Shown: in pieces, positions 1 through 64,000 of the stretch
Position numbering within the stretch: the stretch's first letter is position 1
How the letters are laid out: every line of letters begins with the position of its first letter
Origin: Nitrososphaerota archaeon
GTDB lineage: Archaea > Thermoproteota > Nitrososphaeria > Nitrososphaerales > Gagatemarchaeaceae
Assembly: GCA_027887045.1 (NCBI GenBank)
Contig: JAPCJH010000002.1
Coordinates: 322,723-386,722 of the forward strand
Direction: 5' to 3'
Length of the DNA stretch: 64,000 bases
Translations under genes and position numbers: made by a program
The notes under the pieces: model-generated
Seen by the model: only the letters and a program-made list of their open reading frames with translations
Told to the model about the DNA's origin: nothing
The model's database searches: none

Positions 1-545
1 GATTTCTCTGCGATTACTTGCCCGCGGACCAATCTGCTAATGTCGGGCCAGTAAACCAGTGCAATTGCTATTGTGAGATTAATTATGGCGTGACCCAATA
101 TTGCTGCGAAGGTCATCGCCAATATTAGCGACGGAAACGCAAGAAAGACATCGGTTACCCGCATGATGGCTTCGTCAAACTTGCCTCCAAGATAGCCAGC
201 AGTCGCTCCAACGAGGATGCCGATTGAAAGCGCTATTCCCAGCACAACGACCAGAGCCGTGAAGTCAGTACTCGTTCCCCAAAGAATAACGCTTAGCAGG
301 TCGCGACCCAGGTCGTCGGTCCCCAGCGGGTGGCTCAGACTGGAAGGGAGCCACTTGTCCGTGAAGTGCACGGTGCTGTTTACGCTATAAGGGATAGCGA
401 ACGGCGTTATGACTGCCACGAGGAGCGCAGCAACCACAATCAAAAAACCCGAAAAGACGAGCTTGTTTTCTCGCAAGAGTCTGAGAGTCGATATAATCGA
501 TTTCGTTCTGCTCCTGGTTCTTAGAACCGTGCGCTGGTTGGTCAT
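1..545 (-). CDS. dppC: Peptide ABC transporter permease, DppC type (C-terminus beyond window)
   Basis: Inner-membrane permease subunit of a dipeptide/oligopeptide importer. The reverse strand gives an open frame from an ATG at 545 to the window edge. A cytoplasmic N-tail is followed by a first membrane segment, the extracytoplasmic motif SHPLGTDDLGRDLLS that is diagnostic of DppC/OppC, and membrane helices with VTDVFLAFPSLILAM. About 180 residues are visible, so roughly the last third is missing. It lies 27 bp downstream of dppB and is the third gene of a binding protein-dppB-dppC operon; ATPase genes, if present, are outside the window. Family call is firm; substrate is unknown. Confidence 0.88.
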   Translation of the reverse strand, partial: MTNQRTVLRTRSRTKSIISTLRLLRENKLVFSGFLIVVAALLVAVITPFAIPYSVNSTVHFTDKWLPSSLSHPLGTDDLGRDLLSVILWGTSTDFTALVVVLGIALSIGILVGATAGYLGGKFDEAIMRVTDVFLAFPSLILAMTFAAILGHAIINLTIAIALVYWPDISRLVRGQVIAEK

Positions 546-572
546 TGGAGCTTCATTACTCCTGTTTTCACT

Positions 573-1610
573 TCAGTAAGAGATGCGCGGGTCGAGAATC
601 GCATAAACGATGTCCACGACAAGATTGACGCAAACGAATATCGTTGCCGTAACCAATGTAAACCCGATGATGCCCACGGTGTCGTTTGCTAAAGCCGCGT
701 TAGCGGCCCAGGATCCCATCCCATTCCATGCGAAGATCTTTTCCGTCAGAACGGCCCCGCTCAGGAGAGAGGCGAATGACAGTCCTACCACGGTCGTAGT
801 CGGGAGCATCGCATTCTTGAACGCGTGTTTGTAGATAACGACTCTTTCGGGGAGACCTTTCCCTCGAGCCATGGTGATGTAATCCTGGCCCAGAACTTCC
901 AGCATGCTCGACCGCATGATCCGTGCCGTCAGTCCCATGCTTACCAGCGCAAGAGTCGTGGCGGGAAGGACTAGGTGGCTTAGAGAGTCGACGAGGTAGG
1001 GGAGATTTCCATTTAGAACGCTGTCGAGGACGTTGAGCCCCGTATAGTGCGTAATTGATTGACTTACGAGCACGTCGGGAGAGATCCTCCCAGCCGGTGG
1101 AAGGGACGGCAGTCCGTTAACTCTGAGTAAGTAAAAGAACACAAACTGTAACATCAAGCCGAGCCAAAAAACTGCCATCGAGGAACTCGTCATGACAAAT
1201 AGTCTTGTGGCGTGGTCCTGCCACTTGTTACTTTTCAACGCGGAGAGAATTCCGAGGGGAATCGCGACTGAGAGGCTAATTATCGTTGCAGCGATTGTCA
1301 GTTCTGCGGTGGCGGGAAAGAAGATTGCGGCAGCCATTGACACAGGCATTCCGGCGGAGGGAGAATACCCTAAATCCCCGTGCAGAACGTCCCAGAACCA
1401 GTACCAGATCTGCACGTACAATGGATCGTTGAGATGGTGTTGCTCCCTGATGACGGGATAAGCGCTCGATGGAGTGTTTGGTGTCACATAAGCGAAGATA
1501 GGATCTATGCCGGGCGCCGCCCTGGTGAGAAGAAAAACCAGGACGGCGACGCCGAACAGAACGAAGACAAGGAGAATTAGGCGTCTTAATATGAAGCTTG
1601 AAAGCTTCAT
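573..1610 (-). CDS. dppB: Peptide ABC transporter permease, DppB type
   Basis: Permease partner of the adjacent DppC-like protein. I chose the internal ATG at 1610 (protein begins MKLSSFILRRL) because it overlaps the stop of the upstream binding-protein gene as ATGA and puts the first membrane helix right at the N-terminus; a longer frame opens at 1661. Recognisable features are an N-terminal helix followed by a large extracytoplasmic loop (LNDPLYVQIWYWFWDVLHGD), four to five more helices, the EAA-like cytoplasmic loop near DYITMARGKGLPERVV that docks the ATPase, and the conserved C-terminal DPRISY. Translational coupling to the binding protein implies one transporter. Confidence 0.92.
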   Translation of the reverse strand: MKLSSFILRRLILLVFVLFGVAVLVFLLTRAAPGIDPIFAYVTPNTPSSAYPVIREQHHLNDPLYVQIWYWFWDVLHGDLGYSPSAGMPVSMAAAIFFPATAELTIAATIISLSVAIPLGILSALKSNKWQDHATRLFVMTSSSMAVFWLGLMLQFVFFYLLRVNGLPSLPPAGRISPDVLVSQSITHYTGLNVLDSVLNGNLPYLVDSLSHLVLPATTLALVSMGLTARIMRSSMLEVLGQDYITMARGKGLPERVVIYKHAFKNAMLPTTTVVGLSFASLLSGAVLTEKIFAWNGMGSWAANAALANDTVGIIGFTLVTATIFVCVNLVVDIVYAILDPRISY

Positions 1611-3436
1611 TTCCTGCCGACTGGGTACAAGTAAACGATCCCAGCCGTAAAGTTGGACCACACGATGTTAGTCGGGATGTTGACCGACCAGCCCTGAACG
1701 TTGTTCTTAATCGTGAAGTAGCCGGAAGGCTGGTCGAGAAAAATGTAAGCATAGTCGTTGTTTATCGCTTTGACGATTTGAGAGATGATATTCGCCCTCT
1801 TAGTCGAATCAGTTTCGGCCGCTTGCTGGTCGATCAGACTTATGACGTTAGGGTTGTTGTAACCGGCCCTGATCGCGATGCCCGTCCCGGCCCCTCTCCT
1901 GAAATCGCCGAACGGTCCTACGTGCTCGCTCGCGTCCGTAAAGTTGCCCGGCCAACCTAGTACCCATGCTTCGAGTTGACCGTTTCCATTGGCCGTGAAG
2001 AAGGCACCCGCCGGCATCGAGTTCGGAGTCAGCACGAAGCCGGTGTTGAGCGCGTTCACGGCAGACGCGAGGATTGTGGTTGCGTTCTTTCCGTTAGCGC
2101 TGCCGACGAAGTACCATACCGTGACATTCAGCGGGTTCGACTGGCTGAAACCCATATCCTGCCCGGCAGATAACAGCAGCTGCTTGGCCATGTCAAGGTT
2201 CTGGACGGGCGCCGGAATCGATGCGTCGTACCCAAATTCTCCCTTGGCGACGCAACCGTTCGGCTGTAAGGCGAAGTTATTGTATGTAGCTTTCAGGTAA
2301 CCAGCGTAGTCAAAGGCGTAGGCCATCGCCTGTCGAACCTTGATATTCTTGAAGGGCTGAACAGGCTTGGGGTTCCCGCTGGCATCGAGGACATTCTGGT
2401 TAAGGGCAAAGTACCTGACGGAAAGAGTCGGATACGTCCCGTTTACCTGAACTCCGGAAGCGATGGACTTGAGCTGTCCCTGGTTGAGCCAGGTGTCCTT
2501 GTCAACCAGCTGGAAGATGGAATCGGGCGGGATGTACGTAAGGTCGGAGGCGCCCGATTTGATATTCAGGAGTCGCGTGTTCGTGTCGGGCAACTCCCTT
2601 ATCACGACCTTCCCCAGTGTCGGGGGGCCAGTGTTGTAGGGACTTCCCCAATAGTTCGGGTTCCTTGCGAGCACAGCTGTCTGCCCCTGAGCGTCCCAGC
2701 TGTCGAAGATGAACGGACCGGTTCCCGCTTTGTGAGCCTGCTGTGCCATCACGGTGTTCGGCTTCCCCGGCGTGACGCCTCCGTTTTTCTGCACCCAATC
2801 GGGGGAGACGATGAAGCAGTCGGTCACCGTGAGGTAATCCAAGAACACCGGGTTAACCGCGGCCAAATGAATCGCGACAGTGTTTGCATCTACCACCTCG
2901 ACCGAGTTGTTTGAAAGGTATGCCTGCGCGTCCGCGTCAGTCATCTTGGTGGTGGAATATGCATTGGCACCCTTCAGGCTGTTGTTCAGGTAAGAGACGG
3001 CGCTCTGTGGGTCGTTGATTAGCACGGTCCTATCGAGGCTGGACTTTACCGCCTGTGCGTTGAGATCAGTTCCGTCATGGAACTTGATTCCCTTTCTCAA
3101 TGTGAAAGTGTAGGTCAAACTGTCCGAACTCGCCTTCCAACTCTCTGCTAGCCAGGGAATCAGTGTGAACTTGTCTTTGTCGAACCACACTAGGGGCTCG
3201 TAAGTCTGGTTGAGGATGATCGGAGCGTTGTTGTTGTTGTCGGACGGCGGGTCAACCTGCCTTATGCTCGTCCACGCATCTATAACGAATGGAGTAGTGT
3301 CGACCGGCTTTGTTGTGGCCCCCAGTAGACCATTTTGCCAGGCTTCGTAGAGTCCGACTCCCGCTACGCCAACTATTATCGCCCCGCCGGCCGCGTACTT
3401 GATAAATTTCCGTCTCGATACTTTTGTATCGGACAA
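1607..3436 (-). CDS. Peptide-binding protein, SBP family 5, Tat-type signal
   Basis: Extracytoplasmic solute-binding protein of the DppA/OppA (SBP_bac_5) family, about 609 residues. The N-terminus carries a twin-arginine signature, SRRKFIKYAAGG at residues 7-18, and a hydrophobic segment, so it is probably exported folded and stays anchored. The family body includes KFTLIPWLAESWKAS and TFTLRKGIKFHDGT, where the ligand lobe begins. The start is a TTG at 3436 with a TATA-like element about 27 bp upstream and no Shine-Dalgarno, consistent with a leaderless transcript. It leads the operon with dppB and dppC. Ligand class (peptide, nickel or sugar oligomer) cannot be told from sequence. Confidence 0.92.
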   Translation of the reverse strand: MSDTKVSRRKFIKYAAGGAIIVGVAGVGLYEAWQNGLLGATTKPVDTTPFVIDAWTSIRQVDPPSDNNNNAPIILNQTYEPLVWFDKDKFTLIPWLAESWKASSDSLTYTFTLRKGIKFHDGTDLNAQAVKSSLDRTVLINDPQSAVSYLNNSLKGANAYSTTKMTDADAQAYLSNNSVEVVDANTVAIHLAAVNPVFLDYLTVTDCFIVSPDWVQKNGGVTPGKPNTVMAQQAHKAGTGPFIFDSWDAQGQTAVLARNPNYWGSPYNTGPPTLGKVVIRELPDTNTRLLNIKSGASDLTYIPPDSIFQLVDKDTWLNQGQLKSIASGVQVNGTYPTLSVRYFALNQNVLDASGNPKPVQPFKNIKVRQAMAYAFDYAGYLKATYNNFALQPNGCVAKGEFGYDASIPAPVQNLDMAKQLLLSAGQDMGFSQSNPLNVTVWYFVGSANGKNATTILASAVNALNTGFVLTPNSMPAGAFFTANGNGQLEAWVLGWPGNFTDASEHVGPFGDFRRGAGTGIAIRAGYNNPNVISLIDQQAAETDSTKRANIISQIVKAINNDYAYIFLDQPSGYFTIKNNVQGWSVNIPTNIVWSNFTAGIVYLYPVGRK

Positions 3437-3457
3437 GCGAACATTGTACGAATGGCG

Positions 3458-3469
3458 ACTATTTTACCT
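3458..3469 (-). promoter_or_regulatory. TATA element for binding-protein operon
   Basis: Reverse-strand AAGGTAAAATAG, centred about 27 bp before the TTG start at 3436. The spacing matches a leaderless archaeal promoter. Confidence 0.5.
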
Positions 3470-3609
3470 TTTTTCTCGATTGCATTCGATTCGCATGATC
3501 GTGTAACCAGAGGTGCAGGTAGAAATATGGCGTCAATCAGGCTGGACCTCGCAACCAAGCTAAATATACTGGACGCGGCGGTAAAGAGATTAAGAGATAG
3601 CTGTTCGGG

Positions 3610-4422
3610 GTGAACGTATCAATTATCGGCTGCGGGAAGATAGGTATGCTCATCTCGGATGGAATCAAAAGGGGAGAAGCCGGGGAAACGACCCTCATCT
3701 CGGCTTTCGACCGCCACGCCGACAGAGCCGCGCTCGTGGCAGCCAGAACTAGAGCACAAGTTGCGACCTCCATCCAAGACATCCTTCGTAACCCGAGAGT
3801 CGAACTGGTCGTGGAGGCGGCGTCGATCACAGCCGTACGCGAATTAGGACCACGCATTCTTCACGCCGGAAAAGACCTGTTGATCCTCAGCTCTGGAGCG
3901 TTGCTCCTAAGGCCTCTCCTCAAGAATCTATTATCGGTAGCACGGCAACGAGGGGTCAAGATCTATGTTCCGTCGGGAGCTGCGGCGGGAATGGACGCGA
4001 TCAAGGCGGGAAGGGTATCGGGACTGACAAGCGTGTCGGTGGAGCTCAGGAAAACACCGGGATCCTGGAAGGAATTCATGAAGGACTTTGGGGGAAAGAA
4101 AATCGACCGAGGGAGGAGACAACCGATAACTTTGGTCGAATCGAAGGTAGACGAACTCGTGTCTTCTTCACCGGGCATGTTCAATTCTGTCGCAGCGATA
4201 AGCCTAGCAGGCGCGGGACCCATCAAGACAGCCGTGAGGGTTGTGCGCGACCCGTCACTTGCAAGAAACGTTACCCGGATTCACGCAGTTACGAAATCAT
4301 GGGAGGTTCTGGTTGAGTCGAGAAACGATTGGAGTGCCAAGATTCTCGAGGGCACCCTCACGGTTTCATCAGTTCTGAGCAAGCTGAGGGACCTGAGTGG
4401 GCCCCTCGAAGTGGGATCATGA
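3610..4422 (+). CDS. nadX: L-aspartate dehydrogenase (NadX-like)
   Basis: Predicted NAD(P)-dependent L-aspartate dehydrogenase giving oxaloacetate or iminoaspartate, which can feed NAD synthesis or aspartate catabolism. The 270-residue length is typical. An N-terminal Rossmann motif (SIIGCGKIG, residues 4-12) is followed by the VVEAAS substrate-loop segment, the PSGAAAGMDA motif near residue 118 and the SVAAISLAGAGP helix characteristic of the AspDH catalytic domain. The start is GTG at 3610; a TATA-like TAAATATACT at 3561-3570 lies 45 bp upstream. It is divergent from the peptide importer, suggesting use of imported aspartyl material. A homoserine-dehydrogenase-like enzyme is a less likely alternative. 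Confidence 0.82.
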   Translation: MNVSIIGCGKIGMLISDGIKRGEAGETTLISAFDRHADRAALVAARTRAQVATSIQDILRNPRVELVVEAASITAVRELGPRILHAGKDLLILSSGALLLRPLLKNLLSVARQRGVKIYVPSGAAAGMDAIKAGRVSGLTSVSVELRKTPGSWKEFMKDFGGKKIDRGRRQPITLVESKVDELVSSSPGMFNSVAAISLAGAGPIKTAVRVVRDPSLARNVTRIHAVTKSWEVLVESRNDWSAKILEGTLTVSSVLSKLRDLSGPLEVGS

Positions 4423-4428
4423 AACCCG

Positions 4429-5436
4429 TTAGCTGGTCCGATCTCGAAAGTATGGCATGATCTTCCTTCCGATGAGTTCTATCGCCTTCTCTGGGTCTGG
4501 CCCCAAAGGAGCGCCCAAGGCCACGTGCGTGACGCCTTTGCCTCCCAGTTTCTCTATTTTGCCGATGCACTCATCGGGCGTTCCGTGTATGGCCAGCCCC
4601 ATCATCTTATCGGTGACAAGCTTTTTCCCCGCTTCGACGCCAGACGCCTTTACTGCTTCACCAATGGGCTCCATGTCTTTCCTAGTGAGGCCGATAGAAT
4701 TTAGTCTGAATTCCTGTATGCCTGGTCCGTAATAGGCTATCAGCGCCCTCAGGGCGTCTTCAGCTACGCCTCCCTCTTCGGAGACGGAAAACCAAACACA
4801 TCCGGCAATGTCCAAGTCAGCAAGATTTCGACCAGCCTTTGTGGCCCCGACACGTATCTGCTTCATTGTGTGGTCAATGTACTCGGGAGGGAATAGAATT
4901 GGGAGAACTCCGTCTCCGGCTTCCCCAGCATATTGCAGGAACTTGTCGCCCGAGCCGCCGATGTAGATCGGGATCTCGTTTCTGAAGGGTTTGTACCTTA
5001 AGTAGGCTTGATCTGTCCAATGAAATTCCTGCCCATCGTACTTAACCCGCTCACCCCTGAATAGTTTTCTCAGGATCTCCACAGTCTCCTTGGTTCTTGT
5101 CAGTGGCTTCTTCGCATCGATCCCTACCCACTGGAGAAATCGGGGATGCCCAGCGCTTAGGCCGACCACGACCCTTCCGTTAGATAACTCGTCCAGGGTG
5201 GTGATGTACGTCGAAAGTTCCGAAGGGTCGCAGGAATAAGGATTCAGAATGGTGTTCCCGAGCTTGACCCGCTTGGTGGCGCATGCCACGGCTGTCAGCG
5301 CTACCCACGAGCTTATCTTGAAGAGATCGTGGCTCACCCAAACAAAATCGAGTCCGTTTTGCTCTGCTAGCGCACCGTATCTTTGAATTGTATTTGCGGT
5401 TCCGAAGTCTCCGACGAGCCTGATCCCAAAGAGCAA
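4429..5436 (-). CDS. Luciferase-like (LLM) F420/flavin-dependent oxidoreductase 1
   Basis: TIM-barrel oxidoreductase of the luciferase-like superfamily, 335 residues, related to F420-dependent methylenetetrahydromethanopterin reductase and F420 dehydrogenases. Visible marks are the N-terminal strand (MLFGIRLVGDF), VKLGNTILNPYSCDPSEL in the barrel, LDELSNGRVVVGLSAG (the cofactor phosphate loop) and IPIYIGGSG. The start is TTG at 5436; a TATA-like ACTTATAATG lies at 5471-5480, which would leave a short 5' leader. It converges on nadX with a 6-bp gap. Substrate unknown; F420 use is inferred from the archaeal setting, not seen. Confidence 0.85.
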   Translation of the reverse strand: MLFGIRLVGDFGTANTIQRYGALAEQNGLDFVWVSHDLFKISSWVALTAVACATKRVKLGNTILNPYSCDPSELSTYITTLDELSNGRVVVGLSAGHPRFLQWVGIDAKKPLTRTKETVEILRKLFRGERVKYDGQEFHWTDQAYLRYKPFRNEIPIYIGGSGDKFLQYAGEAGDGVLPILFPPEYIDHTMKQIRVGATKAGRNLADLDIAGCVWFSVSEEGGVAEDALRALIAYYGPGIQEFRLNSIGLTRKDMEPIGEAVKASGVEAGKKLVTDKMMGLAIHGTPDECIGKIEKLGGKGVTHVALGAPLGPDPEKAIELIGRKIMPYFRDRTS

Positions 5437-5569
5437 ATAGTCGAAACTTCTAGAATTGCGCCGAACTCGACATTATAAGTATTGTCGGATTTGGATGAAC
5501 TCATTCCGAGAAAAGCAGGCGGAGTCGAGGAATGCTTTCCAGCCCATTTCGCACGGCGATTAGATGCCG

Positions 5570-6559
5570 CTAGACTCTCCGTTCTATTTTTCCTATGATC
5601 ATGAACCGATCGCCCGAATGGACTATGGGACGAAAACACCTGCCGAGCACAATACCGGACATCGGCGTACGGATGGTCTGGACGACTTTGCCAAAAGTGT
5701 TCAGGATTGTTGCGACCTTCTCTCCCTTGGATACATTCTGACCCAGCTTGACGGTCATTATCGGAAAGCCTCCTCGGTCAGCACGAAGGTTCGCTCTTTC
5801 TCCCAAGACACTTTGCGAGATAGGGAGTTCCGGCTCGCCCTCGAGCATCCCCAGATGTTTCAGAACATTGAATACCCCTCTGACTCCCTTCCTCGAAATC
5901 TCCTCTTCTTCACTGTCGTATCGGCTGTCGCCGAGCTCGGCGATTATCGCTGGCTTTCCGAAACTGGTAAGAACGTTTGTCATGGACTTGGGAAAGCTGT
6001 GCCCGGGAGCAGGACCCTGAATGAAATCCAGACCGAAAATCCGGCCGAGTTCAAACGCTCTCCTGGAAGAATCCTGCGAGCTTACCGAAGGAACTATCGT
6101 GTAGCCAATGCATCTGTATTCAGGGTCCGAGGTATGCAACGCCACCACGAACTCGGCTTTCAGCAATAATTGATTGTGCAAGACGTTCGCCATCCTATCG
6201 GTCAGATCGCCAGATGCTTTTCCCGGGAACGCATCGCTGAGGTTATTGTCACGATCATCCAACGGAGTAAACCTGTTTCGGGCGTTAAACGCGAGCGGAT
6301 TTTCCACAGTGACGCATATGAGAGTTCCTGAAATCGTGTCCGGCTGAATTTCATTGAGGATCTGGGCCGCAGCCTTTGCGGCGTAAGCCTCGTCCCCGTG
6401 CGCAGACGCGCCGACATAAAGTGTCCTCCCAGGTTTCTTGCCTCGGATAATGGTCACGGGAAAGGAGACAGTAGAACCGTCCGCAAGCTCGAAAGCATCG
6501 AGTCGCAGTTGCAGCTTCTCTCCTCTCTTGGCCTTCGAAAGATCGAAACCTCGGGTCAT
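5570..6559 (-). CDS. Succinylglutamate desuccinylase/aspartoacylase family zinc hydrolase
   Basis: Zinc-dependent M14-like hydrolase of the AstE/AspA family, which cleaves N-acyl groups from amino acids or related amides. The 329-residue protein has the metal motif H54-G-D-E57 (in ASAHGDE), a third ligand H142 (ALHTSD) and a probable catalytic E208 in IIAELGDS. A C-terminal beta-rich lobe (about residues 245-329, RTPMSGIVLGRC) resembles the swivelling domain of this family. The ATG start at 6559 has a TATA element 25-29 bp upstream and no Shine-Dalgarno. Neighbours (aspartate dehydrogenase, threonine synthase, peptide importers) suggest an acyl amino acid or peptide-derived substrate; exact specificity is unknown. 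Confidence 0.82.
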   Translation of the reverse strand: MTRGFDLSKAKRGEKLQLRLDAFELADGSTVSFPVTIIRGKKPGRTLYVGASAHGDEAYAAKAAAQILNEIQPDTISGTLICVTVENPLAFNARNRFTPLDDRDNNLSDAFPGKASGDLTDRMANVLHNQLLLKAEFVVALHTSDPEYRCIGYTIVPSVSSQDSSRRAFELGRIFGLDFIQGPAPGHSFPKSMTNVLTSFGKPAIIAELGDSRYDSEEEEISRKGVRGVFNVLKHLGMLEGEPELPISQSVLGERANLRADRGGFPIMTVKLGQNVSKGEKVATILNTFGKVVQTIRTPMSGIVLGRCFRPIVHSGDRFMIIGKIERRV

Positions 6560-6582
6560 TCTTAGAAATCGAGGTCCGTCTG

Positions 6583-6594
6583 CGTTATTTAGAT
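6583..6594 (-). promoter_or_regulatory. TATA element for AstE/AspA-like hydrolase
   Basis: Reverse-strand ATCTAAATAACG, centred about 29 bp before the ATG at 6559. Confidence 0.45.
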
Positions 6595-6838
6595 ATTGGG
6601 TGTTCGCGCAAAGATTTGAAGAATCCTAACCAAGCCCTGAATCCTCTCATGCTTTCTGTGTGACGAGTTTGCCCTGACCCATACCCACGTGGTTGCAATT
6701 GATTCCGGGTATCGGAGCCTAAATCCTCCATCGCATGTGAATACCCAGCTTGTCGATTGTATCAGCTACTGGGACGGAGAGTTGCTCTCAGTTAAGGGAA
6801 GACCGCCCAATCGATTATTCCCACGAATTGAGATATTG

Positions 6839-7954
6839 TTAGAAACTTGGTAAATTCAGCGATGTAGCTAGCCACAATACTAGAAGCGATTGGAATCCCC
6901 ATGCAACCCCGCCGACCACGATGAATTTCCAGCCTGTCACGCTGATGACGGCTCTCTTCACGCGAAAACAAATCCCGATGATAGCAGTAGTCAAGAGAAC
7001 ACTTGCTATGCTCAGATTGAGGGACTGACCACTTCCGCTTGCGACCGGGCCCAGCAACCAAGCAGGTAGTGGTGAGACGGTATTGTAAAGGATGACTGAG
7101 AAGAATGCCAGGATGAAAAGGGGGAAGGAATTCAGCACTTCTCGATAACGCGAACCCCGTGGCTGTTGCCGAGGAAGAAGGTCTGAGGCCTTGGAAGATC
7201 TAGTGGCTCTGGCGACTAAGATCAAGATTACAGGCACTAACAAGCCGATCCTAATTGACTTCACCCACAAAGCAGGAGAAAGAGAATTCGTCCCACCTCC
7301 CTGCAGCGCGGCAGCGACCAGTTGCGGTAAATCGAGAGTCGTGGCGCCTGTCCAAACTCCGTATGCAACGCTGCTCATTCCCAACAGCCCGTCAATTACG
7401 GGATAGGCGAAGAGAACGAAAGTTCCAAAGAGCAGAATCGTTGCGATAGACATCCCCGCGTCCTTCTCATCAGATCTGACCGCTTGTTGTGTTGCAACAA
7501 TGGCGGAGATGCCGCAAATCCCGGTTCCGACCGCGACCAGGAGGCTGGAGTCTTCTTTCAAATGCAGAGCCTTGCCGACGAAATATCCAGAGGCGAAGGG
7601 GATGATCACGGCAACCAGTCCAATCAGAAGAATCCATTCTGAACCACTCTTGAACCAAAGTGCGTACGAGAAGTTGAAACCGTAGAAAACTATCCCTATG
7701 CGAAGCAGCCATCGAGTCGTGAACTGGAGTCCCGGTTCGTATCTTTGCGGCAACTCGATGAGGTTCGTGACAACTATGCTGATTATCGCAGCGATCATCA
7801 ATGCGATGACTGGTGGGGGGATGTGAAGGACCGTCTGCACGTAACTAAGCTCGAAAAAATAGATTGCTTCGGACACAATGGTGATCGGAAGGATGACGGC
7901 AGCGAGACCTGGCAAGGCTCTTCCGAGTTCTGCCCTGGACGGCAGTATCTGCAT
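6839..7954 (-). CDS. yeiH: YeiH-type putative sulfate/anion exporter
   Basis: Integral membrane protein of 371 residues with about ten hydrophobic segments, matching the YeiH/UPF0324 (putative sulfate exporter) family. Hallmarks are VGTGICGISAIVATQQAV, the ICG-SAI re-entrant motif, and YGVWTGATTLDLPQLVAAA in the second repeat, both in the expected order. The ATG at 7954 lies about 29 bp downstream of a TATA-like CGCTTAAAGC, so a leaderless transcript is likely. It is a single-gene unit between the hydrolase and threonine synthase. Transport of sulfate, sulfonate or another anion is family-level inference. Confidence 0.85.
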   Translation of the reverse strand: MQILPSRAELGRALPGLAAVILPITIVSEAIYFFELSYVQTVLHIPPPVIALMIAAIISIVVTNLIELPQRYEPGLQFTTRWLLRIGIVFYGFNFSYALWFKSGSEWILLIGLVAVIIPFASGYFVGKALHLKEDSSLLVAVGTGICGISAIVATQQAVRSDEKDAGMSIATILLFGTFVLFAYPVIDGLLGMSSVAYGVWTGATTLDLPQLVAAALQGGGTNSLSPALWVKSIRIGLLVPVILILVARATRSSKASDLLPRQQPRGSRYREVLNSFPLFILAFFSVILYNTVSPLPAWLLGPVASGSGQSLNLSIASVLLTTAIIGICFRVKRAVISVTGWKFIVVGGVAWGFQSLLVLWLATSLNLPSF

Positions 7955-7978
7955 GGGGCACTCATTTTTTCTAACCCC

Positions 7979-7988
7979 GCTTTAAGCG
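7979..7988 (-). promoter_or_regulatory. TATA element for yeiH-like gene
   Basis: Reverse-strand CGCTTAAAGC about 29 bp upstream of the ATG at 7954. Confidence 0.4.
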
Positions 7989-8134
7989 AATGTAATTGAT
8001 CCTCTCGAAGTTCTTCGATTAATCTAGGGGTCGATGTACTAGGAGCACAATCACCCAAGAATATGCGTGGGTGCGAGACGGTATGTCGAAGTGAAAGCTT
8101 TAGCCGAGGAAATCGAAGAGAAGAGATTCTTTAC

Positions 8135-9355
8135 CTATTGTGCCGTATTCGAAATTATCTCATTTTTGAGGACTTCAATCTCGGGGACTTGGATGAGCTC
8201 TGGATACTTGAGACCTGTTCCCGTATTGTAAAGCAGTACATTCTCGTCCTTGTCTATCCATCGGTTCGCGAACAGCTCGTCTAACGCCGCAACCGTAGCA
8301 GCCCCCTCGGGGCAGGCGAATACACCTTCTCTGCCCAGTCGAGTCATAGAAACGAGTATAGATTCATCGCTCACAGCAACAGCCGTCCCTCGGCTCTCCC
8401 TGATGACCCTAAGAATCTGTTCGCTCGCGTAGGGGGCAGGAACCCTCAACCCAGCCGCTATGGTCGCAGCACCCTCGAACTTTTCTGTCGATTCCCGGCC
8501 CTGCTGGAATGCCCTCACCACGGGAGCGCAGCCCCTCGACTGCACCGAAACCATCCGCGGCTTCTTCCCACTGATCCAAGTCATCTCTTCCATCTCCTTG
8601 AACGCTTTCCACATTCCAATCAGGCCTGTCCCCCCGCCGGTCGGATAGATTATCACGTCGGGCAGCTTCCATTCGCTTTGCTCGGCGATTTCGTACCCCA
8701 TCGTCTTTTTACCTTCTACCCTGTAAGGCTCCTTGAGCGTTGACATGTTGAACCACCCGTTCCGGGCCGCGAGCGCCGTGACAATGGCACCGGCATCGTC
8801 GATGAGTCCGTCAACCAACTTCAAGTGAGCGTTCATGCTCAGGCATTCCTTCTTGGTGATTTCTGGCGCATCTTTGGGCAGGAAAACGTGCGCTTCTACT
8901 CCCCCGCGGGCGCAATACGCAGCCATCGCTCCCGCCGCATTCCCGGCGGAGGCAAGAACGACTCTTTCTATCCCTAGCTCTTTGGCTTTCGAGATGGCCA
9001 CCGACTGACCTCGAGCCTTGAAGGTTCCCGTGGGTATGAGCCCGTCATCTTTGAGGACTATAGACTTGGCCTTGAAAACAGAGGTCAAGTGTCGAAGTGG
9101 AAGAATTGGGGTATACCCCTCGCCGAGAGTTACGATGTTTGTGTCGTTGTATACGGGCAACAGCTCTCTGTATCTCCACATGTTTGGAGTCCGATTGCGC
9201 AGCAGCGCCCGAACGCCATCGCTTTTGGCGCGCTCCAAGTCGTAAGTTGAGAAGAGAGTCCCTCCGCAGGATTTACACACAGTATGAACTAGGTGTGGGT
9301 CAAACTTTCTCTGGCACCGGCTGCAAACCAGCTCGACGAGCAGAGAGTTGTTCAT
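8135..9355 (-). CDS. thrC: Threonine synthase
   Basis: PLP enzyme converting O-phosphohomoserine to threonine, 406 residues. The N-terminus has a zinc ribbon (C11, C14, C27, C30) seen in archaeal and some bacterial ThrC. The PLP lysine is K113 in PTGTFKARG, followed by LASAGNAAGAMAAY and the glycine loop YPTGGGTGLIGMWKAF. Unlike most genes here, the ATG at 9355 is preceded by a Shine-Dalgarno-like GAGGAGC seven bases away and I see no clear TATA element. A related role (cysteate synthase or another beta-replacing enzyme) is possible, but the ribbon and lysine context favour ThrC. Confidence 0.87.
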   Translation of the reverse strand: MNNSLLVELVCSRCQRKFDPHLVHTVCKSCGGTLFSTYDLERAKSDGVRALLRNRTPNMWRYRELLPVYNDTNIVTLGEGYTPILPLRHLTSVFKAKSIVLKDDGLIPTGTFKARGQSVAISKAKELGIERVVLASAGNAAGAMAAYCARGGVEAHVFLPKDAPEITKKECLSMNAHLKLVDGLIDDAGAIVTALAARNGWFNMSTLKEPYRVEGKKTMGYEIAEQSEWKLPDVIIYPTGGGTGLIGMWKAFKEMEEMTWISGKKPRMVSVQSRGCAPVVRAFQQGRESTEKFEGAATIAAGLRVPAPYASEQILRVIRESRGTAVAVSDESILVSMTRLGREGVFACPEGAATVAALDELFANRWIDKDENVLLYNTGTGLKYPELIQVPEIEVLKNEIISNTAQ

Positions 9356-9448
9356 AGTGCTCCTCGTCGCACCCTCGCTAGACGCTTCAGGGAATCAAAT
9401 GGCAGGGGCTGACTCAAATCGGTGAGTACTCCCGACCCCGCCTATGGC

Positions 9449-11275
9449 CTAAGTCTTAGGCATTGACACTTTCTTAGACGACCGCCTGCGCACTGCGTAC
9501 GCGGCTGCCAGCACCACCACTACTGCAACCCCCGCAATGGCAGCAATCGTGCTGAGGTCCAGGCCTGACTGGGGCGAAGTTGTGCTGCTACTCGAAGTCG
9601 AAGTACTAGTCGCCTGCTGGGATGATGACTGAGCCGAGGTCGTTGAAGTGGTAACTGGAAGGTTCCCGTTGACTGACCAAACATATTCAAAACCAGCCCT
9701 CGAGAGAGCATCGGTCTGCAAGCCTACCCAGCTTGTTTGCACAGCGGAAGGGAGACCAACCTCACCCCACGTTATTACTGGTAAGTCTTGAACAAGAATC
9801 TGCTGAACTTGGTCATAAAGCTGGGCCCGCTTGCTCTGGACTGGCTCCACTCCAGCCTGAGCTAGGAGTTGGTCCACTTGACTGTTGTTGTATCCCATCG
9901 CGTTTGTGAACGCGACGTGTACTATGGACTGAGAATCATATCTCTGGAACAAGGTAGGTCCAGGGTCAGGTCCCGTTGCCCAACCTGTAACCGCGAGGTC
10001 GAAATCCCAATTTACATAAACGGTTTGGTCCATGGCCGCCTCTGCCAAAGGCTTGAAATTCACGTTAACCCCCAACTTGGCAAGGTCCGCAACTAGTATC
10101 TGCCCCGCGGCTATCATGTCGGGAGACAAGTGCGAATACATTTGAAGCGTAAACCTTGTTCCATTCGCCTGCTTAGGGTACCCCGCTTGGTCTAAGAGCT
10201 GGTTCGCCTTGGTAAGGTTCATACTGAATTGTGGCAGGTTATTGGCGTGCGCCCAAGAGACTACGCTGGATTGTGGCGAAGTAGCAGGACTATCAATCCC
10301 GAGCGAGGCAAGCTGAGCCATCTGGGTGATGTTTATTGCGTCTGCGATCGCCTGTCTCACTGCAAGTTTAGAGAGGATTGGTTTGCGCAGGTTGAACGCA
10401 AATACCCTAACGGGTGCCACACCTGAAACTTCGATGAATGCTTTCACCCCCGCCACGTTTGCGAGAGTGGTTTGGAAGTCCGAAGGCGGAACTTCCTGGT
10501 ACGCGTAGTTAATTTCGCCAGTCTGAATGGACGGCGCGAAGAGGGACCCTTGAGATAGGATTTTGAACGTCAAGGTATCGATGTAGGGCACGCCTTTGAT
10601 GTAGTAGTTGGGATTTTTCACTAGTGTCAGATGATCACCTTTCGCCCATTCTTTGAAGAGGAAAGGACCTAGGGTCACGGTTGGATTGGTGTCGGCGGGA
10701 TTCTTAAGCGGGTCCGTCCCGTTGAATATGTGCGCAGGGAGGATTCCTCCCGAATAAATGCCAAGATACGACATGAACGAGGGGGAGGGTTTGCTGAAAA
10801 CGAACACGGCTGTGTAGCCGTCCGGAGTGTTCACGCTGACCAGATTGGCGAGCACGTTTTTCATTAGCGCGTGGTCAACTTTCAACACACTTTCGAATGA
10901 GTACTTGACGTCAGCAGAGGTGAATTTGACACCGTCGGACCAGGAAGCATTATTGACCAGATGGAACGTGTAAGATAGGCCGTCCGAGGAGGCGCTCCAA
11001 CTGAGGGCGAGTTGGGGATGAGGATTCAGTTGAAGGTCGTACCAGAGCAACGACTGATACATATTACCAGCGACGACCTGAGCATAGAAAGACGTCGTGA
11101 TGGAAGGATTCAGGGTGGGCGGATCGGAGAGGATGCCTATCACGAACGTTCCCCCATATCTCGGTCCCTGGACACCCGTAGGAGGCGGGTATTTCATTTC
11201 TGCAACCGCACCGCCGAGCGATGATAGAACCAAGAGAAACATGAGGGCGACCGAAGCAGCAGCCCTAGATCTCAA
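9449..11275 (-). CDS. Peptide-binding protein, SBP family 5, with C-terminal membrane anchor
   Basis: Second DppA/OppA-type solute-binding protein. I place the start at TTG 11275 because a TATA element lies 25 bp upstream and the protein then begins with a clean signal peptide (hydrophobic ALMFLLVLSSLGG, ending near AVAEM). The mature part has YGGTFVIGILSDPPTLNPS, the family's N-terminal motif, and TLVKNPNYYIKGVPYID. The C-terminus has a Ser/Thr-rich linker and a final helix (IAAIAGVAVVVVLAAAYAV) followed by RRRSSKK, anchoring it outside the cell. It is the only binding protein near the divergent DppBCDF genes at 23.3-27.1 kb and probably serves them. Confidence 0.9.
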   Translation of the reverse strand: MRSRAAASVALMFLLVLSSLGGAVAEMKYPPPTGVQGPRYGGTFVIGILSDPPTLNPSITTSFYAQVVAGNMYQSLLWYDLQLNPHPQLALSWSASSDGLSYTFHLVNNASWSDGVKFTSADVKYSFESVLKVDHALMKNVLANLVSVNTPDGYTAVFVFSKPSPSFMSYLGIYSGGILPAHIFNGTDPLKNPADTNPTVTLGPFLFKEWAKGDHLTLVKNPNYYIKGVPYIDTLTFKILSQGSLFAPSIQTGEINYAYQEVPPSDFQTTLANVAGVKAFIEVSGVAPVRVFAFNLRKPILSKLAVRQAIADAINITQMAQLASLGIDSPATSPQSSVVSWAHANNLPQFSMNLTKANQLLDQAGYPKQANGTRFTLQMYSHLSPDMIAAGQILVADLAKLGVNVNFKPLAEAAMDQTVYVNWDFDLAVTGWATGPDPGPTLFQRYDSQSIVHVAFTNAMGYNNSQVDQLLAQAGVEPVQSKRAQLYDQVQQILVQDLPVITWGEVGLPSAVQTSWVGLQTDALSRAGFEYVWSVNGNLPVTTSTTSAQSSSQQATSTSTSSSSTTSPQSGLDLSTIAAIAGVAVVVVLAAAYAVRRRSSKKVSMPKT

Positions 11276-11295
11276 TCGGCAAAAAAATGAGCAGA

Positions 11296-11307
11296 TTATA
11301 TTTAAGC
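11296..11307 (-). promoter_or_regulatory. TATA element deciding a TTG start
   Basis: Reverse-strand CTTAAATATAAT, centred 25 bp from TTG 11275. It argues against the longer frame that opens at 11359, since that start would lie upstream of the promoter. Confidence 0.6.
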
Positions 11308-11442
11308 GTTCTACGAGACCGTGATGCAATTGACATAAACCTGTCAATAATGAGCCCATCAGTCAAATTGTTCTGACTGCGTTACTCGGGCTAATCCCAG
11401 GGGTTCGTTGCTCAGGCGGCTGGGGGCGGGGACTTACCAGAA

Positions 11443-12717
11443 TCACATGAGACCAGTATGAGGACCCATCAAACCCAAACGGTCGACAACTGTTTCGCCC
11501 CCCTTCATTACGAGGGCGATGTTCTCTTTCTTTTGAAGAATCTTGACATCGTCGAGGGGATTTCCGTCAACGATGGTGAAGTCCGCCTCTTTGCCAACCT
11601 CCACAGTGCCAATCTTGTTGTCCATTCGTATTATCTTCGCGTTTATCCTCGTTGCTGCCTCGATCGCCTGCATCGGAGTTGCGCCGTACTTCACGAACAT
11701 TTCCATCTCGTAGGCGTTCATGCCGTTAGGAGTAAAAGGCGAGCCGACGTCCGTCCCATAACCAATCACTATCCCCTTCTGCATAGCCTTTTCGAAGCTC
11801 TTTCGATGAGGTTCGACCATTTGCACCGCGCGCTCCATGACATATTTCGGCAACCCCGATTTTCTTCCCTTCCGTTCTTCATCCTTGATCTTTTCTAGTT
11901 TCCAAAAACCATTCATCAAGGTGGGAACCCAACCAACTCTCTGTTCTGCCATTATTCTAATCAGATCGTCGTCTTCATAGAGCCACTGACCGTGCTCTAC
12001 ACACTGAACTCCTGCTAGAACCGCGTTCTTGATCCCTTCTGAGCCGCAAGCGTGGGTGGTCGACATTTTTCCCAATTTGTGAGTCTCTTCGATTGCCCCC
12101 CTCATTTCTTCGACCGACAATATCAGAACCTTTGGACCGTACTTACCGAAACTTGCCCCTGTGGCGTTTACTTGGATGACTTCAGCCCCGCATGCAATCT
12201 TCATGCGGGCAGCTTTCCGCGCTTCCGCCGGACCAGTGACTTGGCCTCCCTTGAGTCCGTGGATATCGCGGTCTCCCGGCACCATCGTCATGTCAATAGT
12301 CGCCGCTGGAATTATGCGAGGCCCCTTCAAGATGCCGTCATTAACAGCACGACTCAGGTCGATGTTGACATCGTTCGGAGCGCCCATGTCCCTAACAGTT
12401 GTGAAGCCTGCTTCGATAGTCCGGTGTGCGTTCTCGGCGAGAATTGTCGCCTGGTAAGCGTCGGTCTCACTGAGCAGGCTTACCATCGTTAAGGGGTCAG
12501 ATTGTCCGTGAAGGTGGACGTGAACGTCGATCAGACCCGGCATGACCGTCATTCCATTCAGTTCGATTTCTCGATTCTTGCCGGGCGGAATTTTTGTCTC
12601 CGCCGCAGAACCAGCTTGAGCAATCTTGGAGTCATCGATGACGACGATTGCGTCTCTTATGAATCTCCCCTTCCCGTCAATTAAGTTACCCCCTTCGAGA
12701 ATAGTCAGAGCTCGCAC
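11443..12717 (-). CDS. Metal-dependent amidohydrolase (imidazolonepropionase/prolidase-like), copy 1
   Basis: Cyclic amidohydrolase or peptidase-like enzyme, 424 residues, COG1228 type. The N-terminal beta sandwich is followed by the metal motif PGLIDVHVHLHG (H66, H68), AHRTIEAGFTTVRDMG, THACGSEGIKNAVLAG and CVEHGQW (two further His ligands), and GYGTDVGSPF (catalytic Asp). At the usual bridging-lysine position it reads EVIQVNATG, so Gln seems to replace Lys. The GTG start at 12717 has a TATA element 28 bp upstream. It is a close paralogue of the next gene, roughly three residues in four identical. It sits downstream of the hyu cluster; a role on cyclic amides or dipeptides is inference. Confidence 0.85.
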   Translation of the reverse strand: MRALTILEGGNLIDGKGRFIRDAIVVIDDSKIAQAGSAAETKIPPGKNREIELNGMTVMPGLIDVHVHLHGQSDPLTMVSLLSETDAYQATILAENAHRTIEAGFTTVRDMGAPNDVNIDLSRAVNDGILKGPRIIPAATIDMTMVPGDRDIHGLKGGQVTGPAEARKAARMKIACGAEVIQVNATGASFGKYGPKVLILSVEEMRGAIEETHKLGKMSTTHACGSEGIKNAVLAGVQCVEHGQWLYEDDDLIRIMAEQRVGWVPTLMNGFWKLEKIKDEERKGRKSGLPKYVMERAVQMVEPHRKSFEKAMQKGIVIGYGTDVGSPFTPNGMNAYEMEMFVKYGATPMQAIEAATRINAKIIRMDNKIGTVEVGKEADFTIVDGNPLDDVKILQKKENIALVMKGGETVVDRLGLMGPHTGLM

Positions 12718-12740
12718 AGAACTTGTTCTAGTGTTGCGTC

Positions 12741-12750
12741 AGTATTAAAG
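12741..12750 (-). promoter_or_regulatory. TATA element for amidohydrolase copy 1
   Basis: Reverse-strand CTTTAATACT, 28 bp upstream of GTG 12717. Each amidohydrolase copy has its own promoter. Confidence 0.5.
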
Positions 12751-12945
12751 CGCCCGCTGCAAAATCAGGACGTGGCCTTTTTCGAGCCTCAGACCGCCTC
12801 CCGCTACCAACCTGAGTGAGGTCGCGACTGAAAGCCCCAGCTCATTTGAATCTAGGTACTCTCACTTCGGCAACCTGAACAAGGCTGCTCTTGAAGAGCT
12901 GACCTGAAGTTGAATGCAACAGTATCTTCGGCATAGCGCATCTGA

Positions 12946-14220
12946 TTACATAAGACCGCTGTGGGAACCCATTATGCCGAGGCGGTCGACAAGTGTTTCG
13001 CCCCCTTTCATTACGAGTGCGATGTTATGCTTTTCCTGGAGCACCCGGATGTCTCTCAATGGGTTCTTTTTTACGACAATTAGGTCTGCCTCCTTCCCAC
13101 GTTCAATAGTGCCGAACTTGTCCTCCATCCGGAGTATCTGTGAGTTGACTCTGGTGGCTGCTTCGATAGCTTGCATTGGTGTGGCACCGTACTTGACGAA
13201 CATCTCCATCTCGTAGGCGTTCATTCCGTTCGGAGTATAGGGAGCTCCTACATCGGTGCCCATCCCCACGAGGACCCCGGCCTTCATGGCCTTTTCGAAG
13301 CTCTTGCGATGAGGTTCGACCATATATTGGACACGTTCTTCGACGTATCGAGGTAGTCCCGATTTCTCGCCTTTCTTCGTCGCCTCGTTCATTATCTTCA
13401 ACTTGATGTAGTTGTTCATCAAGGTTGGGACCCATCCTACCCTCTTCTCCACAACCATTTCTATCAGCTCATCGTCTTCGTACAACCACTGTCCATGCTC
13501 TATGCACTGAACACCTGAAATCACCGCGTTCTTTATTCCCTCAGACCCGCACGCATGAGCGGTCGTCCTCTTCCCTAGCTTGTGAGTCTCCTCAACCGCC
13601 GCCTTCATCTCCTCTACTGAGAGTATCAAGACCTTGGGGCCGAACTTTCCGTATCCCGCCCCAGTTGCTTTGACTTGGACCACCTCAGCACCCATCGCGA
13701 TTTTCATTCGAGCCGCTCTCCGCGTTTCAATCGGGCCGCTCGCTTCTCCCCCTCTAGTCCCGTGAACGTCGTATCCCCCTGGTGCCCCGGTCATGTCGAC
13801 GGTCGCGACTGGAATTATGCGAGGTCCTTTCAGGACACCATCATTGACTGCGCGACTCAGATCGATGTTGACGTCGTTGGGCGCACCCATGTCTTTGATC
13901 GTCGTGAACCCGGCTTCGATCGTCCTGTGCGCGTTTTCCGCAAGAAGTACGGCCTGGTAGGCATCAGTCTCATTAATCAGAGAGTCCTGCGTGGTTGGAT
14001 CGGCTTGCCCGTGCAGGTGAGCGTGCAGGTCTATCAGCCCAGGTAGAATCATCATCTCGCTCAAGTCGACCGTCAAATGCTTGCCAGCCGGGACCTTCAC
14101 TTCTCCAGAAGGTCCAGCACCCGCGATTTTGGAGCCATCAACGAGAACTCTGGCGTCCTTCACCAACTTTCCAGTTCCGTCGATCAGATCGGCCCCTTCC
14201 AAAACAATGAGCGAAACCAT
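12946..14220 (-). CDS. Metal-dependent amidohydrolase, copy 2 (paralogue)
   Basis: Same length (424 residues) and architecture as the downstream copy: PGLIDLHAHLHGQ metal motif, HRTIEAGFTTIKDMG, AHACGSEGIKNAV, IEHGQW and MGTDVGAPYTPNG. The presumptive bridging-lysine position again reads Gln (EVVQVKATG), although a Lys occurs two residues on. A TATA-like CATTTTTATAG lies about 32 bp upstream of the ATG at 14220, giving at most a very short leader. The 228-bp gap to copy 1 holds that copy's promoter. The tandem pair implies duplication followed by divergence, perhaps toward two related cyclic or dipeptide substrates. Confidence 0.85.
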   Translation of the reverse strand: MVSLIVLEGADLIDGTGKLVKDARVLVDGSKIAGAGPSGEVKVPAGKHLTVDLSEMMILPGLIDLHAHLHGQADPTTQDSLINETDAYQAVLLAENAHRTIEAGFTTIKDMGAPNDVNIDLSRAVNDGVLKGPRIIPVATVDMTGAPGGYDVHGTRGGEASGPIETRRAARMKIAMGAEVVQVKATGAGYGKFGPKVLILSVEEMKAAVEETHKLGKRTTAHACGSEGIKNAVISGVQCIEHGQWLYEDDELIEMVVEKRVGWVPTLMNNYIKLKIMNEATKKGEKSGLPRYVEERVQYMVEPHRKSFEKAMKAGVLVGMGTDVGAPYTPNGMNAYEMEMFVKYGATPMQAIEAATRVNSQILRMEDKFGTIERGKEADLIVVKKNPLRDIRVLQEKHNIALVMKGGETLVDRLGIMGSHSGLM

Positions 14221-14246
14221 CTTGAAGTTCGTTTGCGCCGAGATTC

Positions 14247-14258
14247 TCTATAAAAATG
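14247..14258 (-). promoter_or_regulatory. TATA element for amidohydrolase copy 2
   Basis: Reverse-strand CATTTTTATAGA, about 32 bp before the ATG at 14220. Confidence 0.4.
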
Positions 14259-14293
14259 CTCGGTGAGTTCGAAGAGTCGTGACTAATTCCGAT

Positions 14294-16330
14294 CTACATC
14301 GGAGAGACAAGAATGTTGCCGGAAGCATCTATCTCGCCTTGCTGATCTGGATAGACCACCGTGGTAGATCCACTCTCTTCCACGATGCACGGTCCCTCGA
14401 GCTGGTTCTTAGCCTTCAAGCGGCTCCGTTCATAGACCTTGCAGTCAGTGTAATCGGCACCGAGGTAGATTCTCCTACCCTTCTTTTCCGCGCCCGCCGG
14501 GTCGGAAGAACCGCTCGCAATCTTCCTGAACGTTGGTGTCGCTGACTTGCCTATCGCAGTCAGACGCAAGGCAACAATTTCCAGGGGCGTCTTCTCGATA
14601 TTGAAGGTGTATCGGGATTTATGGAGTTCGTTGAACGACTCTTCCAACGAATTTCGAGCAACCGAGTCCAAATCGGGAGGTTCCACGGTGACGTTCAGGA
14701 CGTGCTCTTGCCCTACATAGCGGAGGTCCATTGATCTGATGATGAGGATGTCATGCTCCTTGACTCCTTCGCTCCGCAACTTGTTACTCCCTTCGCCTTC
14801 CATCTTCTGATAAGTGGCGCTCACCTTGTCCAAATCCACCGAGTTCAGCGGAGCGAGAAAGGTCTGCACGTAGTCGTGCCTTAAGTCACTGAACAGCATC
14901 CCGAGGGCGGAGAAGTTCCCTGGTGCCACGGGGATGACTACGAGTGGCATCTCCAATTCGATAGCGAGCCTTGTGGCATGGGTAGGTCCCGCTCCCCCGA
15001 ACGCAACTAGGGAGAAATCTCTTGGGTCAAAACCCTTCTCAACAGTCACCATGCGAATTGCGCCCGTCATCGCTTCATCGGTTATCGTGTTTACCGCATT
15101 TGCGCTCTCCACCACATTCATTCCGTAGAATTTTGCAATCTTTTCGAACGCCTTCTCCGCAGAGCTCATTTGCAACTTAATCGCCCCTCCCAAGAAGTAT
15201 TCTGGGTTGAGTTTGCCTAACACTAGATCGGCATCAGTAACGGTAGGCTCGGTCCCCCCCTTTCCGTAGCAGGCGGGACCTGGATCGGAGCCGCTACTCT
15301 CTGGCCCTACGTGCAGTCCCCCGACCGCATCCACGCGCGCGATGCTCCCACCGCCCTTCCCAATCTCCCGAATGTCGATGGCGGGAGTCCTGAGTACGTG
15401 CCCGAGAAGTGTGTACTCCTGGATGAAAAAAGGAGCGCCATCTATCGCCGAGGCTTTTGCTGTCGTCCCTCCCATATCGAAAGACACCAGTTTTTCACGA
15501 CCGAGGAGTTCGCAGAGCTTGCTAGCAGCTATGATCCCTCCGACTGGTCCCGATTCCAAAACGTGGACCGGTGTCCTCGCAGCTTCCTTTGCCGACGTCA
15601 AACCGCCGTTGGACTGCATGATTTGCAGACCGCACTTCAGTCCGAGGCTTGAGAGGATTCCTTCCAAGCTCTGCAGGTACTTAGAGACAATGGGTTGGAC
15701 GTATGCGTTCATTACAGTCGTGCTGGTGCGCTCATACTCTCTCCATTCGTTGGCAACGTCGTGGGACAAGGAAATGGCGACCGTGGGAGAGTGCCTGGTT
15801 GCTAGCTCTGCGATCTTCTTCTCGTGGGTTGGATTAGCGTAGGCGTTCATCAACGAGACAGCAATGGCCTTTACTCTCTCAGAATCCATTTCATCGAGGA
15901 CTCGATTAACGCTGTCCTCGTCCAACTTTGCGATTGTGGACCCATCCCAAGACATCCGTTCTGCCACCTCCTTTCGAAGGTACCGTGGAACCAAAGGCAC
16001 AGGTTTCCGATACCTCGGGTTGTAAATTTCCATTTTTCGCAGCCTGCCAATTTCATAAACATCTCGGAACCCGAGGGTTGTTATCAGGCCAGTCTTCGCT
16101 CCCTTACCCTCAATGACCGCGTTAATCGCTACAGTCGAACCGTGAACAAAGTTACTGACTGAGGCGAGCGGGACCTTGCTGTCGACCAGTGAGTTGCGCA
16201 CGCCTTCAGCTTCGTTGGCAGTGACTGTCGGGACTTTGTCCAGCAAAATCTCGTTGGTCTCTTCGTTAAGGACGACAAGGTCGGTAAAAGTACCGCCAAT
16301 GTCGACTGCCACTCTTAACAATATGACCAC
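14294..16330 (-). CDS. hyuA: Hydantoinase/oxoprolinase subunit A
   Basis: ATP-dependent ring-opening enzyme subunit of the hydantoinase A/5-oxoprolinase family, 678 residues. The N-terminal ASKHA nucleotide-binding motif is VAVDIGGTFTDLVV (residues 7-20). Other family marks are NFVHGSTVAINAVIEGKGA, SFDMGGTTAKAS, SSGSDPGPACYGKGGTEPTVTDA (quoted in pieces: GSDPGPACYGKGG, EPTVTDA) and VAFGGAGPTHA. It works with HyuB on hydantoins, N-methylhydantoin or 5-oxoproline; the substrate cannot be read from sequence. The GTG start is one base after the hyuB stop (TGA-A-GTG), indicating tight coupling. It is the intact hyuA after a tandem duplication. Confidence 0.92.
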   Translation of the reverse strand: MVILLRVAVDIGGTFTDLVVLNEETNEILLDKVPTVTANEAEGVRNSLVDSKVPLASVSNFVHGSTVAINAVIEGKGAKTGLITTLGFRDVYEIGRLRKMEIYNPRYRKPVPLVPRYLRKEVAERMSWDGSTIAKLDEDSVNRVLDEMDSERVKAIAVSLMNAYANPTHEKKIAELATRHSPTVAISLSHDVANEWREYERTSTTVMNAYVQPIVSKYLQSLEGILSSLGLKCGLQIMQSNGGLTSAKEAARTPVHVLESGPVGGIIAASKLCELLGREKLVSFDMGGTTAKASAIDGAPFFIQEYTLLGHVLRTPAIDIREIGKGGGSIARVDAVGGLHVGPESSGSDPGPACYGKGGTEPTVTDADLVLGKLNPEYFLGGAIKLQMSSAEKAFEKIAKFYGMNVVESANAVNTITDEAMTGAIRMVTVEKGFDPRDFSLVAFGGAGPTHATRLAIELEMPLVVIPVAPGNFSALGMLFSDLRHDYVQTFLAPLNSVDLDKVSATYQKMEGEGSNKLRSEGVKEHDILIIRSMDLRYVGQEHVLNVTVEPPDLDSVARNSLEESFNELHKSRYTFNIEKTPLEIVALRLTAIGKSATPTFRKIASGSSDPAGAEKKGRRIYLGADYTDCKVYERSRLKAKNQLEGPCIVEESGSTTVVYPDQQGEIDASGNILVSPM

Positions 16331-16331
16331 T

Positions 16332-18020
16332 TCACGTTCTAACTAGTATCTCTTTTCTTGTGCTCTCGTTTAACTTGAATCCATAATCCTTCTCTGCGGA
16401 TTCGCGAGACACGTAACCATTAACGACGTCCCACTTGACCATTTCGTGGTCTCTTTCCTTCGGATTCCCGAAGCCGCCTCCTCCTCCTGTCATCAATCGG
16501 ACGACATCGCCCCGCTCCAACGGGAGCGCCGTAACTTTGGGGCATTCCACCTGGTTAGGACCACCAAAGTTGACGTAAACGTCGTTCATGCCTCCGCTAG
16601 AGCCTCCCCTGATGCCCCATGGACGATTCTTGTGTCTCTCAAAAACGGCGTGCAACTTGGCGTTTTGACCTAGGATGCGGTAGTCCCTGATGACGCCCAA
16701 CCCTCCCCTCCACTTCCCGGGCCCGCCAGAGTCCTGAACGAGCTCGTATCTCTCGACCATCACGTTGTACTTCTTCTCAACGAATTCACAGGGTGGATTC
16801 GTAACGTCGCCGTACTTCATCGCGCTCTCTCCATCCTTCCCCATCATCCCACCCCATCCACCACCCTGGGTGTCGGATAGTACCCAGTATTTCCTCTCCA
16901 TTTCATCGTAGCCGTGAATATGACAGATGGATGCGCATCCGTAGGTCGCCGCGGCGACGCGATCAGGAATGGCCTGGGACAGGGAAGTGTGGATCAAGTC
17001 GATGAGGTATTCGACTGGCATCCAAGAAAACATGGTCCCGCTCGGCCATTTAGCGTTGAATATCGAACTCTCTGGCACCTTGAACCTCAATGGTTTGAAA
17101 AAGCCCTCGTTGGCAAAGTAGGTAGGAGCAACGAGGCTCATTAGAGCCGTGCGAGCACCAGTCCTTGCCTGCTCAAGTCCGCAGTTACAATTGCCACCGA
17201 CTGGCCCGCTCGAGCCGTCGACGTCGACGAGGAGTCCTTCGTCGTCGACCGTTACTGCGACCTTGATTTTGATTGATTTCTCGAGGTCAATTGCGTCGTT
17301 GTCCATGTAAGCAGTTCCCTCGTAGGTGCCCTTCGGAATCTTCTTTGCCTCTTCTCTTGCTGTGCGCTCGCCGTGCTCGAAAATCGCCTGAACCGCTTCC
17401 CGAAACGTCGTCAGCCCGTACTTTCCTATGATTTTGTTGTATCTCTCCCCTCCTATCTTACACGCAGCAGCCTGCGCACGCAGGTCCCCAAGGATAGCCC
17501 AAGGCAACCTGCTGTTTCCACCGATAATCCGTAAGATGCTCTCGTTTGGTTTTCCTCTCTCGTACACCCTTACGGACTTGTAGAAGGTACCCTCAGGGAA
17601 AACCTCGCTGAAGAGGCCACCGACTGTTTTCGCGCTTCCGATGTCTATCCAGTGAGCGCGCGTGACAGCGAACCCGACGAGCGTCTGTTGGAAGAAGATC
17701 GGAGAGAATGCCGTAACGTCCGCGAGGTGTAGGGTAGTGCGATACGGATCGTTCGTGATGTAGACGTCACCTTCCTCGAAGCGATCGAAGCCGCCGATGT
17801 CCTCCGCTGTCGTTCTCACCGACGTGCCTAGGTTCCCCAAAAAATGCGGGAGGCCGGCCGATTGTCCCAGCAGGTCAGCGTTCTCGTTCATTAATGCGAC
17901 GCTAAAATCCTGCATTTCGTAGGTCAATGGGCTCGGTGAGGTTCTTCGTATGATGAGTTTCATCTCGTCGCATGCTCGGAGGAGAGCGTGCCTCACAACC
18001 TCGACGGTGGCCGGATTCAT
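16332..18020 (-). CDS. hyuB: Hydantoinase/oxoprolinase subunit B, copy 1
   Basis: HyuB/HyuB-domain subunit, 562 residues, partner of HyuA in ATP-driven opening of hydantoin or 5-oxoproline rings. Family marks are MNPATVEVVRHALLRACDEM at the N-terminus, DPYRTTLHLADV with the conserved NDPY, GPVGGNCNCG and GGGGGFGNPKERD near the end. The ATG start at 18020 lies five bases after the stop of the hyuA stub. About nine residues in ten match the upstream copy, with one long stretch of perfect DNA identity (17017-17120), pointing to recent duplication or gene conversion. It is co-transcribed and coupled with the intact hyuA. Confidence 0.92.
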   Translation of the reverse strand: MNPATVEVVRHALLRACDEMKLIIRRTSPSPLTYEMQDFSVALMNENADLLGQSAGLPHFLGNLGTSVRTTAEDIGGFDRFEEGDVYITNDPYRTTLHLADVTAFSPIFFQQTLVGFAVTRAHWIDIGSAKTVGGLFSEVFPEGTFYKSVRVYERGKPNESILRIIGGNSRLPWAILGDLRAQAAACKIGGERYNKIIGKYGLTTFREAVQAIFEHGERTAREEAKKIPKGTYEGTAYMDNDAIDLEKSIKIKVAVTVDDEGLLVDVDGSSGPVGGNCNCGLEQARTGARTALMSLVAPTYFANEGFFKPLRFKVPESSIFNAKWPSGTMFSWMPVEYLIDLIHTSLSQAIPDRVAAATYGCASICHIHGYDEMERKYWVLSDTQGGGWGGMMGKDGESAMKYGDVTNPPCEFVEKKYNVMVERYELVQDSGGPGKWRGGLGVIRDYRILGQNAKLHAVFERHKNRPWGIRGGSSGGMNDVYVNFGGPNQVECPKVTALPLERGDVVRLMTGGGGGFGNPKERDHEMVKWDVVNGYVSRESAEKDYGFKLNESTRKEILVRT

Positions 18021-18025
18021 CTAGA

Positions 18026-18229
18026 TCAAAACTCCGAAATTAGAGGTAATAATTCTTCTTTAGTGATATTCTCAGCTCTCTCCACTATCGAGTTGCACGC
18101 CCCTTCGGCTTGGTTGGCAGTGATTGTTGGGACTTTGTCCTGCAGAATCTCATTCGCACCCCCATCGAGGACGACGAGGTCAGTGACAGTCCCACCGATG
18201 TCGACGGCTACTCTTAACAATCTAACCAC
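18026..18229 (-). pseudogene. hyuA: hyuA 5' stub left by tandem duplication
   Basis: 67-codon open frame whose first ~50 residues match the N-terminus of the intact HyuA (VAVDIGGTVTDLVVLD, NEILQDKVPTITANQAEG) and which then departs. The unrelated tail (KEELLPLISEF) resembles the sequence just upstream of hyuB copy 2 (EEEFLFVISE in the same phase), so the break is the duplication junction rather than a random deletion. It keeps the native TGA-N-GTG coupling to hyuB copy 2. The stub has the first phosphate-binding motif only and cannot be an enzyme; whether the 67-residue peptide is made is unknown. Confidence 0.85.
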
Positions 18230-18230
18230 A

Positions 18231-19919
18231 TCATGCTTTTACGAGAATTTCTGTTTTGACACGCTCGTCCATCTTGACGCCATAATCCATTTCAGCAGAT
18301 TCGCGCGACACATAGCCGTTCAGGACATCCCACTTGACCATCTCGGCGTTCCTCTCTTTCGGATTCCCGAAGCCGCCTCCTCCTCCTGTCATCAAGCGGA
18401 CGACGTCACCTTGTTTCAGCGGGAGCGCTGTGACCTTGGGGCACTCCACTTGGCTGGGGGTGCCAAAGTTGACGTATGCGTCGTTCATGCCCCCGCTGGA
18501 GCCTCCCCGTATCCCCCATGGCCGATTCTTGTGTCTTTCATACACAACGAACAAGTTGGCGTTTGGAGCGAGGATACGGTAATCCCTGATGACCCCCAGT
18601 CCTCCCCTCCACTTCCCGGGCCCGCCGGAATCCTGAACGAGTTCGTATCTCTCGACCATCACCTGGTACTTCTTCTCCAAGAACTCGCTAGGTGGATTCG
18701 TGACGTCGCCGTACTTCATCGCGCTTTCTCCATCCTTGTCCATCATCCCACCCCATCCACCCCCTTCCGTATCTGACATGACCCAGTACTTTCTCTCCAC
18801 TTCATCGTAACTGTGAATGTGGCAGATGGATGCGCATCCGTAGGTCGCTGCGGCCACGTGATCGGGGATAACTTGGGACAAGGAGGTATGAATCAGGTCG
18901 ATAAAATATTCGACGGGCATCCAAGAAAACATGGTCCCGCTCGGCCATTTAGCGTTGAATATCGAACTCTCTGGCACCTTGAACCTCAATGGTTTGAAAA
19001 AGCCCTCGTTGGCAAAGTATGAAGGAGCAACGATGTTCATGAAGGCAGTGCGAGCACCGGTCCTCGCCTGTTCCAAGCCGCAGTTGCAGTTACCCGGTAC
19101 AGGTCCACTTGAGCCATCGACATCGACGAGGAGTCCTTCATTGTCGACGGTTACGGCGACTTTAATCTTGATAGGTTTGTCGAGGTCGATTCCGTCATTG
19201 TCCATGTACGCTGTCGCTTCGTAGGTACCCTTTTGGATCTTCTTCACAGCCTCTCTCGCAGTGCGCTCGCCGTGGTCAAAAATCGCGCGGACCGCTTCCC
19301 GGAACGTCATAAGGCCGTACTTGCCGATGATTTTGATGTATCTTTCCTCTCCTATTCTACACGCAGCAGCCTGCGCACGCAGGTCCCCAAGGATTGACCA
19401 GGGCAATCTGCTGTTTGCCCCTATGATCCGTAAGATGCTTTCGTTTGGTTTTCCCTTTTCGTACACTCTCACTGACTTATAGAAAGTGCCTTCCGGGAAA
19501 ACCTCGCTGAACAAGCCGCCAACCGTCTTCGCACTTCCAATGTCGATCCAGTGTACGCGCGTAACAGCGAACCCGACTAGCGTCTGTTGGAAGAAGATTG
19601 GAGAGAACGCGGTAACATCTGGAAGGTGGGCTGTTGTCCGATACGGGTCGTTCGTGATATAGACGTCCCCCTCCTCGAAATAGTCGAAACCACCGATGTC
19701 CTCCGCGGTGGTCCTTACCGACGTGCCAAGATTCCCCAAGAAGTTCGGGATGCCCGTCGCCTGTCCGAGAAGATCGGCGTTCTCGTCCATGACGGCGACA
19801 CTGAAGTCCTGCATTTCGTAGGTCAACGGGCTCGGTGATGTCCTTCGAATGATGAACTTCATCTCGTCGCATGCTCGGAGGAGAGCGTGCCTCACAACCT
19901 CGACGGTGGCTGGATTCAT
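18231..19919 (-). CDS. hyuB: Hydantoinase/oxoprolinase subunit B, copy 2
   Basis: Full-length 562-residue paralogue of the adjacent HyuB with all the same motifs (NDPYRTTAHLPDVTAF, GPVPGNCNCG, GGGGGFGNPKERN). No frameshift or stop is visible, so it is probably functional. It has no intact hyuA of its own and may pair with the shared HyuA, giving two alternative holoenzymes. The ATG at 19919 lies 70 bp after the LD-carboxypeptidase gene; I see no strong TATA element in that gap, so read-through from that gene is likely. Confidence 0.9.
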   Translation of the reverse strand: MNPATVEVVRHALLRACDEMKFIIRRTSPSPLTYEMQDFSVAVMDENADLLGQATGIPNFLGNLGTSVRTTAEDIGGFDYFEEGDVYITNDPYRTTAHLPDVTAFSPIFFQQTLVGFAVTRVHWIDIGSAKTVGGLFSEVFPEGTFYKSVRVYEKGKPNESILRIIGANSRLPWSILGDLRAQAAACRIGEERYIKIIGKYGLMTFREAVRAIFDHGERTAREAVKKIQKGTYEATAYMDNDGIDLDKPIKIKVAVTVDNEGLLVDVDGSSGPVPGNCNCGLEQARTGARTAFMNIVAPSYFANEGFFKPLRFKVPESSIFNAKWPSGTMFSWMPVEYFIDLIHTSLSQVIPDHVAAATYGCASICHIHSYDEVERKYWVMSDTEGGGWGGMMDKDGESAMKYGDVTNPPSEFLEKKYQVMVERYELVQDSGGPGKWRGGLGVIRDYRILAPNANLFVVYERHKNRPWGIRGGSSGGMNDAYVNFGTPSQVECPKVTALPLKQGDVVRLMTGGGGGFGNPKERNAEMVKWDVLNGYVSRESAEMDYGVKMDERVKTEILVKA

Positions 19920-19989
19920 CCGGATTGCCGCTCCGAAATGACGAACAGAAATTCCTCTTCCATGAAGCTCCTCTCTCCTTCCACAGCTG

Positions 19990-20985
19990 CTACCCAGTCG
20001 TCGCTGACTCGGTTATGTTCAGGATTCCTTCGCTCGCCCGCAGTTCCGCCCTTACCCCAATCGGCATCACCGTCTTATGCCTCCCATGCCCGCAGACCAA
20101 GCCGTATTCAGCGGGCTTCCCAAGCTTGCTGAGTCGTTCGTTGATTACCTCTTCAACGGTGGAGGACAGGTGATGGTCCAGTATTGCACCGGGATAGCTG
20201 AGCCAGTATTCACCCACGGCCCGCTCGTATGGGTCAGACTGCACGCACTCTCCCGCCACGAAACCTACTGCTGCGGGAAGCTTACCTGCCTGCTCCAGGT
20301 GAACGAGGTGTCTGTCAATTTGCCATGCTCTTACCCCTGGTATTTCGAAGAAGAATATCCTCCCCTTCGTGTCTATCTCGTACGGAGTGCCTAAGGTCGC
20401 GACGACCAAGTTTAGGTTTCCCCCAGTGAGTTCGCCGACAGCCGTTCCTTCGACGACCGTCTGGACGAAAGGACCATCCGGTGGGTTCGTCACCTCACCT
20501 ATGGGCTCGGTCGACATTAGAGCCTTCATGATTGCCTGATCAGTGTACGGTGTGAACTCGCCTGTAAGGGAACCCAACGAACCCGGGCCGTGGAATGTCA
20601 CAAGGCCGGTCTTCGCGTGAATACCCAATAACAAGCTCGTGATGTCGCTCATACCCATGATTATCTTGGGATGCTCCCTGATCACATCGTAATCCAGATA
20701 AGGGAGAATACGAATTGAGCCGTACCCGCCTCTCGCGCATAGGAGGGCGTCAATCTTTTCGTCCTTGAACATTGTGTTAATTTCTTCAGCACGCACCTTG
20801 TCCGTTCCAGAAAGGAACCCTTGCCGGGTCGTTTGCCTGACTGTCTTCCCGAGGACAACATTGAAACCCATTCTCTTTAACCTCTGCACGCCCGGACCGA
20901 TCATGAAATTAGGCGGCTTGCTGCTGGGGCCGGGCACCCCAATCGTCGCTCCCTTCTTGAGTACTGGAGGTTTGATTTTTTGCAC
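19990..20985 (-). CDS. LD-carboxypeptidase-like serine peptidase, S66 family
   Basis: S66-family serine peptidase, 331 residues. In bacteria LdcA removes the terminal D-Ala from murein tetrapeptide and MccF inactivates microcin C. The catalytic triad is visible and in order: S113 in MGMSDIT, E214 in FFFEIPG and H300 in VCGHGR. The CARGGYGSIRILPYLDYD segment is also typical. No signal peptide, so cytosolic. The GTG start at 20985 has a TATA element 27 bp upstream. An archaeon without murein has no own substrate for LdcA, so it probably acts on imported peptides or on toxic peptidyl compounds. It heads the hyuB-hyuA run. Confidence 0.88.
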   Translation of the reverse strand: MQKIKPPVLKKGATIGVPGPSSKPPNFMIGPGVQRLKRMGFNVVLGKTVRQTTRQGFLSGTDKVRAEEINTMFKDEKIDALLCARGGYGSIRILPYLDYDVIREHPKIIMGMSDITSLLLGIHAKTGLVTFHGPGSLGSLTGEFTPYTDQAIMKALMSTEPIGEVTNPPDGPFVQTVVEGTAVGELTGGNLNLVVATLGTPYEIDTKGRIFFFEIPGVRAWQIDRHLVHLEQAGKLPAAVGFVAGECVQSDPYERAVGEYWLSYPGAILDHHLSSTVEEVINERLSKLGKPAEYGLVCGHGRHKTVMPIGVRAELRASEGILNITESATTG

Positions 20986-21006
20986 TCTTACAACTCACTC
21001 ATCAAG

Positions 21007-21016
21007 GTATTAAAGG
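21007..21016 (-). promoter_or_regulatory. TATA element for S66 peptidase-hyu unit
   Basis: Reverse-strand CCTTTAATAC, 27 bp from GTG 20985, just beyond the stop of the D-glutamate-cyclase-like gene at 21017. Confidence 0.5.
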
Positions 21017-22159
21017 CTAGAACTCTCTGGTTTTTGTTTCAAGGTTTTGATCCACTAGCGACTTCAAAAAGTCTACCAGGTAGAGCGAAGCTTTCCCCGT
21101 CCCGTCGCAAGTTGGGGTGGTCTCGATTGTTGCGCCGTCGCCACACCCCAAGTTAGCAATACCTTCCAGCACTCTCTTCTCCACTTCGCTGTCGTGCATG
21201 AGCGAGCCGCGCCCCAAAAGGAAGGCGACGCACGCTTCGATACCGTACGCCCCCCAGTTAGACGTGCTTGCGGGGATGAGTAGATCGGTCTTCACGACCG
21301 TGGCGATTCCCCCCTTGCAGGGACACTGACAGAGTTCGCCGAACATCTGAATCTTCTTCACATCATCGATGATATTACCGAACCCTATTTCGTTCCCGTT
21401 GTCGCCGATTCCTATCGTCAGAATCCCTCTGTTATTCGCTTCCTCGGTAACGTAATCCAGCTTCGCCTCGAACGCCCCGCGCGGCGTGCCGAGGACGGAG
21501 TGGTACTCCCCCTTTGTGTTCCTCCCCTTTCTTTCGATCGCGACGACTGCTGACGGATTCAGCTTGTCGAGTAGCTTCTTCACCTCCTTCTGAGTCGTTG
21601 CTACGTCGGTGACCGGGAAGCTCATCACGTCGGCACTCCGTGGCCTCGGCCCCATCTTCCTGTCCCATCGCCCACTCAAACCCATCGAAGCGCTTGCCTG
21701 CCGCATGATATCACTCGTCGCAGCCTCTGAAAGTATGACCGGTCGGAGGCCGAGCCCCAAGTTCAACGCCCTCGCGAGCCCCACGACCCCCGGGGGCCCA
21801 TCAGTCTCACCTTTCGGAAAGAAGACTGGATGCAAGACTCCGGTCAGGAACAATACCGTAGAATCCTTCTCCAACTTCAGGAGCCTCTCCGCTGCGGCTA
21901 GACAGAGCGGTCGTCCCTGCGTCCTCATGGCGGCTTCATACAGCATGTGAATCCTTCCCGCTCTGAACCTCCTAGCATCAATCCCTCTGGGGAGGCCCTT
22001 GGCTGGGCGAATCGCGGGACTGGCGAAGGACGTAACCATCCGATCGACCGCAACTCCAAAGTCGTACTTCGCAGCCTCGACCTCGGAGAAAACTTCTGCC
22101 TTCTTCTTAGCAGCGGTCAGCTGCGAGCACCCTGACAGTTGTTTCTGTACAACCTGCAA
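21017..22159 (-). CDS. D-glutamate cyclase-like protein (DUF4392/DGLUCY C-terminal type)
   Basis: 380-residue protein resembling the catalytic part of D-glutamate cyclase, which converts D-glutamate to 5-oxo-D-proline. Family signatures in order: VLFLTGVLHPVFFPKGETDG, PGVVGLARAL, VVAIERKGRNTKGEYHSV, GILTIGIGDNGNEIGFGNI and STSNWGAYGIEA. The start is TTG at 22159, 35 bp after the M29 aminopeptidase stop, so the two probably form one operon from the shared promoter at 23.26 kb. Its place next to an LD-carboxypeptidase and oxoprolinase-family genes supports a D-glutamate to oxoproline route. The reaction is known for the mammalian homologue; here it is inferred. Confidence 0.8.
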   Translation of the reverse strand: MQVVQKQLSGCSQLTAAKKKAEVFSEVEAAKYDFGVAVDRMVTSFASPAIRPAKGLPRGIDARRFRAGRIHMLYEAAMRTQGRPLCLAAAERLLKLEKDSTVLFLTGVLHPVFFPKGETDGPPGVVGLARALNLGLGLRPVILSEAATSDIMRQASASMGLSGRWDRKMGPRPRSADVMSFPVTDVATTQKEVKKLLDKLNPSAVVAIERKGRNTKGEYHSVLGTPRGAFEAKLDYVTEEANNRGILTIGIGDNGNEIGFGNIIDDVKKIQMFGELCQCPCKGGIATVVKTDLLIPASTSNWGAYGIEACVAFLLGRGSLMHDSEVEKRVLEGIANLGCGDGATIETTPTCDGTGKASLYLVDFLKSLVDQNLETKTREF

Positions 22160-22194
22160 GGATTGAGCGTTGGGAAAGACATAATCGCCACGAT

Positions 22195-23235
22195 CTATTT
22201 CAACGCGTCCGTCAGGATTTCTCCATCTTTAACGAGTTGCTTACTGTCCAAAAACACACTCGGTCGCAGCATCAGCATGTCCCAGTGCGTGGGTGCGGTG
22301 TTGACTCTTGATTTCGTGTGCTTGCCCATGAATTTTGAAAGTACGCTGTTGTCTGCCCAGCCGCAATCAATTATCCCGCGCACCCTCTCCATCTCCTGAT
22401 GCTTGCTAAGCCTGGCGTTGGAGTTTGTTCCAAGGTTTATGTGAACTGGTCCTCTGAAGACCGATGGATCCCTGAACCCGTTTAGGTGTGTTTTCAGCAG
22501 GGGCACTAACACTTTGTCCCCCGAAATATCGGTGACCTCTCCTTCTTCTACGTTGACTACAATTGGCTGATTTGGAACCTGCCAGCCCACTTCCGGGCTC
22601 TGAAATGCGACAAACCCGTCAAACACGAAGGTCCCGCTGAGCTGAATGTAATCCTGGGTGCCCGGCTGCGCTGGCGGCAGCGTGTCCCACAGCTCCCCTT
22701 CATCCAGGAAGCCGTTGACTGGGAAGGCCGGGTATCCGGATTTGTCGATGGTGACGTTCGTCCCTTCCTTCGAAGTGATCTTGACCTCCTTCGCGTCCGT
22801 CCAGAGCTCGGCTATCCTGTTGGCCTCGTCTCTAAGCTTGAAGATGTCTGGCTCGCCCACCGTCCGAACCAAGATTTCATCCATTTGGGGGCCCATCCCT
22901 GGCGAAATCATCCTGTGGCCGGCCGCAATAACGTCGCCAACACCCTCAGCGTATGTAACGCCTGCTCCGACTATGGCGTCCGCTGACCTGAGTGCCTCGA
23001 GCGTCGCTCTTGGGAGCGTCGCCCGTGGCCACGCCCCCTTCCCAGTGAGGGGGGGTTTGGGAAAAGTTACGGAGGTGGTCGGTGACCCCATGGCTATTCC
23101 CACCTGCCTGAAGACATCCATTATCTCGTGGGGGGTTCTCGAATCATACGCGACGACGAGTTCTTCTTCGGGTTTGAGATGAACGACATCCTTCAAGATC
23201 CTTTGCGCGGTCTTGTAGAATTCCGCTAGGACCAA
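22195..23235 (-). CDS. M29-type aminopeptidase (leucyl aminopeptidase T-like)
   Basis: 346-residue metalloprotein of the M29 aminopeptidase superfamily, which also contains the NicX 2,5-dihydroxypyridine dioxygenases. The C-terminal APTHWDMLMLRPSVFLD supplies the His-x-Asp metal pair, followed by KQLVKDGEIL as in the family; upstream NVEEGEVTDISG and HINLGTNSNARL fall where other ligands and the dimer face lie. The TTG at 23235 is 25 bp from a TATA-like element shared with the divergent importer. Peptidase function fits the neighbours (peptide importer, S66 peptidase). The dioxygenase-like alternative cannot be excluded without an alignment. Confidence 0.8.
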   Translation of the reverse strand: MVLAEFYKTAQRILKDVVHLKPEEELVVAYDSRTPHEIMDVFRQVGIAMGSPTTSVTFPKPPLTGKGAWPRATLPRATLEALRSADAIVGAGVTYAEGVGDVIAAGHRMISPGMGPQMDEILVRTVGEPDIFKLRDEANRIAELWTDAKEVKITSKEGTNVTIDKSGYPAFPVNGFLDEGELWDTLPPAQPGTQDYIQLSGTFVFDGFVAFQSPEVGWQVPNQPIVVNVEEGEVTDISGDKVLVPLLKTHLNGFRDPSVFRGPVHINLGTNSNARLSKHQEMERVRGIIDCGWADNSVLSKFMGKHTKSRVNTAPTHWDMLMLRPSVFLDSKQLVKDGEILTDALK

Positions 23236-23254
23236 CTGAAATCGTCGACTGCCT

Positions 23255-23270
23255 GATATATTTATATCTT
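23255..23270. promoter_or_regulatory. Shared bidirectional TATA region
   Basis: One A/T tract, GATATATTTATATCTT, is near-palindromic and lies about 25 bp from the TTG of the M29 gene (reverse) and about 30 bp from the ATG of dppB (forward). The divergent starts are only 61 bp apart, so peptidase and importer are probably expressed together from overlapping promoters. Confidence 0.6.
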
Positions 23271-23295
23271 AACGAGTGGAGTTTGGTTTTCGTTA

Positions 23296-24282
23296 ATGGG
23301 GGGAAAGGAACCAAGCGCCCTCGCCAATTATGTGGTTAGAAGGCTCCTTGAGGGAATCCCTGTCGTTTTTGCTGTCTTAGTCCTGAACTTCCTCCTGATC
23401 GCCCTGTACCCAGGGGATCCTGCCCAGATACTCGCGGGACAGGAGGCGACTCCCCAGTACCTTCAACAGATACGAATAATTTACGGCCTGGACAGGCCGA
23501 TTTACGAGCGTTTCTTCGACTACCTGTGGGCCATTTTCCACGGCAACCTGGGTTACTCCTTTTTCTTCCAAGAGCCTGTCACTTCGCTGATTCTTCAGAA
23601 GCTTCCCGCAACGCTCATGCTCCTAGGCACAGCAATGGTGATCGCGTCTCTGATTGGGATTTTGATGGGGGTTGAAGCTGCAAGGAAACCGCATTCACTG
23701 AGGGACGGGGTAGTGAGCGCAGTCTCTCTGCTCGGCTACTCGACGCCAAACTTTTGGCTAGGACAGCTCGCCATCCTCCTGTTTTCGGTTAATCTGCGTT
23801 GGCTCCCCGTGGCAGGTATGACGACCTTGACTCAGCAACTAGGTGGTCTCGCTTACGTGGCGGATGTCTTACGTCACTTAGTGCTCCCCGCTTCGGTTCT
23901 GGGAGTGTATCAGGTCGCACTGATAGCGCATCTTCAGCGAGGGAGTATGCTCGAAGTGTTGCGTCAGAACTTCATTCTAGCGTTGCGTTCCAAGGGACTT
24001 TCCGAGCGTTCCATTGTGTACAAACATGCCCTGAGAAATGCGATTCTTCCAGTCCTCACCGTAATAGCATTTGACATAAGCGCCTTGTTAGGCGGTGCCG
24101 TCCTAGTCGAAACCGTGTTCGATTGGCCCGGGATAGGCAGAATGGTTTTCGACGCGATAATAGCGGGGGATTATCCGGTCATCACGGGTACATTCGTAGT
24201 CGTCTCCATTGGGGTCGTCATGGTCAATCTAGTCACAGATGTCATCTATGCTTTAGTCGACCCGCGGATACATTACAGGTGA
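23296..24282 (+). CDS. dppB: Peptide ABC transporter permease, DppB type
   Basis: First gene of a complete DppBCDF importer. The 328-residue protein has the N-terminal YVVRRLLEGIPVVFAVLVLN helix, the extracytoplasmic GLDRPIYERFFDYLWAIFHG loop, four to five further helices and an ATPase-docking loop around FILALRSKGLSERSIVYKHA. It ends DPRIHYR like other DppB proteins. The ATG at 23296 lies downstream of the shared TATA tract. With DppC it forms the membrane channel; peptide substrates are likely but not proven. Confidence 0.93.
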   Translation: MGGKEPSALANYVVRRLLEGIPVVFAVLVLNFLLIALYPGDPAQILAGQEATPQYLQQIRIIYGLDRPIYERFFDYLWAIFHGNLGYSFFFQEPVTSLILQKLPATLMLLGTAMVIASLIGILMGVEAARKPHSLRDGVVSAVSLLGYSTPNFWLGQLAILLFSVNLRWLPVAGMTTLTQQLGGLAYVADVLRHLVLPASVLGVYQVALIAHLQRGSMLEVLRQNFILALRSKGLSERSIVYKHALRNAILPVLTVIAFDISALLGGAVLVETVFDWPGIGRMVFDAIIAGDYPVITGTFVVVSIGVVMVNLVTDVIYALVDPRIHYR

Positions 24283-24286
24283 TCGA

Positions 24287-25147
24287 GTGCGAGCAACGAA
24301 CTGGCCCGCAAGGATTCGACAGTTCTGGGTTAGATTCAGCAAGAATCATGCCGCGGTTGCAGGGCTCGTTATCGTGGCTGCTCTGGTGGCGGTGTCAGCC
24401 GGAGCAAACCTGATCAGGGCCAACGACATTTTCAACATCAACCCAGGGCAGACCTTCGAATCACCGAGCTGGAGCCATCCTTTCGGGACCGATAACCTCG
24501 GTCGCGACATGTTCTCTCTGTTCCTATATGCTGGCAGAGTGTCGTTTGAAGTTGGATTCACCGCGGCTGCTGTTTCTGTCCTTCTGGGGACTCTCCTAGG
24601 TTCGATAGCTGGATTCTATGGAGGGGTGGTTGACGATGTCATAATGCGGTTCACTGAGATGTTTCTGGCAATCCCAATTCTCCTACTGGGGCTAACAATA
24701 CTGATAATCTACGGCCCCGGCCTCTCGCACGTTGTCTTCGTCATCGCGGTACTTAGCTGGCCCGTCACTGCAAGGCTCGTGAGGGCCGAATTCTTGACGC
24801 TGAAAGAGAGGGAGTTTGTCGAGGGGCTACGAGCAGTGGGTGCCCCCAATCATGTCATCATATTCAATGAAATCATGCCGAACGCACTGATACCGGTTAT
24901 TATCAATGCCTCCCTACAAGTGGGCGCAGCCATTACGGTCGAAGCTGGTCTAAGTTTCTTGGGGCTGGGGGACCCGAGTAACCCGAGTTGGGGGTACCTT
25001 CTCCAGCAGGCGCAAACCTTCTTGACGCGCGCGTGGTGGATCGCGACATTTCCAGGGATTGGGCTGCTGCTGGCGATACTTAGCCTTAGCCTCATTGGAG
25101 ACGGACTTAACGACGCGCTAAACCCGAGGCTGGCAGAAAAAGGGTAG
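24287..25147 (+). CDS. dppC: Peptide ABC transporter permease, DppC type
   Basis: 286-residue permease with the DppC hallmark WSHPFGTDNLGRDMFS after the first membrane segment, five further helices, the docking loop EREFVEGLRAVGAPNHVI and a C-terminal SLIGDGLNDALNPRL. The GTG start at 24287 lies four bases after the dppB stop, so translation is coupled. It pairs with the preceding DppB; the ATPases follow immediately. About 270-300 residues is the normal length. Confidence 0.93.
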   Translation: MRATNWPARIRQFWVRFSKNHAAVAGLVIVAALVAVSAGANLIRANDIFNINPGQTFESPSWSHPFGTDNLGRDMFSLFLYAGRVSFEVGFTAAAVSVLLGTLLGSIAGFYGGVVDDVIMRFTEMFLAIPILLLGLTILIIYGPGLSHVVFVIAVLSWPVTARLVRAEFLTLKEREFVEGLRAVGAPNHVIIFNEIMPNALIPVIINASLQVGAAITVEAGLSFLGLGDPSNPSWGYLLQQAQTFLTRAWWIATFPGIGLLLAILSLSLIGDGLNDALNPRLAEKG

Positions 25148-25151
25148 TTGA

Positions 25152-26120
25152 TTGTCAGACTCGCTCCTCGATGTTCGGAACCTCAGAATGTACTTCTACG
25201 GTTCCTCGCAGGTTGTAAGGGCTGTCGACGACGTTTCTCTGTCCGTCAGAGAAGGGGAGGTAGTTGGGATAGTGGGAGAATCCGGATCTGGGAAAACGGC
25301 CACAGCACTCTCTCTCATCAGGCTCCTTCCTCCGAATGCCAGGATAGTGTCTGGGGAAATCCTTCACAAGGGGAAGAACCTTGCCTCTCTCGAAGAGACT
25401 GAGCTGAGGAAAATTCGAGGAGCTGAAATCTCAATGGTCTTCCAAGACCCGATGACGTTCCTAGACCCGCTTATGAAAATCGGGGACCAAATCAGCGAGT
25501 CTATCAGCCTCCATCAGGGAAAAACGTCCGATCTGAAAGTGAAGGTAGTTGATTCCCTCCGCGCCGTAAGCATTCCCTCCCCTGAGAAAGTCTTGGACTA
25601 TTATCCGCACCAACTGAGCGGCGGCATGAAGCAGCGGGTCCTTATTGCGATAGCCCTCTCGTGTGAGCCTTCGCTCATAATCGCGGACGAGCCAACAACC
25701 GCACTCGATGTCACCGTTCAGGGACAAATCCTGGAACTCCTGAAGACTCTAGTCAGGAAGAGGAGGGGGCTTTCGCTACTCCTGATTACACACGACCTAG
25801 GAGTCGTAGCCGAAATGTGCGACCGTGTTTACGTGATGTACGCAGGGAAGATCGTTGAGGAAGCGGACGTGAGCTCGCTCTTCAAGGAACCCAAGCATCC
25901 GTATACCCAAGCGCTCCTCACGGCGGCGAACAGCATCTACTTTGTAGGGAGGGAGATGGTCGGGATTGAAGGAGTGGTGCCTGACTTGACGAACCCGCCC
26001 AGCGGTTGTCGGTTCCACCCCAGGTGCCAATACGCGATGCCGATCTGCAGCGAGAAAGAGCCCATACTGATTGACATTGGAACGAGCCGGGCTGCCTGCT
26101 GGCTTTATCCGAAGAAGTGA
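25152..26120 (+). CDS. dppD: Peptide ABC transporter ATPase, DppD type
   Basis: 322-residue ATPase energising the importer. Walker A is GESGSGKTA (residues 42-50), the signature is [11 protein letters not shown], Walker B is [13 protein letters not shown] and the H-loop is [10 protein letters not shown]. The C-terminal oligopeptide-specific region holds [15 protein letters not shown], the Cys cluster that binds Fe-S in some DppD proteins. The start is TTG at 25152, four bases after the dppC stop; a nearby TTG at 25148 is an alternative. Its stop overlaps the start of dppF. Confidence 0.93.
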
Positions 26121-27100
26121 GAATCCTGGCTCCTCTACTAGAGGTTCGCGCCGTCAAGAAATACTATCCTCTCGGTCGGGGTCTCCTTTCGATATCGAAG
26201 AGGGCTGTTCATGCTGTCGACGGCGTGAGTCTCCGACTTGAAACTGGCACCACGCTTGGGCTTGTCGGCGAAAGCGGTTCCGGGAAGACGACTCTGGGGA
26301 GAATCATTGTGGGGCTAATACACCCGACGGAAGGCTCAGTAATGTTCGAGGGGCAGGAGATTTTTAGTCTGAGGGGGAAGGAGCAGTTTTCGCTCCGCAC
26401 AAAAATGCAGATAATCTTCCAGAATCCGGAGGCGTCACTAAACCCACGTAAAACTGTTCGACATGTGCTGACACAGCCCTTTCTGCTACACCGACTTGCT
26501 ACCAGGAGTGAAGCAGATGAGAGGGCCTATCATTTGCTAGAACAAGTCAAGCTCACACCGCCCGAACTCTACCTGGACCGGTATCCTCACCAGCTAAGCG
26601 GTGGACAAAAGCAGCGCGTGGCGATCGCACGCGCCATAGCTCTCGGACCGAAGCTCGTGGTCGCCGACGAGCCCGTTTCTTCGCTGGACATGTCAGTCAA
26701 AGCGTCTGTGCTCAAGCTCATGAATGAGATCCAGTCAAACCTCGGGCTGTCGTACTTCCTGATTTCCCACGACCTTTACATGACCCGCTCGATTAGCAAG
26801 ATAGTGGCCGTGATGTATGCGGGCAGGATCGTGGAACTCGCAGAAACCGACGAGCTCTTCAGACACCCTGCGCACCCTTACACACAAGCCCTCCTCGCTT
26901 CGACCCCCGTTCCCGACCCTGCGATTGCGCGAGGGGTGTCCAGGAATGTCATCGGTGAACCGTTTTCTCCGATTGACCCGCCTGATTATTGCAGATTCTC
27001 TTCCCGCTGTCCTTACAAACAGGACAAGTGTCTGCAAAGGTCCCCTCAACTCGAGGAGATCAGGAAGGATCACTGGGTTGAATGCTTTTTCCCCCTCTAA
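26117..27100 (+). CDS. dppF: Peptide ABC transporter ATPase, DppF type
   Basis: Second ATPase of the importer, 327 residues, beginning at a GTG that overlaps the dppD stop as GTGA. Walker A is GESGSGKTT (51-59), followed by QIIFQNPEASLNPR, the DppF/OppF-specific Q-loop region, then HQLSGGQKQRVAIARA, Walker B LVVADEPVSSLDMSVKA and the H-loop FLISHDLYM. The C-terminal CRFSSRCPYKQDKC cysteine set matches DppD. It closes the operon; after its stop about 240 bp carry no gene I can support. Confidence 0.93.
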   Translation: MRILAPLLEVRAVKKYYPLGRGLLSISKRAVHAVDGVSLRLETGTTLGLVGESGSGKTTLGRIIVGLIHPTEGSVMFEGQEIFSLRGKEQFSLRTKMQIIFQNPEASLNPRKTVRHVLTQPFLLHRLATRSEADERAYHLLEQVKLTPPELYLDRYPHQLSGGQKQRVAIARAIALGPKLVVADEPVSSLDMSVKASVLKLMNEIQSNLGLSYFLISHDLYMTRSISKIVAVMYAGRIVELAETDELFRHPAHPYTQALLASTPVPDPAIARGVSRNVIGEPFSPIDPPDYCRFSSRCPYKQDKCLQRSPQLEEIRKDHWVECFFPL

Positions 27101-27343
27101 GGAATAGACTTTCTATCAGTCGGAATCAATCTAAGATTAGAGTTTGGGGCCTATTGCAGCTTCATCTTTCGGAGAACTTCGACGAACTTGCCCGCCAGTT
27201 TTCGTGGGCGCGGGATATCTCGATGGAACTGCTCCCATCGGGAATCGTGAACGACTTCGAATTCATCTTGGCGTCGGCGGGTAATGTCCTTGTGAAGGTG
27301 GGGAAATAAGAAGAGCGATTCCAATCGTCTTGCGCGTGCTATT
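27101..27343. other. Intergenic gap between convergent units
   Basis: Short open frames exist on both strands here, but none has a recognisable motif, promoter or start context. I see no RNA structure or repeat. Confidence 0.4.
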
Positions 27344-28132
27344 TTAGTCGGGTTTGTACAATGTCTTCGGACACACGGGATTGTACTCGCAGGCTCTACA
27401 TTTTCCAACGCTGGTGCTTGAAGTGGGTTCCCTTTCTCCCAGCCAGTACCCTCGTTTCGACGCTATCGCGGCCTCAGCGGCGGCCCCGTCGTGGGCGACG
27501 AGGTGCACCTTCATCGATCCGTCGTACTGAGATTCGAGCTGTTTCACTGCTCCAGCTTGTAGCGAAGCAGACACTTTCAAGATCAAGGCTCCCTTCTCTT
27601 CGTCGGAAAGGTCCCTAGCCCGGACCCGGACCAGGGCGAGCTTCAGACGAGAGCAGTCGAAGCCCATCGACTGCAGGAGCAGCCCGTAGATCCTGATCTG
27701 GGCGAGCTGGTCATCCCAGAGAGAGGTCGGGTCTCCGCCGGTTGTCTTGAGCTCGACGACCCAAAGCGGTTTACCCTCCGCCCATACGATGTGGTCGGGC
27801 ATTCCCAGGATCCGAAGATTTCCAACTTTCCCCCACACCCGCAATACTGCGAAGCTTGGCTTCTTCCCCTGAACCAGCTTTGCGAACCGCTTCCTGCTGA
27901 TCGCCACTTGCGGGATGAGCTCGTCGTGCAGGTCCGTCCCCTTCTCCTTGACCTCGGTCGGTATCTCTCCGAACGCGAACTCGTTCTCGACTTTGTACTC
28001 GCAGTAGAACTGTTCTGCGATGGTGGCAACCCCGACGAAGGCCGTATCGTGTCGGTACTCTGGCTTCCCTGATGACAGGAACTCTCCTTCTCGCTTCCAA
28101 AGGTCCTCCCAGAACCTTTGCATTCGGACCAT
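27344..28132 (-). CDS. Cas4/RecB-like PD-(D/E)XK nuclease with Fe-S cysteines
   Basis: Predicted single-strand exonuclease of the Cas4/Dna2-like family, about 262 residues from the ATG at 28132 (a longer GTG frame opens at 28219 without a promoter in the right place). Counting from 28219, the Cas4 layout is complete: C73 (EQFYCEYK), H98 (TDLHDE), D142 (GMPDHIVW), E156-L-K158 (VVELKTT) and C274, C277, C283 (KCRACEYNPVC). This gives a PD-ExK metal site plus a four-Cys iron-sulfur site. No other cas gene or repeat array is nearby, so a role in DNA repair or recombination is more likely than CRISPR adaptation. Confidence 0.82.
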   Translation of the reverse strand: MVRMQRFWEDLWKREGEFLSSGKPEYRHDTAFVGVATIAEQFYCEYKVENEFAFGEIPTEVKEKGTDLHDELIPQVAISRKRFAKLVQGKKPSFAVLRVWGKVGNLRILGMPDHIVWAEGKPLWVVELKTTGGDPTSLWDDQLAQIRIYGLLLQSMGFDCSRLKLALVRVRARDLSDEEKGALILKVSASLQAGAVKQLESQYDGSMKVHLVAHDGAAAEAAIASKRGYWLGEREPTSSTSVGKCRACEYNPVCPKTLYKPD

Positions 28133-28220
28133 AGAACTCTCTTTGGCTATCCTCGCGGAGGGTCTTGGGCTTGGTTTGATTTGAAAGCGCACGGGACTGC
28201 CGCGTTGTCGTTCGAGCACT

Positions 28221-28230
28221 GATTAATACG
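28221..28230 (+). promoter_or_regulatory. TATA element for LLM oxidoreductase 2
   Basis: GATTAATACG, about 27 bp before the ATG at 28253; supports a leaderless start there. Confidence 0.45.
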
Positions 28231-28252
28231 ATGCGATGGCGGACGTCCAGTC

Positions 28253-29074
28253 ATGGATTTTGGAGTGGTGGTCGCGAGCAGCTGGAGCGCCAAACAGATA
28301 GTCGAGTCCGCGGTTGCCGCCGAGAAGGCGGGGCTGGATTTCTTCCTGGTGACGGACCACTACCTCACCCCGGTCGCGAAGACCTCGGTCGACGCCTGGA
28401 CTGCCCTCGCCGGGATTGCGACGAGGACCGAGAGGATCCGTATTGGCACCTGCGTGACGCCCATCCCCCTCAGACCTCCAGCCATCCTGGCGAAGGTCGT
28501 CGCCACTGTCGACCAGCTTTCCAACGGCCGCGCAATCCTGGGCGCGGGCGCGGGCTGGAACAAATCAGAGTTCGACGCTTACAGCCGTTGGGACGAGGAC
28601 AGGGTGAGAGCGGCGAAGACTGCCGAGGGGATGAGGCTGGTTACAAAGCTCTGGACATCGGACGCGCCGCTGGATTTCCGTGGCGATTACTACAACGCTA
28701 GCCAGGCTGTGCTGGAGCCGAAGCCAATCCAGAAACCGTACCCGCCCATCTGGTTCGGCGCTCTGAAGCCGTACATGCTCAAACTAACAAACAGGTATGC
28801 GGAGGCTTGGGTCCCCCCGATTCCGGGGGTCGACGGTGCCTTCTATCGTGCGGTAATCTCGGCCCTGAAGGGACAGCACGCGCCCTCGGGCAAACCCGAG
28901 AAGTGGAGGGAGGTGAAGGTAAGTTTCAACGGGACTCTACCGGAGATCTCGGCCGGTGTCGAAGGGTTCGTGGAGATGGGCTGCAAAGTCGCGATACTGA
29001 CGCGCACGCCGTTCGACGGGTTGGAATCGGCGATGCAGAGGCTCGCCAGCGACATAATGCTTTCCTATAGATGA
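28253..29074 (+). CDS. Luciferase-like (LLM) oxidoreductase 2
   Basis: 273-residue member of the luciferase-like superfamily, shorter than its five relatives here (320-350). It has the N-terminal MDFGVVVASSWSAKQIVESA, FLVTDHYLTP (cofactor-proximal strand and His), RIRIGTCVTPIPLRPPAILA and LDQ-type loop VDQLSNGRAILGAGAGWN, then PYPPIWFGAL. The C-terminal helix region is reduced. It overlaps the following binding-protein open frame and probably shares regulation with the Liv importer, hinting that it acts on the imported compound or its product. F420 or FMN use is inferred. Confidence 0.85.
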   Translation: MDFGVVVASSWSAKQIVESAVAAEKAGLDFFLVTDHYLTPVAKTSVDAWTALAGIATRTERIRIGTCVTPIPLRPPAILAKVVATVDQLSNGRAILGAGAGWNKSEFDAYSRWDEDRVRAAKTAEGMRLVTKLWTSDAPLDFRGDYYNASQAVLEPKPIQKPYPPIWFGALKPYMLKLTNRYAEAWVPPIPGVDGAFYRAVISALKGQHAPSGKPEKWREVKVSFNGTLPEISAGVEGFVEMGCKVAILTRTPFDGLESAMQRLASDIMLSYR

Positions 29075-29140
29075 GAGCCGGAGCAAGGTCCCGATGGTCC
29101 TTTGGCCCGCACGTCTCTGAGAAGACTGGGGCTTTCAACG

Positions 29141-29148
29141 CTTATATC
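29141..29148 (+). promoter_or_regulatory. TATA element for liv cluster 1
   Basis: CTTATATC, 22-28 bp upstream of the in-frame GTG 29167 and TTG 29173, indicating that the binding protein starts there and not at 29071. Confidence 0.5.
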
Positions 29149-29166
29149 AGAAGCCAGACAATCGGT

Positions 29167-30597
29167 GTGAGTTTGCAGGACTCGGAAGGGCCCAGAAAGA
29201 AATCGCCGGAAGAGCTAGCCGCAGAACAGAAGGCCACCAGCGAAATCTCAGGGCCCCTGACAGAATTTCTAAACAAGAAGGTTACAAGAAGGGAAGCAAT
29301 CAGCACCGTCGGGAAGATAGCCGTAGGAGTCGTCGTGGTCGCAGCCGCGGGCGCGGGGGCGGCTTACTATCTGACGAGGCCGACCGGGCCTACGGTCGCG
29401 GAAGTGGTGATTGGATGTCCCTTCCCGCTCTCCGGAGGGTCTTCAGGTCTGGGGCAGGACTCGCAAGCGATGGCCCAGATATTCCAGGACCAATGGAACG
29501 CCAACGGAGGCTTCAAGGGGCTCGGCGGCGCGCCGCTGAGACTCATCTTCATCGACAACGAGACCGACCCGAACGTGGGCAGGACGGTGGCCGACACGCT
29601 GGTCAACACTGACAAGGTGTCCGCGGTCCAGAATGGGTTCCTCAGCGGCCTGGCGCTGACCGAGAGCGAGGAGACGGAAAAGGCCGGAGTCCCGATGGTC
29701 ACGGGTTCTTCTTCCAACCCATCCCTCACCACGAGGGGATTCACCCACTTCTACAGGCTGTGGATCGGAGACGACAAGCTGGCCCTCAAACAGTTCCAGT
29801 ACCTGAAAGATGAGTTACTAAAGAACAACCCGGGGACGACGGTGAAGAACATCGCGATCCTCAACGACGACACGCTCTTCGGCACCGGCGCAGGAAAGTT
29901 CTACGCGGCGTCGAACAACGACCCAACGTACGGCGGATACAACATCGTCTCCAACATCACGTTCCACGGGCCGGCGACCGACGTGACGAGCCAGGTCCTC
30001 CAGCTGAAGAGCGCCCAGCCCGATGTCCTGTTCACAGCGATGAGCTTCGTGGCTGACGCGGTGCTCTTCCAGAAGGCATTCAAGCAGTACAACCTTGACT
30101 TCGCCACCATGTTCTCGAGCGCCGGACACCTCAACCCGCCATACCAGCAGCTCGGCTCCGATGCGTATTTCCCCATCTCCAGACTCCCGTGGTCGCCTGA
30201 TCTGCTCGTGACTAAACCGTGGGAGCAGAAGTGGCAGGGCCTGTTCAAGGCGAAGACCGGCAAGGACATGTACTCCTACCCTTGCGACACTTACTCATGC
30301 CTCAACACTATCTGCGACGCGGTCAACCGTGCCAAGAGTAACGACCCGGCGAAGATTAACACCGCCCTTCAGTCCACCAACCTCGGCCCCGACGACGTCA
30401 TGGAAGGATATGATGGAGTTCAGTTCAGCAGCACGGGCGATAACACGAAGGCCAAGACGCTCTTCGTCCAGCTTTTGAGCGACAACGTATGGCACACGGT
30501 CGGTCCGTCCCCGGTTGCGGCCTACAAGGCCGTCTTCCCCCAGCCGACGTGGGCCGACAGGGCCGCGGGCAAGATTCCCAGCCCCGTGAAAGTATAG
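29167..30597 (+). CDS. livK: Branched-chain-type ABC substrate-binding protein (LivK family)
   Basis: Extracytoplasmic receptor of the LivK/periplasmic-binding type I family. I set the start at GTG 29167 (TTG 29173 is equally possible) from the TATA element; the frame is open back to ATG 29071. A cytoplasmic tail with VTRREAISTVGKI, Tat-like but lacking the full consensus, precedes a membrane helix of Val/Ala and a TRPTGPTV linker. The receptor domain shows VVIGCPFPLSGGSSGLGQDS and LIFIDNETDPNVGRTVADTL, typical of LivK. Length about 477 residues. It is followed by matching permease and ATPase genes, completing one importer with unknown amino-acid-like ligand. Confidence 0.9.
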   Translation: MSLQDSEGPRKKSPEELAAEQKATSEISGPLTEFLNKKVTRREAISTVGKIAVGVVVVAAAGAGAAYYLTRPTGPTVAEVVIGCPFPLSGGSSGLGQDSQAMAQIFQDQWNANGGFKGLGGAPLRLIFIDNETDPNVGRTVADTLVNTDKVSAVQNGFLSGLALTESEETEKAGVPMVTGSSSNPSLTTRGFTHFYRLWIGDDKLALKQFQYLKDELLKNNPGTTVKNIAILNDDTLFGTGAGKFYAASNNDPTYGGYNIVSNITFHGPATDVTSQVLQLKSAQPDVLFTAMSFVADAVLFQKAFKQYNLDFATMFSSAGHLNPPYQQLGSDAYFPISRLPWSPDLLVTKPWEQKWQGLFKAKTGKDMYSYPCDTYSCLNTICDAVNRAKSNDPAKINTALQSTNLGPDDVMEGYDGVQFSSTGDNTKAKTLFVQLLSDNVWHTVGPSPVAAYKAVFPQPTWADRAAGKIPSPVKV

Positions 30598-30628
30598 ACG
30601 TAACGATGCTCGACTGGAGGCTCGTTGG

Positions 30629-31510
30629 GTGGCCATAGAACCTACCGCGCTCATCCAGTCGATACTTGCGGGCGTCTTCGTGGGCGCAATCTACTCGCTC
30701 GTCAGTGCGGGCCTGACGTTGATCTGGGGCACGATGCGCATAGTGAATTTCGCGCACGGGGCTTTGATGATGCTCGGGATGTACATGGCCTACTGGACCT
30801 GGTACTTCCTTGGGCTCGACCCCCTGCTGTCCGCCCTGGTGATATTCCCGACTTTCTTCGCCCTGGGGTACGCCATCGACAAGTTCCTTCTGCGCAGGAT
30901 TATTCAAGCCTCGTCTGTGGCGCAGCTGTTAATCACATTCGGACTGACCCTCTTCATACAGAACGTAGTTCTCTACTTCTGGAGGTCCGACATCAGGCTC
31001 GTCACGACCTCGTACTCCTCCCTCTACTGGCACGCGGGCGGGCTGGTCTTCGACGCGCCCCACGTGATCGCCTTCTTCGCCGCGATCCTGTGCGGCATCG
31101 GGCTTCATCTATTCCTCACGCGCAGCTCGATCGGCCTCGCGATCAGAGCGACCGCCCAGGACAGGGAAGCCGCCCAGACGGTCGGGATAGAGACGAAAAG
31201 AATCTTCGGTATGACGTTCGGGCTGGGGACTGCGCTCGCGGCCGTGGCCGGCGCGATAATCACGAGCTACTATCCAGTCAACCCCGATTCGGGGAACCAG
31301 TTCCTCTTCCTCGCTTTCGTGGTGGTAGTTCTGGGCAGTCTCGGCAATTACCTCGGCGCGCTGGTCGGAGGACTGATCATTGGTGTCGTCCAATCTACGA
31401 CGGGATATGTCTACCTGGCTCAGGCCGAACTCCCGCTTGCCTTCGTCGTCTTCCTTGCCATCTTGATCTTTATGCCCGAGGGCCTCTTCGGAAAGCGGTT
31501 GAGGCGTTGA
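30629..31510 (+). CDS. livH: Branched-chain-type ABC permease LivH
   Basis: 293-residue permease with eight hydrophobic segments; LivH marks are GAIYSLVSAGLTLIWGTMRI followed by VNFAHGALMMLG, then AIRATAQDREAAQTVGIE (ATPase-docking loop) and LGGLIIGVV-type C-terminal helices (ALVGGLIIGVVQ). The GTG start at 30629 has a Shine-Dalgarno-like GGAGG about nine bases upstream, unusual in this leaderless-dominated window and suited to an internal operon gene. It partners LivM, whose start is eight bases after this stop. Confidence 0.92.
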   Translation: MAIEPTALIQSILAGVFVGAIYSLVSAGLTLIWGTMRIVNFAHGALMMLGMYMAYWTWYFLGLDPLLSALVIFPTFFALGYAIDKFLLRRIIQASSVAQLLITFGLTLFIQNVVLYFWRSDIRLVTTSYSSLYWHAGGLVFDAPHVIAFFAAILCGIGLHLFLTRSSIGLAIRATAQDREAAQTVGIETKRIFGMTFGLGTALAAVAGAIITSYYPVNPDSGNQFLFLAFVVVVLGSLGNYLGALVGGLIIGVVQSTTGYVYLAQAELPLAFVVFLAILIFMPEGLFGKRLRR

Positions 31511-31517
31511 ATCGCTC

Positions 31518-32498
31518 TTGCTGACCAGGAGCGAACTCCTCCCCAAGAACGTCTACCTCCTCGCTGTCGGTCTCCTCGTGGCGACGGCCGTGGTTCCCGT
31601 CGTGGGGCTCTCGAACCTCATCATAGACGTGATGCTCGACCTCTTCCTGTTCGCGTTCGTCTCGCTGGGTTGGAACCTCCTCGCAGGCTTCACGGGGCAG
31701 ATCAACCTGGGACCCGCCCTCTACTTCGGTATCGGCGCCTACTCGGCTGGCGTTCTGTTCCAGACCTACAGGATAACGCCGTGGGCGGCTTTCGTCGTAG
31801 GGCCGGCAATCGCGGCCGGGTTGGCCCTGATCACCGGTTACCCGACCTTCAAGCTGAAGGGAGATTATTACGCCCTGGCCACGCTCGTGATATCGCAGAT
31901 CGTGCTTCTGAGCTTCCTAGCCTGGGACTATGTGGGGGCCGCGTATGGGCTCTCCTACGACATCATCCCATTTTCTTGGTACTGGTTTCAGTTCAACACA
32001 AACCATCTGGCGTACTACTACATCGGCCTCGTCATGGTGCTGGGGGCGCTGGGACTCACATGGAGGATAAGGAACTCGGAGTTCGGGCTGCGCCTGATGG
32101 CAATCAGGGACGACGAGGAAGGGGCGAAGTCCATCGGGATCAACACCCTGAGGTACAAGCTGGTGATATCGATGATCAGCGCCGGGGTAATCGCCATGGG
32201 AGGGATCCTGTACGCGCAGTACACGCTTTACCTGGACCCGAACTCGACGATGTCCCTCACAATCACCGCAGACATCGCGCTGCCCGCGCTGCTGGGAGGA
32301 GTGGGGACGATTCTCGGGCCGTTGCTGGGGGCGGCGATAATACAGCCACTCGAATGGTTACTCCGCTTCACCATCGGGAGCAATCTCCAGCTCGCCATCA
32401 GGGGCGCAATATTCATGATGATAGTCCTGTTCATCCCAAGGGGCATAATGCAGACGGTGGTGGACAAGTACATCCGGCCGAAGATGGTCAAGAAGTGA
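31518..32498 (+). CDS. livM: Branched-chain-type ABC permease LivM
   Basis: 326-residue permease of the LivM type: SLGWNLLAGFTGQINLGPAL, the NLLAG-TGQ-N-G motif, is diagnostic; IGAYSAGVLF, TFKLKGDYYALATLVI and AIRDDEEGAKSIGINTLRYK (docking loop) follow, and the end reads LFIPRGIMQTV. The TTG start at 31518 is seven bases beyond the livH stop. About ten membrane segments. With LivH it builds the channel of importer 1. Confidence 0.92.
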   Translation: MLTRSELLPKNVYLLAVGLLVATAVVPVVGLSNLIIDVMLDLFLFAFVSLGWNLLAGFTGQINLGPALYFGIGAYSAGVLFQTYRITPWAAFVVGPAIAAGLALITGYPTFKLKGDYYALATLVISQIVLLSFLAWDYVGAAYGLSYDIIPFSWYWFQFNTNHLAYYYIGLVMVLGALGLTWRIRNSEFGLRLMAIRDDEEGAKSIGINTLRYKLVISMISAGVIAMGGILYAQYTLYLDPNSTMSLTITADIALPALLGGVGTILGPLLGAAIIQPLEWLLRFTIGSNLQLAIRGAIFMMIVLFIPRGIMQTVVDKYIRPKMVKK

Positions 32499-32508
32499 GT
32501 AGCTGAAG

Positions 32509-33210
32509 ATGAGCTTCTCGGTCGAACACGTCACGAAGAGGTACGGAGGTGTCACCGCAGTCGACGACGTGTCCTTCCAGATTGGAAAGGGGGAGTTTGT
32601 AGGCCTCATCGGGCCCAACGGCTCGGGGAAGACCACCCTGCTTGACGGCCTGGGCGGTTACATCAGGAAAGACGCGGGGAGGGTCGCGCTGGGCGGCCAT
32701 GATCTTAGCAAGGCGCCTCCATACGAGCTGGCCAAGAGGGGAGTGGGGAGGACATTCCAGGTGCCTAGGGTGTTCGACAACATGACTGTCGTGGAGAACC
32801 TATACTGCGTCCCCGCGGCGCGGAGTAGCGAGCCGAAGGAGAAGCGAGTCGAGGATACAATGGAGATGGTCAGGCTTGCGTCCGTGGCGCACGAAATCGC
32901 CAAGAACCTGTCCGGGGGGCAGAAGAAGCTCCTCGAGCTGGCCAGGGTCGTCATGCTCAACCCCACCATCGTCCTCATGGACGAGCCCTTCTCCGGCGTC
33001 GACCCCGCGATGCTCGAATCGTTGCTTGGCCTGATGAGGGAGATGAACAAGGAGGGGAGGACATTCCTCATCGTCGAGCACAACATCGCTGTCATAACGA
33101 AGAACTGTGGCAGAGTCATCTGTCTCGACGAGGGCAAGGTTATAGCCGATGGCTCGCCGGGGGACATTAGGAACGACCCCCGAGTGATTGAGGCATACCT
33201 CGGGACATAG
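32509..33210 (+). CDS. livG: Branched-chain-type ABC ATPase LivG
   Basis: 233-residue ATPase. Walker A GPNGSGKTT, the LivG-specific GRTFQVPRVFDNMTVVENLY region, signature NLSGGQKKLLELARV, Walker B IVLMDEPFSGVDPAM and H-loop IVEHNIAVI are in order. The ATG at 32509 is ten bases after livM; the GAAG just upstream could serve as a weak ribosome site. It is slightly shorter than the usual 250 residues because the loop between Walker A and the signature is compact. Confidence 0.92.
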   Translation: MSFSVEHVTKRYGGVTAVDDVSFQIGKGEFVGLIGPNGSGKTTLLDGLGGYIRKDAGRVALGGHDLSKAPPYELAKRGVGRTFQVPRVFDNMTVVENLYCVPAARSSEPKEKRVEDTMEMVRLASVAHEIAKNLSGGQKKLLELARVVMLNPTIVLMDEPFSGVDPAMLESLLGLMREMNKEGRTFLIVEHNIAVITKNCGRVICLDEGKVIADGSPGDIRNDPRVIEAYLGT

Positions 33211-33211
33211 G

Positions 33212-33928
33212 ATGAGCCTTCAAGCGCGGGACGTCGTTTCAGGGTACGGCAAGATAGAGATCGTCCACGGAGTTTCATTAGAGGCGGAAAAGTCGAAGAT
33301 TACAGGCATAATCGGCCCGAACGGCTCCGGCAAGTCCACCTTCCTGAAGACGTTGTACGGCTTCGTGAAGCCTTGGGGTGGGAGCGTAGCCTTCGACGGG
33401 AAGGACATGACCGGGGGCGACCCGTCAGGGATGCTCAGGTCTGGAATCGGATACCTGATGCAGCGGAGGAGCACATTCCCCTATCTGACGGTCCATCAGA
33501 ACCTGAAGCTGGGCGGATGGCTCTTTGGGAGGGACGAGCAGAAGAAGCACAAGGCAGAGGAGGAGGTCTACGAGAACTTCCCCCAGCTCAGGGCGAGGAA
33601 GAACACGCTCGCTGGGTCGCTCAGCGGGGGCGAGCAGCGGATGATCGAGCTTGGACGTGTGCTGATGACTAAACCAAAACTCATCCTTGTCGACGAGTTC
33701 TCGACTGGGCTCTCTCCGAAGATATTCAAGATGCTCTATGCGAAGCTGACGCAGATGAGCAGCGAACAGAAGACGACGATCCTGGCCGTGGATCAGAACG
33801 TGGTCGAGGTGGCCAATGTCGCCGACTACATGTACGTCTTCAGGCTGGGCAAGATTCAGATGGAGGGACCCGCGTCGGACTTCCGCGGCAGGCTCGAGCA
33901 GGTGACCGCGAGCTGGCTCCACGTGTAG
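33212..33928 (+). CDS. livF: Branched-chain-type ABC ATPase LivF
   Basis: ATPase of about 238 residues from the ATG at 33212, one base after the livG stop; a frame eight codons longer overlaps livG and lacks support. It begins MSLQARDVVSGYGKIEIVHG, as LivF proteins do, with Walker A GPNGSGKST, SLSGGEQRMIELGRVLM signature and Walker B LILVDEFSTGL (Phe replaces the usual Pro). It completes livKHMGF importer 1. Confidence 0.92.
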   Translation: MSLQARDVVSGYGKIEIVHGVSLEAEKSKITGIIGPNGSGKSTFLKTLYGFVKPWGGSVAFDGKDMTGGDPSGMLRSGIGYLMQRRSTFPYLTVHQNLKLGGWLFGRDEQKKHKAEEEVYENFPQLRARKNTLAGSLSGGEQRMIELGRVLMTKPKLILVDEFSTGLSPKIFKMLYAKLTQMSSEQKTTILAVDQNVVEVANVADYMYVFRLGKIQMEGPASDFRGRLEQVTASWLHV

Positions 33929-34023
33929 AAGGTGCGGGAGACTGGTCCTAGTCATCGATGCGGCCGCCCCCGGGAAGGTGCTGGACTACCCGTCGGCGAT
34001 AGGCGCGCTGGCACCATAGCTGT

Positions 34024-35022
34024 TTAGAAGGAAGGCATCACTTCTTTGGCGAAGAGTTCCATCTGTCTAAGCACCTCGGCGTTCGTTGTACCCAAGAAAT
34101 CGAACCACATCTGTGTGGCACCCGCCTTCTCGTATGGCCCGAGCTTCTTGATGACGTCTGCGGGGGTGCCGATGAAGTTCCTCCCGACTAGTTCTTCTTC
34201 CGTAAGAGGAATGTCCTTCAGCGTCGACTTCTTCAGCGAGAGGAAATGCTGGTAGACCAGGGATTCGAGGAACCTCTTCCTGGCCGCCTTTGCGTCTCTG
34301 TCGATGCCGCAGATCGCCTCGGGAGCGACTGCGATCTTTGACGGGTCTCTCTTGTGTTTCCGCGCGCTGGAAGCAATCACAGGAAGGGCCTTCTCCAGGT
34401 CGGCAGGAGACATCGAGGCCGGGATCCAGCCTTGGGCGTACCTGGCGACGCGCTGGAGAACCTGCGGCGAGTTGCCGCCGATGTAGAATGGGAAGGGTTT
34501 GGTGAACGGTCTCGGGAGCATCTCGACGTCTTTGAACCGGAAGTGCTTGCCTTCGTAGCTTGCGGGCGTCTTGTCGCCGAAGAGGAGGGCCAGCCCCTCC
34601 ACCATCTCGTCCAGAATCTCTCCCCTCTTCCCGCGCCCCCCGAAGGCATCGAACTCCTCCCTGTAGGCGCCCAGCCCCAAGCCCAGTACGAACCTGCCCC
34701 TTCCCAGATGGTCGAGTGTGATCGCCTGCTTTGCGAGCGTGACCGGGTTCCTCATGGGTCCGACTACGACGGCGGTCCCGAACTTGACCTTCTTTGTGAC
34801 CGCGGAGAGGTAGGAGAAGGTTATCATCGGCTCGTAGAAGTTCGGGTGCTCTCCCCTCGCCTGGATGTACCTCTGCGTAGTGATGTGATCGTTTCCCCAG
34901 ACGCATTCGAACCCGAGCTCCTCGGCCTTGAGTGCGACTTCGACGAAACTCTTCCGACTCGCGAAGCCTTCAGGGTAGAAGAGCCCCTCGCGCGCCGTGG
35001 AGATGGCCACGCCAAAATCCAA
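34024..35022 (-). CDS. Luciferase-like (LLM) oxidoreductase 3
   Basis: 332-residue luciferase-like protein. It starts MDFGVAISTAREGLFYPEGF with NDHITTQRYIQARGEHPNFY, VKFGTAVVVGPMRNPVTLAK, LDHLGRGRFVLGLGLG and FPFYIGGNSPQVLQRVARYA. It is very similar to the gene at 40753 (shared GLIYPAGFAS/GLFYPEGFAS opening, GNDHI-TQ and the closing QM.LFAKEVMPSF), so the two are in-window paralogues of one subfamily. The TTG at 35022 lies 29 bp from a TATA element. Divergent from the next gene. Probable F420-dependent dehydrogenase; substrate unknown. Confidence 0.86.
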   Translation of the reverse strand: MDFGVAISTAREGLFYPEGFASRKSFVEVALKAEELGFECVWGNDHITTQRYIQARGEHPNFYEPMITFSYLSAVTKKVKFGTAVVVGPMRNPVTLAKQAITLDHLGRGRFVLGLGLGAYREEFDAFGGRGKRGEILDEMVEGLALLFGDKTPASYEGKHFRFKDVEMLPRPFTKPFPFYIGGNSPQVLQRVARYAQGWIPASMSPADLEKALPVIASSARKHKRDPSKIAVAPEAICGIDRDAKAARKRFLESLVYQHFLSLKKSTLKDIPLTEEELVGRNFIGTPADVIKKLGPYEKAGATQMWFDFLGTTNAEVLRQMELFAKEVMPSF

Positions 35023-35045
35023 CGCGAGGTCTTCGAGGCCGCGAC

Positions 35046-35057
35046 CGTATTTATTCG
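35046..35057 (-). promoter_or_regulatory. TATA element for LLM 3
   Basis: Reverse-strand CGAATAAATACG, 29 bp from TTG 35022. Confidence 0.5.
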
Positions 35058-35104
35058 TTGGCGGAGGGAAGGCGTCTTGACAGAGAGATGACCAGTTCTG
35101 TGAA

Positions 35105-35114
35105 GATAATAACT
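35105..35114 (+). promoter_or_regulatory. TATA element for LLM 4
   Basis: GATAATAACT, about 28 bp before ATG 35137. With the reverse element at 35046 it makes a divergent promoter pair between two LLM genes. Confidence 0.45.
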
Positions 35115-35136
35115 GGTCGCCCTCGGGTGGCTCGCG

Positions 35137-36174
35137 ATGCGGCTCCGGTTCGGGTACAGGCTCGACCTTCGCGACCCTGCCAAGGTGCTAGAATATGCGG
35201 TGGGAGCCGACATGACTGGGTTCGACTACGCTTGGGTCCCCGACCACGTCACGGCGGGTTCGCCGAAGCAAGTCTGTTTCGATGCCTGGCTCTTCCTCGC
35301 TTCAGCGGGGGCGAAGACCACGCGCATCAAGCTTGGGCCGTCGGTATCGGACATCGTCAGGAGGGACCCGGTCATGCTCGCCCAGTCGGCAGCGACCTTG
35401 GGACTGCTGACGGGAGGCAGGTGCGTCCTAGGGCTCGGCCTTGGAGAGGCGATGAACCTGCTTCCGTTCGGCCTTAAGCCCTCGAGGCAGACAGCGAGGA
35501 TGAAGGAGGCCATCGAGGTGATCCGTCTTCTCTGGACGTCTTCATTCGACAACCGGGTCTCATACTCTGGAAGGTTCTATAATTTCGAGGGAGGATGGTT
35601 GCAGTTCCCGGGCGCGAAGGAAGCGCCGATATACATCGGCGCGCTGGGACCCAAGAATCAACGGTTGGCCGGGGAGGTCGCCGACGGATGGTTCCCGGCA
35701 ATTCACACGAATGGAGTCTTCGCTCAGTCGGTCAAGAACCTCCGCGCCGGGCTCGAGAAAGCCAGACGAAAAGCCGATTCCCTCGACATTGTCGCTCGTT
35801 TCTACATCGCAATCACGGATGACATCGAGGAGGGCCTCCGGCGGGTCGGACCAGCCGCTAGAAACATGCTGCTGAGCGAGCAGAGGTCGCTCGATGAGAA
35901 AGGGGTCCTGACTGACGAGATGGGCGCCTTCTCAGCCCATTCGATGGTCCCCGGGTCGGGAGACTGGGGGAAGAAGCAGCAGGAGGCGTTGGGCAAGATC
36001 CCCGATGAAGTCGTGGAGGCTGTTACCCTAGTTGGGACGCCGAATATGATTGCGGAGAAGATATCGGAGTTCAGGAAGATGGGCGCCACGCAGGTCGTGA
36101 TTCAAGACCCCACGGACGGCGTAATCCAGACACAGCGGGATTTCATGAGCAGGGTGGCTCCGCTGCTTTCTTAG
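35137..36174 (+). CDS. Luciferase-like (LLM) oxidoreductase 4
   Basis: 345-residue LLM protein. Recognisable elements are RLRFGYRLDLRDPAKVLEYA, YAWVPDHVTAGSPK, IKLGPSVSDIVRRDPVMLAQ, GGRCVLGLGLGEAMNLLPFG and APIYIGALGPKNQRLAGEVADGWFPA (in parts), closest in feel to methylenetetrahydromethanopterin-reductase-like F420 enzymes. The C-terminal third has VTLVGTPNMIAEKISEF and MGATQVVIQDP, the usual regulatory barrel closure. It is transcribed away from LLM 3. No associated partner gene suggests the substrate. Confidence 0.86.
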   Translation: MRLRFGYRLDLRDPAKVLEYAVGADMTGFDYAWVPDHVTAGSPKQVCFDAWLFLASAGAKTTRIKLGPSVSDIVRRDPVMLAQSAATLGLLTGGRCVLGLGLGEAMNLLPFGLKPSRQTARMKEAIEVIRLLWTSSFDNRVSYSGRFYNFEGGWLQFPGAKEAPIYIGALGPKNQRLAGEVADGWFPAIHTNGVFAQSVKNLRAGLEKARRKADSLDIVARFYIAITDDIEEGLRRVGPAARNMLLSEQRSLDEKGVLTDEMGAFSAHSMVPGSGDWGKKQQEALGKIPDEVVEAVTLVGTPNMIAEKISEFRKMGATQVVIQDPTDGVIQTQRDFMSRVAPLLS

Positions 36175-36255
36175 CCAAATAATACAAATCCGTGCAACGA
36201 AATTAACAGAATCGGCCCTTTCTGCCGTCGGGCGCTCTTGTTCGAAACCCCGCGC

Positions 36256-36265
36256 CGTTTTATAG
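36256..36265 (+). promoter_or_regulatory. TATA element for LLM 5
   Basis: GTTTTATAGG, about 42 bp before ATG 36303, so a leader of roughly 15 bases is expected (it contains AAGGC). Confidence 0.4.
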
Positions 36266-36302
36266 GGAGACCGAGCAAGGCCGAAACACGCCAAGGCAAA
36301 AG

Positions 36303-37277
36303 ATGAATCTGGGGCTCGGGTTTCTTGGTGAGAGACTCTCGGTCGCGGAGAAGGTTAGTTACTCACGGATCGCCGAACGGAATGGATTCTCCTCCGCGTG
36401 GGCGGCTGAGCACTACTTCCACCGGGACGCCATAGTCACCTCGGCCGCGATACTGGCTGGTACGACGAGACTGAAGGTGGGAACGGGCGTGATCAATCCC
36501 TACACACGCCATCCGGCCCTGCTCGCGATGACCACGGCTACGCTGGAGGAGATGTCGGGAGGAAGGTTCGTGCTGGGGATAGGTACGAGCGTGAAGTACT
36601 GGATCGAAGACCAGATGGCAATCCCCCTGGGGGATCCGGCCGCCTCTCTTCTGGAATCGTTCAGGATAATCAGAGGGATGCTCGATGGAAACCTGACGAC
36701 CTTCGCTGGGAAGCGCTTCTCCGCGAAGGACGTGACGATGGATTTCAACGCCAGGCGGAGCAAGGCACCGGTCTACCTCGCCGCGGTCGGGCCGTGGATG
36801 CTAAGGAAGTCTGCCGAGATGGCCGATGGAGTCGTGATGTCCACTGGGAGCACCCCGCACTACATACGATGGGCGACCCCTCACATCGAGGCAGGTCTGG
36901 CCAAGTCGGGAAGGAAAAAATTCGGTGTTGTCTGCTTGGTCAGTGTTGGTTTGAGGAGAGACGCGGCGAGAGCCATGAGAGACATGATGCCGTGGCTTCT
37001 TACCCCCCTCATGCGACTTGGACGCGGGAAGCTGGTCCTTCCCGAGGATTCCGTGATAGATGAGGCTCGTGCCGCATGGAACGCAGGAGACAGGGAGGGT
37101 GCATTCAGGAAGACCCCGAAAGAGGTCCTCGAATCGATCTGTATTTGTGGAGACGTGGAAACCTGTGCGAGAGGGATCGAGGACTACAGAGGACTAGGCG
37201 TGACCGATCTAGTCTTGACGCCGATCTCTTTTGATAAGGACCTGCTGCCTAAGCTGCTGAAGCGTCTTTCTAGATAG
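36303..37277 (+). CDS. Luciferase-like (LLM) oxidoreductase 5
   Basis: 324-residue LLM protein beginning MNLGLGFLGERLSVAEKVSY with SAWAAEHYFHRDAIVTSAAI, LKVGTGVINPYTRHPALLAM (the NPYTRHP motif of F420-dependent LLM proteins), GGRFVLGIGTSVKYWIEDQM and APVYLAAVGPWMLRKSAEM. The NPxxRHP loop and the HY/HF pair are the parts that usually contact the deazaflavin. Its 3' end overlaps the convergent M24 peptidase by eight bases. Likely F420-linked; reaction unknown. Confidence 0.87.
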   Translation: MNLGLGFLGERLSVAEKVSYSRIAERNGFSSAWAAEHYFHRDAIVTSAAILAGTTRLKVGTGVINPYTRHPALLAMTTATLEEMSGGRFVLGIGTSVKYWIEDQMAIPLGDPAASLLESFRIIRGMLDGNLTTFAGKRFSAKDVTMDFNARRSKAPVYLAAVGPWMLRKSAEMADGVVMSTGSTPHYIRWATPHIEAGLAKSGRKKFGVVCLVSVGLRRDAARAMRDMMPWLLTPLMRLGRGKLVLPEDSVIDEARAAWNAGDREGAFRKTPKEVLESICICGDVETCARGIEDYRGLGVTDLVLTPISFDKDLLPKLLKRLSR

Positions 37278-38466
37278 GAATCTCGTATAGGTCTCTGTCG
37301 AACTTGCTGAAGAACTCGACCCCGCTCTTCTTGACCAGGACGGTGTCCTCGACCATGTACCCGCCCGCTCCAATCTCGTAGTAGGGCGTCTCGATGTTGA
37401 TGACCGCTCCCTCCGGAATCGCAGTCTCGGTCGATGCGGCGATTAGTGGCGGCTCGTATAGTTCCATCCCTATCCCGTGACCTGTGTGATGGCGCCTGAA
37501 GTTGGGCAGTCCTCCTTTTCGTCCCCCCTCGACTCCGGCGTTGAACACGTCAGAGGCCTTCACTCCTGCGCGTAATTTCTTGAGCGCGCTATCCTCGCCT
37601 TCGTAGACCACCTTGTAGTACTTCCTCTGAGTCGCGGACGGTTTGCCGAGGACGGCGTTCCTCCCCAGATCGGTGTAGTGGTACTTGTAGATGCAACCGA
37701 CGTCGAACCTGATCAGGTCGCCCCTCTCCAATCGGTGAGTGGATGGGACGAACATGTTCTGGAGATAGCTGTCCTCACCGAGGGCGATGCTCGGAGCGAC
37801 GCAGGTGGCTCCCAGCGACGTCACCTTGTCGATGAAAATCCTTTGTAGCTGCACCCCGGTCACGCCTGGACGAGTGCGCTCGAGAACCTCCTTGATCCCT
37901 TCTTCGGTGATCTGGTTGGCCTTCCTCATCACCTCCACCTGCTCCGGGGTTTTCACCATCCTGATCTCTCTGAAGATGTCGTAGGCCGGAACGAGGCTTG
38001 TACCGGCAAGTGCCTTCTGGAGCATCGGCCAGTCCGCCGGGCTGAAGTACTTCTCGTCCACGCCGACCTTGCCCTTGGCCAGGCCTTTCTCGCGAATGAC
38101 TGTTGTCAGTGCCTGGAAGGCGTCTGGAGCGCTCCCTGCCGCGAGCACCTTGGCTACCCTAGATTCGAGCGGGCGGAGCTTCTTCCCTTTTGGCACCGTC
38201 ACGAAGAAGCTGCCGAATGTGCGGACGTCTTTGATCCAGCTCATGTTCAGGGCGACCAGGTCTGCAGACTCCCCGGTCGAAAGTATAATCGCGGGCTCGA
38301 ACTTCTTGTCTCTCGGGAGAACGACGAAGACGTACGACCCCAGTATTTCGTGGCCGAGGGCGCGAAAGTCGCTCAGGTAGGTGACGTTGGCCGGGGTTGT
38401 CGCGACAAGCGCGTCGAGGCCGTACTTGTCCATGATCGAGAAGGCACGGTCTTTGTTGAGAAACAC
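37270..38466 (-). CDS. M24-family Xaa-Pro peptidase (aminopeptidase P/prolidase-like)
   Basis: 398-residue metallopeptidase with an N-terminal creatinase-like domain (VATTPANVTYLSDFRALGHE) and a C-terminal pita-bread domain. The five metal ligands are present: D255 (RFDVG), D266 (YTDLGR), H330 (RHHTGHGIG), E359 (INIETPYY) and E373 (YMVEDT). It cleaves the residue before proline in peptides, or acts as a dipeptidase. The GTG at 38466 is 28 bp from a TATA element. Alone in its transcription unit, but it fits the peptide-degrading theme of the window. Confidence 0.9.
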   Translation of the reverse strand: MFLNKDRAFSIMDKYGLDALVATTPANVTYLSDFRALGHEILGSYVFVVLPRDKKFEPAIILSTGESADLVALNMSWIKDVRTFGSFFVTVPKGKKLRPLESRVAKVLAAGSAPDAFQALTTVIREKGLAKGKVGVDEKYFSPADWPMLQKALAGTSLVPAYDIFREIRMVKTPEQVEVMRKANQITEEGIKEVLERTRPGVTGVQLQRIFIDKVTSLGATCVAPSIALGEDSYLQNMFVPSTHRLERGDLIRFDVGCIYKYHYTDLGRNAVLGKPSATQRKYYKVVYEGEDSALKKLRAGVKASDVFNAGVEGGRKGGLPNFRRHHTGHGIGMELYEPPLIAASTETAIPEGAVINIETPYYEIGAGGYMVEDTVLVKKSGVEFFSKFDRDLYEIPI

Positions 38467-38489
38467 AGGAGCAAATGTGGAGTGATTAC

Positions 38490-38499
38490 CGTATAAATG
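38490..38499 (-). promoter_or_regulatory. TATA element for M24 peptidase
   Basis: Reverse-strand CATTTATACG, about 28 bp upstream of GTG 38466. Confidence 0.5.
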
Positions 38500-38533
38500 G
38501 ATTTGGCGGGACAGAACGGTTGTGTCCCATCAA

Positions 38534-38602
38534 CGGGTGATTTCGCCCACTGTCCCGCTTCGGGTGATCGCTTCCGTTCGACGTGTGTTGCAAGCGGGTG
38601 AT
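38534..38602 (+). repeat. Three CGGGTGAT direct repeats between divergent promoters
   Basis: Perfect copies at 38534-38541, 38561-38568 and 38595-38602 (27 and 34 bp apart) lie between the M24 peptidase promoter and the promoter of the Nudix-like gene. They look like regulator binding sites; chance is possible for an 8-mer. Confidence 0.45.
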
Positions 38603-38637
38603 GACACAGAACTAGAGTTTCTGCTCTATTATCGCCC

Positions 38638-38650
38638 AACATATAAGTTA
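38638..38650 (+). promoter_or_regulatory. TATA element for Nudix-like gene
   Basis: AACATATAAGTTA centred 25 bp before GTG 38670, favouring that start over the ATG at 38679. Confidence 0.5.
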
Positions 38651-38669
38651 GAACCAAAAGTATGCAGAA

Positions 38670-39158
38670 GTGCGTAGTATGTCTGACTTACCCAGCGATA
38701 CTCCAAGGTGGACGCTACCAAAACGTGCGCGAATGAGCAACGAAAATCTCCACATCTCCGATTTTATTTTGGTGAGGGAACATGGCGACAGCGATTCTGT
38801 TTTGTTCTTAGAGGCGGGCGAAAAATTTCCAGTTAGTTTCAAAAGGGGCAAATGGCTTCTCCCGGCAGCGATCCTCGATTACGGAGACTCACCGAAACAA
38901 TTCGCAAAAAGGCTCCTCGTCGAGCAACTAAACAATGTTGACTACCTCGATCCGACTTTCCTTTCCATGCAATCTTATCTCGGGGCGCACTGGGACATCG
39001 TCTTCGTATTCGAGTGCCATCTAGGAGAGGGAAAACCGGCGCCGACCGCAAAAGAACCGTTCGTCGGTACTTCTTTTCACCAATTGAGCGCGCTTCCGAA
39101 GCATGAAATCGCCGAGGATCATTTTGAAGTCCTGGATGAACTGAAGAAAGAAGTCTAA
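38670..39158 (+). CDS. Nudix-fold protein with degenerate catalytic box
   Basis: 162 residues (159 from the ATG at 38679). After a charged N-tail the body follows Nudix order: VLFLEAGEKFPV, KRGKWLLPAAILDYGDSPKQ (the position of GxW-LPGG-G-E) and FAKRLLVEQL in place of the REUxEE helix, then DIVFVFECHLGEG and a TSFHQLSALPKHEIAEDHF C-terminal strand-helix. The catalytic glutamates and glycines of the Nudix box are missing, so hydrolysis is unlikely; ligand sensing, as in NrtR-like regulators without the DNA-binding part, is possible. It stands alone, divergent from the M24 peptidase. The fold call is by eye. Confidence 0.6.
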   Translation: MRSMSDLPSDTPRWTLPKRARMSNENLHISDFILVREHGDSDSVLFLEAGEKFPVSFKRGKWLLPAAILDYGDSPKQFAKRLLVEQLNNVDYLDPTFLSMQSYLGAHWDIVFVFECHLGEGKPAPTAKEPFVGTSFHQLSALPKHEIAEDHFEVLDELKKEV

Positions 39159-39551
39159 TCAAGAAAGGCTTCATAGATTCCATGTCTTTGCTTCGGCATG
39201 GGCAGCTATCTTTTCTCTTCTCTTTCTCGTATTCGGAATCTTGGCGGGTTCTCGTTCGAGGTTCTGCCTTCGGCGGATTCCTTCGCCTCGCTCGGTGAGC
39301 CTTCGCCTATCATTGAAGGTTAATCCGTCGTATGTATAGGATGGAGAAGTAACCACTGCGTTGCAAATACCGATTGTTGGAAAAGGAAGACCAGCCACTC
39401 ATCGTGAATTGGACGCTAAGCTTCATCGCTTCCACTGAAAATGGTTTGAGCTACTCTATGGACGAGATTGCGGGGGTATCACCCGAAGCGCAACACCCTT
39501 CCAAATCACCCGAAGATGCAAGAGAACCGACAGAACCGCCGAATCGGTTCG
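39159..39551. other. Gene-poor stretch, no supported feature
   Basis: About 390 bp between the Nudix-like gene and the promoter of the aminotransferase-V gene. Short frames on both strands (75 and 68 codons) have no motif, no convincing start and unusual composition. Several CCTTCGCC/GCCTTCGGC-like motifs recur near 39260-39310. I see no tRNA or hairpin. Confidence 0.4.
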
Positions 39552-39561
39552 AACGCTTAAA
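39552..39561 (+). promoter_or_regulatory. TATA element for aminotransferase-V gene
   Basis: AACGCTTAAATC region, about 31 bp before TTG 39588. It would leave the upstream in-frame TTG at 39567 outside the transcript. Confidence 0.4.
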
Positions 39562-39587
39562 TCGCGTTGGAGAAGGATAGATCGAGT

Positions 39588-40829
39588 TTGAATCTTTCGA
39601 AGTACCGCCAGGACTTCCCGATAACCAAACGGTTTGTCTTCCTCGACCACGCGAACATGTCGCCTTCCCCTGTCCAAGTTGTCCGCGCGGTGTCCAAGTT
39701 GATGAGAGAGAAGGCGGGCTTCGCGTACATGAAGTTCGAGGTCTGGGGTGCCCAGGTCGAGCAGGCAAGGCAGAACGTCGCAAAGATGCTCGGCGCGCGG
39801 AAGGAAGGAGTCTGGTTCGCCAACAACACCTCCGACGGAATCAACATAGTCGCCAACGGAGTTGCTTGGCGCAAGGGCGATAACGTGGTCATGCCCGACA
39901 TCGAGTTCCCGTCAGTCGTCTACCCGTTCCTGAAGAGGCGCGGGATGGTCGACCTAAGGTACGCGAAGACCGACTACTCGCGGGAGGGCGTCCAGGTCCC
40001 GATCTCGGAGTTCGAGAGGCTCGTGGACGACAGGACGAAAGTGGTGTGCCTCAGCGCGGTTGACTACGGGTTCGGGTGCAGGTACGACTTGAGGGCCGTC
40101 TCAGAGATTGCCCACCGCCACGGCGCCATCGCACTGGTGGATGCAAGCCAGGCGGCCGGGGCGGTCCAGATGCACATAGACGCCGACGGAGTCGATGCGG
40201 TAGCCTTCGGCGGACAGAAGTGGACCTTCGCGCCGTCCGCGGGGGGCGTCTTCTACATGAATCCGTCAACTTTCGACATCTTCACACCGCCATTTGTCGG
40301 CTGGTACAGCGTCGCCGACCCGATGAACCAGATCCTTACGAACTACACGGAGCACTTCGAGATAGCCGCTGACGCGAGGAGGTTCGCAACGGGCCACCCC
40401 AACTTCCCGGGAATCGTGGGCCTTGCGGCGTCCAGCCAGTACCTTCGGGATGTAGGTTTCTCTAGGGTTGAGGCGCGCTGCCTTGAGGTGTCCGGCTACC
40501 TCATGAGGAGGCTGGCCGAGGAAGGCTTCACTATCCTCACCCCGCGGGAGAACGGGCGGAGGGCCTCCATCGTGTCTTTCGTTATCCCGGATGGAAAAGC
40601 GGTCATCGAGGGGCTCAAGAAGAAGCGGATAATCGTGTCAGGGTACTTGCAGACCCGGCAGAGGGGGATAAGGGTCTCCCCCGCTTTCTACAACACAAAC
40701 CTAGAAGTCGACAGGCTTGTAGAGAACCTGCCGAAGGTCTCCCGCCAGAAGTCTAACCGAAGGAAGGCATCACTTCTTTCGCGAACATCTTCACCTGCTG
40801 CATCAGCTCGGCGTAGTTCTTCGCCATAG
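39588..40829 (+). CDS. Aminotransferase class V (cysteine desulfurase-like) PLP enzyme
   Basis: PLP enzyme of the SufS/isopenicillin-N-epimerase-like group, about 413 residues. It opens with FPITKRFVFLDHANMSPSPV, the family's LDHA start; VDASQAAGAV supplies the cofactor Asp and FGGQKWTFAPSAGG the Schiff-base Lys (about residue 211). No reactive Cys loop as in SufS or IscS is evident near the end, so desulfurase activity is uncertain; an epimerase or lyase is possible. The last ~30 residues are basic and Ser-rich and overlap the convergent LLM gene by 77 bp, perhaps a recent stop-loss extension. TTG 39588 is chosen from the TATA position; 39567 is the alternative. Confidence 0.82.
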   Translation: MNLSKYRQDFPITKRFVFLDHANMSPSPVQVVRAVSKLMREKAGFAYMKFEVWGAQVEQARQNVAKMLGARKEGVWFANNTSDGINIVANGVAWRKGDNVVMPDIEFPSVVYPFLKRRGMVDLRYAKTDYSREGVQVPISEFERLVDDRTKVVCLSAVDYGFGCRYDLRAVSEIAHRHGAIALVDASQAAGAVQMHIDADGVDAVAFGGQKWTFAPSAGGVFYMNPSTFDIFTPPFVGWYSVADPMNQILTNYTEHFEIAADARRFATGHPNFPGIVGLAASSQYLRDVGFSRVEARCLEVSGYLMRRLAEEGFTILTPRENGRRASIVSFVIPDGKAVIEGLKKKRIIVSGYLQTRQRGIRVSPAFYNTNLEVDRLVENLPKVSRQKSNRRKASLLSRTSSPAASARRSSSP

Positions 40830-41760
40830 GAATCAGTGCGGGAAGGTAATTGACGCCCGCCTTCATCAGCCCGTCTATTCTTTCGATTATCTGGGCGGAG
40901 GAGCCTATCAGGTTCATGTTCTCGTATTCCTCCATAGCCTGTCCCTTGAACGTCGTCTTCTTGAGGGAGAGAAGGTGTTCGTAGGCCAGGCTCTTCTTGA
41001 ACCTCCTCGAGGCTTCCGCGGAGCTCTTCGCGACGCTGAAGACGTACTGCGGACCAACGACGATCTTTGAAGCATCCCTCCCGGCCTTCTTTGCGTATTT
41101 CTTGACCGTCTTGAGTCCCTCGCGTACCCTCGCCGGTGTCAATACCGCGGGCAGCCAGCCCTCTCCCCAAGTCCCTGCGCGCCTTAGCACGGCTTGTGAA
41201 TTCCCTCCCATCCACAGGGGCAGAGGCTTCTGCTTCGGCTTGGGATACATCTCGATGTCTCTGAATTTTATGAACTTCCCTTCGAAGCTCGCCTTCGGCT
41301 TTGAGAGAAGCAGCCTCAGGGACTGGACTGCCTCGTCCATCAATTGCCCTCTCTCCTCGTAATTCCATCCCGGGTTTATCCCTTCGAATTCTTCGCGATA
41401 CGCGCCCGAGCCCAAGCCTATGATCGTCCTTCCTTCGGAGAGGTTGTCCAGAGTCGACAGCTGCTTTGCCAAGATCACGGGGTTCCTGTAAGGGAGCGCT
41501 ATGATGCCCGTGCCGAGGCGTATCTTCTTCGTCGCCTCTGCTATGAACCCGTGAGTGATCAGCGGCTCGAAGTAGTTCGGCGGTTTGGCCATGAGACCCT
41601 TGATGTAGTGTTGGGTGGAGATGTGGTCGTTCCCCCAGGCGGAGTCGTACCCCAGTCGCTCTGCGTTCTGTGAAAGCTCGACCATCGTCTTGTGGCTGGC
41701 GAAGCCGGCTGGGTAGATCAGGCCCTCGCTGCACGTTGGAGTCTGGATTCCAAACTTCAT
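40753..41760 (-). CDS. Luciferase-like (LLM) oxidoreductase 6
   Basis: LLM protein of 335 residues from the ATG at 41760, where it reads MKFGIQTPTCSEGLIYPAGF; an 18-codon longer frame is unsupported. It has GNDHISTQHYIKGLMAKPPN, IRLGTGIIALPYRNPVILAK, LDNLSEGRTIIGLGSG and LPLWMGGNSQAVLRRAG. It is the in-window sister of LLM 3, sharing the closing LFAKEVMPSFG. A TATA-like CTTTTATCTG lies about 31 bp upstream. Its 3' end runs 77 bp into the convergent aminotransferase-V gene. Substrate unknown. Confidence 0.86.
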   Translation of the reverse strand: MKFGIQTPTCSEGLIYPAGFASHKTMVELSQNAERLGYDSAWGNDHISTQHYIKGLMAKPPNYFEPLITHGFIAEATKKIRLGTGIIALPYRNPVILAKQLSTLDNLSEGRTIIGLGSGAYREEFEGINPGWNYEERGQLMDEAVQSLRLLLSKPKASFEGKFIKFRDIEMYPKPKQKPLPLWMGGNSQAVLRRAGTWGEGWLPAVLTPARVREGLKTVKKYAKKAGRDASKIVVGPQYVFSVAKSSAEASRRFKKSLAYEHLLSLKKTTFKGQAMEEYENMNLIGSSAQIIERIDGLMKAGVNYLPALIPMAKNYAELMQQVKMFAKEVMPSFG

Positions 41761-41782
41761 GCCTTGCACCCTCGCCGCCCTT

Positions 41783-41795
41783 CTGCAGATAAAAG
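41783..41795 (-). promoter_or_regulatory. TATA element for LLM 6
   Basis: Reverse-strand GCTTTTATCTGCA, about 31 bp from ATG 41760. Confidence 0.4.
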
Positions 41796-41855
41796 CCTTG
41801 GTTCGAGCGTGCATGTCGCGCTGCTAGGAATCAAAAGGCGCGCCTCACATGAGTG

Positions 41856-43151
41856 TTAGCTGATCTGTTGGATGGCGGGGGCCCCAGTCCCAGTGCCCTC
41901 GGCTTGGGCGGCCTTGGCAATGTCCTTCAAGCCAATCTTTTCGTCGGTCAGCTTCGAAGTATCCGAGAACGTCTTCTTCGAGATGATGAGCTGTTTCAGT
42001 TCGTTGATCTCGTCGAACTGACCGTTGACAGACAGGAATCCCGTGAGCCGGCCATCGTCGAAGTAAAGCTGGAAGAACCCCTTCCCCTGAGTGAGCTTAC
42101 CTCTCTTCTCCGACACTGTCTTCCTGCTGAGGTCCCCGTAGGCCCTTATTTTGAGGTCGAACGCGTAGGAGTAGAAGAACGGCAGGTCAACGAACATAAG
42201 CCGCTTTCCTGTCATGTTGGCGCCGCCTATCATGCCGTGCTTCGCAGCCACGTCGAAGTGCTCGACCCTGAGGTGCCTGCCGAAGAGCGGGCTGTAGAAA
42301 CGAGCCACGTCTCCGGCTGCGAAAACCCCGGCTGCCGTTGTCTCCAGATACTCATTCACCACGATCCCTTTGTCCACGCTGAGGCCGGCGCCTTCCGCGA
42401 GCTCGGAGTTGGGAACTACGCCGATGCCGACCACGACCATGTCTGCCATCAGCGTTTCGCCAGTGCTGAGCTGGACTCCTTCCACTGCACCGTCTCTACC
42501 GATGAAGGCGGAGGTCTGGGTGTCTGTCATCACATCAACACCCTTGGCCCTGAAGTAATCTGCAATCCAACCGCCTGCGACCCGGTCGACCGCCACGTTG
42601 AGGGGATGCGAGGCCGCCTCTATCATCGTGGTTGGTATCCCGGCCGTGGCGAAGATGGAAGCTACTTCACACCCGATGAAGCCACCCCCAACGACCACCG
42701 CACGCTTCGACCCGCGCATGCTGCTCCTGAGCCTCTCGCAGTCGTCGAGAGTCCGGAGGGTGTAAACGCCTCGGAGGCTCGCACCTGGTACGTTCAGCGT
42801 CCTTGCCCTAGCGCCGGTCGCGAGCATCAGGCGCCCAAACGGGATTCTCTTGCCGTCGTCGAGTTCGAAAGTGCGACCTTTGGGGTCGACCTTCACAACA
42901 CGTTTTCCGGTCAGGACATCGATCTTTTGTTGGTCGTAGAACTCCTTCCCCCTGAGGAAGACCCGGTCGCGAATTCGCTTCCCGGACAAGTAGTCCTTAG
43001 ACAGTGGAACCCTGTCGTAGGGCAGGTGCGGCTCGTCTCCGACGAGGAGTATCTTCTTCGAGGCGTCGTGTTTCCTGATTGCGACCGCGGCGTTGAGTCC
43101 CGCCAGTCCGCCTCCCACGATCGCATAATCAACTCCATCGTCTTTGTTCAA
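41856..43151 (-). CDS. NAD(P)H:ferredoxin/rubredoxin reductase-like FAD flavoprotein
   Basis: 431-residue pyridine-nucleotide-disulfide-type flavoprotein. The FAD motif is YAIVGGGLAGLNAAVAI (residues 9-25) and the NAD(P) motif is AVVVGGGFIGCEVASIFATA; LATGARARTLNVPG and TTAAGVFAAGDVARFYSPL are the usual connecting and second FAD motifs, and LPYDRVPLSKDYL is typical of ferredoxin reductases of oxygenase systems. No CxxxxC disulfide is present, so electrons go to a separate carrier. The TTG at 43151 lies about 38 bp from a TATA-like CCTTAAATTC. An electron-transfer partner is not encoded next to it. Confidence 0.88.
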   Translation of the reverse strand: MNKDDGVDYAIVGGGLAGLNAAVAIRKHDASKKILLVGDEPHLPYDRVPLSKDYLSGKRIRDRVFLRGKEFYDQQKIDVLTGKRVVKVDPKGRTFELDDGKRIPFGRLMLATGARARTLNVPGASLRGVYTLRTLDDCERLRSSMRGSKRAVVVGGGFIGCEVASIFATAGIPTTMIEAASHPLNVAVDRVAGGWIADYFRAKGVDVMTDTQTSAFIGRDGAVEGVQLSTGETLMADMVVVGIGVVPNSELAEGAGLSVDKGIVVNEYLETTAAGVFAAGDVARFYSPLFGRHLRVEHFDVAAKHGMIGGANMTGKRLMFVDLPFFYSYAFDLKIRAYGDLSRKTVSEKRGKLTQGKGFFQLYFDDGRLTGFLSVNGQFDEINELKQLIISKKTFSDTSKLTDEKIGLKDIAKAAQAEGTGTGAPAIQQIS

Positions 43152-43235
43152 CAGCTTTGAAGTCCGAACGCTTGCTCCACATTCGAATTTAAGGATGGTG
43201 CGTGTAACGTCGAGTTTTAACGCGTTCTTCGTTAA

Positions 43236-44303
43236 CTAGACGACGAACACGTCGTTGGGATACTCACCCAGATACCTGTCCCTTCTGTCCACGATGACCG
43301 TGACTACGTTCTGGCCCTTCTTCAACGTCCGTGCCACCTTCAGGGCTACGGCGACGTTGGCGCCGGACGACATACCGCAGTAGATGCCCTCCTCTCTGCA
43401 GAGTCTATTCGCCATGTCGCGCGCCTCTTCGGCGCTTTGCATAAAGAACTCATCCGGGTAACCCATGTGAATCATCTCCTCGACAATAGACTTCTCCGTC
43501 AGCCATTTATTCAGGCCCATCAGCTCGACGAGCGTCTTCCTCATCTTGGAAGCCTCGAATTCGCCCTTTCGCGATTCCGGTTTCTTTAGAGTAATGTAGG
43601 ATTCACTCCCGTGTGGCACGACGCCGAAGGTTATCGGCTTTGCTCCCTCATCCTTCAGCGCGAGCCCCGCGCCAAGCAGAGTCCCTCCCGAACCGACCGC
43701 GCACCCCCACGCGTCCACCTTGCCGTCAAGCTGCTCGTAGATTTCGTGACCGATACTTTTCTGTCCAAGGTAGTTGTATTTGTTATAGATCTGGTCAACC
43801 CACACCACCTCGGGATTGTCCCGCTCCAGCTCGTACATGTAGGTCTTACCTGCTATAACCCAGCTCAGGTCTTTCTCCTCGTGTGAAAGCTTGTCAAAGA
43901 CGTCCTGGGAAAGATAATTAGTCGGCGGTGGGCACTCCGAGACCTCGGGCCCGTAGGCGCCTGTGATCTTTAGCCTCGTGCCCCCGCCGGTGAGAACGGG
44001 CTTGTAGATGCCCAGCTTCGCCTTGTAGCCCTTGACCGCGCACACGAAAGCGAGCGCCGGTGCCGTGTTTCCTGCCGAGGCGTCGCAGACGGTGCCGCCG
44101 GGAAGCAGCCTCTTGCCGTTCCAGGTGAGCCCCTTCTCCGCCGCTTCAACCATGGAGAGGGCCATCCTGTCCTTGTAACTCCCGCTGGGATTAAGCAACT
44201 CAAGTTTGACGAAGACGTTCGCCGGAACTCCAGCGGCCACCTTGTTCAGCTTCAGGAGTGGGGTCTTTCCAATCAGCGAAAGAATGTTATCGGTGCGCTT
44301 CAT
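43236..44303 (-). CDS. Cysteine synthase/cystathionine beta-synthase-like PLP enzyme
   Basis: 355-residue fold-type II PLP enzyme. It opens LIGKTPLLKLNKVAAG with the PLP lysine K44 in LNPSGSYKDRMA, the phosphate loop VGSGGTLLGAGLAL and a DASAGNTAPALAF motif in place of the bacterial TSGNTG. The end (VDRRDRYLGEYPNDVFV) is reminiscent of cysteine synthase closing residues. An insertion around residues 130-180 is longer than in CysK. The ATG at 44303 has GGGAGC immediately upstream and a TATA-like CTTTTATCTG 38 bp away. It could make cysteine or a related beta-substituted amino acid; a dehydratase or eliminating lyase is possible. Confidence 0.82.
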   Translation of the reverse strand: MKRTDNILSLIGKTPLLKLNKVAAGVPANVFVKLELLNPSGSYKDRMALSMVEAAEKGLTWNGKRLLPGGTVCDASAGNTAPALAFVCAVKGYKAKLGIYKPVLTGGGTRLKITGAYGPEVSECPPPTNYLSQDVFDKLSHEEKDLSWVIAGKTYMYELERDNPEVVWVDQIYNKYNYLGQKSIGHEIYEQLDGKVDAWGCAVGSGGTLLGAGLALKDEGAKPITFGVVPHGSESYITLKKPESRKGEFEASKMRKTLVELMGLNKWLTEKSIVEEMIHMGYPDEFFMQSAEEARDMANRLCREEGIYCGMSSGANVAVALKVARTLKKGQNVVTVIVDRRDRYLGEYPNDVFVV

Positions 44304-44520
44304 GCTCCCGGCCTCGATTTGGATTGAAAAAATCGCAGATAAAAGCTACTCCTAAGTTGAGACACAGTTATTCCCCGGGGCCAACTCGAAAGCCAAATCC
44401 TCGCCCCTTACATCAAGGTCCACAATCGACCTAACCTCGAAAAGCCGACGAGAAAGATCAACCCTTCGCAGCAATTCAGAACGACTAGTCCGAACTTCGT
44501 CTAGGATTCCTCTGCATGGG

Positions 44521-45258
44521 TCAGCCAACGAGGTAATACCTCCTCACGAGTTCGTTGTCGTGAATTTGCTGAGCATCCCCTGCGAATACAATCTTCCCGT
44601 GAACCATGATGTAACCCCAGTCAGCAATCTTCGCAGCCTGCGGTAGGTTCTGCTCTGTCATCAGAATCGTCAAGCCGTATTTGTCTCTGAGTTCCTTTAT
44701 CGTGGACATGAGCTTGGTGATAACTATCGGTGCAAGACCCAGGGAGGGTTCGTCGATTAGAAGTAGCTTCGGGTTAGACATCAGGGCTCTGGCAATCGCC
44801 AACATTTGTTGTTCCCCTCCGCTTAGGGTGCCAGCAAGTTGACCCTTCCTCTCCCTGAGAACTGGAAAGAGTTCGCCCATGGACTTGAGGTTCTCCTTGT
44901 GTCTCTTTCGCGCGCTTTTCTTGAACGCTCCCATCAAGAGATTCTCCTCCACGGTTAGAAGGGGGAACAACCGTCTTCCGTCCGGAACAAGGGAAACTCC
45001 CGCCTCCACAATCTCGTATGGATGCATGCCCGCGAGTTCCACCCCAGCCCCGTCGTCGCTCAGCTTTGCACTACCGGCATCGGGCGTGACCAGACCGGCC
45101 AGACACTTCAGGAGCGTGCTTTTCCCGTTCCCGTTCGTCCCCAACAGGACCGTGACGCTCCTTTCTTTCACGGTCATCGAAACCCCGTGGAGCACCCTCA
45201 CTCCGCCGTAGCCTGCTTGCAGGTTCTCTATGGAAAGAACCGACTGGTTACTCGCCAA
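44521..45258 (-). CDS. livF: Branched-chain/amide-type ABC ATPase LivF
   Basis: 245-residue ATPase, last gene of importer 2. It has LSIENLQAGYGGVRVLHGVS, Walker A GTNGNGKST (Thr/Asn variants of the usual GPNGAGKST), GTLSGGEQQMLAIARALM signature, Walker B LLLIDEPSLGLAP and H-loop ILMTEQNLP. The TTG start at 45258 overlaps the end of livG by 11 bp. It belongs to the set running from the formamidase at 50.3 kb, which suggests amide or urea-like substrates rather than leucine. Confidence 0.92.
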   Translation of the reverse strand: MASNQSVLSIENLQAGYGGVRVLHGVSMTVKERSVTVLLGTNGNGKSTLLKCLAGLVTPDAGSAKLSDDGAGVELAGMHPYEIVEAGVSLVPDGRRLFPLLTVEENLLMGAFKKSARKRHKENLKSMGELFPVLRERKGQLAGTLSGGEQQMLAIARALMSNPKLLLIDEPSLGLAPIVITKLMSTIKELRDKYGLTILMTEQNLPQAAKIADWGYIMVHGKIVFAGDAQQIHDNELVRRYYLVG

Positions 45259-45961
45259 TGTATGCTTTCAGGACCTCCGGATCATTGGAGATTTCTTCAG
45301 GGTCCCCTTCGGCAATCTTCACGCCGAAGTCGAGAACAACTATCCTTTGAGAGAATCCCATGACCGCCCTCATTATGTGTTCCACCATAACAATGGCGAT
45401 TCCCCTGCCGTTCAGACCCCTCAGGAGTTCGACCACGTCATCCGCCTCGCCGCTCGTGAGTCCAGCGAGAACCTCGTCAAGGAGTAGAAGCTCCGGTTTC
45501 CCGGCGAGTGCGCGGGCAAGTTCCATTTCTCGAAGCTCAAGCTGCGTAAGTTGCTTCGGTCTAAGGGAAGCTTTCGCTGAGAGTCCAACCTGTTGAAGTA
45601 GTTCAAGCGCAACGTCACTAGTCTCTCCATCTTTGTTGTGCAGGCCCCTGATGAATACCAGAGGGACGATGACATTGTCCAAGAGCGTCATGCTCGAAAG
45701 AGGTTTCGGAATCTGAAAGGTCCGCCCTATACCCAATTTGGCCCGCTTGTGCGGGGAGACCCTAGTAATGTCTCGGCCCTTATAGGCCAGACGTCCTTTG
45801 TCTGTCCTTATCGTCCCCGCAATGATGCTGAGGAGCGTGGTCTTCCCTGACCCATTGGGACCGATTAGCCCCAATCTCTCTCCTTTCTCGACCCGAAAGT
45901 CGACATCTGACAGAGCCCTGACGCCACCGAAATTCTTCGTCACACCTTTCGCGTCAAGCAT
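45248..45961 (-). CDS. livG: Branched-chain/amide-type ABC ATPase LivG
   Basis: 237-residue ATPase of importer 2 starting at ATG 45961. Walker A GPNGSGKTT, GRTFQIPKPLSSMTLLDNVI, the LivG-typical segment, LTQLELREMELARALAGKPE (signature degenerate: LTQLELRE in place of LSGGQ), Walker B LLLLDEVLAGL with Val for Pro, and H-loop IVMVEHIMRAV. The degenerate signature is normal for some LivG proteins. It lies one base downstream of livM. Confidence 0.9.
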   Translation of the reverse strand: MLDAKGVTKNFGGVRALSDVDFRVEKGERLGLIGPNGSGKTTLLSIIAGTIRTDKGRLAYKGRDITRVSPHKRAKLGIGRTFQIPKPLSSMTLLDNVIVPLVFIRGLHNKDGETSDVALELLQQVGLSAKASLRPKQLTQLELREMELARALAGKPELLLLDEVLAGLTSGEADDVVELLRGLNGRGIAIVMVEHIMRAVMGFSQRIVVLDFGVKIAEGDPEEISNDPEVLKAYIGE

Positions 45962-45962
45962 C

Positions 45963-46919
45963 TCAATTCACCGTACCCGTACTTCTCTTTCCGAACAGTC
46001 TGGAGAAGATGCCCTTGAGCCCACCAGGGGAGAAGATTCCGAACACTAACATTGCTGCTGCCACTACCGCTAGGTTGTACTGCGAGGTGACCGTCACGGA
46101 CGCAGCTTGCTGGATACTGCCAAGAACGAGAGCGCCGATGATCGGGCCCTGCCACGTTCCTATCCCACCAATGAACGTCATCACGAAAACGTTGAACGAT
46201 ATTCCCAGGTCGAAGATGCTGTACGGCTCAATATATCCTATGTACAGCGGATACAGAGACCCTACGACTCCCATTAGGAACCCGCTCAACACGTTCGCAT
46301 ACAGCTTGAGTCTGAACGTCGGCACTCCAAGAGTTTCTGCGGCCTGTTCGTCGTCCCTGAGAGCCATCAATCCTCTTCCGATCCAGGAATTCTCTATCCA
46401 GTACGAGAGACCTATTGAGACAACCGAAATCCCAAACATTGCCACGAAAAGAAGTTCAATGAGATTGCCGTAGATCGCCGGAGCCGCTGGGAATCTGATG
46501 TAGAGACCGACCGCGCTCCCTAGCGCTGGGGTATTCAGGACGATGGACTGCACTAAAGTCGTCGCGGCCAACGTGGCGATAGCAAAATAAACACCCCGGA
46601 GCCTGAGTGAAGAATATCCAATCAGCACCCCAAAAAGGGCGGAAACAGCTCCCGCGGCCAGAATCGCGATGACTTCGGGGATCCCGAGTGAATTGAACAG
46701 ATACGCCGACACGTATGCGCCGACCCCGAAAAACGCGGATGTCCCGAAGTTCAGGTAGCCACCATATCCACCGAGTAAATTCCAAGCGACAGAGAGGGCG
46801 ACATACTGAAGCACGATGTACGAGGCGAAATAGAAGTACGGCTGTTTGTAGAAAACGGGCAGAATGGCGCCAAAGGCCAGCGAGACGAGTAGATACATCG
46901 GTGCTAAGTTTCTTTTCAT
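45963..46919 (-). CDS. livM: Branched-chain/amide-type ABC permease LivM
   Basis: Permease of about 318 residues from ATG 46919, chosen because it overlaps the livH stop as ATGA; the frame extends 24 codons further without support. It has VAWNLLGGYGGYLNFGTSAF (LivM signature), RLRGVYFAIATLAATTLVQS and ALRDDEQAAETLGVPTFRLK, the ATPase-docking loop. About ten membrane helices. It pairs with the upstream LivH in importer 2. Confidence 0.9.
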   Translation of the reverse strand: MKRNLAPMYLLVSLAFGAILPVFYKQPYFYFASYIVLQYVALSVAWNLLGGYGGYLNFGTSAFFGVGAYVSAYLFNSLGIPEVIAILAAGAVSALFGVLIGYSSLRLRGVYFAIATLAATTLVQSIVLNTPALGSAVGLYIRFPAAPAIYGNLIELLFVAMFGISVVSIGLSYWIENSWIGRGLMALRDDEQAAETLGVPTFRLKLYANVLSGFLMGVVGSLYPLYIGYIEPYSIFDLGISFNVFVMTFIGGIGTWQGPIIGALVLGSIQQAASVTVTSQYNLAVVAAAMLVFGIFSPGGLKGIFSRLFGKRSTGTVN

Positions 46920-47785
46920 CTTCTGAGAATCCCCGAAGGCCTCAGTGCAAGAACTAGGAGGAGGATTACTGCGGATACGGCAAGACTCCACCCGGCACCC
47001 AAGTAAATTGTAGCAATGTTCTCTGAAATTCCGAGAACGATGCCGCCCAAGAGCGCACCGACGACGCTACCAGACCCCCCGAGCACGACGACTGCGAAGA
47101 CTCGACCAATCAATAGCCTGTCCTGGTACGGGCTTATCGGTCCCACAGCCAGAACCAATCCGCCCGCGAGACCGGCCGTCGCAATCGATACGCCCATTGC
47201 GATGAGCCTTATGGTTTCTGGTTTTGCACCCATCAACGACACTGCTTGGGCATCCTGTGCAACCGCCCTAATGGCCCGACCCCGAAACGTCCTAGACAAG
47301 AACAGTTCAAGTGCTATTACAGCTGCGACGCCCGCCACGAACGAGTACACGAATCGCAAAGGGAGTAGAAGAGGACCAAAACTCACCGCGACCGAACCGT
47401 AAGCTGAATACAATGCTTTCAGACCCACCCCGAATTGTGTCGCCATCCCGACTTCCAGCAGGATCAGCAAACCGAAAAAGAGAACTAGACCAGCTAGGGA
47501 TGATTCCCCTCTGCGCTCGAAAGTGTTGCTATAGAATAGGTAGAGCGCGTTCCCGATGACGTAGAAAGGGGCAACTAGCAATAGGCCCGCTATGATCGGG
47601 TCTATGCCGAACGTCTGGCTCAACGCCAACGCAAAGTAAGCCCCGAGAATGATGAAGGCCGGATGAGCGACGTTTGCAATGTCTATCAGGCCGAAAGATA
47701 TTGTTAACCCCACGGAAAGAGCGGCGTAGAAACCTCCTATCAGGAGCCCTGTTGCAATTGACTCTAGCAGCAGGTCAAGTGCCAA
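46916..47785 (-). CDS. livH: Branched-chain/amide-type ABC permease LivH
   Basis: 289-residue permease with GFYAALSVGLTISFGLIDIA followed by NVAHPAFIILGAYFA, the LivH N-terminal pattern, and AVAQDAQAVSLMGAKPETIR as docking loop; it ends LALRPSGILRR. The start is TTG at 47785, 18 bases after the binding-protein stop. Eight or so membrane segments. It forms the channel with LivM. Confidence 0.91.
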   Translation of the reverse strand: MALDLLLESIATGLLIGGFYAALSVGLTISFGLIDIANVAHPAFIILGAYFALALSQTFGIDPIIAGLLLVAPFYVIGNALYLFYSNTFERRGESSLAGLVLFFGLLILLEVGMATQFGVGLKALYSAYGSVAVSFGPLLLPLRFVYSFVAGVAAVIALELFLSRTFRGRAIRAVAQDAQAVSLMGAKPETIRLIAMGVSIATAGLAGGLVLAVGPISPYQDRLLIGRVFAVVVLGGSGSVVGALLGGIVLGISENIATIYLGAGWSLAVSAVILLLVLALRPSGILRR

Positions 47786-47803
47786 TGTTCCTTAAGCCGT
47801 TAG

Positions 47804-49108
47804 CTAGCCGGACCAGCCAGCGAACGGGTAAACTAGGTTTCCCGACTTGTAAGCAGCCGGCCACACTATCACTTGGTGTCCTGGTCCTGAGAACGCGCTC
47901 ACGCTTGCCCCGGCTATGTTCTGATATTGGATCCACAGAACCCTTGAGTATGACCACTCTCCACTCGCTGCGAAAGTCATGTTTCCACCGATCGTGGTGA
48001 AGGTGTGTCCGTGTATGTAGGTCCCCAGCTGGTCGTTATTCCCGAAACAGTTGCAACCCTGAATAGCCTGGGTGAGCATCTGCATTGCCGCGTACGAGTA
48101 AGGTGGATACAGATAACCCAAGGGGTCGAACGCAGCTGCGCCAGAGGCGTTCGCGACCGCTTCATACCTCAGGATGAAGGAGTTCACACCGGGGAAATTC
48201 AAAGTGGGCTCAGGAACCCAATAAGCAAATGTGACTATCCCTTGCAAGGACTTGCCCAGAGCGGCCTCCAGCGCAGTGAACTGAGGGCCAATCATTCCTC
48301 CTCCCATCAGCTTGGGCGTGAAGTTGACTCCCTTCGAGGCTTGGACTATTCCCACCGAGTCAGACGGGTATGAGCAAATGAACGCGATGTCTGGATTGGT
48401 AGATTTTACTTTCTGCATCAGCGAGGTGAAGTCGGTCTGGGTGGGAGGGTACGTCTCGTTGTCTACTATCCTGAAGCCACCCACAGCCGCGGCTTTCGCG
48501 CCTCCTATGGAGCATTGCTGCCCAAAGTCGTTTTGAACTGCCACGAAAGCGACTGTTTGTGGCTTGGGATTGATTGAAGCAGCCAGCTCAAAGTAGCCTC
48601 TTACCTGATCGTAGTTGGGGTCTGGCCCGATAGGCGCCGCTTGGAAGAACTTGTTGTAGTTGATCCCTGCGTTTGCGTTTGTGCCAAAAAGCCCCAGAAG
48701 TATCTTCCCCGATTGGCTCGCGACGGGCATGGCAGCGGCCGTGTCGACGGTACCTAACGTTACCAAATAGTCAACATTATCAACGGAAATCAACTTTTGG
48801 ATGAGCGCGGGGACCTTGGACGTGTCCGAGGCATCATCATAGGCTATGATCTGGACTTTGTGTCCTGATATGCCACCAGCGGCATTCGTGTCATTGGCCC
48901 ATATGTTGATGGCAGTTAATCCAGGCACTCCCGCGAGCGCTAGAAAACCGCTCTCCTGGATTACGACGCCAATCTTGATTGGGGTCGTCGTAGCTGGTAC
49001 ATATGAGGTTGTGTAATAGTAATAGCCTCCGCCTGCGACCACCAAGATTACGATGACAGCGACGACAGCAACCGTCCTTGAGACGGCTCGACGCCGCGAT
49101 ACCTGCAC
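47804..49108 (-). CDS. livK: Branched-chain/amide-type ABC substrate-binding protein (LivK family)
   Basis: Receptor of importer 2, about 434 residues from GTG 49108. That start is 28 bp from a TATA element; GTG 49117 and TTG 49114 lie closer. The N-terminus (QVSRRRAVSRTVAVVAVIVIL) is a basic tail and membrane helix followed by a Thr-rich linker. The receptor fold shows IKIGVVIQESGFLALAGVPG, VDYLVTLGTVDTAAAMPVAS and AFVAVQNDFGQQCSIGGAKA. It probably binds small amides or amino-acid-like solutes, inferred from the acetamidase/formamidase gene just upstream. Confidence 0.9.
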   Translation of the reverse strand: MQVSRRRAVSRTVAVVAVIVILVVAGGGYYYYTTSYVPATTTPIKIGVVIQESGFLALAGVPGLTAINIWANDTNAAGGISGHKVQIIAYDDASDTSKVPALIQKLISVDNVDYLVTLGTVDTAAAMPVASQSGKILLGLFGTNANAGINYNKFFQAAPIGPDPNYDQVRGYFELAASINPKPQTVAFVAVQNDFGQQCSIGGAKAAAVGGFRIVDNETYPPTQTDFTSLMQKVKSTNPDIAFICSYPSDSVGIVQASKGVNFTPKLMGGGMIGPQFTALEAALGKSLQGIVTFAYWVPEPTLNFPGVNSFILRYEAVANASGAAAFDPLGYLYPPYSYAAMQMLTQAIQGCNCFGNNDQLGTYIHGHTFTTIGGNMTFAASGEWSYSRVLWIQYQNIAGASVSAFSGPGHQVIVWPAAYKSGNLVYPFAGWSG

Positions 49109-49130
49109 GAACAACACCTTTGCTTCCTTT

Positions 49131-49142
49131 GTTATTTAAGCC
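49131..49142 (-). promoter_or_regulatory. TATA element for liv cluster 2
   Basis: Reverse-strand GGCTTAAATAAC, 28 bp from GTG 49108; lies in the short gap after the formamidase stop, so the importer has its own promoter. Confidence 0.55.
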
Positions 49143-49154
49143 TGAATTGCGTGG

Positions 49155-50291
49155 CTATTCAAGGAACGCGGCTTTCGGAACCGTAAAGGAGACGGTCCAA
49201 TTGGGCCCGTCGACGACTTCACTGAGCTTCAGATCCCCCGCGACGCTCGAGACCACGTAGGCATCCCTCAGGGTGAGATTGTGTTCGCGCATCAACCAGT
49301 CAACCATCTCCTTGACCGCTTCTCGGGCAGCTTGGTTAGTGTTCCCCCCGATTCCCATAGTCAAATAGTAGCCTTTGCTGTCGAGAACAGAGTTCTGGGG
49401 CGGGATAATCGCCCTCGGCTTTGGAATGTTCCAGTTCTTGTGAACCCTGAAGCGACAGTGGAGCTCGCCCGCAATTTCTATTGCCGTAAGGCAGACTTCC
49501 CCATCCCCTTGGGCCGCGTGTGCGTCCCCGGTCGAGAAGAGCCCGCCTTCATTGAACACAGGAAAGAATACTCTGCTCCCCTTTGTAAGCTGGCGTATGT
49601 CGAAGTTCCCTCCGATTTCGAAGGGAGGAATAGTGCGATACACTCCCTTCCGGGCGGGTGCGACTCCCATTATCCCCATGAAAGGAGCGACCGGAACCTT
49701 CACCTTATTCTGATTCATGTACGCAAAACCGTCCGAGAACCGCCAGAGCTTGAAGTAGGGACCTTGGAAGTCGGGGTCGTCCAAGACTGCAGCATTTGGG
49801 TCGGAAAAGACCAATCCAAATCCAGGAAGCATTGCAGTCCAACCGTAGTCATATCTTGGTATTACATCGAGGACCTCCACCTCTAGTGCATCTCCGGGTT
49901 GCGCTCCCTTCACGAAGACTGGTCCGCTCAGAGCGTGTACCCGATTGAAGTCCAGCTTTGTGACGTCCTCTGCTGTGGATGAGGCTGACATCTGTGAATC
50001 TGACCCATCTCTGCACTCAAAGACCACGACGTCATTCTCGGTCACTTCGACGACCGGCCTAATCTGGTTGCTCCACCGGTTGTGGATGTTTGCCGGATGA
50101 TCCCGAATTCGAATCGTTCTTCCATCTCCTCTTTTCCCAAACTCAATGGGTTCGGACCCGCCAGCGCCTGGACTTCCCACGGCCATTTTCCCACGAACCG
50201 GAAAATCAGGCGAATTAGCAATCGTCCCTAGTTTTAGTTCCGGTAATACGAGGCCAGCGTTCGTCATGACGTAACCGTTACTGAAACACAT
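49155..50291 (-). CDS. Acetamidase/formamidase family amidase
   Basis: Amidase of about 378 residues from ATG 50291 releasing ammonia from formamide, acetamide or similar small amides. Family marks: HNRWSNQIRPVVEVTENDVV, ECRDGSDSQMS, VHALSGPVFVKGAQPGDALE, RKGVYRTIPPFEIGGNFDIR and the metal/active-site run FSTGDAHAAQGDGEVCLTAI. A TATA-like CTTAATATTT at 50329-50338 argues against the longer frame back to 50477. It is upstream of and co-directional with livKHMGF, the arrangement known for bacterial amide (FmdDEF) and urea transport, so the two probably supply ammonia from amides. Confidence 0.9.
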   Translation of the reverse strand: MCFSNGYVMTNAGLVLPELKLGTIANSPDFPVRGKMAVGSPGAGGSEPIEFGKRGDGRTIRIRDHPANIHNRWSNQIRPVVEVTENDVVVFECRDGSDSQMSASSTAEDVTKLDFNRVHALSGPVFVKGAQPGDALEVEVLDVIPRYDYGWTAMLPGFGLVFSDPNAAVLDDPDFQGPYFKLWRFSDGFAYMNQNKVKVPVAPFMGIMGVAPARKGVYRTIPPFEIGGNFDIRQLTKGSRVFFPVFNEGGLFSTGDAHAAQGDGEVCLTAIEIAGELHCRFRVHKNWNIPKPRAIIPPQNSVLDSKGYYLTMGIGGNTNQAAREAVKEMVDWLMREHNLTLRDAYVVSSVAGDLKLSEVVDGPNWTVSFTVPKAAFLE

Positions 50292-50328
50292 TTCTTCTTG
50301 ATTCGCTCGCGAAGTTGTTGCGCTGAAT

Positions 50329-50338
50329 CTTAATATTT
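50329..50338 (-). promoter_or_regulatory. TATA element for formamidase
   Basis: Reverse-strand AAATATTAAG, about 42 bp upstream of ATG 50291, leaving a ~15-base leader. Confidence 0.45.
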
Positions 50339-50524
50339 CTTTGTAAGTGAATGAACACGAAGAATCCCAATGTATCCTATGTTCTGTCACCTTGTTCAGA
50401 CATTGGTAGGATTTCGGAGCATCGCCAATTTCTCCTAAACAAACTGTCGAGACTTGCCTCCCATTTCCATGTTCCACTTATTTCGTTATCGTCTGGTAGA
50501 AAGCCGCGGTCCGAGCCAGAACTG

Positions 50525-50824
50525 CGGGGATGAGTTGAATCAAGACAAACGATTTTATCACTTGATTGTAGACTCATGTTAGTTGTTTTCGATCAATGAA
50601 CTCCACCAGTACTCCTCAACAGTGAGACGTGCATTTCTCGAGAAGCTGGCAAGCCTGCCTTGGGAGACTATAACTAAGAACCGTGAAGCCAGCTACTACA
50701 GCATGAAGGACATAATGCTTCACATGATAGACAACGAAGACATGGTCGTGAGCCGCCAGATTCTCAAGGTGCCTGACTACAAGAGGGCACGCGACTGGAA
50801 GGAGTACGGGGACATGCGCATGAT
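50525..50824 (+). repeat. Segmental duplication, copy A (intact DinB-like gene 5' part)
   Basis: About 300 bp containing the promoter, inverted repeat, TTG start and first ~80 codons of the DinB-like gene; over 90 percent identical by eye to 55385-55682. Identity ends abruptly after GACATGCGCATGAT in both copies. Confidence 0.85.
50538..50567 (+). promoter_or_regulatory. TATA box flanked by inverted repeat
   Basis: AATCAAG (50538-50544) and CTTGATT (50561-50567) are perfect inverted repeats on either side of the TATA element GATTTTATCA (50551-50560), which lies 27 bp before TTG 50583. A repressor bound here would block TBP. The duplicated copy keeps one arm intact and has one change in the other. 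Confidence 0.5.
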
Positions 50825-51089
50825 CAGAGAGCACCTCGATGAGGTCGAGAAAAGGACCAAGGCTTACCTGGAAAGTGCGGACGAGAAGGAGCTGGGAAGG
50901 CGAGTAACCTTTACGGTTAGTTCTGGATCCTTCGACCTCTCAGCCGAAGAGTGCCTGATGCAGTCATTCACGGAACAACTGTACCACTTGGGCGAACTGA
51001 TCGCCTTGCTCTGGCAGGAGAACATCGAACCCCCAAGAATGCAATGGTTCTGGAATAACCCTAAGACACAGACCTCTGACCATTCCTAG
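50583..51089 (+). CDS. DinB-family four-helix protein
   Basis: 168-residue DinB/YfiT-like protein, a fold used by metal-dependent thiol transferases and hydrolases. It begins MFSINELHQYSSTVRRAFLE; the metal-binding His candidates are in IMLHMIDNEDMV (about residue 47) and in TEQLYHLGELIALLW (about residue 136), the latter being the usual C-terminal His-helix. The TTG start is leaderless with respect to the TATA element. Its first half is duplicated, truncated, at 55440. It may be a thiol-linked detoxification enzyme given the redox genes nearby, but no substrate can be named. Confidence 0.75.
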   Translation: MFSINELHQYSSTVRRAFLEKLASLPWETITKNREASYYSMKDIMLHMIDNEDMVVSRQILKVPDYKRARDWKEYGDMRMIREHLDEVEKRTKAYLESADEKELGRRVTFTVSSGSFDLSAEECLMQSFTEQLYHLGELIALLWQENIEPPRMQWFWNNPKTQTSDHS

Positions 51090-51285
51090 GCAGGCAGTAC
51101 GAACGTCGAAACCCGACGGTGAGGGAGAGATCAGAGCCACCTTGTCTTCCTCTTCTCAGTTTTTCGTCAACGCTCTCAAGCGAGGGACTTCAAATCAAGA
51201 AGGAGTTCGAGTCTTCGACACTCGCCGCTTGGTTTTCGTAGACGATTCAAGCGGACGACACACAGCTACCCTTTACGCTAAGAGA

Positions 51286-51321
51286 AACAAAAAGGAGCCC
51301 CTGCGCAGCAACGCTAGGGGC
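51286..51321 (-). terminator. Hairpin plus T-run after the DUF1326 gene
   Basis: On the reverse strand, arms GCCCCT (51316-51321) and AGGGGC (51297-51302) form a stem that overlaps the stop codon and is followed by TCCTTTTTG. Good candidate terminator. Confidence 0.55.
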
Positions 51322-51913
51322 CCGTGAAATGAAAAGCCGCGTAGTTCCCATCCTTGCCCGTGTTGTCCCACTCCATGCCGAAGTCATTGAAGTGACTCTT
51401 TACACCTGTTCCCATGTTCATTGCATCAACAGCCGGGGACAGCGGGTGGTTGGCAACCTGAATCGGCTTCTTCTTTTCTCCACCTTCAGTTGGCTTCAGC
51501 TGATATTCGAGTACCCCAGGAACGTTGACCCAGATCTTCTTGGCGTCAATCGATATCGGGGCCCACTTCACCCCCTTCACTTCCTTGATTAGTCCAGCGA
51601 GGATCGCTGGGGCGCCGCCGGCCTTGCCGCCAAAGATGGTCTCAAGCGCCGCCTGCTGTTCTTTGCTAGCCCGGTTGTCCAGGTAGAGCGCTGCCGTCCA
51701 GCCGCCCTTCCAGAAGTTTCCCGGGGAATGTGAGGCCATGACGGCGTTCAAACCGTCAAGTGATACCTTTCCGTACTTGCCTTTGTGAATATGGAATCCA
51801 TCCATGCTGTCGCAGTGGCCCATTGTCGGGTCCGAGTAGAAGAGGCAGGGGCAGCCTGAGTCGCAACTGCAGGAGTTTATCCAGTCACCGTCGAGTGCCC
51901 ATTTTTCTGGCAT
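51314..51913 (-). CDS. DUF1326 family protein
   Basis: About 199 residues from ATG 51913. It starts MPEKWALDGDWINSCSCDSG and continues with CPCLFYSDPTMGHCDSM, giving the DUF1326 cysteine pattern C-x-C-x3-C-x-C followed by GHC; GKYGKVSLDGLNAV and ASKEQQAALETIFGGKAGG are other family elements. No signal peptide. In many genomes DUF1326 and DUF2182 genes are neighbours, as here, and the cysteine set suggests metal binding. The TATA element GGATAAATAAC at 51941-51953 supports the 51913 start. Function unknown. Confidence 0.85.
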   Translation of the reverse strand: MPEKWALDGDWINSCSCDSGCPCLFYSDPTMGHCDSMDGFHIHKGKYGKVSLDGLNAVMASHSPGNFWKGGWTAALYLDNRASKEQQAALETIFGGKAGGAPAILAGLIKEVKGVKWAPISIDAKKIWVNVPGVLEYQLKPTEGGEKKKPIQVANHPLSPAVDAMNMGTGVKSHFNDFGMEWDNTGKDGNYAAFHFTGP

Positions 51914-51940
51914 ATGATCGACGCGCAATTGCTATTGTTG

Positions 51941-51953
51941 TGTTATTTATCCC
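51941..51953 (-). promoter_or_regulatory. TATA element for DUF1326 gene
   Basis: Reverse-strand GGGATAAATAACA, about 34 bp before ATG 51913. It lies between the stop of the DUF2182 gene (51978) and DUF1326. Confidence 0.5.
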
Positions 51954-51977
51954 TAACAGGTTAGGCGGAGCGTGCTC

Positions 51978-52760
51978 TCACACCACGATCAGAGCCGCAC
52001 CCACCAGGAGGAATCCGACTCCGAACGCCCTCGGGACCCACCTCTTGAGGGGGAGGTTCCTCTCCAGGAATATCACTCCGCTGAAGGCGGCCATCCAGGC
52101 GAGCCCCATCGATGCGGAGACCAGTAGGAAAACCATCATGACCCAGCAGCAGCCAACGCAGTACTTCGCGTACTCCAGTCCCATTCGGGCAGAACCGGAT
52201 ACGCCGCCGCTGTAATGTTTGAAGAGGAAGGAATTGGGATGACATCTCGCCAGACATTCTCCCTTGACAGGGGAGAGCTGGTAGACTGCCACGACAATCA
52301 GAGCGACCCCCAGCCCCGCACTGGTTCCGATGAACAGGTTGACCGAGAGGGGAAGCTGGCTCAATATTGCGGCGGCCGCCACGTAGAACACAGCACCCGC
52401 CGCGACCCACGCGCCCATGTAGGTGACAACGAAAAGGACTGCCTTCGTCGGCGTGGGACCTCCTCCTTCTCTGATTTCCTTGCTCGCGCTGCCCCCAACG
52501 TGCAGAATCATCAGGAGCATCGGCACCGCGGTGGGGAACATCATCGCAACCATGCTCACAGTCCATGCGACCACGAAAAGGGCTAGCGCTACAAGATCCA
52601 AGGGGAGCGCGGGCGTTCCCACCATAGGACCGATGTTGAAGATCGTAAGAGCCCAGGCAAGCAAAGCCAATGTGCCTACAGAGAAACCGATGGCGAACTT
52701 GCCGGAGGCCAATGCGATTGGGAACCTCGGCATCGTTAATGAGCGTTCCGAAGCCCTCAA
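51978..52760 (-). CDS. DUF2182 metal-binding integral membrane protein
   Basis: Seven or eight hydrophobic segments. DUF2182 hallmarks are VAWTVSMVAMMFPTAVPMLL (Met-rich helix), GECLARCHPNSFLFKHYSGG and YAKYCVGCCWVMMVFLLVSA, then AAFSGVIFLERNLP. The CxxxC/GCC and Met clusters suggest copper or other soft-metal handling. The start is uncertain: TTG 52760, ATG 52733 (MPRFPIALASGKF) or ATG 52835; only the last has a Shine-Dalgarno-like AGAGAGGA. It lies upstream of DUF1326 in the same direction with a promoter between, so the pair may be co-expressed but not strictly co-transcribed. Confidence 0.82.
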   Translation of the reverse strand: MRASERSLTMPRFPIALASGKFAIGFSVGTLALLAWALTIFNIGPMVGTPALPLDLVALALFVVAWTVSMVAMMFPTAVPMLLMILHVGGSASKEIREGGGPTPTKAVLFVVTYMGAWVAAGAVFYVAAAAILSQLPLSVNLFIGTSAGLGVALIVVAVYQLSPVKGECLARCHPNSFLFKHYSGGVSGSARMGLEYAKYCVGCCWVMMVFLLVSASMGLAWMAAFSGVIFLERNLPLKRWVPRAFGVGFLLVGAALIVV

Positions 52761-52864
52761 GGAACAATCTGATGCGAGGTCAACACATAAGAACAAGGCT
52801 GCCCGCCTTGCCACTGCGCCCTTGAGGTCGGGCATTCCTCTCTACCGACACCACGGAACCATGC

Positions 52865-52993
52865 TCACGGGGATTCTTGAAGTAGTGGTAGGACCTCTCG
52901 CAACAGCTTCACATTTCTCCTGACGGTGTCCACCTCCACCCCGGCGGCTTCCGCCAGGAAAGGAATCGTCACTCTCCGCTTCCTGCTCATCAT
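52865..52993 (-). CDS. Small (42-residue) helix-turn-helix-like protein
   Basis: Short frame starting at ATG 52993: MSRKRRVTIPFLAEAAGVEV is followed by DTVRRNVKLLREVLPLL, which reads as one helix-turn-helix (AEAAGVEVDTVRRNVKLL). A TATA-like TTCTTATCTGG at 53014-53024 lies about 26 bp upstream, a leaderless arrangement. It may be a mini-regulator of the DUF2182 gene downstream or the remnant of a larger winged-helix protein. No Cys or metal site. Confidence 0.4.
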   Translation of the reverse strand: MMSRKRRVTIPFLAEAAGVEVDTVRRNVKLLREVLPLLQESP

Positions 52994-53097
52994 AATCAAA
53001 GAAAATCCTCACCAGATAAGAACCTGGAACCCTGGATAGCGGGCGGTGCGGGGAGGAGAGGCTGAAGATGTTCAGCCCCCATAGTGCAATGGATTCT

Positions 53098-53117
53098 TAA
53101 AACTACGAAATCGTAGT
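53098..53117 (-). terminator. Perfect 7-bp stem and T-run
   Basis: ACTACGA-AA-TCGTAGT at 53102-53117 (sequence as on the + strand) forms a hairpin 11 bp past the stop of the reverse gene at 53128; on that strand it is followed by TTTTAAG. Confidence 0.55.
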
Positions 53118-53127
53118 GTTTACCTTG

Positions 53128-53790
53128 TCAACTCATCCCTGAGCCGCCATACATGCTCTGCATTGAGGTGGTCATCGGCTGAGTGTACGGAGTGCACTGA
53201 TTAGTCGTTGCCATTATATGGCACAGTGATATGCTGAGGTTTCCTGAGGGCAGTCCGAGCGTCGCATTGGTCGTGTCAAGGGGGCCCTGCGGCAGCGAGA
53301 AGTTGTAGTCTCTACCAGCATACACCAATGTTGCAATGAAGTAGTAGTTGGCTTGCATTCCTCCGATGGATATCCATCCTGAGGCATTGGTGATGTAAGT
53401 GGAGGGGCCGGGCTTGCTAAACCCAAAGCATGAGCTGGCTGTTGGTGTTACCTGAACCGGTATGGCCGAGAGAGGTTGTTTGGTTGAATCCGATATTACG
53501 TGCAGGAATGTGCCGGCACCCTCGACCAGTACAACACATACAGTGGAGGTTGCGCTGCTGGTTGATGTGATTGAGGAAGAATTACTCGTAGTTGATGAAC
53601 TGGATAACGTGGATATGTTTGGCTGCGATGTTAGTGAAACGAGACCTATTACTCCAACTACGATGACTACGACTGCAACCATGGCAATGGCTGCCGTTCC
53701 GATTGCCACTCTTTGCGTCATCATGTGGTGTCGGTGTTTAGGGTGGTCATTCGTCATTAATACTCTTGTCCGAACAGAACTGATGTTCAT
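53128..53790 (-). CDS. Membrane-anchored extracytoplasmic protein, unknown function
   Basis: 220 residues with no recognised family. A basic N-tail with several His (NDHPKHRHHMMTQ) is followed by a membrane helix (about residues 28-52), a Ser/Thr-rich linker and a ~130-residue outer domain containing two Cys and predicted beta strands (FLHVISDSTKQPLSAIPVQV, reminiscent of a Big/SpaA-like or carboxypeptidase-regulatory fold), then a Met/Ser-rich end. Starts possible at ATG 53790 and ATG 53757. The stop codon of a Nudix remnant overlaps ATG 53790 as ATGA, so the gene may once have been second in an operon. Confidence 0.6.
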   Translation of the reverse strand: MNISSVRTRVLMTNDHPKHRHHMMTQRVAIGTAAIAMVAVVVIVVGVIGLVSLTSQPNISTLSSSSTTSNSSSITSTSSATSTVCVVLVEGAGTFLHVISDSTKQPLSAIPVQVTPTASSCFGFSKPGPSTYITNASGWISIGGMQANYYFIATLVYAGRDYNFSLPQGPLDTTNATLGLPSGNLSISLCHIMATTNQCTPYTQPMTTSMQSMYGGSGMS

Positions 53791-53808
53791 GTTGCATCGG
53801 TGTTCGGA
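53769..53808 (-). promoter_or_regulatory. 8-bp inverted repeat around the start region
   Basis: TCCGAACA (53769-53776) and TGTTCGGA (53801-53808), perfect inverted repeats 32 bp apart centre to centre (three helical turns), flank the expected transcription start; a TATA-like AAATATTATCC lies at 53808-53818. Confidence 0.45.
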
Positions 53809-53981
53809 TAATATTTCATAGCCAGCAATGTGTCTGGCGTGAACATTTCGGGTTCTGACGTCGCCAAGCGTTCGAGTTCATCGCGTGAGACAAACTTTCC
53901 TTCTTCTGTCTCATCGCTTAGCGTGATTCTGGAAGATGATATTCCTTCGAAGATGGTGCTGACGGGGTCTTGCCTGCTGAT
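53787..53981 (-). pseudogene. Nudix-like C-terminal remnant
   Basis: In one reverse frame the run SDETEEGKFVSRDELERLA then MFTPDTLLAMKYYP reads like the C-terminal third of a Nudix hydrolase (DET-E-G-F-x-DEL). It has no start: an in-frame TAG at 53982-53984 precedes it, beyond which the same frame stays open for about 50 more codons (LGATEDQKLFLAREVDYF) without a family I recognise. The Nudix box itself is absent. Best read as a 5'-truncated or stop-interrupted gene. Confidence 0.5.
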
Positions 53982-54136
53982 CTAAAAGTAGTCTACCTCA
54001 CGGGCCAGAAATAACTTCTGGTCTTCTGTGGCTCCGAGATAGTAAGTTGATGATGAATAGAGTTGCGCTCGGGGCGACCGAGGTGTGAGCTGTGGGCGAA
54101 CCCGCTTTTCCTCAAGTCTCTGTGCCTTGGACTGCG

Positions 54137-55201
54137 TTAGGATGTCTTTGCAGACCTGTTTCGGACTCTCAACGCGATCAGACCAATCACCAAGGCAACA
54201 CCTGCGGTCAAGAGGACCCCTGGGTAGAGAAGCCCCGAAAGTCCCCCGCCGGCCACGGAGCTGCTAGCCGACGTCGTAACGGAGAAACTTGAGGCGAAGG
54301 CTGCCCCCTCGAAGTGCGGACTGGTGTGGTCTTCGAATATCCGTGACGCGGTCACGTTGTTCCCAGCAGCAGTCAGCACGGTCAGGGAACCGGTCTGCCC
54401 GCTCTCGCCTTCTGTTATCATTAGGATAGAGCCGACGACGGATGAAAAATTCCCGGCCCCGAACCCAACGACGCTTCCATCGTCGTACTTCGCGACGTAC
54501 AGAGCTTCCCCTGCTGGTATCACGAGGACCCGCTCCGGCGCCTCACCTGGGATTGTCGCAAGAGTCCTGTTGGCAAGGGGGTTGTCATGAGATATCGCGA
54601 TCACGCTGTGACGAGCCTCCAACGAGACGATAAGGTTCCCCCCATACGACCCGAACGTGGACGGAGCAACGGTAATCCCCTCCGGTACCAGGTTGTCGCC
54701 AAGGGATGTGACTAGGTTGGGCAGTCCTCTTGAATCGATGGTCCACACTTCACCCGAGGCGCTGAGGGCGAGCAGGTCGTGTCCCCAGGCTCCCGTTTCG
54801 TCGAAGGCGATAAATTCTAGAGTGGATTTTGATACGTTGGAGAACGACTTGACGGTCTTTCCCTGCGGGTCCGCTTGGTAGACCGAGCCGCCGGAGGACA
54901 TGTAGAGGTATCCTGAGGGGAAACCAGCCTCGCCGGCAGAAAGGGCGATGTACACTTCTCCCTGCCCCGTGAATGCCGGGGCGAAGGGTTCAATCGTCGA
55001 GCCGTTCCCGCTTGCGCGGAGTAGTTTCGTAGTGCCATCGCGGTACGACGCGATGAATTCGTGCCCAGTCCAAACGAGCCCGACGACATGGGACGAGACA
55101 TGAAACCGAGTCGGCGTAGGAGCCAATGAAGAAGCGACGCTTGGTAGGGTCGCGAGTAAGAAAAGCGCGACAACAATCCCGATGCTCCGAGGCCCCCGCA
55201 T
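54137..55201 (-). CDS. Secreted beta-propeller-like protein with C-terminal membrane anchor
   Basis: 354 residues. N-terminal signal peptide (IGIVVALFLLATLPSVASS), then repeated short strands such as SGGSVYQADPQGKTVKSF, GEVWTIDSRGLPNLVTSL and LYVAKYDDGSVVGFG that suggest an NHL/lactonase-like propeller of about 250 residues, then a Ser-rich linker and a final helix (LLYPGVLLTAGVALVIGLIA) with RVRNRS after it. It would face outside the membrane. No catalytic motif is evident. Starts at ATG 55201; its promoter carries two palindromes. Confidence 0.65.
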   Translation of the reverse strand: MRGPRSIGIVVALFLLATLPSVASSLAPTPTRFHVSSHVVGLVWTGHEFIASYRDGTTKLLRASGNGSTIEPFAPAFTGQGEVYIALSAGEAGFPSGYLYMSSGGSVYQADPQGKTVKSFSNVSKSTLEFIAFDETGAWGHDLLALSASGEVWTIDSRGLPNLVTSLGDNLVPEGITVAPSTFGSYGGNLIVSLEARHSVIAISHDNPLANRTLATIPGEAPERVLVIPAGEALYVAKYDDGSVVGFGAGNFSSVVGSILMITEGESGQTGSLTVLTAAGNNVTASRIFEDHTSPHFEGAAFASSFSVTTSASSSVAGGGLSGLLYPGVLLTAGVALVIGLIALRVRNRSAKTS

Positions 55202-55207
55202 CTTCTG

Positions 55208-55265
55208 CTCGAGATCTCGAGGCTAGTCGTGGCTATTAAGCCCAGAGCATACCGACTCAGTCGGT
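55208..55265 (-). promoter_or_regulatory. Promoter with two perfect palindromes
   Basis: CTCGAGATCTCGAG (55208-55221) covers the predicted transcription start and ACCGACTCAGTCGGT (55251-55265) lies upstream of the TATA-like CTTAATAGCC (55231-55240). Both are self-complementary and resemble operators for dimeric regulators. Confidence 0.5.
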
Positions 55266-55384
55266 CCTATTGCGAAAGGGACCAGTCTGTCTATTGGGCA
55301 GCACAAAACAATGTCAAGAGCCAGGGTGAGGGCATGATTTCGCTAATCGTTTGGCAGGAGCTCGCGGTCCAAGAGGGAACTGCC

Positions 55385-55682
55385 AGGGGATGAGAGTCAA
55401 GACAAACGATTTTATCACTTGATTGGAAACTAATGATAGTTGTTTTCGATCAACGAACTCCATCAGTACTCCTCAACGGTGAGACGAGCATTTCTCGAGA
55501 AGCTGGCAAGCCTGCCTTGGGAGAGCATAATCAAGAACCGTGAAGCCAGCTACTACAGCATGAAGGACATAATGCTTCACATCATAGACAACGAAGACAT
55601 GGTCGTGAGCCGCCAGATCCTCAAGGTGCCTGACTACAAGAGGGCACGCGACTGGAAGGAGTATGCGGACATGCGCATGATG
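55385..55682 (+). repeat. Segmental duplication, copy B
   Basis: Second copy of 50525-50824, carrying the same TATA element (GATTTTATCA, 55408-55417), TTG start and ~80 codons. Homology stops at the junction with an HxlR reading frame near 55680. Confidence 0.85.
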
Positions 55683-55703
55683 ACCTTAGCTCATGCCCGA
55701 TAA
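55440..55703 (+). pseudogene. Truncated DinB-like duplicate
   Basis: 87-codon frame whose first ~80 residues match the intact DinB-like protein at 50583 with a handful of changes (for instance ETITKN to ESIIKN, HMID to HIID), then MMTLAHAR and a stop. It lacks the second half and the C-terminal His helix, so it cannot form the four-helix metal site. Its promoter is intact, so the fragment may be transcribed and drive the HxlR-like frame behind it. Confidence 0.85.
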
Positions 55704-56077
55704 CGGTCGGATTCCGGATCCTCGGGAAGCGGTGGACGATAGAGATCACCCGGCAGCTTTTCCTGGGCGACTCGAAGTTCAACGAGTTGCTTAGGAATAC
55801 CCCCGGGGTCAACCCGAGGATGCTGTCCTTGAGGCTGAAAGAGCTAGAGGAATACGGTCTGGTCAGTAGAAGCGTTTCGAATAGCTCACCCGTTGAAATC
55901 AGGTATGAGCTAACAGGAATAGGACGAGACATCGTTCCCGTCATGTACTCTATGGCGGAGTTCACGATGAAGAACTTCCCCGTAGAGGTCTTCGACGACG
56001 GCGTAAGTCGCACTCCTCTCGAGGTGACCAACGAAATAGGGTCGAACGAGAAGCGACGTCGCCACTTCGATTTCTAA
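55682..56077 (+). pseudogene. HxlR-family winged-helix regulator lacking its start
   Basis: The frame reads DLSSCPITVGFRILGKRW, TIEITRQLFLGDSKFNELL, TPGVNPRMLSLRLKELEE and YGLVSRS, the complete HxlR DNA-binding domain with the N-terminal sensing Cys (CPxTV), then a short C-terminal tail. Upstream in this frame there is no ATG, GTG or TTG before 55787, which lies inside the winged helix. The native 5' end was replaced by the out-of-frame DinB segment. Either dead, or translated by frameshift or a non-standard start. Confidence 0.8.
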
Positions 56078-56110
56078 CTCAGATTGGCAGCAGCTCTTGC
56101 GACTGTGTTG

Positions 56111-56120
56111 AAATAAATAG
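56111..56120 (+). promoter_or_regulatory. TATA element for thioredoxin-like gene
   Basis: AAATAAATAG, about 30 bp before ATG 56146; the promoter is intact although the reading frame contains TGA. Confidence 0.5.
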
Positions 56121-56145
56121 CCTCCTAGAGTTCACCATTCACAGA

Positions 56146-56592
56146 ATGCAGACAATCGGGACGGCTGCCACTGAGTTTCAGGACATTCGCGGATGGATTA
56201 ACTCAGAGCCCTTGAAACTCGCAGAATTGAGGGGGAAGGTCGTCTTCCTCGACTTTTGGACTTATTCTTGCGTGAACTGAGTCCGCTCTCTGCCGTATGT
56301 GAAGGACCTCCACGAGCTATACGCTCGCAACGGCCTCGTGGTAATTGGTCTACACACCCCAGAGTTCCCGTTCGAGAGGGATCCCAACAGAGTCGCAAAC
56401 GCCGTGGAGAAGACGGGCCTGCGGTACCCCATCGCCTTGGACAGCGACAACACAACCTGGAAACTGTACGGCAACCAATACTGGCCGCGCCAGACGTTGA
56501 TAGACGGCAAAGGCATCATCAGGTTCGAGCATATCGGAGAGAGCGACTACGAAGTGATTGGGAGCAAGGCGAAGGAGCTTCTCAGAGAATGA
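56146..56592 (+). CDS. Thioredoxin-like redoxin with in-frame TGA at the second active-site Cys
   Basis: Reading through TGA at 56278-56280 gives 148 residues of the redoxin family related to TlpA/DipZ domains. Codons 36-50 read DFWTYSCVN-TGA-VRSLPY, where relatives have WTYSCVNCxRxLPY, so TGA (codon 45) replaces the second Cys of CxxC. Downstream, GLVVIGLHTPEFPFERDP and YWPRQTLIDGKGIIRFEHIG (cis-Pro loop) are intact and no other stop occurs before TGA at 56590. Options: selenocysteine insertion, a C-to-A nonsense change (TGC to TGA) in a gene-decay area, or a base-call error. A GTG at 56299 could make a truncated product without the active site. Confidence 0.75.
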
Positions 56593-56602
56593 AGCCTAGG
56601 CT

Positions 56603-56616
56603 CCGAGCAAGCTCGG
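56603..56616 (+). terminator. Hairpin after the thioredoxin-like gene
   Basis: CCGAGC-AA-GCTCGG, 11 bp beyond the stop. It has no T-run on the + strand; it may stabilise the 3' end. It does not show the GAA/A internal loop expected of an archaeal SECIS, judged by eye. Confidence 0.4.
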
Positions 56617-56642
56617 GATTAGTTCGCCCCCCGAGGACCCCG

Positions 56643-56732
56643 TTACATCTTTGGATGGGCTCTCTTGTCGTGCTCCAAAAATTCGGCCTGGGAGCCGAAG
56701 GTCATCCCGCAGACGCTGCATTTGAACGCCAT
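56643..56732 (-). CDS. 29-residue single C2H2 zinc finger protein
   Basis: Reads MAFKCSVCGMTFGSQAEF then LEHDKRAHPKM. Ligands C5, C8, H21 and H26 fit C-x2-C-x12-H-x4-H exactly, with the conserved F (finger core) at positions 3 and 12 and L at 19. Stop TAA at 56643; start ATG 56732 (GTG 56735 possible). A TATA-like CTGTAAAACG lies about 55 bp upstream. Too short for routine gene calling. Such single-finger proteins are common in archaea and probably bind DNA, RNA or a partner protein. It is convergent with the redoxin gene and 61 bp downstream of the MerT-like gene. Confidence 0.7.
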   Translation of the reverse strand: MAFKCSVCGMTFGSQAEFLEHDKRAHPKM

Positions 56733-56793
56733 CACCCGTGGCGCGGAGCCCGAGCTGTGGAAGGTAGAGGGAGCTTCTCGCGTTTTACAGAGT

Positions 56794-57498
56794 TCACCCG
56801 ATAGGCCATGGGAGCAGATTCCCAGGGCTACCGAAGAACGTCACCCCGATCATGTAGTTGATTATCGCGTACGAGACGAGAAGCGTGGTCCCCGGGATGA
56901 CCACGTAGGCGAGGTTCCTGCGGAGCCCAGCAATGCTGCATTGACCATGTCTCCTCAGCTGGAAGTACACGGTGACCCCCAAGAAACCTATCGCGGCTGC
57001 CAATTCAATCGGGTGGTAAGTCGACATCATGTTCATTGCCAGCGATAGTGAGGCCGACAGCGAGGCAAAGCCCAAGAGTGCGAGTGCGATTGGTCCCAGA
57101 CAGCAAAGCGATGATATTCCCGCGGCGACCACTCCCGCCATCCCGAATCCCGTCATTTCCTTCAGTCTGTACCTCTCAGAGAGCTTCTCCAAGGAGGCGT
57201 AAAATCCGAATTCTCCGGAACCTCGGGAAGGTTCGAAACCGAGCTCGGTGGACATTCCGTCCAAAACTCTAGTTTGAACGGCCGATAACCCCTCGGGCGA
57301 GGCGCCAAACACCTGATTCAGAGATGCATCGATCGCTTGCGAGTCTAATTTGTCTCCGGGAATCTGGCCCAGTCTAATTACTGCCTCAGCTCCGCTTTCT
57401 CCGAGCATGGAAGCTAGGCTTTTTTCGAAGCCCTGCGCCAATCGCCGGTTGACCTTTCTCCCGCGGAACAACGTCTCGAGCATCGAGCCCAGAACCAA
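56794..57498 (-). CDS. MerT-like Cys-pair membrane protein with cytoplasmic N-domain
   Basis: 234 residues. The first ~110 are soluble and helical (LASMLGESGAEAVIRLGQIP and on) with no recognised family; then comes a membrane helix with ISSLCCLGPIALALLGF, matching the vicinal C132-C133 motif of mercuric transport protein MerT (SSCCLGPLLL), and two or three further helices with another Cys in HGQCSIAG. Probably takes up or senses a thiophilic metal, or carries electrons. Start TTG 57498 or ATG 57483. It is followed by the C2H2 miniprotein on the same strand. Confidence 0.6.
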   Translation of the reverse strand: MVLGSMLETLFRGRKVNRRLAQGFEKSLASMLGESGAEAVIRLGQIPGDKLDSQAIDASLNQVFGASPEGLSAVQTRVLDGMSTELGFEPSRGSGEFGFYASLEKLSERYRLKEMTGFGMAGVVAAGISSLCCLGPIALALLGFASLSASLSLAMNMMSTYHPIELAAAIGFLGVTVYFQLRRHGQCSIAGLRRNLAYVVIPGTTLLVSYAIINYMIGVTFFGSPGNLLPWPIG

Positions 57499-57585
57499 AA
57501 TGGATTTGGTGCGTTTTCCAAACTCTGAACTCTCCCCCTTGGCTAATCTGGCAGAATCTCAAACCTAGATTGGCGTTCCTTGCTG

Positions 57586-58098
57586 CTACAGTCGTCTCGA
57601 CAAAAATAGGCCCGGGTCAATCGCGCACTGAGCTCTCAGGCTTCTTTCCTGGACGACGGCGACGGAGACTAGCAGACTCAAAGAAGCTAGCTTGATTGGA
57701 ATCTGATATGTGTTGAACGTGACCCCCAGGACGGCGAGGAACCCCCCTGCCCCGCCCGCGAACGCAAGCAGGGGCACGAGATAGTAACAGGGGCAGGCTC
57801 CAGCTATGATTGCGGCAATTATGCCTGCGAAACTGGTCTTGGTGTGGTTGGACCCCGAACGTGGAAAATGTGAAAGCTGGAACAGCGAGGCCAGGATGAC
57901 GATGCCCGAGAACCCCGAAATCACCAGATCGAGGGCTAGGTAAGGAGCCCTGTCTGGGGGTACGTAGAGGGTCAGATAGGGGGCGAAGAACAGGAACTCG
58001 TCTGAGTAAATGAACAGCACGACCAGACCCGCGAAGACCAAAATGAAAGTGGAAGCATAGATCGGCCTCTTCGCTATCTGAAAGAATTGAATGTCCAT
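57586..58098 (-). CDS. Small membrane protein with CPC motif
   Basis: 170 residues, four to five hydrophobic segments, no family I can name. The third-fourth helix region carries AGACPCYYLVPLLAFAGG with C102-P-C104, spaced like metal-transport CPC motifs, followed by a Gly-rich helix (GGAGGFLAVLG). It begins MDIQFFQIAKRPIYASTF at ATG 58098 and its start lies six bases after the DsbA-like gene's stop, so the two form an operon; a membrane electron carrier (VKOR- or DsbB-like role) for the DsbA partner is a reasonable guess. Confidence 0.6.
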   Translation of the reverse strand: MDIQFFQIAKRPIYASTFILVFAGLVVLFIYSDEFLFFAPYLTLYVPPDRAPYLALDLVISGFSGIVILASLFQLSHFPRSGSNHTKTSFAGIIAAIIAGACPCYYLVPLLAFAGGAGGFLAVLGVTFNTYQIPIKLASLSLLVSVAVVQERSLRAQCAIDPGLFLSRRL

Positions 58099-58104
58099 TT
58101 TCCA

Positions 58105-58794
58105 CTATCCCGAAACGGAGTTCACAGCCTGCTGGAACACGGAGTAGGGCTGGGCGCCCTCTATGACGACGATCTTTCCGTTCTGTCCCACAACGAAGAA
58201 AGTGGGAGTCCCGGAAACGCCCACCGACTTTGCGTCCGCGATGTTACTGTTGACCAGCGAGGCAAACTTCCCGCCGTAGAAGGATTGGTTGAACTGAGCC
58301 ATGTTCAGACCCAGACCTTGTGCAAATTTCACAAGGTTGTTGGGGCTGGCCCAACCGCTGTAACTTGCCTTCTGATTCGAATAGAGGAGGTCGTGGTATT
58401 CCCAGAACTTCCCCTGTTCACCGGCAGAATAGGCGGCTTCGGCTGCGGAGACTGAATCTGCACCGTAAATGACGAAATCGCGCCAGACCAATTTGGCCTT
58501 CCCCGTATCCACCAGATTTTGGACGACCTGGTTCTCTTGGGTCTTGAACCAGTAGTCGCAGGTTGGGCACTGGAAGTCCCCGAACTGAAAGATGGTCACT
58601 GACGCGTTCACTCTGCCCAGTACCGGATAAGCGGGCAATACTTTCAGGTAGGCCAGGCGTGAATCAGCCCCGCTTCCGTTGTTCCCGCCCGAAGAGAGGG
58701 CGAAAAAAGTGATTATTATGACAACGGCAGCAACCCCCAGCCCCGCGGCGATTGTCTTGGCGTGGTAGCCCTTCTTCGGACGTCGATTTCTCAA
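58105..58794 (-). CDS. DsbA/thioredoxin-like membrane-anchored thiol protein
   Basis: 229 residues. A basic N-tail and one membrane helix (residues 13-33) place the catalytic domain outside. The active site is FGDFQCPTCDYW (C76, C79) and the cis-Pro loop is VSGTPTFFVVGQNGKIVVIE; helical insert residues 115-170 match DsbA/DSBA-like thioredoxins. It likely catalyses disulfide formation or exchange in exported proteins. The TTG at 58794 has no clear TATA element. Its stop is followed six bases on by the CPC membrane protein. Confidence 0.85.
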   Translation of the reverse strand: MRNRRPKKGYHAKTIAAGLGVAAVVIIITFFALSSGGNNGSGADSRLAYLKVLPAYPVLGRVNASVTIFQFGDFQCPTCDYWFKTQENQVVQNLVDTGKAKLVWRDFVIYGADSVSAAEAAYSAGEQGKFWEYHDLLYSNQKASYSGWASPNNLVKFAQGLGLNMAQFNQSFYGGKFASLVNSNIADAKSVGVSGTPTFFVVGQNGKIVVIEGAQPYSVFQQAVNSVSG

Positions 58795-59184
58795 CTAGTA
58801 CACCAGGTTTTGGCGGGGCCACCAACTGACTATGGTCCCGGGGGATCCGGCGTTTCTCAAATTGGTGTTTGCTTTTTGATACCCTAGCATGATCAGCGCG
58901 AAGATGAACAACCTCTGTCTCTCGCTATAATCATTCTGTTAAACGCTCAAAGCGGCGTTTTGCTAATAGGAGACCCTCGCTTCGCCATCTCTCTAACCGA
59001 TGAAACGTTCATCTTTGGAGCCGTGAAACCATTAGGTTCAGGTCTTCGCAGATGGTTCCCAGACCATTGACGAAAAACCAAGGCTGCGGTCAGGACCAGA
59101 CCGGATTAACGAGCTTGATCCGCACGGTCTCTCGTTCAACACTTATTTCGTGCTCCGCACCCAGCACAACGACAGCGGCCGAGC
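58795..59184. other. Gene-poor stretch upstream of the DsbA-like gene
   Basis: About 390 bp with no supported gene. Stops in all frames are frequent. The segment may hold promoter elements for the DsbA-like gene and debris of the decayed regulator that follows. No tRNA-like fold seen. Confidence 0.4.
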
Positions 59185-59342
59185 ATGGTTAGACGACTCG
59201 AATTGCTCGCAGAGATAATCCACAACGCGCCAGCGCCTACACTGCTCTCGTTCACGCAGTTCTTCAAGGGCTTCGAGAATGTGCAACAGTCCAGATGATA
59301 TTGGAGAACAACCGGGCAATTTGGCTCTCTGAAAAGGTGTGA
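59185..59342 (+). pseudogene. Frameshifted archaeal regulator remnant (winged-helix type)
   Basis: From ATG 59185 the frame gives MVRRLELLAEIIHNAPAPTL then LSFTQFFKGFENVQ and a stop; shifting frame at about 59283 gives ATVQMILENNRAIWLSEKV before another stop. Both pieces together resemble the N-terminal ~55 residues of archaeal winged-helix regulators of the DUF4443 kind (apPPTLpSF, then EnGxIGRxxLSEKLGLGEG). The rest is missing. Recognition is by memory and tentative. Confidence 0.35.
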
Positions 59343-59384
59343 AGCTCGCGGCCTTCCCGACTTGTCAAGTTCCGGGAGAAACCA

Positions 59385-59717
59385 CTATACGGATTGGTCT
59401 TGCGGCGAGTCGAGCCTGATCTTGAGTTCTTCACATACCTGTCGGAAGACCTGGAGGTGCGCTTCGAACCACGGACTTAGGAAATACATTTCGCCGTAAC
59501 CCTCGCCCGAAGTGATCAGCAGGGAGTTCTTCTTCAGTACTCCCACATGATGCTGGACGAGCTTGTACTGGAGCTTCAGTTCCCGAGAGAGCTGGTTTAG
59601 GTTGCTCGGGCGCCTGCTGAGGTGGTTTATGATCCGGGCCCTTTTATCTCCACCCCGGCTCCCTCCCATGAGAAACCAGAGAAGCCTGCGGAGTCTCGGG
59701 TCGTCCGACACCGACAC
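59385..59717 (-). CDS. ArsR-like winged-helix regulator
   Basis: 110-residue DNA-binding protein. The winged helix reads RARIINHLSRRPSNLNQLSR, ELKLQYKLVQHHVGVLKKN and LLITSGEGYGEMYFLS (wing). No sensing cysteines, so the signal is not a bound metal by the ArsR mode. The GTG at 59717 lies 26 bp from a TATA element, a leaderless start; a second GTG is two codons on. It is divergent from the 3-TM protein at 59819, 101 bp away, a gene pair seen in several archaea and suggestive of local regulation. Confidence 0.82.
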   Translation of the reverse strand: MSVSDDPRLRRLLWFLMGGSRGGDKRARIINHLSRRPSNLNQLSRELKLQYKLVQHHVGVLKKNSLLITSGEGYGEMYFLSPWFEAHLQVFRQVCEELKIRLDSPQDQSV

Positions 59718-59737
59718 TGGACGAAAGGCCAGCCGAG

Positions 59738-59748
59738 CGTATTTATCC
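59738..59748 (-). promoter_or_regulatory. TATA element for the winged-helix regulator
   Basis: Reverse-strand GGATAAATACG, 26 bp from GTG 59717. Confidence 0.55.
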
Positions 59749-59818
59749 GTTGAAAAGATTTGGAAAAAAGGTTAAACACAACAACGCATGAGTTTTACCG
59801 AAGATCCTGGCTCTCATA

Positions 59819-60088
59819 ATGGACCTCGCTGTCATCTTCTCGGTCATAAACGCCGGACTGCTGCTTTACTTCATCTCGCTTTATGTAGGAATCTACCGGG
59901 ACAGGAAGGCCATGTACACTCTTGGCCTGGCCGCGTTCGCCGCGCTGATGCTCTTCCAGAACGCGCTGACGGCCTTCTCCTATGCTACCATGACCGGCTA
60001 TTTCGGCGAGGCGGTGCTCCCGTTCCTTTTCACGATGTCCATACTCCAGTTCGGCGCGCTGGCCATCCTGCTCAGAGTCTCCATCTGA
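59819..60088 (+). CDS. Small three-helix membrane protein
   Basis: 89 residues with three hydrophobic segments (DLAVIFSVINAGLLLYFI, TLGLAAFAALMLFQNAL, FTMSILQFGALAILL) and almost no loops; inside-positive residues RDRK sit after the first helix. Start ATG 59819; an A-rich TTGGAAAAAAGGTTAAAC tract lies 45-60 bp upstream. No family name recognised, but similar small 3-TM proteins sit next to ArsR-like regulators in archaea. Possibly a sensor or partner of the divergent regulator. Confidence 0.6.
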   Translation: MDLAVIFSVINAGLLLYFISLYVGIYRDRKAMYTLGLAAFAALMLFQNALTAFSYATMTGYFGEAVLPFLFTMSILQFGALAILLRVSI

Positions 60089-60092
60089 GCAG

Positions 60093-61661
60093 TCAACCCG
60101 TGGGAGCGTCCACCCTGAAATCGACGACGTGATAACCCGTCGCGCCGTTGGGGAAGGGGTCCGTCATCGTCGAAACCTGGACCTTACCCTGGCCGTCGGT
60201 GGCCCTGACCATTATCTTGTACGACCCGGCGGCCGGAGGGTTCCACTCGAGTTTCCAGAAGACCCACGTATAGTTTGAGAGGGGGTCGACGAGGCTCGCG
60301 TTCTGCCACGAGGTTCCGCTGTCCGTGCTCACCTCCACTTTCGATATCCCTCTGTCGCCCGCGAAGGCTACCCCGACGATGGGCGTCGAGCCATCCGGGC
60401 CGTTGGTAAACGATGGAGCAACGGGAAATTTGTCCCGCAGGAGGCTGTCGCCCGGCGAGAGCAATATGGCGGCCGTCTGATACTTGGCGATGTTGGTCCA
60501 GCCCCTCCTCTGCCAGAACCCCTCGTAGACTCCGCCGACGACCTCGATTTCGGTTATCCACTTGGCGTTCATCATCCCGTAGAGCCCGGGCACTATGGCC
60601 CTGAGCGGGAACCCGTGCTCGACAGGAAGATTTTCGCCGTTCATCTGGTACGCGAGGATCGACCCAGGCATCATCGCCCTGTCGAGCGGGATCCCCACGT
60701 CGTACCCGTCGTAACACCTGAACACGACGTATCCCGCGTCGGGCTGGACCCCGGCCCTGGTGAGCAAGTCCCGAAGCGATATGCCCTTCCACAGCGCGGT
60801 GCTCATCAGGTCGCCGCCCACCTGGTTGCTGACGCACTGCAGCGTCGCGTATTCCTGAACCGAGGGTAGCGCGGTCAATTGATCGTATGTGAGGGACATC
60901 GGGTTCGTCACCAGCCCGTGCAGTTTGAGGGTCCACGTGGTCGAATCCACCGTCGGGGGGATGACGTTGACGTCGACCCTGTAGAACTTGCTGTTGGGGG
61001 TGACCCCGGCGGCCAGGATTTGGTCCGCCTCAGCAGCGCTCCCCTGCGAAGTTTGCTTAGAGAAGAGGAGGCCGAGGCCGAAATACAAGATCGCAGCAGC
61101 GGCTGCGGCGCCGACCGTCGTCTTCATGAAGAACCTCCGCCTTCGTTCGAACTCGCGCCTGCGCGCACGCCTCGGAGTGAGAATCGGGGCTGTAAGCGGG
61201 TAGACTTTGAGAAGGTATCCGGTGCTAGCTCCATAAAGAAGGCTTGGAGGAACCAGGCTCATCGCTAGGGCCGCCAAAGAAGACGGTTGGGTGGAGACTT
61301 GCGCCACCTGAATGAACACCAACCCCGGAAGGAGCATGACCGCGTAGGGGAGGAGAAGGAACAGCGCGAAGCGTGGGACTGGCCCTTCGGGCATTCGTCC
61401 GACCCTTTCAACCAGGTAAGGAATCGCCCCGAGAATCAGGGCGAGCAAGACAGATGCGCCTACGAAGGCAGATTCCTTGGCCAGCGGCCCCAGGGTCTCG
61501 ACGGCTCTTGATTCGAGGAATCCTGGCGTCAGCGAAAAGAGGGTCTGGGCAGCCATCTCCGGGAGATATGTCACGCCCAGGAGAAGACGAAACGCGAAGG
61601 AGAGTAAGACAGCGGCGCTTCCGCCCGCCAGCCCAACAAGGAAAGCCCGCCGGCCCCTCAT
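60093..61661 (-). CDS. Membrane-fused sulfite oxidase-like molybdopterin protein
   Basis: 522 residues. Residues 1-160 form about five membrane helices; a second signal-like stretch RRRRFFMKTTVGAAAAAAIL (174-193) then leads to an outer catalytic domain. The molybdenum-ligand Cys is C276 in YATLQCVSNQVGGDLMSTAL; WKGISLRDLLTRAGVQP and HGFPLRAIVPGLYG are sulfite-oxidase-fold motifs, and the last ~110 residues are the Ig-like dimerisation domain (WKLEWNPPAAGSYKIMVRAT). Likely oxidises or reduces an oxyanion or sulfoxide outside the cell. No haem domain, so electrons pass to a separate carrier. It is convergent with the 3-TM gene (5-bp gap). Confidence 0.88.
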   Translation of the reverse strand: MRGRRAFLVGLAGGSAAVLLSFAFRLLLGVTYLPEMAAQTLFSLTPGFLESRAVETLGPLAKESAFVGASVLLALILGAIPYLVERVGRMPEGPVPRFALFLLLPYAVMLLPGLVFIQVAQVSTQPSSLAALAMSLVPPSLLYGASTGYLLKVYPLTAPILTPRRARRREFERRRRFFMKTTVGAAAAAAILYFGLGLLFSKQTSQGSAAEADQILAAGVTPNSKFYRVDVNVIPPTVDSTTWTLKLHGLVTNPMSLTYDQLTALPSVQEYATLQCVSNQVGGDLMSTALWKGISLRDLLTRAGVQPDAGYVVFRCYDGYDVGIPLDRAMMPGSILAYQMNGENLPVEHGFPLRAIVPGLYGMMNAKWITEIEVVGGVYEGFWQRRGWTNIAKYQTAAILLSPGDSLLRDKFPVAPSFTNGPDGSTPIVGVAFAGDRGISKVEVSTDSGTSWQNASLVDPLSNYTWVFWKLEWNPPAAGSYKIMVRATDGQGKVQVSTMTDPFPNGATGYHVVDFRVDAPTG

Positions 61662-61672
61662 GAGAGGCGCGC

Positions 61673-62191
61673 CTATCCTAGCTGCACAGACGCAACCAAG
61701 ACTGCATTCGTCATCTGCATTCCCGGAAGGTAGAGGATGTCGACCGCCTCAAAGCTGGTGTGCGGGTTCTGCATCAACACGACCCAGTAAGTGCCGACGC
61801 CTCCACTGGACGCATCGAATTCTGAAGCTGTCGCGTTCGGACCGATTGGTACCATGTTCATCCCCGGCCTGGTGACGCCTTCTACGATGTAGCCACCGGC
61901 TGAGGGAGGTTCCAAACCCTCGGCGTGGACCGAGATGGCATAGTCGCCGGGACTGGTCGGAGCGATGAAGAGCCAGCCAGTGTGGAACATCTGTCCTGCC
62001 TGTGGTTGGAACGCGAGGCTCGTAGTGGCGTTCGCCACCTCCGAGTGGAGCATGGCGTTGCTCGCGTTCGCCTGGTTGAGGCTATTCTGGAGTGAAGAGA
62101 CTTGGCCCGAGTATACCGCGTAGCTCGCACCATAACCCACGACCAGACCGACCACAAGAACCGCTGCGAGCGGGACAATCTTCGATGGCAT
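61673..62191 (-). CDS. Anchored extracytoplasmic protein with coiled-coil stalk
   Basis: 172 residues. A membrane helix (KIVPLAAVLVVGLVVGYGAS) is followed by a short coiled-coil or helical stalk (VSSLQNSLNQANASNAMLHS) and a beta-rich domain of about 110 residues (FHTGWLFIAPTSPGDYAISV, GTYWVVLMQNPHTSFEAVDI) with no family I recognise. No Cys or His cluster. Its stop lies 11 bp before the molybdoenzyme start on the same strand, so it is probably co-transcribed and may be an accessory subunit of that enzyme. Confidence 0.6.
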   Translation of the reverse strand: MPSKIVPLAAVLVVGLVVGYGASYAVYSGQVSSLQNSLNQANASNAMLHSEVANATTSLAFQPQAGQMFHTGWLFIAPTSPGDYAISVHAEGLEPPSAGGYIVEGVTRPGMNMVPIGPNATASEFDASSGGVGTYWVVLMQNPHTSFEAVDILYLPGMQMTNAVLVASVQLG

Positions 62192-62378
62192 GTTTCAGAT
62201 GGAATGATTTCGCTAACTGAACGAATTTAATGATTTTTCCAAATCACTTACAAATCGATTACAAGTCCTTGCTCGCAGTTTCAGCTCAAAAGCTAAAGCC
62301 ACGAGGAGGGAAGCCACGCTTCTTTCAGCCGGCGCCCAGGGTCGTAGGATTCGAGCGGGGGGCCGGGCTTTGTTCAGA

Positions 62379-63989
62379 TCAAGGGGCTGGTGCTTTCTTC
62401 CGGTCGCCCCTGATAAAGAGAGCGGCCGCGACGACGGCGACGCTTGCTCCGAGCAGGACGATAAGTAGGATTAGGATTGATTGGGAGAACGCTTCCCGCA
62501 GCATAGGAATCAACCCCGCGAAAGATGGATTTGCTCCCACAATCCTGGCGAGGGCCGCCGGAGAAGCCAGAATCTGACCGACGAGATTGGGATCGCCGAG
62601 GGTAGCCCGAGCGGCGGCGGGAAGCCCGACTAGCAGGGATGACAATTTGTTTGCGAACACGTTCGTCTGAATCGCGCCGAGGGTCGCGACCCCGATCGCC
62701 GCGCCCAGGTTCAACGTGAAGGCGGCAAGTGCGGAGGCGACTCCGATTTCCGTCCGCTGGACCGAATTCTGAAAAGCGACTATCGTGGGCGGGATCATCA
62801 GGCCGCTGGCAAACCCGATTGGTACCTCCAGCTCCATCAACTGGATGAGGGACGACGATGAGTTCAGCGATTGCAAGGCCACCAATCCTGCCACAAGTAC
62901 GCCGGCGCCGAGGAGTATGATGTTCCTCGCTCCCGTCCTTGACATGGTCGCACCGCTCAAGAGTATGCCTGCGGTCAGCGGAAGCGCCATAGCGTACACA
63001 GCGTTCCTCACGCCCGAGACGTCCGCGCCCAGCACTGCTTGGGCATAGAGGGGCAGGTAGGCGATGAGTCCGAAGAGAACCATCGCGCGCAGTATGTTGA
63101 CTCCTGTCGCGGCCGAGATTGTCCTCGTTTTGAAGAGACGCAGGGGGAGCACCGGCTCTCTCGCCCGGCCTTCGACCCTGATGAATGCGAGAATCACGAC
63201 GATGCTCCCGACAAACAACGCGGCCTCTTCCCAGGATAGCCAGTCGAACGTCGAGCCTCCCAGGAAAAGGCCCAACATGAAGAGCGTAATGGATCCCACT
63301 AGAGCGGAGGCTCCGGCCCAATCGCTGAAGCCGTTCGCCCCGGTGTTTCGCGACTCGCGCAAAGCCAGGTAAATGATGAGGAAGGAGACGACTCCCAATG
63401 GGAGGTTAATGTAGAATATCCACCTCCAGTTGATCGCCTCCGTCAGGTAGGAGCCCGCGGCCGGGGCCACCGCGAAAGCGATGCCGTTGACTGAGAAGAG
63501 AAGTCCCTGGACCCGGCCCCTCTTCGCGGGAGGGAAGAGGTCCCCCGCGATAGCAATCGTGGCTGGGACGAACGTGCCGAATCCGATTCCCTGAATGGCT
63601 CTGAATATGATCAGCTCGTAGATGTTTTGCGAGGCGCCGGAGAGCACGGAACCCACCATGAACACAACGATCCCCAGGAGGAAGAACCTCTTTCGCCCAT
63701 AGAGGTCGGAGAGCTTCCCGAAGATGGGAATGACGACCGTCTGCGTGATGATGAACGAACTGAACACCCAAGCATAGAGGCTAAGGCCGCCAAGATCAGC
63801 GATGATGGTCGGGCCCGCGGTGGCCACTATCGTCACATCCATGAACCCGAGCAACAGTCCGGTGAGGAGCCCCGCTAGAACCAGTGTCACAGTCCTCCTT
63901 GGTAGTGCTGGCATGGCTTGGGTCGCTCCGTCTTGCGAACCCCCTTTCGGGACTCCCGGTGGCTGATCTGTCGGCCGAGACTTCCTCAT
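62379..63989 (-). CDS. MFS multidrug exporter, DHA2 (14-TM) type
   Basis: 536-residue major-facilitator transporter. Family marks are GFMDVTIVATAGPTIIADLG (helix 1, motif D1), GKLSDLYGRKRFFLLGIVVF (motif A), FRAIQGIGFGTFVPATIAIA and the motif C stretch FSVNGIAFAVAPAAGSYLTE, then INWRWIFYINLPLGVVSFLI. About 14 helices place it in the EmrB/QacA drug:H+ antiporter group. The ATG at 63989 is eleven bases from the window edge, so the promoter is not visible; an internal Met (MPALPRRTVTLVL) at codon 26 could be the true start. Confidence 0.9.
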   Translation of the reverse strand: MRKSRPTDQPPGVPKGGSQDGATQAMPALPRRTVTLVLAGLLTGLLLGFMDVTIVATAGPTIIADLGGLSLYAWVFSSFIITQTVVIPIFGKLSDLYGRKRFFLLGIVVFMVGSVLSGASQNIYELIIFRAIQGIGFGTFVPATIAIAGDLFPPAKRGRVQGLLFSVNGIAFAVAPAAGSYLTEAINWRWIFYINLPLGVVSFLIIYLALRESRNTGANGFSDWAGASALVGSITLFMLGLFLGGSTFDWLSWEEAALFVGSIVVILAFIRVEGRAREPVLPLRLFKTRTISAATGVNILRAMVLFGLIAYLPLYAQAVLGADVSGVRNAVYAMALPLTAGILLSGATMSRTGARNIILLGAGVLVAGLVALQSLNSSSSLIQLMELEVPIGFASGLMIPPTIVAFQNSVQRTEIGVASALAAFTLNLGAAIGVATLGAIQTNVFANKLSSLLVGLPAAARATLGDPNLVGQILASPAALARIVGANPSFAGLIPMLREAFSQSILILLIVLLGASVAVVAAALFIRGDRKKAPAP

Positions 63990-64000
63990 TCTGTAGATCT

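Follow-up and report, generated by a model that had tools for sequence, protein, structure and literature searches.

In the 64,000-nucleotide stretch of Gagatemarchaeaceae DNA analyzed here (the window), the second copy of a dinB gene (dinB2) breaks off after about half its length and is followed directly, in a different frame, by the body of an hxlR gene that has no start of its own. This arrangement is probably the product of an older dinB duplication followed by a recent deletion into hxlR, after which no useful HxlR protein would be made. Rather than a new regulatory circuit, the locus most likely represents a gene pair of ordinary kind that died recently. Its features, in window coordinates, are as follows.

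50480 to 50582, forward strand: sequence preceding dinB copy 1, including its promoter (alignment).
50583 to 51089, forward strand: intact dinB paralogue (copy 1), 168 amino acids (PF12867/PF05163).
55336 to 55393, forward strand: diverged 5' stretch of the duplication, with its homologue at 50480 to 50536 (local alignment).
55394 to 55439, forward strand: putative promoter and leader of dinB copy 2, differing from copy 1 at 5 of 46 nucleotides.
55440 to 55703, forward strand: dinB' open reading frame of 87 amino acids, comprising DinB codons 1 to 80, junction residues and a TAA stop (frame, alignment, model).
55681 to 55682, no strand: dinB/hxlR junction; the repeat ends at 55681, and the hxlR-alignable codons DLSSCPI begin at 55682.
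55682 to 56077, forward strand: hxlR pseudogene, a winged-helix body without start, promoter and first ~15 codons (PF01638; orthologue alignment).
55787 to 55789, forward strand: first ATG, GTG or TTG of the HxlR frame (a TTG), at residue 36, inside helix 33-39.
56146 to 56592, forward strand: thioredoxin/TlpA-like gene with an in-frame TGA at 56278 to 56280 (domain search, homologue alignment).

The two dinB copies share a direct repeat of 288 nucleotides (50537 to 50824 versus 55394 to 55681; 94% identity, spacing 4857), and the remaining direct repeats in 12 kb are ≤28 nucleotides long with 71 to 81% identity. The 3' boundary of the repeat is sharp, at 50824/55681. At the other end, homology continues between 50480-50536 and 55336-55393 with lower identity and small gaps (local alignment score of 44; the highest of 500 shuffles reached 23), giving a surviving duplicated segment of ~345 bp. 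The repeat described in the initial annotation, ~300 bp copied from 50525 to 50824, is therefore real, but the homology extends further upstream than was claimed. The repeat segment is present at exactly two sites in the whole genome searched, which is that of a soil archaeon and comprises 1.2 Mb in three contigs (55.6% complete).

Copy 1 is a complete DinB-family gene (PF12867, E = 2.2e-8) and is 76% identical over its full length to the outgroup homologue L039. Its predicted structure consists of helices 4-23, 41-60, 78-98 and 121-145. The reading frame of the second copy runs from the TTG at 55440 to residue 80-81, continues for a few junction residues and stops at the TAA at 55703. Residues 1 to 80 of dinB' are ~91 to 93% identical to the intact paralogue. 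Ending where it does, dinB' does not have the four-helix bundle and metal-site residues that define membership of the family, and by the model of copy 1 the stub would lack the last two of the four helices.

From 55682 onward the sequence aligns with hxlR in a frame other than that of dinB', which bears out the earlier description of an out-of-frame joining. No stop interrupts the HxlR frame between 55634 and 56077, and its first ATG, GTG or TTG after 55634 is the TTG at 55787; a single CTG (55652) lies upstream of the HxlR domain in this frame. In the predicted structure of the fragment starting at 55682, the TTG at 55787 is residue 36, in the first helix of the helix-turn-helix (residues 33 to 39) and just before the recognition helix (residues 45 to 57), and a start at this codon would already lose two helices. 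The statement that no usable initiation codon precedes the winged helix was thus correct. There is no reinitiation codon near the dinB' stop, and no slippery heptamer in the overlap at 55630-55703, not even one with a single homotriplet. A programmed -1 frameshift was rejected because the overlap lacks a heptamer of the form X XXY YYZ.

The HxlR frame reads LQEG at 55634 to 55645, 20 codons before the conserved Cys and nearly as in the N-terminus of the orthologue at locus L003. These nucleotides are dinB DNA, and the coincidental resemblance might lead annotation astray. Recombination at this common string was rejected, as the same DNA occurs in dinB copy 1 and the match is attributable to chance.

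The HxlR domain in the 55634-56077 frame is complete (PF01638, E = 3.3e-22; alignment profile against the PDB entry for YybR, E = 3.4e-24). Over the query it is 68% identical to the orthologues L003/L024, and the body at 55682 to 56077 is 65% identical to L003. These orthologues, together with L025, L026 and L027, are intact and share the N-terminus LQE...NL..C. Comparison with these relatives revealed the ancestral start, a TTG 18 to 20 codons upstream of the conserved Cys. From this N-terminus the window retains DLSSC alone, so the hxlR promoter, start codon and ~15 codons are gone, and the earlier claim that HxlR has lost its own start is confirmed. In the relatives, TATA-like elements lie ~30 nucleotides before the hxlR TTG, a spacing that would be compatible with leaderless mRNAs. 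Relative to the intact orthologues, the window copy has its winged-helix domain, carries a disabling lesion and lacks a complete open reading frame with a start before the domain.

The remaining hxlR body is undamaged: all residues invariant among orthologues are present, and its 131 codons contain no stop. The open frame is nevertheless not evidence of function, because only 0.1 to 0.3 stops would be expected by chance at 1 to 2% neutral divergence, the value suggested by the dinB' part. In L003 (2224 to 2655, reverse strand) and L027 (943 to 1452, reverse strand), a small membrane-protein gene with KALRYAR or KTLRYAR near its start is divergent from hxlR and is a candidate target of the regulator. 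This gene was not found in the 55.6% complete genome of the window.

The age and history of the truncation can be approached through the substitutions in the two dinB copies, which differ with a dN of 0.021 and a dS of 0.20, the latter based on 12 differences. When changes were polarized with L039, six were derived in copy 1, three in copy 2 and three were ambiguous, and the differences from this outgroup number 50 for copy 1 versus 47 for copy 2. By this measure, the truncated copy is not accelerated. Had copy 2 been neutral since duplication, ~18 amino-acid changes would be expected at dS 0.2, compared with at most 2 to 4 that are possible (Poisson probability of 3e-6 to 1e-4). Because dN is low relative to dS and the truncated copy shows no acceleration, dinB2 very probably existed as a full-length paralogue for most of the period after duplication. 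The noncoding part further upstream is more diverged between the copies than the coding part, in agreement with an older duplication of the full gene and a recent cut. The numbers are small and their direction is clear: copy 2 appears to have worked for most of its life and to have been cut recently.

The following sequence of events would account for these observations. An older duplication would have left two full-length copies of dinB under similar promoters, with copy 2 lying upstream of hxlR in the same direction. A recent deletion, spanning from about codon 81 of dinB2 to about codon 16 of hxlR, would then have taken out the 3' half of dinB2 as well as the hxlR promoter, TTG start and ~15 N-terminal codons, leaving the out-of-frame join at 55681/55682. 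Deletion would be the simplest such event; no strain with an intact dinB2-hxlR pair is present among the genomes searched. Any mRNA initiated at the remaining dinB2 promoter would encode an 87-amino-acid half-DinB stopping at 55703.

The leader regions of both dinB copies (50537 to 50582 and 55394 to 55439) contain an identical 29-nucleotide block, TCAAGACAAACGATTTTATCACTTGATTG, and five of the 17 remaining leader nucleotides, all outside the block, differ. A TATA-like TTTTATC lies ~26 nucleotides upstream of the dinB TTG start in both copies. A transcript is plausible because the block and its TATA-like element are identical in both copies, and the dinB2 locus may still be transcribed. A predicted donor promoter therefore does stand upstream of hxlR, and the promoter capture proposed by the initial annotation is possible at the level of RNA, but an HxlR protein of useful length is not expected, since translation from the dinB2 start ends, in a different frame, at 55703. 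None of the dinB orthologues compared had the 29-nucleotide block upstream, and the dinB promoter seems to be lineage specific. Nothing credible was detected as an RNA element at the locus.

The gene downstream of hxlR is also affected. In the thioredoxin/TlpA-like gene, the TGA at 56278 to 56280 replaces the second Cys of the CxxC motif (SCVN*VRSLPY), for which all nine homologues have TGC or TGT. Neither tRNA-Sec nor a selD above the cutoff was found in the 55.6% complete genome, and no SECIS-like RNA was found at the locus. A nonsense mutation, and with it a second broken gene, appears likelier than selenocysteine, and the in-frame TGA makes the locus look decayed.

Several other explanations were considered. 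In one, the ~345-bp promoter and dinB fragment was copied straight onto hxlR in a single step, replacing its 5' end, and the repeat end does coincide exactly with the junction. A fragment dead at birth should, however, gather many amino-acid changes, and the low dN/dS and lack of acceleration of the truncated copy make this course of events unlikely. The one-step pasting of 300 bp originally envisaged finds no support: both copies bear the marks of purifying selection, the homology is longer, and the truncated copy does not have more derived changes than its intact counterpart. That a dinB fragment was inserted into hxlR was rejected because no trace of the hxlR N-terminus lies upstream: in a six-frame search of 55202 to 55439, no hit exceeded the 95th percentile of shuffled sequences. 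An artefact, whether chimeric assembly at 55681 or a minor error masking an in-frame DinB'-HxlR fusion, is quite unlikely. The genome is incomplete and known from its assembly alone, and no second genome has the junction, but the copies differ at ~17 of 288 positions, giving an assembler little reason to confuse them, and both lie on one 580-kb contig. Several neighboring genes near the junction (FmdA, DUF1326, PpoB2 and DsbA-like) are full-length, which implies that indel errors are infrequent here.

Functional promoter capture, with HxlR made from a noncanonical start (CTG 55652 or another) or as a DinB'-HxlR fusion through a -1 frameshift, is very unlikely. The identical 29-nucleotide promoter core, the undamaged HxlR body with all of its invariant residues and the stop-free frame from 55634 count in its favor. 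They are set against the absence of ATG, GTG and TTG before 55787, the lack of a slippery heptamer in the overlap at 55634-55703, the loss of the start and N-terminus that orthologues conserve, and the broken gene downstream. That HxlR, expressed in either of these ways from the captured dinB2 promoter, was rewired to the signals controlling dinB is highly improbable. Of the two possibilities originally left open, a dead regulator is very likely, in view of the missing start, promoter and ~15 codons and of the failure to find any frameshift signal or replacement start.

Among 400 genomes of the order, the dinB-hxlR junction occurs in the window's own genome alone, no orthologue has the same arrangement, and no viral contig contains the junction. 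The literature search found nothing relevant on HxlR pseudogenes in archaea. The closest HxlR orthologue comes from Thaumarchaeota archaeon palsa_1368, assigned to the same family as the genome of the window; Palsa-1368 is counted in Gagatemarchaeaceae (group I.1c soil Thaumarchaeota), a lineage reported to grow by progressive gene duplication (PMC10640624). The locus illustrates on a small scale, and with an approximate relative date, the decay of duplicate genes in this lineage. Automatic annotation would probably call an 87-amino-acid DinB and a short HxlR from 55787, both of them misleading, and the lesson is that, once the start codon is lost, an intact promoter and an open frame together are not enough for a regulator.

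Compared with HxlR-family regulators (PF01638; YybR 4a5m, YodB 5hs7 and HxlR 7bzd), the window copy shares the winged-helix body and the Cys-Pro-Ile at the start of the domain but is without a start codon, its own promoter and the first ~15 residues. Residues 1 to 80 of dinB' likewise resemble DinB/YizA-like four-helix bundle proteins (PF12867 and PF05163; YizA 2qe9), from which the stub differs in having neither the third and fourth helices nor the conserved C-terminal His (FTEQLYH). The dinB-hxlR pair was not seen in the other genomes searched, and the locus differs in nothing of kind from pseudogenes and fusions produced by short deletions between neighboring genes. As in those cases, a codirectional pair has lost the 3' part of one gene and the 5' part of the next, the remnants are joined out of frame, and one intact paralogue of the first gene is kept.
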